The notes: generated from the sequence alone by a model not told the origin. Positions 1 to 32,557 are shown, counted from the first letter of the stretch. The stretch: DNA of 32,557 bases from Planctomycetes bacterium DG_23 (GCA_001302825.1 LIZR01000049.1:1-32557); one strand, 5' to 3'. Made by a program: numbers and translations.

Positions 1-93
1 ATCTCTGGCATATTTCGCCAGGAACTCATAGATATGATTACATCCCTGGGTGAATTTGAGCCTGTGGAAGAAAGCAGGGAAGGGCGAGGGTAA
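1..93 (+). CDS. 3' end of a truncated upstream CDS (unknown product)
   Basis: Frame 1 is open from base 1 (ISGIFRQELIDMITSLGEFEPVEESREGRG) to a TAA at 91-93. Too short to assign a family. Confidence 0.4.
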   Translation: MSGIFRQELIDMITSLGEFEPVEESREGRG

Positions 94-191
94 GCCTCAT
101 CGGGAAAGGAGGTGTAAAACAGGGCAAAATCAAGGCTTGAGCAGGCAGTTTCAGATGGTTTTGGCAAAGGAAATTCGGGAAGGAGCAGAAG

Positions 192-755
192 ATGAAGATT
201 CGGCAACTGGTAATCTTGTTGCTGGTGGTGGCCGTTGTGGTCGGCGTTCTGGCAATTTTAACCGCGGCAGAAGAAGAACGCGAGAGGACCGAAGGCGAAC
301 GGGAGAGACAGCGTCCCTCCAGAGAGGAGAGAATCGAAAGTTATCTCGGTGTTCTTAAGGAAAAACTTGCTCCTACTGATGAACAGTGGAAGACGCTTGA
401 ACCCAAACTCAGAAGTATGATCGATGCCAGATTGGAAGTTCAACGCATGTATTTCGCCAGGATTTCGCGCATACGAGGACTTTCCGGCAGAACGAGGTTT
501 GCTGAGGCTATGGAGGAGGAAAAAGAAACTCCTCAAGGTCAACTTTATGAACTTCTTAAGGACGAATCCGCCAAGGAAGACGCCATTAAGGCCAAACTTG
601 AAGCAGTCCGTGCCGCCAGGGAAGAAGAGCGGCAGAAAGATAGGGAAAGGAGTAGAGAACTTCGTAGGCAAATCAACGAATTGGAGGCCGAACTTAAAAA
701 ACTTATCAACATAAGACAGGAGGCAATTCTCGTCCTGCACGGCATCATTCCATAG
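192..755 (+). CDS. Hypothetical membrane-anchored or secreted coiled-coil protein
   Basis: 187 aa ORF with N-terminal hydrophobic segment (MKIRQLVILLLVVAVVVGVLAIL) followed by a charged E/R/K-rich helical region. Purine-rich RBS (ggaaggag) upstream. Confidence 0.75.
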   Translation: MKIRQLVILLLVVAVVVGVLAILTAAEEERERTEGERERQRPSREERIESYLGVLKEKLAPTDEQWKTLEPKLRSMIDARLEVQRMYFARISRIRGLSGRTRFAEAMEEEKETPQGQLYELLKDESAKEDAIKAKLEAVRAAREEERQKDRERSRELRRQINELEAELKKLINIRQEAILVLHGIIP

Positions 756-829
756 TGGCCTTGGTATTTCCACCACAAAGGAGCGTAGCAGGGGTCGTGC
801 CTTGCTGGGGCAGCGCTTCAATTAATACA

Positions 830-861
830 GTAGGGTTGGGTCGGGGACGACCCAGCCCTAC
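830..861. repeat. REP/MITE-like palindromic hairpin, 14-bp arms with one G-T position and a 4-nt loop
   Basis: gtagggttgggtcg-ggga-cgacccagccctac; not followed by a T-run. Confidence 0.6.
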
Positions 862-936
862 CCGCCGAGTATTCATAGGTTAGCCCTGGTGACGCCTATT
901 TTCCGAAATCAAAAAAGGATATACCCCCAAAAATCC

Positions 937-964
937 TTGACACAAGCAAAAAAGGCCTTAATAT
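937..964 (+). promoter_or_regulatory. Sigma70-like promoter for tRNA-Val
   Basis: TTGACA (937-942), 16-bp spacer, TAATAT (959-964), about 40 bp upstream of the tRNA. Confidence 0.6.
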
Positions 965-1006
965 TAAAGGTAGAGCATTAACGGGGTCTGCTTTTGAGAG
1001 TCAGGC

Positions 1007-1081
1007 GGGCGCATAGCTCAGTGGGAGAGCGCTTGCTTCACACGCAAGAGGTCATTGGTTCAAATCCAATTGCGCCCACCA
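1007..1081 (+). tRNA. tRNA-Val (anticodon CAC), CCA encoded
   Basis: Acceptor gggcgca/tgcgccc; D-arm gctcagtgggagagc; anticodon arm cttgc-ttCACac-gcaag; T-arm attggttcaaatccaat; terminal acca. Confidence 0.95.
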
Positions 1082-1089
1082 TTTTTTGC

Positions 1090-1566
1090 CTATTTCCGCG
1101 TGGCCTTACTTTCCTTCAACATCTTAAATATCATTACTCCGGCCCCAATACAAATCAGGACATCCGCAATATTGAAAATAGGCCAGCCGATGAGATAAAA
1201 ATCGAGGAGATCCCGTACCCGGCCTACAAAGATACGGTCACAGAGGTTCCCCGTAGCCCCGGCCGTGATTAGCCCCAATGCAAAAATGGTCTGGCCATCC
1301 AATCTGGAGGCAAGCACTAAAAAAACAGCAATCACCGTTACTATGGCAAGCATAGAGACGATGGTAAGCGCCAGATTGTGCCCTCCGAAAAGCCCCCAGG
1401 CCATCCCGGTCTGCGTCCAGGGCCTCAGACGGAACACTCCGGGCCAGACCTCGCGCACCTCTCCCGGATAGAGGAACCTGAAAACCACCATCTTTGTAAT
1501 TTGGTCGAGAAGAAAGCCACCGAGGGCTACCAGCCAAAAAAGGAGATGATTTTCTTTGTTCTTCAT
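1090..1566 (-). CDS. lspA: Signal peptidase II (prolipoprotein signal peptidase)
   Basis: LLDQITKMVV, TAGATGNLCDRIFVGRVRDLLDFY and FNIADVLICIG motifs with four hydrophobic segments. MKNKENH start overlaps the dksA-like stop (ATGA). Confidence 0.93.
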   Translation of the reverse strand: MKNKENHLLFWLVALGGFLLDQITKMVVFRFLYPGEVREVWPGVFRLRPWTQTGMAWGLFGGHNLALTIVSMLAIVTVIAVFLVLASRLDGQTIFALGLITAGATGNLCDRIFVGRVRDLLDFYLIGWPIFNIADVLICIGAGVMIFKMLKESKATRK

Positions 1567-1985
1567 TCCCCGAGTTCTTCTTTTCGCTTGCATTCTACGC
1601 AGAGGTGGGCGTAAGGTATGGCTCGCAGGCGCGCCTTAGGTATGAGTTGGTCACAGGATTCACAAATGCCGAATGTGCCTTCCTCAATCCGTTCCAGTGC
1701 CGCATCTATTTCTCGGACTTCATCCTCCACATTCTCTATCAGCCCCACGCTAAATTCCTGTTCGAAATTGTCGCTGGCTATATCAGGCATATGAGTGGGC
1801 ATATTGGAGATGTCGCCGGCGGCCTCCTGGCGAGATTTACTCAAGGTTTCGTTCTGCAAGCGGTCCAAATCGCCAGTAATAAAGGCCCTCTTGATCAGAA
1901 GCAGTTTCTTGAACCCTTGCAGTTCCTTGGCCGTAAGTTTAGCACCGCCCTGCGACTTGCTTCTTTTTCTTTTACTCTTTCCCAT
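1563..1985 (-). CDS. DksA/TraR-family zinc-finger regulator
   Basis: C-terminal zinc finger FGICESCDQLIPKARLRAIPYAHLCVECKRKEE with preceding coiled coil. Confidence 0.9.
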   Translation of the reverse strand: MGKSKRKRSKSQGGAKLTAKELQGFKKLLLIKRAFITGDLDRLQNETLSKSRQEAAGDISNMPTHMPDIASDNFEQEFSVGLIENVEDEVREIDAALERIEEGTFGICESCDQLIPKARLRAIPYAHLCVECKRKEELGE

Positions 1986-1996
1986 AATGGCCCAGA

Positions 1997-2025
1997 ATCA
2001 TACTGTCAAAAAAGCCTTTTGTCAA
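1997..2025 (-). promoter_or_regulatory. Sigma70-like promoter for the dksA-like/lspA operon
   Basis: Minus strand TTGACA (2025-2020), 17-bp spacer, TATGAT (2002-1997), just upstream of the start at 1985. Confidence 0.6.
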
Positions 2026-2086
2026 GAAAATTTTTCCTATGATAGCCTTCCGAGATAGAAACCAAAGACGCCGGAAAAAAGATTTC

Positions 2087-2114
2087 TTGACTTTTTCTAT
2101 ATACGGTTTACACT
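2087..2114 (+). promoter_or_regulatory. Sigma70-like promoter for guaB
   Basis: TTGACT (2087-2092), 16-bp spacer, TACACT (2109-2114). Confidence 0.5.
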
Positions 2115-2135
2115 TAAGGATTTGAAACATAAGGT

Positions 2136-3605
2136 TTGGGGAAACTGTCTATGCGAGATTTTAGCAAGAAGATCGTGGGAGAAGGCATAACCTTCGACGA
2201 TGTGCTTCTCCTTCCGGAGAAATCCGATGTGGTTCCCCGGGAAGTCTCCACAGAAACCATTTTCAGTCGCACTATTGCTCTGCGGATACCTATTGCTTCA
2301 GCGGCTATGGATACGGTTACCGAATCCCGTTTGGCCATCGCCTTAGCTCAGGAGGGTGGCATAGGTATAATTCATAAGAACCTCTCCGCCGAGAAGCAAG
2401 CCCGGGAGGCCACTAAAGTAAAAAGGTTCGAAAGTGGCGTCATTGCCGACCCTATAACCCTCGCCCCTGACGAGACTATTTCCCAGGCACGCCAGACTAT
2501 GGCCCAATATGGCATATCCGGTCTCCCTATTGTTGAAGATACCAAACTCGTGGGTATTCTCACCAACCGTGACCTCCGCCTTTATGAAGGCCCTGAGTGT
2601 AAGGTGAAGGAGCTTATGACTACCAAACTCATCACCGCACCAGAGGGCACCTCACTGGCCGAAGCCCGGGAAATCCTCCATAGGAACAAGGTGGAGAAAC
2701 TGCTTTTGGTGGATGATGATTTTGCCCTGCGCGGCCTCATTACAATGAAGGACCTTCTAAAAGCGGAACAGTTCCCCTTAGCGGCCAAGGATACTCAGGG
2801 GCGGCTTCGTGTGGGGGCAGCGGTCGGCGTATATGATTACGAGCGCGTGGAGGCGCTCCTGGATAGCGCTGTGGATGTAATAGTAGTGGATACCGCACAC
2901 GGTCATTCAACCAAGGTAATCGAAACGGTGAAGGAAATTAAGCGGCGCTATGATGTGGAGGTGGTAGCGGGCAATGTGGCCACTGCCCAGGCCACAAAGG
3001 ACCTCATTGAAGCCGGCGCCGACGGGGTCAAGGTGGGCATTGGACCCGGTTCCATCTGCACTACGCGGGTCATCTCTGGCGTGGGCGTCCCTCAAATTAC
3101 CGCCATATTTGAATGCGCAAAAGCAGCCAGAGACCGAGAGGTGCCTATAATTGCAGACGGAGGCATTCGCCGCTCCGGAGACATCACTAAAGCCATCGCT
3201 GCGGGGGCCAGTTCGGTTATGATAGGAAGCCTCTTTGCCGGGGCCGAAGAAAGCCCCAGTCAAATGGTCATATATAGAGGCAGGAGTTATAAGATTTTTC
3301 GCGGGATGGGCTCTTTAAAGGCTATGGTAGAAGGTTCTTCAGAGCGCTACAGGCAAACTGGTGTGCATCGGGATAAGCTGGTGCCGGAGGGCGTTGAAGG
3401 CCGCGTGCCTTACAAAGGGCCTCTTTCCGAAGTAGTCTATCAATTGGTCGGCGGGCTCAGGGCCGGGATGGGTTATACCGGCGCGGCTGACATCAAAGAA
3501 CTTCAAACAAAAAAGTTCATTCGCATCTCTCACGCCGGCCTTCTGGAAGGTCATCCGCACGACATAGCCATTACCCAGGAAGCGCCTAATTATACCTTGG
3601 AATAA
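2136..3605 (+). CDS. guaB: Inosine-5'-monophosphate dehydrogenase
   Basis: 489 aa; [20 protein letters not shown], two CBS segments, [48 protein letters not shown]. Confidence 0.97.
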
Positions 3606-3650
3606 GCAACATCTTCCAACCTGGCTTTCCTTATATCAGTCAAAAAGGTC

Positions 3651-3678
3651 TTGACAGAAATTCTTGCCTGCATATAAT
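3651..3678 (+). promoter_or_regulatory. Consensus sigma70 promoter for the gapA-pgk region
   Basis: TTGACA (3651-3656), 16-bp spacer, TATAAT (3673-3678). Confidence 0.75.
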
Positions 3679-3734
3679 GTTGTCTTAAAATTTGATAAGG
3701 CGGGCGAAAATTTGCTTTAAGAAAGGAGAAAGAA

Positions 3735-4745
3735 ATGGCTATCAGGGTGAGCATAAATGGATTTGGCCGGATAGGCAGGATTGTCTACCGGGTTTTGGCC
3801 ACCAGAGGCGATGAATTTGAAGTGGCGGCGGTGAACGACCTCGCCGATGCCCAAACCCTGGCCATCCTTCTGAAATACGATTCCGTGCATAGAAGGTTTC
3901 CTGGCGAAGTGTCTGTGAAAGATGGTTCTCTGGTAGTAAATGGTAAAAAGATAAAAGTCCTGAGCGAGCGCGACCCGGCAAACCTCCCCTGGAAGGAGAT
4001 GAAAATTGATTTCGTGGTTGAATCTACCGGCGTCTTCCGCTATAGAAAGGAGATTGCCAAACACATAGAAGCCGGAGCGAAAAAGGTGCTCCTTACCGTT
4101 CCTCCCCGCGATGATATTGACGCTATGATAGTACTCGGCGTCAATGAGGACGACCTGACGGGCGAGGAACAAATAATTTCCAACGCCTCCTGTACCACCA
4201 ATTGTGTCGTGCCTATGGCCAAGGTGGTCAACGATAGTTTCGGCATCGAGCACGGACTAATGACCACCATCCACGCCTATACCAACGACCAGCGCATACT
4301 GGACCTGATACATAAAGACCCTCGTCGGGCCCGTGCCGCGGCCGTCAATATTATTCCCACCACTACCGGTGCCGCCAGAGCCGCCGGCGAAATTATACCC
4401 GAACTTGAAGGCAAAATTGACGGTATGGCTATGCGCGTGCCTGTCTCCGACGGCTCGGTAACTGACCTGGTCACCGCGGTAAAGAAAGAGGTGAGCGCGG
4501 AAGAGGTTAATGCCGCTTTTCGTGCCGCCGCTGGTGGCCCTCTAAAAGGCATAATTGAATATACCGAAGACCCCATAGTCTCAAGCGATGTGGTGGGAAA
4601 TCCGGCATCTTGCGTTTTCGATGCCCAATCCACTATGGTAATTGATTCCAAACTGGTTAAGACCGTGGGCTGGTATGACAACGAATGGGGCTATTCCAAT
4701 CGCGTGGTGGATTTAATGGCCCTGGTGATGGAGAAGGCGAAGTAA
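3735..4745 (+). CDS. gapA: Type I glyceraldehyde-3-phosphate dehydrogenase
   Basis: SINGFGRIGR, ISNASCTTNC catalytic motif, WYDNEWGYSNRVVDL. Confidence 0.97.
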   Translation: MAIRVSINGFGRIGRIVYRVLATRGDEFEVAAVNDLADAQTLAILLKYDSVHRRFPGEVSVKDGSLVVNGKKIKVLSERDPANLPWKEMKIDFVVESTGVFRYRKEIAKHIEAGAKKVLLTVPPRDDIDAMIVLGVNEDDLTGEEQIISNASCTTNCVVPMAKVVNDSFGIEHGLMTTIHAYTNDQRILDLIHKDPRRARAAAVNIIPTTTGAARAAGEIIPELEGKIDGMAMRVPVSDGSVTDLVTAVKKEVSAEEVNAAFRAAAGGPLKGIIEYTEDPIVSSDVVGNPASCVFDAQSTMVIDSKLVKTVGWYDNEWGYSNRVVDLMALVMEKAK

Positions 4746-4769
4746 TAACTTGTAGGGGGATGAGCACCT

Positions 4770-5951
4770 ATGAATAAAGTGTCCCTTGGCGATTTGGATG
4801 TCGCCGGCAAGCGCGTTCTGATGCGGGTGGATTTCAATGTGCCCCTTGATGATGAGGGAAAGATAACCAGCGACCTGCGCATCCGTGCGGCCCTTCCCAG
4901 TATAAATCATATTTTAGAGCGCGGTGGAAGTCTTATCTTGATGAGTCACCTCGGCCGGCCCAACGGCCAGGTCGTTGAGGAATTGAAGATGGACCCCGTG
5001 GGAGTGCGCCTGAGTGAACTTCTGGGAAGACCGGTGCGAAAAATCCAGGATTCTATCGGTCCCCAGGTCGAGGCCGCAGTCAATGAAATGCAGGATGGCG
5101 ATATCATCCTTCTGGAAAACCTGCGTTTCCATCCAGAAGAAGAAGCGGGCGACGATGACTTTGCTCAAAGCCTTGCTAAATTGGCTGACCTCTATGTAAA
5201 CGATGCCTTTGGCGCCGCCCACCGGGCGCACGCTTCTGTGGCCGGCGTCGCCCGCCATCTGCCCGGCGCTGCCGGGCTTCTGCTCTTGAAGGAGATAAAA
5301 TTCTTGAGCCTACTTCTTGAGGAGCCTCAAGCCCCCTTTATCGCCATCCTCGGCGGGGCTAAAGTCTCCGACAAAATTGGCCCTATAGAAAACCTATTAA
5401 ATAAACTCTCGGGGCTCCTCATCGGCGGGGCTATGGCTTACACCTTCCTCAAGGCCAAAGGCACCTCTGTAGGTAGTTCCAAAGTGGAAGAAGAAGGCAT
5501 AGATACAGCAAAAACTATTCTTACAAACGCCGAAGAAAAGGGCGTGGAATTTCTCCTGCCCGAAGACCACCTCTTGGCCAGAAAACTCGAACCCTCGGCA
5601 GAGACAATGATTGCCGAGGGCGCAATACCCGAAGGATGGCGCGGTGTCGATATCGGCCCCAAGACCATAGATACCTATGTCGGTAAAATCCAAGAGGCCA
5701 AAACTATTTTCTGGAACGGGCCGGTTGGTATTTTTGAAATCGAACCCTTTGCTCAAGGAAGTAAGGCCATCGCTCAGGCCTTGGCTTCTTCTGGCGCCAC
5801 CACCGTAGTCGGCGGTGGGGATACGGCCACTGCGGTGGAGGCCTTCGGTCTGGTAGATGAGATGACGCATCTTTCTACCGGCGGTGGCGCAGCCCTGGAA
5901 TTCTTGGAAGGAAAAGAACTTCCTGGCATAGCCGCCTTGCCCGATAAATAA
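4770..5951 (+). CDS. pgk: Phosphoglycerate kinase
   Basis: [80 protein letters not shown]. Confidence 0.97.
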
Positions 5952-5978
5952 AATCTTTTTTATATCAAGGAATAAGGT

Positions 5979-6653
5979 TTGATAAAGATTGTCCCCTCAA
6001 TCCTTTCCGCTGACTTTGCAAATCTCGGGCGCGACATAAAGCGGGTGGAAGATGCCGGCGCGGATATGCTCCATATAGATGTAATGGACGGCCATTTTGT
6101 GCCCAATATCACCATAGGGGTGCCCGTGGTCAAATCCGTAAGGAAAGTAACCCGCCTTCCTCTCAATGTGCACTTGATGATTGCAGAGCCGGAAAAATAT
6201 GTTGAGCCTTTCGCCCGCGCCGGAAGCGACATAATAGTCTTCCACATAGAAGTAACCGACCGGCCGGAAGATTTAATCGCCGGCATCCGCGAGTTAGGGG
6301 TCAAGCCGGGGATTTCAGTAAATCCCGAAACCGGCCTGGATAGGATATGGGGCATTTTGGATAAGTTGGATATGGTGCTGGTGATGTTTGTCCATCCGGG
6401 CTTCGCCGGCCAGGCTCTTATGCACGAGATTGTATGGAAGGTTAAGGAACTGCGCAAAAGAGCGCCTGAGGACTTTGATATAGAAGTGGATGGCGGGATA
6501 AACGAAAAGACCATATCCGAAATAGCCGGGGCCGGGGCAAATGTATTCGTGGCCGGAACAGCCATATTCGGTAGTCCGGATACGGCCGCAGCCATAAGGA
6601 CCCTGCGCCAGAAGGCTGAGGAAGCCTTTGAGGCTCGCCCCCAGAAGGCATAA
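5979..6653 (+). CDS. rpe: Ribulose-phosphate 3-epimerase (TTG start)
   Basis: IVPSILSADFANLG, HIDVMDGHFVPNITIG, NVHLMI, VDGGINEKT, GTAIFGS. Confidence 0.95.
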   Translation: MIKIVPSILSADFANLGRDIKRVEDAGADMLHIDVMDGHFVPNITIGVPVVKSVRKVTRLPLNVHLMIAEPEKYVEPFARAGSDIIVFHIEVTDRPEDLIAGIRELGVKPGISVNPETGLDRIWGILDKLDMVLVMFVHPGFAGQALMHEIVWKVKELRKRAPEDFDIEVDGGINEKTISEIAGAGANVFVAGTAIFGSPDTAAAIRTLRQKAEEAFEARPQKA

Positions 6654-6665
6654 AAGGATTTTTGG

Positions 6666-7499
6666 ATGGCTTTGCGCAGATTCAGGTTCCGCCGTAAGAA
6701 AGAGATGCCCGACGGCCTCTGGATGAAGTGCCAGGGTTGCAATCAATTGGTATTCAAAAAGATTGTGGAAGAACATCTGAGTGTCTGTCCCGAATGCAAT
6801 TTCCATTTTACCATCCCCGCCCAAAAGCGCATCGAACTTCTCCTGGATGCGGGAACTTTCCAGGAACGCTACGCGGATATGACCTCCATAGACCCCCTGG
6901 GGTTCAAAGACCGCATCACCTATGCCGAACGCCTGAGTGCCGAACAGGAAAAAACCGGCTTAAAAGAAGCGGCGCTCGTAGGAACCGGAAAGATCGAAGG
7001 CCGTCAGATTATGTTCGGCGTTACGGATTTCAATTTCCTCGCCGGGAGTCTCGGTTCCGTGATGGGGGAGAAGATAACCCGCATCGTGGAAGAGGCCCAG
7101 GAAGAAGGCCTGTCGCTGGTCATAGTTTCCGGCTCTGGCGGCGGTGCCCGTATGCAGGAGGGCGCATTGTCTTTAACTCAGATGGCCAAGACCTCGGCCG
7201 CCATCGCCCGTTTTCACGACGCAGGCGGGCTATATATCTCCATCCTCACCAACCCTTGTATGGCCGGGGTGATGGCCAGTTTCGCTTCGCTGGGCGATGT
7301 AGTCATTGCCGAACCCAAGGCGCTCATAGGCTTTACCGGCCCCCGGGTCATCCGCCAGACCATCCAGGCCGAACTTCCCGAAGGTTTCCAGCGCTCGGAA
7401 TTTCTTCTGGAGCACGGCCTCATTGATATGATAGTGAACCGCAAGACCCTCAAAAAAGAGGTTGCCCGCCTTTTGAATTATCTCGCCCCTGCATCTTGA
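6666..7499 (+). CDS. accD: Acetyl-CoA carboxylase carboxyltransferase subunit beta
   Basis: N-terminal CxxC...CxxC zinc ribbon (CQGCNQLV...CPECNFHF), SGSGGGARMQEG, LTNPCMAGVMASFASLGDV, LIGFTGPRVI. Confidence 0.95.
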   Translation: MALRRFRFRRKKEMPDGLWMKCQGCNQLVFKKIVEEHLSVCPECNFHFTIPAQKRIELLLDAGTFQERYADMTSIDPLGFKDRITYAERLSAEQEKTGLKEAALVGTGKIEGRQIMFGVTDFNFLAGSLGSVMGEKITRIVEEAQEEGLSLVIVSGSGGGARMQEGALSLTQMAKTSAAIARFHDAGGLYISILTNPCMAGVMASFASLGDVVIAEPKALIGFTGPRVIRQTIQAELPEGFQRSEFLLEHGLIDMIVNRKTLKKEVARLLNYLAPAS

Positions 7500-7598
7500 C
7501 AAATCAATTTATTTTTTTATCCGCGTCATCCACGGTCATTTTTCCATTCGCAAAATTCGCGTCCTGTTTTATCCGGGCAATCTGCGCTCATTTTTTCC

Positions 7599-7626
7599 TT
7601 GCTTTTCCTAATTTTTTGAATAAAAT
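7599..7626 (+). promoter_or_regulatory. Putative promoter of tRNA-Asn
   Basis: TTGCTT (7599-7604), 16-bp spacer, TAAAAT (7621-7626). The surrounding flank is conserved upstream of both decayed copies. Confidence 0.45.
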
Positions 7627-7649
7627 TTATTAAATTCGACCTACCATAT

Positions 7650-7725
7650 TCCCCGGTAGCTCAATCGGTAGAGTGGGTGGCTGTTAACCACTAGGTTGCA
7701 GGTTCGAGTCCTGCCCGGGGAGCCA
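7650..7725 (+). tRNA. tRNA-Asn (anticodon GTT), CCA encoded
   Basis: Acceptor tccccgg/ccgggga; D-arm gctc...gagt; anticodon arm ggtgg-ctGTTaa-ccact; T-arm gcagg-ttcgagt-cctgc; gCCA end. Confidence 0.95.
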
Positions 7726-7735
7726 AACAATCAAA

Positions 7736-7805
7736 GGGGACCTCCGCGTCCCCGATGGGCTAATGCAAAGTCCCGTTGCTCTCGCTGCGGGGCTCTTTGC
7801 ATTAG
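7736..7805. other. Two consecutive hairpins just downstream of tRNA-Asn
   Basis: ggggac-ctccgc-gtcccc (7736-7753), and perfect 11-bp arms ctaatgcaaag (7760-7770)/ctttgcattag (7795-7805) with inner cccg/cggg pairing. Confidence 0.6.
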
Positions 7806-8091
7806 GCGTAAAGGCAAAGGGGTAGGCACGTGTTGGCGGACAAGGTGATGTTATTTGCTTCGGCACAAAAAGACCGGGTCCCGAAAGGAACCCTGGCGGT
7901 TGTGACCCCGCCCCAAGAATCTCTGCCCAAACCCTCTAATTATGACTTGAACGACCTTCTTTGGATCAACGCACCCGCTCGACTTGTATCGCAAAAGCAA
8001 ACCTTGTGTCTATCTCAGCAAAAGATGCGGAGGTTACATTCCGGCTGTCGCCTTGACCCGAAGAGCCGCGGTTGCGAAAGAAGGGTAACAG

Positions 8092-9972
8092 GTGGGTAGC
8101 GAATCCCAACCACTGCGGGGTACCAACCTCAGGAAAGAACTGGGGCTGTTTGGCGTATTCAGCATTGCAACCGGGGCGATGATCAGCTCTGGGCTTTTCG
8201 TTCTGCCCGGCATTGCGTTTGCCCGTGTGGGCCCATCAATGGTGTTGGCCTATCTGCTTGCTGGACTGCTTAACATCCCGGCGATGTTCGCCCAAGCAGA
8301 ACTCTCTACCGCAATGCCGAAGTCGGGGGGCAGCTACTTTGTGATAGAACGCAGTTTGGGCGCGTATGCGGGCACGCTGGCAGGGCTTATTTCCTGGCTA
8401 TGTATCAGTTTGAAGGCAGCCTTTGCCTGCATAGGTATCGGCGCGCTGGGAGTGTTATTCATCCCCGCCGAAAGCCTCACCGCGGTCAAGCTCACCGCTA
8501 TAGCGGCCTGCTTGTTTTTTGCAGGCATCAACCTGATTAGCGTTAAAGGAAGCAGCCGCCTGCAAGGTGTGCTTGTTGCAGGGCTTATCGGTGCACTCAT
8601 CTACTTCGTGTGTGGTGGTGCCGTTTCTGTCAACTTTGTAAGATTCTCGCCGTTCTTCACTTCTGACTGGCGCACATTTCTTGCGGTAACTGGCATGGTA
8701 TTCATCTCATATGGCGGGTTGACTAAAGTTGTGGATGTCTCTGAAGAAGTGCACAATGCAGGACGCAACCTTCCCCTGGGCATGTTTCTTGCTTTTGGCG
8801 TCGTGAATATCCTTTATGTGGCGGTGACCTTTGTAACCACTGGTGTGCTTGATGGTTCTGTATTGTCAGGCAGTCTCGCGCCAGTCGCCGAAGGGGCGAA
8901 AGCGTCTCTGGGGGCTATTGGTGTAATGGTGATTGGCCTGGCCGCCTTTCTGGCGTATGCGACTACAGGAAACGCAGGAATATTTGCAGCCTCACGCTCC
9001 CCCTTGGCGATGAGCCGAGACGGTCTGGCGCCGGCCTCCCTCTCGAAAATAAGTAAAAGATTCAGAACGCCGCACATTGCTATAATCCTCACCACCTTTT
9101 TTATGGTATTCGTGATCGCATTTTTATCGGTTGAAGAACTCGCTAAAACAGCCTCGACAATGTTTATAATTTCTTTCGTGCTGTTAAACGCGGCCGTAAT
9201 TGTAATGCGCCGGTCGCGCATAGAAGGTTACAGGCCTTCATTCAAGGTTCCATTCTTTCCTTGGCTACCAGTAGTCGGTATTGTTGCATATTTGCTTCTC
9301 ATAGTAGACATGGGGCTTGTGCCCCTATTGGTTACGGGAGGTTTTCTCGGCGCTGCCAGCCTCTGGTATGGAATTTATGTCAAGAAACGGATAAGCCGCG
9401 AGTCGGCCGTGGTCTTTATGGTAAAGCAGGCGGTCTCCAAGGAGATTTCTCGCACGGGCTTAGAAGATGAACTTGTCGCCATAAGCCTTGAACGTGAAGG
9501 CATCAAACCCGATAGATTTGATGAATTGGTGAAACGGGCACCCGTGCTGGACATCGCTCGTAGCATTTCCGCCAAAGAGTTCTTTCGCAGGATTGCCGAT
9601 GTGCTTTCCCCAAGGCTTGGCTTGGCCCCCAGCAAGTTAGTTGACCTATTCATCAAGCGGGAGCGAGAGTCCAGTACCGTAATAGCCCCTGGTCTCGCCA
9701 TTCCTCACATCGTGGTAGAGGGGCAGAACACTTTCGAGATCTTACTGGTGCGCTGCAGTGGTGGAATCATCTTCTCAGAGCTCCACGCACCAGTACGTAC
9801 TGCCTTTGTTCTGGTCGGTTCTGCTGACCAGCGCAACTTTCACCTTCGGGCTCTTGTCGCGGTGGCGCATATCGTGAGTGAGCACGAATTCAGTGAACGA
9901 TGGTTCAGTGCCAAAAACACCGACCAGCTAAGGGATATTGTGTTGCTCTCTCGCCGCCAGCGTATGGATTAA
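8092..9972 (+). CDS. APC-superfamily amino acid permease fused to a C-terminal PTS EIIA-2 (fructose/mannitol-type) domain
   Basis: FSIATGAMISSGLFVLPGIAF...LAYLLAGLLNIPAMFAQAELSTAMPKSGGSYFVIER (APC core). The C-terminus RESSTVIAPGLAIPHIVVEG...ELHAPVRTAFVLVGSADQRNFHLRALVAVAHI resembles EIIA with the conserved His of the GLAIPH motif. Confidence 0.85.
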   Translation: MGSESQPLRGTNLRKELGLFGVFSIATGAMISSGLFVLPGIAFARVGPSMVLAYLLAGLLNIPAMFAQAELSTAMPKSGGSYFVIERSLGAYAGTLAGLISWLCISLKAAFACIGIGALGVLFIPAESLTAVKLTAIAACLFFAGINLISVKGSSRLQGVLVAGLIGALIYFVCGGAVSVNFVRFSPFFTSDWRTFLAVTGMVFISYGGLTKVVDVSEEVHNAGRNLPLGMFLAFGVVNILYVAVTFVTTGVLDGSVLSGSLAPVAEGAKASLGAIGVMVIGLAAFLAYATTGNAGIFAASRSPLAMSRDGLAPASLSKISKRFRTPHIAIILTTFFMVFVIAFLSVEELAKTASTMFIISFVLLNAAVIVMRRSRIEGYRPSFKVPFFPWLPVVGIVAYLLLIVDMGLVPLLVTGGFLGAASLWYGIYVKKRISRESAVVFMVKQAVSKEISRTGLEDELVAISLEREGIKPDRFDELVKRAPVLDIARSISAKEFFRRIADVLSPRLGLAPSKLVDLFIKRERESSTVIAPGLAIPHIVVEGQNTFEILLVRCSGGIIFSELHAPVRTAFVLVGSADQRNFHLRALVAVAHIVSEHEFSERWFSAKNTDQLRDIVLLSRRQRMD

Positions 9973-10061
9973 TCAGGCTTTTTATCCGCATTACTCGGGA
10001 CCGTTTTTCCTTGCTTTTACCAAATTTTCTGAGTAGGATTTTGAAAATCAAGTCTGCCTTA

Positions 10062-10175
10062 TTTTCTATAGCTCAAGTGGGTAGAGTAGGAGGAGGCTAA
10101 TCCGGCAACCGCCGGCCCGCCCGAGCCGGTTTTTACGGCCAGGGATTGCAGGTTCGAGTCCTGCCCGGGGAGCCA
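10062..10175 (+). pseudogene. Decayed tRNA-Asn copy 2, with insertion in the anticodon/variable region
   Basis: 3' part gcaggttcgagtcctgcccggggagcca is identical to intact tRNA-Asn. 5' part (ttctatagctcaagtgggtagagta) is diverged so the acceptor stem cannot pair. About 38 nt extra GC-rich sequence. Confidence 0.85.
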
Positions 10176-10196
10176 ATTTTGCCAGGCAAAATTGGC
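10172..10196. other. Perfect 11-bp palindromic hairpin overlapping the 3' CCA of the pseudo-tRNA
   Basis: gccaattttgc-cag-gcaaaattggc. Confidence 0.65.
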
Positions 10197-10263
10197 GGAA
10201 CACGAGAGCAGGTGAAAGGAGAGAGGAGAGCAGAAGCAGGCCATTACCGAAGGGAGAAGACCC

Positions 10264-11328
10264 TTGTATGAAAATGAGTCGCTCTCTTGCGGTCTACTGC
10301 TCAACTGTTCTAATTTCTTCGTGCGCCGTAACAGGCAAAGCCTCAGGCACTTGGAGGCCAAACAGATGAAATTCTCTGGTTCGAAAGAGCGTGTTTGGGG
10401 CGCGAAGCGAACTTCTCTGTTTGCTCCCACACCCCAGAAGAACTCGCCAAAAATCTCGAGTTCTCTGGTTCACAATCCCCTCTGGCTTAACGACCCTTTC
10501 CGCACTGCAGCCCGAAAGCAAGCCTACGCGAGAGTGTCTCAGATAAATCACGGAAAGGGCTTCCTGCTTCGCAGTAGGTTTACCATTGCCAGGCGGTTGG
10601 TGGTCCTCTTCCTGTGTCTCATTTGTGTGACGCTCTTTTTGAGTGGTTGCAGCACCGGCCGCGCTTCCGCTTCCTTTCGCCCCTCCGGCGCGAAGACCGT
10701 GGTAGATGTCAATATCCGGAAGATGCAGATGATAGAGAAGGAAGGGAGTCGCGTCTATTACCCTAATGAAGCCTGCGACCTTGCCCCGGAAGTTCTTGCT
10801 GTGCTCTCTTCACAGCAACAATTCCTGCGAAACTATACGGGTCTATCCGGAAAAAGATTCGGCGTTGCTATTTGCCAGGCCACGCCTGAGCGCCGGGCAT
10901 ACCGGATCGCGCCACAACCTCGCAATTGGTACATATTCCCTATTGAACTCGCCAATGCGAGCACACTATCCCACGCAATCGAGTTCCTTTTTATATATAA
11001 TGTGTTAATACATGAACGAACGGAAATAGCCGTAGCACTCGACATCCTGCAAGGGAAGAGATGCCTTTACTCCAACCGCGAAACAAGATGGATTGGCGAT
11101 GGACTGGCTGAGCTTATCGGATATCGCTTCTGCTGCGAGCATAGCAAAATTGCCGCCTTGCATGAAGTGGGGGGCCGCTTCGATACAGTACGAGATTTAG
11201 CGAAGACCTGGAATGTGGAAACGGTGAACCTGCGCCATTTCTTGGCGGATGTAAGTGGATGGCCTTTCAAGAAGAAGGAGCAAAAGTCTCCACCCAGGTA
11301 CTCAAGGACACAGCCTACTATGGAATGA
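10264..11328 (+). CDS. Lipoprotein with degenerate gluzincin-like region, N-terminal part of a frame-disrupted gene (true start probably nearer 10560-10600)
   Basis: VVLFLCLICVTLFLSGC lipobox; HERTEIAVALDILQGK...TRWIGDGLAELIGY is reminiscent of a degenerate MA-clan peptidase. Sense continues in another frame at about 11250. Confidence 0.55.
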   Translation: MYENESLSCGLLLNCSNFFVRRNRQSLRHLEAKQMKFSGSKERVWGAKRTSLFAPTPQKNSPKISSSLVHNPLWLNDPFRTAARKQAYARVSQINHGKGFLLRSRFTIARRLVVLFLCLICVTLFLSGCSTGRASASFRPSGAKTVVDVNIRKMQMIEKEGSRVYYPNEACDLAPEVLAVLSSQQQFLRNYTGLSGKRFGVAICQATPERRAYRIAPQPRNWYIFPIELANASTLSHAIEFLFIYNVLIHERTEIAVALDILQGKRCLYSNRETRWIGDGLAELIGYRFCCEHSKIAALHEVGGRFDTVRDLAKTWNVETVNLRHFLADVSGWPFKKKEQKSPPRYSRTQPTME

Positions 11329-11888
11329 GTTTCTACTACTGGTATTCGTTGGAAGAAGACCAGGGGGCCGATAGTATAAAGGAGTTCGTCACCGGGCTTC
11401 AATCGCTCAAAAAGGCTTCTAACGAGAACATCGACGATTTGATAAGGCGAATAGGAGGTCCGATATATGTGGAGCGCATTGAGCATATCCGTCTGGAGGA
11501 TGCCATCAGTTCCTTCAGAGAAGAGATAGCGCTTCTTATTCCTGAAGTGCAGGCGCTTCTGAAAAGCCCAAGTCGCTCCGTTCGTATGGCAGCCTATGAA
11601 GCGCTGCGCGACTTAGATAAAGACTTTTTCCCGGACGCTATTCCCAGCGGGCTGCCCACCACAGCAATCATCCATGATATGTTGCGCGCCAGCCCAGCAT
11701 ACCACTCTGGCTTAAGGCGCAATGACATCGTTGAGTCGGTTGACGGCAAACCAGTGGAAGACTACGAGAGTTTCTGCCAAAGCCTGCCTATATACGGCAG
11801 CACGGTCGAACTTCTGAGGGGCGCCTCTTCGGTAGAGGTTAAAATTGACTCCTTTGAGGGATGCAAATTCATGGCCGTGGCGAGGTAA
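11259..11888 (+). CDS. C-terminal part of the disrupted gene, with PDZ-like domain
   Basis: IPSGLPTTAIIHDMLRASPAYHSGLRRNDIVESVDGKPVEDYESFCQSL...GSTVELLRG fits a PDZ core. Overlaps the upstream ORF by about 70 nt in the -1 frame. Confidence 0.6.
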   Translation: MAFQEEGAKVSTQVLKDTAYYGMSFYYWYSLEEDQGADSIKEFVTGLQSLKKASNENIDDLIRRIGGPIYVERIEHIRLEDAISSFREEIALLIPEVQALLKSPSRSVRMAAYEALRDLDKDFFPDAIPSGLPTTAIIHDMLRASPAYHSGLRRNDIVESVDGKPVEDYESFCQSLPIYGSTVELLRGASSVEVKIDSFEGCKFMAVAR

Positions 11889-12108
11889 TGGGCAAATACG
11901 CTTGTGCGGCCAACATAAGGAATCAACACAAACCTGATGGACGCCGCGTGGCGTCGTGTAGCCAGGCTGATTATTCCTGAGGGCAACCTCCAGCGGGTTG
12001 CAGTGCGCAGGTCGTTATCTACATTCTCTTGAAATGGGTCGGAGGAAAGTTTTAGATACCGTGTCCATAATAAAAGATTATCGCCAGTTGGGGGAAAGGG
12101 AGGTCGAT

Positions 12109-12756
12109 ATGTCTTCGGAGAGAGACAAGAGGGTAATCGAGGTCACCTTTCACTCCACTCCTGAGGATGTGAACAAAGGATGGGGATGGCGAATCCCGTA
12201 CAATCCTGAAAGAAAGCAGGACAAGTGGACGGAGCAGGAGTTGGAAGTCCAGAGGCTCGTAGAAGCGAGGACGCCGCAGACCCGTGAAGTATGGAGGACC
12301 AAGACCTGCGCCTACTGGGCGCCCTTTAATTATCCGAATGTGAAAGTGGAATTGGGACGTCCAGACACCGGCGTGGAGTTCAATCGTGACGGCGCTGAAC
12401 TCGATATATATCCCTACGGCGCCATCACCATTGAGGAAGAAGAGCCTATCGTGGCTGTGACAGTCATCGGCAGCGGCTGTTCCAGTCAGGCCTATGTGGT
12501 TCTGGAGGCTGAGCCTCTGAAGTGGAAATATCCGCGCACCGCCGTGCGTATGCGCAGGGACGGGCTCTGGGGTATGCATGTGAGGGGCGATGCGTGGGCC
12601 GCCGGCATCAGAGAAAATTGGAACGACGCGGGTCTCAGTTCAGTGCGCTTCGACATTCCCGAATCCAGGAAGGTTATCATCGGCGGCGGTTCGCACGGGG
12701 CCGACCCACACTACTGCATCAGACTCATCCGGCTGGATATAAAGGAGCCGCTTTAA
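12109..12756 (+). CDS. Hypothetical protein, no family recognised
   Basis: Internal ATG at 12109 (MSSERDKRVIEVTFHSTPED) preceded by gggggaaagggagg; in frame with the longer ORF 11998-12756. Confidence 0.65.
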   Translation: MSSERDKRVIEVTFHSTPEDVNKGWGWRIPYNPERKQDKWTEQELEVQRLVEARTPQTREVWRTKTCAYWAPFNYPNVKVELGRPDTGVEFNRDGAELDIYPYGAITIEEEEPIVAVTVIGSGCSSQAYVVLEAEPLKWKYPRTAVRMRRDGLWGMHVRGDAWAAGIRENWNDAGLSSVRFDIPESRKVIIGGGSHGADPHYCIRLIRLDIKEPL

Positions 12757-12877
12757 CGAAGCATTCGCTCATCGCCCTGAAACCTTGAAGCATTATCTAT
12801 CGTCCGTGGGACTATTTTTTCCTTGTCGTTTCCAAATTTTCTGAGTAAAATTTTTTTGAAAATTAAACTGGGTTTAT

Positions 12878-12961
12878 TTCCCGATGGCTCAATGGGTAAA
12901 GTGGATGGATGTTAATCGGGCAGCTGCCGGATTGCAGGCTCGAATCTTTGCGGAGGAGCTA
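12878..12961 (+). pseudogene. Decayed tRNA-Asn copy 3
   Basis: ttcccgatggctcaatgggtaaagtggatggatgttaatcgggcagctgccggattgcaggctcgaatctttgcggaggagcta aligns along its length with tRNA-Asn. Acceptor and T stems broken; GTT still visible; flank conserved. Confidence 0.8.
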
Positions 12962-12987
12962 TACATATAATAAACAGGAAAACCCAT

Positions 12988-13039
12988 GTCCCCCATGGTT
13001 AGCGAGTGCCTGAGTGGGGATAACCATTGGGACTTTTTT
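12988..13039 (+). terminator. Hairpin followed by T-run (terminator-like)
   Basis: gtcccccatggtta ... taaccattgggac followed by tttttt; arms pair with a small bulge around an approximately 19-nt apical region. Confidence 0.5.
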
Positions 13040-13098
13040 GTAAAGCGATGATGGTGGTAGAGTAGGGCGCAGTTCGCGCTTGGAAGGAGAACAGCGCG

Positions 13099-13725
13099 AT
13101 GGATGACATAATGCAGATTGCCAAGAAACGAGCCGACAAGTTCGGCGTCAAGAATGTGGTGGTCGCTACGAATACCGGTGCATCCGCGGAACGAGCGCTG
13201 GAGGTCTTTGGTCCTAAATATTTCATCATTGCCGCAGGGAATCCAGCCAGAGCACACTACCGACGGCTGGTCCGCCACCAGGGGATCTCCGATGAGACGA
13301 GATCTCGCTTGGAGCACAAGGGCATTAAGGTAGCCCTTAAGGACCAGTCATTTGCCCAGAGGTATTACGATCATAGCGGGGTTTCCCGTTGCGGCCTGGC
13401 CGAATTGGAAGAGAGAATGGGTTCGCATGATGCCTTCCACCTACTCACGGTAACTTGCAATGTCTTGGATTGGTTCTCTGATAGCACACGCGTGTGCATC
13501 GAAATCAGCGTCTTGGCCGCGGACACTGGAGTGCTTCCCACAAACCAAGACTGCATCGCCATTGCTCGGCCAAGTCCACGCTCCAATTGCCCTCATGCCG
13601 CGGTCGCGCTTAGACCTGCCCGGACAGAGGATATGTTCCAGGGAAGCCTGCGAGTTAAGGATATCGTGCTTGTTCCGCAAGAAAACGACCACTGGTTCTC
13701 AAATCAACCTTTGTGGCAGGGGTAG
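13099..13725 (+). CDS. Pyruvate kinase C-terminal-domain-like protein (COG1751-type), copy 1
   Basis: VKNVVVATNTGASAERALEVFGPKYFIIAAGNPARAH...HQGISDETRSRLEHKGIKVALK; paralogous to the next gene. Confidence 0.7.
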   Translation: MDDIMQIAKKRADKFGVKNVVVATNTGASAERALEVFGPKYFIIAAGNPARAHYRRLVRHQGISDETRSRLEHKGIKVALKDQSFAQRYYDHSGVSRCGLAELEERMGSHDAFHLLTVTCNVLDWFSDSTRVCIEISVLAADTGVLPTNQDCIAIARPSPRSNCPHAAVALRPARTEDMFQGSLRVKDIVLVPQENDHWFSNQPLWQG

Positions 13726-13790
13726 TTGCAACATTCGGCCAACAACAAGATATACCGGATAATAAGTAGTTGGGACACAGGAGAGTATCC

Positions 13791-14444
13791 GTGTTTAAAA
13801 CAGACATAATGGTGCGTGCTCGTGAACGGGCTTTGAGCCTTGGCGTAACGAATGTGGTGGTGGCCACCAATACAGGTGCTTCGGTACTGGCAGCACTAAA
13901 AGCGTTCGGACCAACATACGCGTTCTTCGCGGTGGGCAATCCCGCCAGTTCACACGAATGCGGTCTCTGTCTCCATAAGGGCATCAGCGAAAAGACAAAG
14001 ACCGAGTTGGAGTCCCAGGGGATACGAGTAGTGCTGCGTGGCCAAACTCTGTTTCAGGGCGAGCCCAAGTGTGACGCGGCCGTTGCCCAGCACCGGCTGG
14101 TCGCCCGGGGTTATGCCAGAAGGTTCCACCACAAAAACCACCTTCCTGCCGGATCCGAGAATCTGGTTTCCATTATGTTCAATGTACTCAACGAACTGCT
14201 CGGCGATGGCCCACGGGTATGTTTGGAAATTGCATTGGCGGCAGCCGATTCGGGACTCCTCCCTCTCGATGTCGATTGCATGGCAATAGCTACTCCATCA
14301 AGCTACTGCGACCTTCCTGACGCAGCCTTGACGCTCAGGCCGGTCAAGTCAGGAGAGATTTTCAGCATGCAATTCCGCGTGAAAGACATACTACTCTGTC
14401 CGACTGCCAACGATGTGTGGTTCAGCAACGGCCCACTCCCATGA
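13791..14444 (+). CDS. Pyruvate kinase C-terminal-domain-like protein (COG1751-type), copy 2 (GTG start proposed)
   Basis: VTNVVVATNTGASVLAALKAFGPTYAFFAVGNPASSHECGLCLHKGISEKTKTELESQGIRVVLRGQ. Shares C-terminal pattern CLEIALAAADSGLLPLDVDCMAIA with copy 1 CIEISVLAADTGVLPTNQDCIAIA. Confidence 0.75.
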   Translation: MFKTDIMVRARERALSLGVTNVVVATNTGASVLAALKAFGPTYAFFAVGNPASSHECGLCLHKGISEKTKTELESQGIRVVLRGQTLFQGEPKCDAAVAQHRLVARGYARRFHHKNHLPAGSENLVSIMFNVLNELLGDGPRVCLEIALAAADSGLLPLDVDCMAIATPSSYCDLPDAALTLRPVKSGEIFSMQFRVKDILLCPTANDVWFSNGPLP

Positions 14445-14489
14445 AAGGGGAGGTACTTATTCAATAGGAATCAAAATTGAGGTTCTGCT

Positions 14490-14948
14490 ATGAAGAAAAT
14501 CGTTCTTTTTCTGGGCTTTGTGGTCATCGCCTTTCTGCCAGCGGTTGCTGGGCGGTTTTTCACTCCTGGCGAGTGGTACTATGAGTTACAGAAGCCTACC
14601 TGGACGCCTCCAAGTTGGGTTTTCGGCCCGGTGTGGACTTTCCTTTACTTCCTCATGGCCATTTCCGGGTATCTGGCGTGGTCAGGGTCTTCAGGCCGTC
14701 GTTCCGTTCCTTTCGTAGTTTATGGCATCCAGCTTTTCTTAAACGCTTTGTGGTCGGTCATCTTCTTTGGTCTGCATAGCCCGGGCCTCGCCTTCGGCGA
14801 TTTGGTAGTATTATGGTTTGCAATACTCGGAAATGTAGTACTATTCTGGCGGATTAACCGTGCGTCCGGCTACCTACTCATCCCATATTTCCTATGGACA
14901 TCTTTTGCCGGAATGTTAAACCTTGCCATATGGAAACTAAATGCCTGA
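14490..14948 (+). CDS. tspO: TspO/MBR-family tryptophan-rich sensory protein
   Basis: WYYELQKPTWTPPSWVFGPVWTFLYFLMAISGYLAW, ALWSVIFFGLHSPGLAF, PYFLWTSFAGMLNLAIWKLN. Confidence 0.93.
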   Translation: MKKIVLFLGFVVIAFLPAVAGRFFTPGEWYYELQKPTWTPPSWVFGPVWTFLYFLMAISGYLAWSGSSGRRSVPFVVYGIQLFLNALWSVIFFGLHSPGLAFGDLVVLWFAILGNVVLFWRINRASGYLLIPYFLWTSFAGMLNLAIWKLNA

Positions 14949-15029
14949 CTCTCAGCGCAACTGACCGATAAAGGCCTGGCGACTTTCCCGGCAACTGAGC
15001 TCGATGTTAGACGGACTGAACCTTATTCC

Positions 15030-16004
15030 TTAGAACCGCTTCACACGAATATGGCAGTAGGGCTCTTTGCCGGCTTTACGGTAGTAATCCTGGTGGTATT
15101 CTTCGGCAGGCCAAAAACGCTGTGCTTTCTTGATCTCCGTGGCCACTCGTAGCCCCTTTTTCTGCAGAACGCTTACGAGTTCTTCAGCGGCCTTCTTCTG
15201 TTCCTCATCAACATAGAATATCGCTGACCTATACTGTTCACCGATATCGGGGCCCTGTCGGCCGACCTGGGTGGGGTCATGAATCTCAAGAAAAAGTTTC
15301 GCCAGACCCTCGTAAGCAATTTTGTCTGCGTCGAAGAGCACCTCGACCGCTTCAATATGTCCGGTCTTTCCGCTGCAAACCTCCTCGTAAGTCGGATTAT
15401 CGGTTTGTCCTCCGGTATAACCGGTCGTGGTCGAGAGAACTCCGGGAAGGTCCTGAAAATGATACTCCACGCCCCAGAAACAACCTCCGGCGAAGATGGC
15501 CCGCTTTATCCTCTCTTTGGGCACGAAATCAAGGGATACGGAATTCACGCAGTGCCGGACATTTTTGTCGGTGAAGCCTTCCCCCAGAAAGATATGTCCC
15601 AGATGGGCATCGCACCTGGAACAGAGTATCTCCATCCGTCTGCCGTCAGCATCTTTTCGCCGCTTGACGGCACCTGGAATCTCATCATCGAAGCTCGGCC
15701 ACCCGCATCCGGACTTGAACTTGTCCTCGGAGCGAAAAAGTCCTGCGCCACAGCGCCGACAGGTGTACATCCCCGCCGCAAAATGCTCATTGTATTTGCC
15801 GCTAAAGGGGGGCTCGGTGCCCTTATGGATGATAACGCGCTCCTCCTCAGGCGTGAGCTCGTTGTATTTCACCGGCTCGCTTTGCATTGTCTTTGCCTCC
15901 TGAGAGGTGCTGTAGAAGGTCAAAAGGGCGGCAAAGCCCAAAAGGATGCCGCCTAACGCCATGCCCATCCACCTATAGTTAAAGCGTACATCAGTCATTT
16001 GCAA
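15030..16004 (-). CDS. msrBA: Bifunctional methionine sulfoxide reductase, MsrB-MsrA order, with N-terminal membrane anchor
   Basis: Msr[34 protein letters not shown]. Msr[45 protein letters not shown]-terminal TM segment. Confidence 0.93.
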
Positions 16005-16154
16005 ATATTATACCACATATAGGGTGCAATTTCAAGCAGAACTATTTGGCTTGTCTGAAAGAACTGCGTTCGACTTGTATCCTAAAACGACATCCGATTC
16101 TGCCGCTCAGGCAGAGAGCGTTGTTTAGAGGGCTTTATTCGTCTCACTCGTTAT

Positions 16155-17621
16155 CTATCGCTGAGGGTCGTTGACGACGGCCTGAGCTCTTGCAACATCG
16201 TGGGCTTGTGCCGCTTCGACATGTGCCCGGCCGACGGCCTTCCAGTGCCCCCACCGGAAGGCTGCGGCAAAGAGCAGGCCTTGAACCACATTTGAAAGGG
16301 CCAATCCAACCCATACACCGGTGACGCTCTTTAGCAGGTGTGCAAACCCGTAGGCTGCCGGTATGCGCAGCGCGATCATACTCACCCCGGTAATGACCAT
16401 AGGCCAAAAGGTATCACCCGCGCCGTTCATTGACCGTCCCAGAACCATCGAAAGGCATAAAAAAACAAATGTGGCTGAAAACCAGCGCACAAAATTGGCC
16501 CCCGTGGTCACCACTTCTGGCTGGGAATTGAAAATAGCTACAATATGCTCCGCCAAGACAAAGAAGACAATCGTCAGAGGGACCGCGATGAGGCTATACA
16601 TTGCGGCCGTGAGCCAGCCTGCGCGTGCAGCCCTGTCCATTCTCAAGGCGCCGATATTTTGCCCGACCAAGGCAGCAGCAGCGTTCGCAAAACCCATACC
16701 CACCATCATCACCACCATCCTCAGCCGCATACCAATTCCATACGAGGCCAGCGCAACAGTGCCAAACATAGCCACAAGGCGCACCAGTATCAGCGCAGAA
16801 ATATTTCTTATTAGCACCTGCCCTGAGCCAAAAATGCCAATTCTAAACATTTGACTGATGATTGAAAACCGCGGGCTGAGGTCTTGCCAATACAGCCGGA
16901 AATGTATGTGGCCCTTCCAGAAGAAAATTATCGCCAGCCAACTGGCCGCAAAGAACCTGCAGGTTAATGTCGCCACTGCTGAACCGGCAACTCCAAGCGC
17001 CGGCATTCCCAGAAGGCCAAAAATAAGGATAGGGTCCAAAATGATGTTCATTACATTTGCTACCCCCATAATCTTGAGCGGTGTTATAGCGTCTCCCGCC
17101 CCGCGCAGGGCAGATGCAAATGTAACCGCCAGCAGCATCGCAAATGCCCCGCCCGCAGAAATCTGCAGGTAAGGCCGGCCCGCGGCCACCACTTCAGGTT
17201 CAGCCCCCAGTGCGCGCAGGCAAAATTCAGCCCAGGGAATGCCCAGAGCAGCCACTGCCATCGAGATACCAGCCATCATAACCAGACTTTGGCCCACCAC
17301 TTGCTGGGCACGGGAACGATTCCCCCCACCAACGGCCTGGGCTACCAGGGCAGTGCAGCCAGTAGTAACTCCTACGCCCAGCATATAGATGATACCCAGG
17401 ATAGTGCCGCTGACTGCAACTGCTGCGACAGCCGCCGGTCCGAGACGACCGACAAATATCATATCCACAATGGCAAAAACATCTTGCAATACCGCTGCTG
17501 CCATCATCGGTAGGGAAAGGCGCCAGACCGCCTTTATCAGACTGCCCTGGGTAATCCAGGAGGACGCCCCCGCACCAGACGGGATTCCGCCGGGGGTGCC
17601 CTTTGCTCTATGGTTTCTCAT
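16155..17621 (-). CDS. MATE family efflux transporter
   Basis: 488 aa, about 12 hydrophobic segments; LSLPMMAAAVLQDVFAIVDMIFVGRLGPAAVAAVAVSG, GAGDAITPLKIMGVANVMNIILDPILIFG. Confidence 0.92.
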   Translation of the reverse strand: MRNHRAKGTPGGIPSGAGASSWITQGSLIKAVWRLSLPMMAAAVLQDVFAIVDMIFVGRLGPAAVAAVAVSGTILGIIYMLGVGVTTGCTALVAQAVGGGNRSRAQQVVGQSLVMMAGISMAVAALGIPWAEFCLRALGAEPEVVAAGRPYLQISAGGAFAMLLAVTFASALRGAGDAITPLKIMGVANVMNIILDPILIFGLLGMPALGVAGSAVATLTCRFFAASWLAIIFFWKGHIHFRLYWQDLSPRFSIISQMFRIGIFGSGQVLIRNISALILVRLVAMFGTVALASYGIGMRLRMVVMMVGMGFANAAAALVGQNIGALRMDRAARAGWLTAAMYSLIAVPLTIVFFVLAEHIVAIFNSQPEVVTTGANFVRWFSATFVFLCLSMVLGRSMNGAGDTFWPMVITGVSMIALRIPAAYGFAHLLKSVTGVWVGLALSNVVQGLLFAAAFRWGHWKAVGRAHVEAAQAHDVARAQAVVNDPQR

Positions 17622-17862
17622 AGCGAGGAAATTGGGTCCTTTAACCAGTAAATACGGCAGGAAGACCGAAGCAGCCGATGAATAAGGAGTAGCCGTCGCG
17701 CTTTGCTTCCTGAGCCAGTTGTCTATCGCGCCTTTATGGGCTTTTCGATTAAGATAACTCTGGTTAATTGAAAGCCATCAGGCACTTCTCAAACGCAATC
17801 CGTCAGCATAGAGATACACAATGAGCATTATCGGCCATTAGCAGATTTTATCAAATGAAAAG

Positions 17863-17890
17863 TTGACAGAAAACTGATGGCGGCTACAAT
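17863..17890 (+). promoter_or_regulatory. Sigma70-like promoter upstream of the 569-aa gene
   Basis: TTGACA (17863-17868), 16-bp spacer, TACAAT (17885-17890). Confidence 0.55.
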
Positions 17891-18012
17891 TGCAATGTGC
17901 GCTGGTTGGGAAGAGGCGGGCTTTCGTAAAGACTGCCTTTTTTTCGTGATTTCAGTTCAGCAGACCGGGATGGAGTTGCCTTTGTTTACTTGTATCGGAT
18001 TAGGAGAACCTT

Positions 18013-19722
18013 ATGCCTTTATCTCGCTCTCCATTTAAATACAGGATGCTCAATGCGCCGACTACGGAGCTCATAGACTATGCGCATAACCTCGGTATGA
18101 ACTGGGTAGTGGCGGAAACCTCTGGCCATAAAGATACCGAGTTTCCCTTTGAGGACCCGCCGGTTTATATGCCGGGGCTTAAGCGGCTCTATCCTATTCG
18201 CAAGAGAATGAGCCGTGCTATTGAGAAAGAACGCCGCCGCCTACACCGTCTTTTCACCTATGCCAAAAAGAAGGGCCTAAAGGTCATTTATCATACCTAC
18301 GAGGTTTCGGTGCCCAAGGGTTTTGAGAGGGCTTATCCGAGGATGTTTTCGCCGGCCATCCGCGAGTTTCGTGGTCGCGCCACCGCAGAACAGCGCAGTC
18401 GACAACTATGTGTTAGCCGTGCCCAAGTTCGTGAAGTCATTGCTCAGAAGATTCAGGAGGTTTGCCAGACCTTCCCGGAACTGGATGGGTTCGCCTACAC
18501 CAATAACGAAAGCTCGACCCAGACACACTGCTGGCATCGCTGCGAGGACTGCCGCAACATCACTTTCAGCCGAATGATGAAATTCCTGCATGATGCCATT
18601 CTGGAAGGGATTCGGCGCTCCGGCCGGCCCGTTAGACTTTTCGTGCGTTGCTGGGGAACTCACGAGACGGACTTCAAATATTGGGAAGCCTTCAAAAAGC
18701 GCGTCCAGTATGGTGCACACGAACTCGCCGGCAAAGAGTGGCTGCCGGCTCATGTCAAGGCCTTCGCGCCCAAACACCTTCATTTCAAGCCCAGCCGTGA
18801 CATCTTGCCTTTCGTCCGCTCCCTCAAAGGCCAGGATACGGCCTTTATCTACAAGGCCTCCTGGGGAGATAACAACCTGCACCATCCGCTCAATCCTTGG
18901 ATTGGTAAGTATGCACCGCACGACCAGGTCTGTGAGATTAGTTTTGAACACCACCATTACCCGGAGCGCGCCTTCTACATTATGGGGCGTGAGATGCAGC
19001 GACGCGTCAGGCTCTGCGCCGCCAGAGGTGTGGGTATTTGTGCGCTCACCTCCAGTTGGGGTCACCACCAGTCAAAGAGTTATCGCGTGCACCCCTCCCG
19101 CCAACTGCTCGGCGAACTCAACCTTTACCTGCTGGGGGAACTTATGAAAAACCCCGAGGCAAACCTGGAACGGGTTACAGCCCGCTATCTGCGCGGCCGT
19201 TATGGGAAAAAAGTTGCGGCGGAGAAAGAGCTTGTTGGTTTTTTGCTTGACTCGGAAGATATCGCTGCCCAGGCTATGAATGTCAAAGGAGTGCGAACGA
19301 CTTCCGACGCCGAGCGCATCCCCACCGGATTCCATAACTTCTTCGGTTCCATCGTTCGCTACGCTGCGATGTATCCCCACTGGGAGAAACGCTTGTGGCC
19401 GAGCCAGGGTAACATCAAGCGCATTTTCCGCGACAAGGAGCGCAATGTAAAGCGCGCCGAACAGATAGTGCAGCGCATTGAAGCCCTAAAGAAGAATTTG
19501 CCCGCCCGCGCATACCAGGAATTCAGCACCTGCTTTGGGTGGCTACTCACAATGGCTCGTTCGTTCCGTGCAGCCCATATGCTTTTCTATACTATGTGGG
19601 CATTACGCGAGGGCGAACTTCAGCCGACCACGCATAAACTCGACCGCCTGCACGAAATTATCAAAGAATACAGCGAAATTCTGCCCTTGAATAGGGTGGA
19701 GCAGGTCTGGACAAGGGTTTAG
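18013..19722 (+). CDS. Large uncharacterised protein, possibly glycoside-hydrolase-like TIM barrel
   Basis: 569 aa uninterrupted ORF. LGMNWVVAETSGH, KKGLKVIYHTYE, LDGFAYTNNESS and PVRLFVRCWG resemble beta-strand ends of a TIM barrel; a CWHRCEDC cysteine cluster is present. Confidence 0.75.
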   Translation: MPLSRSPFKYRMLNAPTTELIDYAHNLGMNWVVAETSGHKDTEFPFEDPPVYMPGLKRLYPIRKRMSRAIEKERRRLHRLFTYAKKKGLKVIYHTYEVSVPKGFERAYPRMFSPAIREFRGRATAEQRSRQLCVSRAQVREVIAQKIQEVCQTFPELDGFAYTNNESSTQTHCWHRCEDCRNITFSRMMKFLHDAILEGIRRSGRPVRLFVRCWGTHETDFKYWEAFKKRVQYGAHELAGKEWLPAHVKAFAPKHLHFKPSRDILPFVRSLKGQDTAFIYKASWGDNNLHHPLNPWIGKYAPHDQVCEISFEHHHYPERAFYIMGREMQRRVRLCAARGVGICALTSSWGHHQSKSYRVHPSRQLLGELNLYLLGELMKNPEANLERVTARYLRGRYGKKVAAEKELVGFLLDSEDIAAQAMNVKGVRTTSDAERIPTGFHNFFGSIVRYAAMYPHWEKRLWPSQGNIKRIFRDKERNVKRAEQIVQRIEALKKNLPARAYQEFSTCFGWLLTMARSFRAAHMLFYTMWALREGELQPTTHKLDRLHEIIKEYSEILPLNRVEQVWTRV

Positions 19723-19807
19723 AAGCCTTTCCTGATTTTTCCCGGCGTAAACATCGCAGGGCATATTGGTGCCTGAACATCTATCATCTCCTTAGGTCAC
19801 AAACTGC

Positions 19808-19836
19808 TTGACAACCATCTCTGAATGTGCTAAAAA
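19808..19836 (+). promoter_or_regulatory. Possible promoter for the 19917 gene
   Basis: TTGACA (19808-19813), 17-bp spacer, TAAAAA (19831-19836). Confidence 0.35.
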
Positions 19837-19916
19837 ATCGGTGAACCCCGAACACGGCTTTGTTTCCGCGTTGAGGAGTTTCGAACCGTTGAAAGTCCCA
19901 AATAACCAGGTGGAGT

Positions 19917-20579
19917 TTGAAAAAATTAGTCTACCTATTATCGGCTATTGTTGTAATTGGAATCATCGTAGTTGCGTGGAAGCAAACCCGCCCTCCAGCA
20001 CTTAGCCCTGAGCAAAAGAGGGGTCTGGATAGTTTCCTTAATAAATACCTTTCCGATAGGGGACTCACTGAGGAAGACATCAAACCAGTTGTAACCACCG
20101 GCGACCCGGCAGTTCCTCATCTCATTAAGGCCATCGGCAAGGTCCAGCCTTCTCAGCCTCTTATCGCTGTCCATTCCGATGTTAATATGGTGGATTGCCT
20201 GGCGCGGATTGGTACGCCCAAAGCGATTGATGGAATCTGTAAAATCCTGAAACACGAATATCCCGGCTATTACGGAATGGACCGTATGCAGGCAGCCGCT
20301 GCCCTGGTGCGACTGGGGGCGAAGCATAAAGCGTCTATCCTGCGTGAAGTTGTCGTTGAACATAAAGAATTAGTGGCTGGGCAAAGGTATCCAGAGATGC
20401 ACGGTGACGAAATTTTTGTTCTGGAAAATGCTTTGAGAATGCTTGAGGCAGGCGAAGGCGCCAGAGACACCACCAACTTCGGTCCCGGGCCCGTTTTGGA
20501 ATACGGCTTCCTTAAGAAGGGATATGAGTCGCCATTTGAAAAAATGGAAAAGGCCATGGAAGAAGCGAATAATCCATAG
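19917..20579 (+). CDS. Membrane-anchored HEAT-repeat-like protein
   Basis: N-terminal TM (LVYLLSAIVVIGIIVVAW) then helical repeats (GDPAVPHLIKAIGKV..., IGTPKAIDGICKILK..., MQAAAALVRLG). Confidence 0.65.
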   Translation: MKKLVYLLSAIVVIGIIVVAWKQTRPPALSPEQKRGLDSFLNKYLSDRGLTEEDIKPVVTTGDPAVPHLIKAIGKVQPSQPLIAVHSDVNMVDCLARIGTPKAIDGICKILKHEYPGYYGMDRMQAAAALVRLGAKHKASILREVVVEHKELVAGQRYPEMHGDEIFVLENALRMLEAGEGARDTTNFGPGPVLEYGFLKKGYESPFEKMEKAMEEANNP

Positions 20580-20611
20580 TAATATCTTCAGATAAATCCA
20601 TATGTAGGGGG

Positions 20612-21583
20612 TTGAAATTGAAAGATTTACGGGTTGCGGCGGTTCAATTTGAACATAAACCTAATGACAAGGAGGCAAATCGCCGGAAAATCCGTCATTT
20701 TGCAGACGAGGCCGCGGCTAATAATGTTGAAATGACCATCTTTCCAGAATGCTGCATCACGGGATACTGGCACCTGCGGCATCTGGCGTTTGAGGAACTA
20801 ACCACTTTGGCCGAAAGCATCCCTGACGATACCTCTACTCAATTCTTGCTGGATTTGTCGAAGAAATACAAAATGAACATTGGCGCGGGACTTGTGGAGA
20901 AAGCGGACGATGGAAAGCTTTACAATACATATGTGGTTGCAATGCCAGATGGAAAATGGGTAAGGCACAGAAAAATCCACGCCTTTATAAGTAAGCATAT
21001 ATCTTGCGGTTCTGAATATACGGTATTTGATACACCGCACGGGTGTCGCTGTGGGGTTCTCATTTGCTACGATAACAACATAGGTGAGAATGTCCGCATC
21101 ACGGCACTTAAGGGAGCAGAAATTCTGTTGGCCCCGCACCAGACCGGGGGCTGCAAGAAAGAAAATATTTATGTTATGGGACTGGTGGACCGTAAATTAT
21201 GGGAGAATCGTCATCAGGACCCAGAGGCAATTGAAGCAGAATTTCGCGGGCCCAAGGGCAGGGGATGGCTTATGCGCTGGTTGCCTACACGGGCGCATGA
21301 TAATGGACTTTTTCTGGTCTTCAGTAACGGCGTGGGTGTGGATGATGATGAAATAAGAACCGGAAATGCGATGATCATAGACCCTTACGGCCGCATTATA
21401 AAAGAGACCTGGAAGGCCGATGATGATATGGTGGCTGCGGACCTGGATGCATCACTTCTGGAGCACTCTACTGGTAGGAGATGGATTAAGACCAGGCGGC
21501 CAGACTTATATGAACCATTAACCGTGCCCACCGGAATGGAACGAGATACCCGTTCAGTAAGATTTGATGAGGAAGGGATATAA
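20612..21583 (+). CDS. Carbon-nitrogen hydrolase (nitrilase superfamily), no. 1
   Basis: Triad context: E in FPECCITGYW, K in WVRHRKIHAF, C in CGVLICYDNNIGEN. Confidence 0.88.
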   Translation: MKLKDLRVAAVQFEHKPNDKEANRRKIRHFADEAAANNVEMTIFPECCITGYWHLRHLAFEELTTLAESIPDDTSTQFLLDLSKKYKMNIGAGLVEKADDGKLYNTYVVAMPDGKWVRHRKIHAFISKHISCGSEYTVFDTPHGCRCGVLICYDNNIGENVRITALKGAEILLAPHQTGGCKKENIYVMGLVDRKLWENRHQDPEAIEAEFRGPKGRGWLMRWLPTRAHDNGLFLVFSNGVGVDDDEIRTGNAMIIDPYGRIIKETWKADDDMVAADLDASLLEHSTGRRWIKTRRPDLYEPLTVPTGMERDTRSVRFDEEGI

Positions 21584-21691
21584 GGCATTAAATGCAAAAG
21601 CGATAAGATGCCGTCTGGGAAAAAAGAGAATTACCAACTTCCCTATCCAATATAATCTACCGGCACTTAATTAAGAAAGGATGAAAACCTT

Positions 21692-22453
21692 TTGACAAAA
21701 GCACTTATTATAGGTATTGTTTTGTTTTTATTAATTGTGGGAGGCTGTGGCAAAAGTCAAAGGGAAAAAGACACAATCCCTGAAAGTAGTCTCGCCCCTG
21801 AAAAGCAGGAAAAAATAAGGAGGGTGCTTCGTGATGTGAGCTATATGGCCAAGGCAGCCCGAAAGTTATTTGCCAAAGAATACGGCAAAGATGGCGTGCC
21901 TTTTATGATTGAAAGAATATTGGAAATATATGAAACGGGCCCGGACTGGAAACATCCCCAGTTATATTCCATAGCCGGTAATCTCATCTTTTCTCTGGGA
22001 GAAATTGGCGATGAGCGCGCTCTTCCGGCTCTCAAATTGTGGCTTACCGATAAAAAATATCGTGTATTTCGCACCGAGGCTGCCTATGCTCTGGGAGAAC
22101 TCGGAAATTCAGAAGCGATACAGCCTCTCTGGGAAGTATGGAAAGAGGAAAAGGGATACTTAGAAAAAGATGACGACGAAGGCCCCTGGCCTTTTGCCGG
22201 ATACCATCCTTCCGGCGGTTATGTTCACGGCGTCCTTGCGGAAGTGGGCAAGGCACTTTTCAAATTAGGTGAGAAAAGTATAGTTGGAGAATTGATTGAA
22301 GCGGCCGAGATGTCCCGCGAGAGGTGGACGGGGGGCTATTGGCGCCTTCTTGAGGCGCTTACAGAAATCTCGGGCGAGCCACTTTCGCAATCTACCGACG
22401 AGATTGGATATTGGCAGAAATGGTGGCAGGAGAACAAGCCTAAGTATCAATAG
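21692..22453 (+). CDS. HEAT-repeat-like lipoprotein
   Basis: Lipobox LLIVGGC; repeats LIFSLGEIGDERALPALKLWL..., AAYALGELGNSEAIQPLWEVW. Confidence 0.75.
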   Translation: MTKALIIGIVLFLLIVGGCGKSQREKDTIPESSLAPEKQEKIRRVLRDVSYMAKAARKLFAKEYGKDGVPFMIERILEIYETGPDWKHPQLYSIAGNLIFSLGEIGDERALPALKLWLTDKKYRVFRTEAAYALGELGNSEAIQPLWEVWKEEKGYLEKDDDEGPWPFAGYHPSGGYVHGVLAEVGKALFKLGEKSIVGELIEAAEMSRERWTGGYWRLLEALTEISGEPLSQSTDEIGYWQKWWQENKPKYQ

Positions 22454-22563
22454 TTCTCTTAATATTTGGATAAAGTCACCTATGGTGAGGCCTTACAGGC
22501 CGTTCTAAATGGGATTTGGCAAGAGCGTGATTTCTCAAGGCTACACCAGCGGTCCCGCGATGC

Positions 22564-22857
22564 TTGAAGAGGAAGGTGGATAGTATGCGAAGGATAGAGG
22601 AAATTTCTCGCTTCATCAGAAAAAAAATGAACGAAATGGATAGAAGTGGGATAGTGCTGGCGTTAAGCGGCGGCTTGGATTCCAGTGTCGTGACTGGTTT
22701 GTGCGTTAAGGCCGTGGGAAAAGGGAAAGTCACAGCGATGGTGATGTATGAAAAAGAGGCAAGCGAAGAAGCCTCAAAAAATGCAGAAACCATATCTGAC
22801 TTCTTCGGCATAAAATTAGTAAAGATTGAGACATATCCAAACTCTTACGAGATATAG
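22564..22857 (+). CDS. NAD synthetase-like ATP-pyrophosphatase, N-terminal part (frame-disrupted)
   Basis: PP-loop LALSGGLDSSVVTGL; terminates early at ...TYPNSYEI*. Confidence 0.75.
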   Translation: MKRKVDSMRRIEEISRFIRKKMNEMDRSGIVLALSGGLDSSVVTGLCVKAVGKGKVTAMVMYEKEASEEASKNAETISDFFGIKLVKIETYPNSYEI

Positions 22858-23453
22858 GAAGTTACGACTTCTTTGTTTCTAAACTCCCCACTAAAAAACT
22901 AAAAAGCTTTTTGATTAATTTTTATATTAAGGACTTAGTAAGGAGGGAAAAGTCTTTCAGTTTTTATTTAAAAGGAAGCAGGAATAAAACGATTTCCGCA
23001 GCAGCAGCAAATGCAATGATAAAACACAGGTTAAGGATGATTTTGATTTATTATTATGCCGAAAAAAACAATTTGCTCGTCGCCGGCGCGGCTAACAAGA
23101 CCGAAGTCTTGACCGGACTATTTTCCAAGTTCGGGGTGGACAATTGTGCTGACATTATGCCCATTGCTCATCTCTATAGAACAGAGGTCATAGAGATAGC
23201 CAAAGAACTGAGGCTCCCCGAAGAAATAATATATAAGAAGTCGACCCCGGGGCTTCTTTTGGGAATAGGGGATAAGTATGAGGATATCACCGGTTTGAAT
23301 TACGAAGAAGTCGATCTGATACTCAAGAATCTGGGCAAATCTTCAGAAGAAATTTCCAAAGACTTCGGGTTGGACATCAAAAAAGTGAACTTTGTTATGG
23401 ATATGTATAAAAGTTCCGCGCACAAGAGAAATCCGAGTATGATGGTAGAATGA
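22851..23453 (+). CDS. NAD synthetase-like protein, C-terminal part in the -1 frame
   Basis: From 22851 the frame reads DIGSYDFFVSKLPTKKLKSFLINFYIKDL..., continuing into MIKHRLRMILIYYYAEKNNLLVAGAANKTEVLTGLFSKFGVDNCADIMPIAHLYRTEV (NadE signature). Confidence 0.75.
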   Translation, partial: DIGSYDFFVSKLPTKKLKSFLINFYIKDLVRREKSFSFYLKGSRNKTISAAAANAMIKHRLRMILIYYYAEKNNLLVAGAANKTEVLTGLFSKFGVDNCADIMPIAHLYRTEVIEIAKELRLPEEIIYKKSTPGLLLGIGDKYEDITGLNYEEVDLILKNLGKSSEEISKDFGLDIKKVNFVMDMYKSSAHKRNPSMMVE

Positions 23454-23544
23454 TAGAGGAAAGAGTCAAAAATGCCCCTTATATTTAAGAAGAACGGCAA
23501 CATAGCATCTCTTAAGAACACCCTTTCGGCTGAGGAGGAAACCA

Positions 23545-24813
23545 TTGATTGAGAAACTCGCCATCAAAGGAGGCCCCCGGACTGTTCCCGAAGGAACTAT
23601 CAAAAACTGGCCGCCCATCGATGATGTGGACCGCAAGATGGTTATGGCAGCGCTGGAAAGCCCCAAACTCACTTACGCCCAGAACTGCCGCAACCTTGAA
23701 GAAGAATTCGCAGCCTGGAACGGCAATCGCTTCTCCATTACCACCAATTCTGGCACGGCCGCCTTGCATATGGGGGTAGCGGCCTGCGGTTGTGGAGTCG
23801 GTGACGAAGTTATCGTGCCGGCCTATTCCTGGTCCTCCTCGGTTACTTGCGTGCTCCATCATAATGCCATTCCGGTGTTCGTGGACATCGACTTTGATAC
23901 GATGAATATAGACCCGGACAAAATCGAAGAGGCGATTACTCCACGAACTAAGGCCATCATTGTTGTTCACCTGCATGGCCTTGCTGTAGATATGAAAAAG
24001 ATTATGGATATTGCCCAGCGCCACGGCCTCAAGGTGATAGAGGATGCCTGTCAGGCCCACGGGGCGAAATTCAATGGCAAGAAGGTAGGCACCTGGGGCC
24101 ACTCTGCCGCCTTCAGTTTCAATCAGAACAAGTGTCTATGCTCGGGCGAAGGCGGAATGTTCGTGACCGATGATGAAGAGATCCTCGCTCAGGCAAAAAA
24201 ACTTTGGTCTTTTGGAGAAACTCGCACCCCCCTCGAAGACCGTGACTATCACGCCTATGCTTTAGGATGGATGTATCGCAATAGCGAAATCATCGCGGCC
24301 TTTGGCCGCGCGCAATTAACCAAATTAGACCCTTACCTGGACACACAGAAGAAAAATGCCCAGCGGCTGGCCGAGTGCCTAAAAGACATACCTCACTTAA
24401 TCCTACCTACCGAGCCGGATGGTTTTGAACATAACTGGTATAATTACACCGTCCGATTTGATATGGAGGCATTGGGACACGCGGACGATGCCGCGGCATT
24501 TCGCGATAAAATTCTGCGCGCCCTTCAGGCTGAAGGGGCGGGGGTAAGCGTGTGGCAAAAATTCATCCTGCCGGCGATGACCGTGTTTCAGGCCAAAAAC
24601 TCCTACGGCAAGGGCTGTCCCTGGAGCTGCCCCCACGCCGAAAGCGTTGATTACTCCCCAGAGAGATTTCCTATGGCCGAGAAACACTGTGACTGGCACA
24701 TCGGAATGACCACTCCCCTGCGCGCACCCAATGGCCCCGAGGTGGCCGAACTCGTTGCCCAGGCCATTCGCAAGGTTATGGAGAACCTTGACCAATTTGA
24801 GGATATAAAATAG
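23545..24813 (+). CDS. DegT/DnrJ/EryC1/StrS-family PLP aminotransferase (TTG start)
   Basis: TTNSGTAALHMGVAACGCGVGDEVIVPAYSWSSSV, VIEDACQAHGAKFNGKKVGTWGHSAAFSFNQNKCLCSGEGGMFVT, with the PLP Lys in NQNKCLCSGEGG. Confidence 0.93.
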   Translation: MIEKLAIKGGPRTVPEGTIKNWPPIDDVDRKMVMAALESPKLTYAQNCRNLEEEFAAWNGNRFSITTNSGTAALHMGVAACGCGVGDEVIVPAYSWSSSVTCVLHHNAIPVFVDIDFDTMNIDPDKIEEAITPRTKAIIVVHLHGLAVDMKKIMDIAQRHGLKVIEDACQAHGAKFNGKKVGTWGHSAAFSFNQNKCLCSGEGGMFVTDDEEILAQAKKLWSFGETRTPLEDRDYHAYALGWMYRNSEIIAAFGRAQLTKLDPYLDTQKKNAQRLAECLKDIPHLILPTEPDGFEHNWYNYTVRFDMEALGHADDAAAFRDKILRALQAEGAGVSVWQKFILPAMTVFQAKNSYGKGCPWSCPHAESVDYSPERFPMAEKHCDWHIGMTTPLRAPNGPEVAELVAQAIRKVMENLDQFEDIK

Positions 24814-24823
24814 GGAAGAGGCA

Positions 24824-26095
24824 TTGGCTCTCAAGGTAGGCTTTGCAGAAACCGATATCACACCTCCGGTGGGCACCCATAAGATTGGTTGGAAAAAAGA
24901 TATCGTTTCTGACCGAGTATTGGACCCGCTCTTCGCCCGCACTGCGGTTCTGGAGTGTGCGGGAGAAAAAGTTGCCTTTGTTCAACTGGACACCCTTAGT
25001 ATTCGCTGGTCTCAAGTCTCCGATATCCGCCAGAGGATTGCTCAAATGTACGCCTTTCCAGCCCGCAGCATAATGGTCGCCGCCACGCACAACCACGCAG
25101 GACCGGCCGTAGCAAACGCTGGAGATGTGAAGCGGGACGATGCTTACATCCAGAGCTTGGTCACCAAAGTCGTCTTTATGTTCGGCCAGGTCCTCACCAA
25201 TATGCAGGAGGCCGAGATAGGCTTCGGAAACAGCTTCGAATTTGATGTGGCTTACAACCGAAGGGTGATTATGAGAGACGGGACTGTCCGCACCCACGGA
25301 AAATTTACAGCCCCGGGAGCTCTATGTATAGAGGGGCCTATAGACCCTGAGTTGGCTGTTATGGTAGCGCGTACCAAAGCAGGCAAATTGCTTGGCGCCA
25401 TAGTCAATTTTACCTGTCATCCCACGCACCACGGTAGTGAAGGAGCGCTTTCTGCAGGTTTTCCCGGCGTTCTGGCAATGCAAATGAAATCCCGGGGATG
25501 TTTGGTGACGCTTTACCTCAACGGCGCCTCCGGCAATATTACCCATATTGACCCGCGCCGACCGGCTCTCCGCAAGTCCAAAGAGGAAATCGGTGCTATC
25601 CTTGCCGACGATGTCAGCAGCATTCTGGCAAGAATGGAATACCGAACTGAAGTAAAACTCGGCTCCCGCTCAAAGACCATTCAATTGCCTTTCCGAAAAA
25701 TCACAGAAAAAGAAATTAAGGGGACAGCAAAAGGCGCTCAGCGTTTTATCGACTCCGCTATATATGACCGCGAGATTCCCCGCCAGATAGAACGCATACG
25801 CAGAATGGGTACCCAGCCCGCAGAGGTGCAGGTAATATTCGTGGATGAATATGCCTTTGTGGCCATTCCGGCAGAGTATTTCGTGCAGCACGGCCTGCGT
25901 ATTAAGGAAAAATCCCATCCCCGGCATGCGCTCATCGTCGGACATGCTAATGGTATGGTGGGGTATGTGCCGCATAAGGAGGCCTTCCTGCGCGGCGGAT
26001 ACGAAACCACCTTTTGTGGAAGTAGCCGTCTGGCCCCCGAGGCCGGCGATATGCTCGCAGACTGTGCTATTGAACTCCTGCACCAAGGGGTCTAA
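24824..26095 (+). CDS. Neutral/alkaline ceramidase-like hydrolase (TTG start)
   Basis: VGFAETDITPPVGTHKIGW, RSIMVAATHNHAGPAV, VNFTCHPTHHG, LYLNGASGNITHIDPR. Confidence 0.85.
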   Translation: MALKVGFAETDITPPVGTHKIGWKKDIVSDRVLDPLFARTAVLECAGEKVAFVQLDTLSIRWSQVSDIRQRIAQMYAFPARSIMVAATHNHAGPAVANAGDVKRDDAYIQSLVTKVVFMFGQVLTNMQEAEIGFGNSFEFDVAYNRRVIMRDGTVRTHGKFTAPGALCIEGPIDPELAVMVARTKAGKLLGAIVNFTCHPTHHGSEGALSAGFPGVLAMQMKSRGCLVTLYLNGASGNITHIDPRRPALRKSKEEIGAILADDVSSILARMEYRTEVKLGSRSKTIQLPFRKITEKEIKGTAKGAQRFIDSAIYDREIPRQIERIRRMGTQPAEVQVIFVDEYAFVAIPAEYFVQHGLRIKEKSHPRHALIVGHANGMVGYVPHKEAFLRGGYETTFCGSSRLAPEAGDMLADCAIELLHQGV

Positions 26096-26097
26096 GC

Positions 26098-26943
26098 GTG
26101 AAAATCTCTATGATGACCTACACTATGGCTCGCGGCCTCAAAGAAGGCGAAAAGTTTGATCTTAAAGCCTTTTGCGAATTTACCCGCCAGTTAAATCTTG
26201 ATGCTATAGACTGGGTGACAACATATGGCTACGAGCCTCAAGAGATTCGCAAGATTACAGATGATTACAGATTGAAAAATATCTGCTATACCTTTCAGTG
26301 CGACCTTAATTATCCCACGGCCGCCGAGCGCGCCTCTGGCAGAGACCAATTCAAAAGGGGCGTGGAAACTGCCCTCATCCTCGGAGCCGATAAGATTATG
26401 TTACCGGTCAAAGGAAAGCCAGAACTTAGCCGCGAGCAGAGCTTCCGCAATGTCGTCTCTGGACTGCAAGAGGTCATTGAGTTTGCCCGCAATCTCGCTG
26501 TGGTGGTTACGGTGGAGCATTTTCCAGCGCCCACCAGCCCTTTTATTACTTCGAAAGATTTAAACCGAGCTGTGAAGGAAGTGCCAGGGCTTCGTATCAC
26601 CTACGATAACGGGAATGTGACCACGGGCGGAGAAACCGCCGCCGAAGGCTTCCGCAGAAGCGCCGAGTATATCGTGCATGTGCATTTTAAGGATTTCGCT
26701 ATATGTTCTGAGGATGCCCCGGGAGCGAGACCCTGTCTTGATGGCAAATATCGCCGTGCGGTGCTGGTGGGCGATGGCGATGTGGACCAGGTGGAGGCCC
26801 TGCGGGCTATGAAGGCATTCGGCTACGCCGGCTATATTAACTTTGAGTACGAAGGCCGCGAATATACCCCTCGTGAAGCAACCATAGAAGGCGTCCGCAG
26901 GATGCGGAAGATGCTGGCTTCGCTCGACTCATCCGCGCCTTAG
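26098..26943 (+). CDS. Sugar phosphate isomerase/epimerase (xylose isomerase-like TIM barrel), GTG start
   Basis: LDAIDWVTTYGYEPQEI, VVTVEHFP, LRITYDNGNVTTGG, HVHFKDFAI, VGDGDVDQVEALRAMKAFGYAGYINFEYEG. Confidence 0.88.
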   Translation: MKISMMTYTMARGLKEGEKFDLKAFCEFTRQLNLDAIDWVTTYGYEPQEIRKITDDYRLKNICYTFQCDLNYPTAAERASGRDQFKRGVETALILGADKIMLPVKGKPELSREQSFRNVVSGLQEVIEFARNLAVVVTVEHFPAPTSPFITSKDLNRAVKEVPGLRITYDNGNVTTGGETAAEGFRRSAEYIVHVHFKDFAICSEDAPGARPCLDGKYRRAVLVGDGDVDQVEALRAMKAFGYAGYINFEYEGREYTPREATIEGVRRMRKMLASLDSSAP

Positions 26944-26976
26944 CCAGAAAACTGCGCAGGAAAAGGAGTTTCTACT

Positions 26977-27738
26977 ATGCGCAAAGTTCGCATAGGAGTG
27001 ATTAAAGCCGAGCCGGTGAAATGGAACAAACGCAAAAATTGGAATACTTTGGACCGTCTTGTTCGCAAAGCCGCCCGTGGTGGGGCGAAGTTGGTCATTA
27101 CCCCGGAGTGCTTTCTCGACGGGTATGTGGCTTCTGACAAACGCTCGACGCAGGAAAAATTTCGCCGCATAGCCGAACGCGGCGCGAAGGGCACTTATAT
27201 CAAAAAAGCCAGTGCGCTCGCTAAGCAACTCGGCCTCTACTTCGTGGTAGGCTTTACAGATACTCCTGACGGGAAGACTTTCTATAACGCAGCCTACCTG
27301 TTTGACCCCAAAGGTCGCATAGCCGGAAAATACTACAAGATTCATATCGGCGCCAGATACACCCCCGGTAATGCGCTGCCCGTCTTCGATACATCATTCG
27401 GCCGAGTGGGAATCCTCATTTGTGCTGACCGCCGCTGGCCTGAGAATACACGCATTCTCGCACTAAAAGGCGCCGAGGTAATTCTAATCCCTTCCTACGG
27501 TATGTGGCACGAGGCCAATGAGTGCTGGATGCGCACACGGGGCTATGAGAACGGCGTCTATATATGTTTTGCCCATCCCAAGGTGGCCTTCGTTGTAAAC
27601 CCCAAGGGTAATGTTGAGGCAAAACTGATGGGCAGTGTAGATGATGTGTTACTTCACGACCTCGACACAGTAACACACGCTCATCTCAACCAGCGTCGGC
27701 CGGACCTCTACCAAACACTGACCGAACCTCTATCGTAG
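26977..27738 (+). CDS. Carbon-nitrogen hydrolase (nitrilase superfamily), no. 2
   Basis: E in LVITPECFLDGYV, K in YYKIHIG, C in RVGILICADRRWPENTR. Confidence 0.9.
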   Translation: MRKVRIGVIKAEPVKWNKRKNWNTLDRLVRKAARGGAKLVITPECFLDGYVASDKRSTQEKFRRIAERGAKGTYIKKASALAKQLGLYFVVGFTDTPDGKTFYNAAYLFDPKGRIAGKYYKIHIGARYTPGNALPVFDTSFGRVGILICADRRWPENTRILALKGAEVILIPSYGMWHEANECWMRTRGYENGVYICFAHPKVAFVVNPKGNVEAKLMGSVDDVLLHDLDTVTHAHLNQRRPDLYQTLTEPLS

Positions 27739-27766
27739 TCTTGTCAGGGCTGACGCCAAACTTCTG

Positions 27767-29227
27767 CTATTTCTTAATCTTCGGCAAGTCGAAGATGGCA
27801 ACCATATAGCCTTTATCTCTGGTCGTTCCCGATACAGCAAGAGCCGCAGTCGCCTGGTGGTCTGCGGATGCGAGAAAGAGCATTTGGTCGCCGCGGAGGT
27901 AGCCCTGCTTGGGGCCGAGGGTGAGTGTGGTAAGATGTTCGCCGGTTGCGCCAGAGAAGATGAGTACACCGTGCACCGGCTTTTTGCCCACGATAGTGGG
28001 AAGGGCACAGGCGATTTCCCTTGCGCCATCGCCATCCAGGTCACTCAAGAGGGTAACCGGAGCGCCGAAGCCCACATCACCAGGAAGTTCGCGGCGTTCG
28101 CCCGTTTTTGCATCAACGGCTATCCTGCGCGGCCCGCCGGGAAGGCTGCTGCCGGCCACCTGCCAGATTTGTGTTCCGTCAGCCCCAGAGTAAAGAGCGA
28201 GGTAACTCACATCCTTGTTCACATCAGCACCCATATTGTTGGTTATGATGAGGTCCGGCGTTCCCTCGCTATTTAGGTCGCCGGGCGAGGCAAAAAAAAT
28301 CGTCCCCACAACTATGTCTCGTTTCACCGGAACTCGGCGCAGCGCAGTGAAGTCTTTGCCCGAAAGGAAAATCCACTCTGATTTCTCTTGGTCTCTGGAC
28401 CCCACCAGATAATCATCGATGCCGTCACCATTCAAATCCGGGAAGCTCGGTACAAGCCACTCTTGCCAGACAAGTTTGGGATCAACTTGCAGAAGATTTT
28501 CTTTCTTGAGCGTTTCCGAAAGGTCCTTGGCCGAAAGTGCGCGCACGCCTAACTCGTACCCATAAATAAAAACAAGGTCATCCACACCATCGCCAGTCAC
28601 ATCATAGACTCGGACAGGCGTAAAGGTGCGACCTGTCTCAGCCCGGAGAATGCGCAAGCCATCCCTGCCCGAAAATATGAAGGCCTCCTTGTCCGACCAA
28701 TCGTTGCGCACAAATATCTCCGGAATGCCATCGCCATTCTGGTCGCCGATGAGAGCAAAATCTTTCAGTGTATAGCCCGGCTCCCCGGCCGCCTGGGCGG
28801 CCTTGCCGACCAGTGCCTTCACCTGCCAGATTTCTTCACCGTCCTTGCCTGAATAGGCGGCAAAAGAGCCCGGATATTTGCCGCTTCCCACCAGAAGGTC
28901 CGTGTAGCCATCGTTATTGATGTCACCAAGTTCACCCAGCCCGCCAGTCACCCAGCGCCTGTAAAGCCCCGGCGCAGAAGGTAAGTATCCATCGGTATGG
29001 ATTATGAGACGGGCGCCGCCCACGGCGCCACCTTTTTCCACTTCGCCCCTTTTGCCACAACCAAATGATACGGCCAAGGCAATAAATAGAATCACCAGGC
29101 CCCAGCGAGTCAAGGATTGTCTCACTTCTCCACTCCTTTCAGAAACTGCCACTAAACTCCATTTCCAAAAATGATAACAGTAAAGGAAGGGAAGGACAAG
29201 GGTGAAACTCTGAGGTCGATTACTCAA
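27767..29227 (-). CDS. FG-GAP/VCBS repeat (beta-propeller-like) lipoprotein; true start probably downstream of 29227
   Basis: Lipobox VSFGC; repeats LGDINNDGYTDLLVGSG, IGDQNGDGIPEIFVRND, FPDLNGDGIDDYLVGSR, LSDLDGDGAREIACALP. Confidence 0.88.
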   Translation of the reverse strand: MSNRPQSFTLVLPFLYCYHFWKWSLVAVSERSGEVRQSLTRWGLVILFIALAVSFGCGKRGEVEKGGAVGGARLIIHTDGYLPSAPGLYRRWVTGGLGELGDINNDGYTDLLVGSGKYPGSFAAYSGKDGEEIWQVKALVGKAAQAAGEPGYTLKDFALIGDQNGDGIPEIFVRNDWSDKEAFIFSGRDGLRILRAETGRTFTPVRVYDVTGDGVDDLVFIYGYELGVRALSAKDLSETLKKENLLQVDPKLVWQEWLVPSFPDLNGDGIDDYLVGSRDQEKSEWIFLSGKDFTALRRVPVKRDIVVGTIFFASPGDLNSEGTPDLIITNNMGADVNKDVSYLALYSGADGTQIWQVAGSSLPGGPRRIAVDAKTGERRELPGDVGFGAPVTLLSDLDGDGAREIACALPTIVGKKPVHGVLIFSGATGEHLTTLTLGPKQGYLRGDQMLFLASADHQATAALAVSGTTRDKGYMVAIFDLPKIKK

Positions 29228-29349
29228 AGTGCAGAAGTGAGCCCCGAGATTCCTCTTGCGAGCACAGCAAAGTCTCAGATATAATGGAGCGAAATTTCAA
29301 AGCAACTATAATACTGCAACTATTCGCATTCAGGAAAGGCCTTTTGAAG

Positions 29350-30120
29350 ATGCGCATATCCAGTATTCAACTTGAGATAAAGGAGAGGCCCAAGTCTGAA
29401 ACCCTGAAGTGGGTGCTGAAGCTTATTGAGAAGGCGCCAAGAAGCGACCTAATTCTTTTGCCTGAGATTTGGCCTATAGGATATTTCTCTTTTTCCCGCT
29501 ACCTAAGTGAATCCGAGCCCCAGGACGGCCCTACGGTTAAGGCCTTACAAAAAAAGGCCGTGGAGTTGAAGTGCCATATCTTCACGGGAAGTTTTGTTGA
29601 GCGAGAGGGCGAGCGTCTTTATAATACCAGCCTCTTGCTTGATCCAGAGGGCAATATCATCGCCAAGTATCGCAAAATCCATCTGTTCGGCTACGGGTCT
29701 GAAGAAAAGCACCTGCTTGAGCGCGGGCGGGAAGTGGCTACGGCCGAGACCCCCTGGGGCCTTGCCGGACTTTCTACTTGCTACGATCTGCGCTTCCCGG
29801 AACTCTACAGAAAAATGGTCGACCAGGGGGCCAAAGTTTTCCTGGTCGCCTCCGCCTGGCCTCTGGCTCGGCTTGATGCCTGGGTTTTGTTCAACCGGGC
29901 CAGAGCACTTGAGAATCTCGCCTTTCTATTCTCCTGCAATTGTGCCGGAACGAACCAGAGCCACCAATTCGCCGGCCACAGTATGTTCGTGGACCCATTG
30001 GGTAAGGTCATCTGTGAGGCCGGCGAAAAGGAGGAGATTGTCACCAAGGAAGTGGAAATAACTATGGTCGAGCAAGTGCGCAAAGATTTCAGCGCACTCG
30101 AAGACAGAATGTTAAAGTAG
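29350..30120 (+). CDS. Carbon-nitrogen hydrolase (omega-amidase/YafV-like), no. 3
   Basis: E in LILLPEIWPIGYF, K in KYRKIHLFGYGSEEKHLLERG, C in GLSTCYDLRFPELYR. Confidence 0.9.
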   Translation: MRISSIQLEIKERPKSETLKWVLKLIEKAPRSDLILLPEIWPIGYFSFSRYLSESEPQDGPTVKALQKKAVELKCHIFTGSFVEREGERLYNTSLLLDPEGNIIAKYRKIHLFGYGSEEKHLLERGREVATAETPWGLAGLSTCYDLRFPELYRKMVDQGAKVFLVASAWPLARLDAWVLFNRARALENLAFLFSCNCAGTNQSHQFAGHSMFVDPLGKVICEAGEKEEIVTKEVEITMVEQVRKDFSALEDRMLK

Positions 30121-30132
30121 GAGGATGGCGAG

Positions 30133-30498
30133 TTGAAAGAGCATAAGGAATTCTACCAGGTAGACCTTTCATCCGGCTGGGAGAATGTTCCCGACTATCC
30201 GGAAGGCGTCAAACAAAAGGTGCTTTCCGGCTATTTGGATGAGAAGAACAAGACAGGTACGCGCACACGACTGCTTCGTTTCGAACCAGGTGCCTTTACT
30301 ACTGAGATTTTTGCACACGATTACTGGGAGGAAGTTTTTCAGATTTCGGGCACACTGACCACCCACGGCGAAACTTTCGGCCCGATGACCTATGCCTGCC
30401 GGCCTCCCCATATCAAACACGGCCCATTCAGTAGCAAGGAAGGGTGCCTCTTACTGGAAATACATTATTTCGAACCTCAAGACCCAGAGTGTGATTGA
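30133..30498 (+). CDS. Cupin-domain protein (TTG start)
   Basis: RLLRFEPGAFTTEIFAHDYWEEVFQISGTLTTHGETFGPMTYACRPPHIKHGPFSSKEGCLLLEIHYF. Confidence 0.75.
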   Translation: MKEHKEFYQVDLSSGWENVPDYPEGVKQKVLSGYLDEKNKTGTRTRLLRFEPGAFTTEIFAHDYWEEVFQISGTLTTHGETFGPMTYACRPPHIKHGPFSSKEGCLLLEIHYFEPQDPECD

Positions 30499-30514
30499 AA
30501 AACTTCCTCAATAA

Positions 30515-31297
30515 GTGCAGCCGGGAGCGGAGTGCGAATTATATGTTGTGACTGAGGAGGGCGTCATCGCTATTTTAGAATTATCCCTAACCACTGATTC
30601 GGGCCAAATTCCCTTAAAGTTTGCAGTAAATCGTATGGTGAACCTTGGATATGCGGGCCGGGATCTCGCTTCAGTAAGAGCCCATATCAAAGAACTTGAG
30701 CGGGAAGGTATCCCGGCTCCTCCCTCAGTGCCTATGTTCTTTCCCGTCCTTAAAGAGAATATTACCACCGGAAACCATATTGAAGTGGTAAGCGAAAAGA
30801 CTTCCGGCGAAGCAGAATTTGTTCTGCTTCTTACAGAGAATGGCACCTATGTGGGCGTGGGTAGCGACCACACGGACCGCGCTCTGGAAAGCAAGAATAT
30901 GCTCAATTCTAAGCAGATTTGCCCTAATGTGCTTTCCAAAGAGGTATGGGATTACCAGGATGTGAAAGGCCATTGGGACAGTATCCTCATCCGTAGTTGG
31001 GTAAGACCTGCGCCAGATGAAGATGAGATTTTGTATCAGGAGGCGCTTCTGGCTGCCATCTTGTCACCGCCCGATATTATCGGCCTTGTAAAATCGAAAA
31101 TCCTGGATGGCGAGCATAATAACCTGGTAATATTTTCTGGAACCGTTCCCGTGCTTGGCGGGCAAACTATTTGCGGGAGCCATTTCCACTCGGCCCTTAT
31201 AGACCCACTTCTAAAGAGAAGCCTGACTTGTACCTATGAGATTGTGAAACTCGGCTATCTCGGCCCCCTCGCCAAATCTCATAATTCGGATTCATAA
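30515..31297 (+). CDS. DUF2848-like protein (possibly fumarylacetoacetase-fold), GTG start
   Basis: VGVGSDHTDRALESKNMLNSKQICPNVLSKEVWDYQDVKGHWDSI; GSDHTDR-type motif recalled from DUF2848. Confidence 0.6.
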   Translation: MQPGAECELYVVTEEGVIAILELSLTTDSGQIPLKFAVNRMVNLGYAGRDLASVRAHIKELEREGIPAPPSVPMFFPVLKENITTGNHIEVVSEKTSGEAEFVLLLTENGTYVGVGSDHTDRALESKNMLNSKQICPNVLSKEVWDYQDVKGHWDSILIRSWVRPAPDEDEILYQEALLAAILSPPDIIGLVKSKILDGEHNNLVIFSGTVPVLGGQTICGSHFHSALIDPLLKRSLTCTYEIVKLGYLGPLAKSHNSDS

Positions 31298-31612
31298 CTT
31301 CTTCCGCACGACATCCAGGATTTCTACCGTGTGGCGGCGGACCTCACCCCGGAAAGCAGGAAATTTGGCCATATCAGCCTTGGCTTTCTCTCGTTGGGGA
31401 GACTCAAGTGCTGCACGAAGGTCTTCCAGCGTAGCGAATGTAAGCCGGGTCATCATAAAAAAATTTTTGCTTTCTACATTGCGATGCACTTCCACACGCC
31501 GGATTTTGGGGAAGGTCCAGACGATGGGGAGGTGTTCGCTCACATAATAATCCAGAAACAAATCCGGGTTTTCACATCTGCCCTCGTAAATCACCAGGTA
31601 TGCGTAACTCAT
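31292..31612 (-). CDS. EthD-like (dimeric alpha-beta barrel) protein
   Basis: YLVIYEGRCENPDLFLDYYVSEHLPIVWTFPKIRRVEVHRNV...MTRLTFATLEDLRAALESP. Confidence 0.7.
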   Translation of the reverse strand: MSYAYLVIYEGRCENPDLFLDYYVSEHLPIVWTFPKIRRVEVHRNVESKNFFMMTRLTFATLEDLRAALESPQREKAKADMAKFPAFRGEVRRHTVEILDVVRKKL

Positions 31613-32557
31613 TGGTTCTCCTCGGTCGGAAGATAATCGTGCAGGTCGATTTCTCCCCAGCGCTTTGGCCAGGCCCGTTCGTAATTCTTTCTCTCCTTGG
31701 CCCGGTAGGGGACTGGTTTGGTGGCATCAATTCCCCATTTGCCCACCACACAGGGGAAGCGGCTTTCGGCCGTTTCGGCAGAAGCCTCAATCACCGGCCG
31801 AGCAGTGGGGTCAAAGGGAAAGCCGCGTGCCTTCCCCACGGTTATAATATGTTTGGTTGGGTCCACGCGCGTAGCCAAGGCGTAGTGCACATCCCGGTAG
31901 TCATAGATATTAATATCCGGGTCCACGGCAATTACCATTTTGGTGTTGAGCCAGGGCGAACCCATAACGGCCATCAAGGCATCGGTAACCTGTCCGTCCA
32001 TCGCCGGCTCCATCTGGACGATGACCGAAAGTGAACCGCCGCCCTGGGGGAAATGCACATCATTGACTTTGAGCCCCATCGCACACAGCCGCTCATAGAT
32101 AATGGCCTCGTGAAACAGCCGGGGCATTTCCTGATGGTCGGTGAAAGGCGTCATCTGGTGGTTTCGATAGACCGGATTTTTGCTCATAGTGATAGCGGTG
32201 ACCTCAAATACCGGCTGCTGGGTCGCATAGGGCGTATAGAGCATCGTGGGGCCGGGAGAAGGGCCATCCTGTGCCGTACGAGTTGGATTGACATATCCCT
32301 CAATAACGATGGAGGCCTCCACCGGCACCACCAGGTCGATGGTCTTGCACCTGGTCACCACGCCTACTTCACCTGTAACGGCTTCAAAGAGTTCAAATTC
32401 CCACCAGCCTGAATGGGGATACGAGTAGCAGCCGACCAACTCCCAGCCCGGATGGGTTCCAATCACAATGGCCTGAGGCATCTTGGTTCCAGCCGTCCGG
32501 TGTTTGGCAAGAATCCGATTCGCCGTCGCCGTTACAAAGGACGCTACCATCTCGTTA
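31609..32557 (-). CDS. UbiD-family (de)carboxylase, 5' end beyond window
   Basis: AIVIGTHPGWELVG, FELFEAVTGEVGVVTRCKTIDLVVPVEASIVIEGYV, EGPSPGP-like motif QDGPSPGP, PVFEVTAITMSKNPVY. The frame stays open to the window end (N E before M at 32550). Confidence 0.87.
   Translation of the reverse strand, partial: NEMVASFVTATANRILAKHRTAGTKMPQAIVIGTHPGWELVGCYSYPHSGWWEFELFEAVTGEVGVVTRCKTIDLVVPVEASIVIEGYVNPTRTAQDGPSPGPTMLYTPYATQQPVFEVTAITMSKNPVYRNHQMTPFTDHQEMPRLFHEAIIYERLCAMGLKVNDVHFPQGGGSLSVIVQMEPAMDGQVTDALMAVMGSPWLNTKMVIAVDPDINIYDYRDVHYALATRVDPTKHIITVGKARGFPFDPTARPVIEASAETAESRFPCVVGKWGIDATKPVPYRAKERKNYERAWPKRWGEIDLHDYLPTEENQ

Follow-up and report, generated by a model that had tools for sequence, protein, structure and literature searches.

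Four open reading frames follow one another closely on one strand of a contig from Planctomycetes bacterium DG_23, which raises the question whether they constitute one functional system and on what kind of substrate such a system might act. In the window, i.e., the whole stretch of 32,557 nucleotides that was analysed, they occupy positions 23545-27738 of the plus strand and are separated by gaps of 10, 2, and 33 bp. The first, degT (23545-24813, 422 aa), encodes a PLP aminotransferase of the DegT/DnrJ/EryC1/StrS family (PF01041, DegT_DnrJ_EryC1, 308 bits). The product of cerN (24824-26095, 423 aa) is a single domain with the neutral-ceramidase fold, which matches PF04734 (Ceramidase_alk) with 35.6 bits, a marginal score near the cut-off of 32.1 bits. 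They are followed by TIM (26098-26943, 281 aa), encoding a xylose-isomerase-like TIM barrel (PF01261, AP_endonuc_2, 101.8 bits), and by nitB (26977-27738, 253 aa), encoding a nitrilase-superfamily amidase (PF00795, CN_hydrolase, 148.4 bits); altogether, three nitrilases are located within 10 kb in the window. These data agree with the tight same-strand cluster and the four enzyme families named by the first-pass annotation, and the ceramidase call is moreover backed by the predicted fold (see below).

The purine stretches GAGGAGG and GGGAAGAGG upstream of the TTG start codons of degT and cerN, respectively, are ribosome-binding-like in sequence. Since promoter- and terminator-like sites were no more frequent in a sequence scan than in shuffles, it is the spacing from which we infer that the four ORFs are likely contained in one transcript. 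An opposite-strand gene ends 28 bp past nitB, and thus the unit is closed on that side. Upstream, the G+C content is 0.45-0.47 over 20.0-23.5 kb versus approximately 0.53 from degT onward; therefore, the operon may have a history different from that of the genes lying upstream of it. One of these neighbours is a nadE-like gene (22564-23453, plus strand), which had been considered a possible member of the system. However, a frameshift near 22830-22857 divides it into two pieces in different frames (22564-22857 and 22911-23453), and a complete NadE is encoded elsewhere in the same genome (G000:C59:475-1221, 264 bits). Irrespective of whether the split gene is decayed or reflects a sequencing error, it was rejected as a component, being both frameshifted and redundant, and is placed outside the module.

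Scanning of genome contigs with cerN yielded 16 relatives with 49-74% identity, and whole-genome searches added relatives from Planctomycetota, Armatimonadota, and the phylum of a Lentisphaerae genome, while in Sumerlaeota they led to the single genome already known. The 43 cerN loci, including the window, were compared by tblastn, and a score above 300 bits was taken to define a degT relative. Such a relative was present within 3 kb of cerN in 20 of the 43 loci, invariably upstream and on the same strand (20/20), and the gap measures 3-159 bp in 14 of these 20 loci. In the other 23 of the 43 loci, tblastn revealed no degT relative within 6 kb; as seven of the 43 have less than 1.3 kb of upstream sequence, the pairing amounts to 20 of the 36 loci where the position could be judged. 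Planctomycetota, Armatimonadota, Sumerlaeota, and the Lentisphaerae phylum are all represented among the loci, some of which, such as L139/L140 and L158/L159, are closely related and hence do not count as fully independent cases. The intervening sequence is variable: two loci (L082, L083) contain a second PF04734-like gene inserted between degT and cerN, and two others (L138, L139) show the order degT-epimerase-Gfo/Idh/MocA-cerN.

In addition, of 246 Planctomycetota genomes, 9 contain cerN (E <= 1e-100), 11 contain degT (E <= 1e-140), and 7 contain both genes. This count is not corrected for kinship, and five of the seven genomes with both genes belong to one family (f46), so that it is supportive and does not constitute a test. 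Both genes are absent from the other genomes, three in number, that belong to the same class as that of the window. Moreover, in the cerN tree the Sumerlaeota copy is nested among planctomycete sequences related to that of the window (support 95/94, the bootstrap being not fully settled), a placement that would fit transfer between phyla. Taken together, these results indicate that degT and cerN form a conserved, sparsely distributed two-gene core that probably moves horizontally.

A relative of TIM was found at most 81 bp after cerN in six of the 43 loci (the window, L009, L013, L014, L016, and L142). Three of these contain the pair cerN-TIM (L009, L013, L014), with L009 harbouring a second, more distant type of TIM. 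The exact order degT-cerN-TIM, as seen in the window, recurs in a planctomycete (L016) and in an armatimonad (L142, with approximately 12 and 15 bp between the matches). At another locus (L151), an AraC gene and degT are followed by a distantly related PF04734 gene and then by three consecutive TIM-barrel genes. Given the adjacency in six loci and the other TIM sets elsewhere, the TIM barrel is a recurrent and replaceable partner. In the alignment, E140, D170, H196, and E250 of TIM are invariant and likely serve as metal ligands. Its closest solved chain is 8z1i, 'Art22' (118 bits), and with 37.6 of the 290 bits required it falls below the cut-off of the IolE equivalog.

Other companions recur as well. 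A Gfo/Idh/MocA dehydrogenase gene is located directly upstream of cerN in four loci (L012, L138, L139, L140), while some 30 Gfo/Idh matches are found elsewhere in the window's genome, and a divergent AraC gene precedes degT in five loci (L080-L084). A kinase, transporter, nucleotidylyltransferase, or other substrate-defining gene does not recur around the loci.

The position of nitB is different. In the first 33 relatives examined, no nitB relative was detected beside degT or cerN, and in the ten genomes searched whole the best relative is 44% identical and is located on a different contig (G249:C68) from degT. The only other locus of this kind is that of an armatimonad (L143), where a distant nitrilase (29% identity) is encoded downstream of cerN. 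The Glu-Lys-Cys triad can be read in the NitB translation (PECF, with E44, KYYKIHIG, and LICADRRWPE), and against the named NCBIfam branches, including omega-amidase, the protein scores below all cut-offs. Hence, nitB was rejected as a conserved member, given the lack of adjacency in relatives save for the distant nitrilase of L143; it is apparently a local and recent addition, and as far as seen the four-gene unit is specific to the window's lineage. Of the four-gene system proposed by the first-pass annotation, what recurs across phyla is therefore degT-cerN, sometimes with TIM. Correspondingly, an ordering unique to this genome, the outcome named beforehand as speaking against a system, was found for the full four-gene order, as no searched relative carries nitB in that place, and not for degT-cerN.

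As cerN belongs to the core, we asked how closely its product resembles a ceramidase. An AlphaFold2 model built from 16 sequences (pLDDT 82, pTM 0.86) was submitted to Foldseek, and the only significant solved matches were neutral ceramidases (2zws, E 3.7e-26, TM of 0.75 normalised to the query). In an alignment with the Pseudomonas enzyme (Pa), its residues H97, H99, R160, H204, E411, Y448, and Y460 correspond to H89, H91, R146, H199, E351, Y381, and Y393 of CerN. These zinc and catalytic positions are kept in 44-45 of 45 CerN sequences, with H89, H91, R146, E351, and Y381 being invariant (45/45). In contrast, the serine of the amidase motif (Pa Ser274, human Ser354) is replaced by T240; serine is found at this position in only 12 of the 45 sequences, the others having H, A, T, G, C, and further residues. 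In the human enzyme, this serine is reported in a review to keep the catalytic arginine in place (PMC6952831). Therefore, its loss alone would not remove activity and rather argues for a changed pocket. A hydrophobic leader or secretion signal was not seen by eye in any aligned CerN, the proteins starting in the first strand, and CerN is thus probably cytoplasmic. We describe CerN as ceramidase-like in fold and metal chemistry rather than as a ceramidase. The ceramidase-like part of the original description, an amide-hydrolysing ceramidase-like enzyme, is thereby supported at the level of the fold, while the poor conservation of the amidase-motif serine weakens the hydrolysis part.

The aminotransferase, whose relatives show 61-79% identity, retains the PLP lysine K196 (in SFNQNKCL), which is invariant in all 33 DegT sequences. 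The best solved match, 8gyh, covers the full length (267 bits) and is followed by keto-cyclitol and sugar aminotransferases; 8gyh may be Fic25 of ficellomycin biosynthesis, which a literature search did not confirm. The equivalog and subfamily cut-offs for the NDP-sugar aminotransferases PseC, ArnB, WecE, and LegC were all missed (PseC, 223.2 of 423.5 bits). Moreover, a C-terminal tetrad with the spacing C358-x3-C362-x18-H381-x3-H385 reads CCHH in 20 of the 33 sequences, HHHH in four, and CCCC in one. Cys and His exchange at these four positions as a metal site would allow, and we regard the tetrad as a candidate metal site, by way of a lead. Nor is the tetrad confined to the module, since wider DegT relatives keep the two cysteines, though usually not the two histidines, and the AlphaFold2 model of DegT is poor (pLDDT 52, pTM 0.44) and offers no usable tetrad geometry.

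What, then, might the module do? We tentatively favour a cytoplasmic module that interconverts a keto-sugar or keto-cyclitol and its amine, in which the degT-cerN core is joined in many loci by TIM or a Gfo/Idh/MocA dehydrogenase, a reading that we consider possible rather than probable. The substrate would be a small polar sugar or cyclitol in the cytoplasm, and we infer its nature, the direction, and the order of the following steps from the companion genes and enzyme families. A dehydrogenase, adjacent in some relatives and encoded elsewhere here, would oxidise a hydroxyl to a keto group, which DegT would exchange with an amine, and the TIM barrel may isomerise, epimerise, or dehydrate the keto form. 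CerN would then act on the amine in a zinc-dependent reaction, the simplest being hydrolysis of an amide, N-acyl or other, although the replacement of the amidase-motif serine makes such an activity less certain. As a local extra, NitB could remove a side amide, e.g., 2-oxoglutaramate, if DegT were to use glutamine. That AraC regulators are encoded divergently in several relatives points to a role that is inducible and perhaps catabolic. The amino-sugar or aminocyclitol metabolism suggested by the first-pass annotation is plausible, with some support from the Gfo/Idh/MocA genes, the further TIM-barrel isomerases, and the AraC genes near relatives. A more specific version, a cytoplasmic pathway for amino-sugar or aminocyclitol conjugates that combines a serine-less ceramidase-fold metalloenzyme with a DegT carrying its own C-terminal metal site and that has spread horizontally among Planctomycetota, Armatimonadota, Sumerlaeota, and Lentisphaerae, appears doubtful.

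The same genes could serve biosynthesis rather than turnover, with DegT supplying the amino sugar or aminocyclitol of a glycan or natural product and CerN acylating or trimming an N-acyl intermediate. The DegT family is mostly biosynthetic, glutamine:scyllo-inosose aminotransferases and NtdA are among the best solved relatives, and the Ntd kanosamine pathway likewise combines Gfo/Idh with DegT. However, glycosyltransferase, kinase, and nucleotidyltransferase genes are not recurrent around the loci, the curated NDP-sugar aminotransferase cut-offs are missed throughout, and the AraC regulators fit substrate induction, which renders biosynthesis somewhat unlikely. Likewise unlikely is a tightly packed transcription unit of mixed function, in which degT-cerN would have one function and TIM and nitB others. 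Such a unit would account for the placement of nitB, unique to the window, for the flanking region of 20.0-23.5 kb with its lower G+C content and broken nadE, and for the three nitrilases within 10 kb, but not for the adjacency of TIM in six loci, three of which have the exact degT-cerN-TIM order. Finally, an operon for the degradation of ceramide or N-acyl lipids, in which CerN would cleave a ceramide-like amide and DegT would process the amine, would fit the ceramidase fold with its zinc and catalytic residues and yet is very improbable: no secretion signal is visible at the start of any aligned CerN, the motif serine is not conserved, only the catalytic domain is present (423 versus 646 aa), and the substrates of DegT enzymes are polar keto sugars and cyclitols; ceramide was therefore judged an unlikely substrate of CerN.

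A search of open-licence papers for the degT-cerN gene set, for PF04734 in Planctomycetes, and for keto-sugar pathways yielded no description of such a module. The enzyme families are known, whereas the conserved pairing, the serine-less cytoplasmic branch of the ceramidase fold, and the possible DegT metal site are, as far as checked, new. PF04734 is known from ceramidases, and the copies in Planctomycetota are otherwise without an assigned role; at first look, the profile finds many candidates in genomes of this phylum, up to dozens per genome. The pairing with DegT gives one PF04734 subfamily a testable role on a polar substrate, which would set the fold of ceramidases apart from their function. 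Should an amino sugar or aminocyclitol prove to be the substrate, the module would represent a marker for the recycling of nitrogen and carbon in poorly cultured bacteria.

In comparison with known systems, CerN shares the fold and the zinc and catalytic positions with the neutral ceramidases (PF04734; 2zws, 4wgk), but lacks their conserved motif serine and Ig-like C-terminal domain, shows no apparent signal peptide, scores near the Pfam threshold, and constitutes a subfamily of its own. DegT has the fold family and the PLP lysine in common with 8gyh, with the inosose aminotransferases 7b0d, 5w70, and 2c7t, and with NtdA (4k2b). Unlike these enzymes it is paired with CerN, and the Cys/His tetrad at 358, 362, 381, and 385 is absent from 8gyh in the printed alignment. 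The TIM barrel shares PF01261 with Art22 (8z1i), MJ1311 (3wqo), IolE, and UlaE, yet remains far below the equivalog cut-offs. The closest parallel in pathway logic is the NtdABC kanosamine pathway, which consists of a Gfo/Idh dehydrogenase and a DegT aminotransferase together with a phosphatase. The succession of dehydrogenase and aminotransferase is common to NtdABC and to the loci L138 and L139, whereas the module described here employs, in place of the phosphatase, a ceramidase-fold enzyme and a TIM barrel.

Residues 358, 362, 381 and 385 of the product of degT (23545-24813) form a Cys/His tetrad in which Cys and His replace one another among relatives. Because of these exchanges, the sequence comparison suggests a putative metal site in this DegT-family aminotransferase. 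Several copies of cerN, the PF04734 gene following degT in the window (24824-26095), are interrupted by a frameshift or a single in-frame TGA, namely those at L016:8001-9261, L010:8001-9245 and on contig C195 of genome G294, reflecting either sequencing errors or decay.

Upstream of the module, a frameshift near 22830-22857 splits a NadE-like gene (22564-23453); contig C59 of the same genome carries a complete NadE. The broken gene lies, together with a nitrilase and a HEAT-repeat gene, in a stretch (20001-24000) where the G+C content dips to 0.45-0.47, flanked on both sides by regions of 0.51-0.55. Farther upstream, a PTS EIIA type 2 domain is fused to an amino-acid permease (8092-9972). At the window end, the UbiD C-terminal gene (31609-32550) matches the start of contig C35 (L155:3-317) with 98% identity over 105 residues, which may represent an assembly junction or a repeat. 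This contig also harbors a further PF04734 gene, adjoining a short-chain dehydrogenase and a GH28.

Three distinct nitrilase-superfamily genes are located in the window within 10 kb (20612-21583, 26977-27738 and 29284-30120), the second being nitB. Besides the window, the only cerN-nitrilase neighborhood observed was the armatimonad locus L143; downstream of cerN there lies an ORF of 442 aa (L143:6618-7946) with a nitrilase as its C-terminal part. The closest models for the third nitrilase gene of the window (29284-30120) are deaminated-glutathione amidase and omega-amidase-like enzymes.
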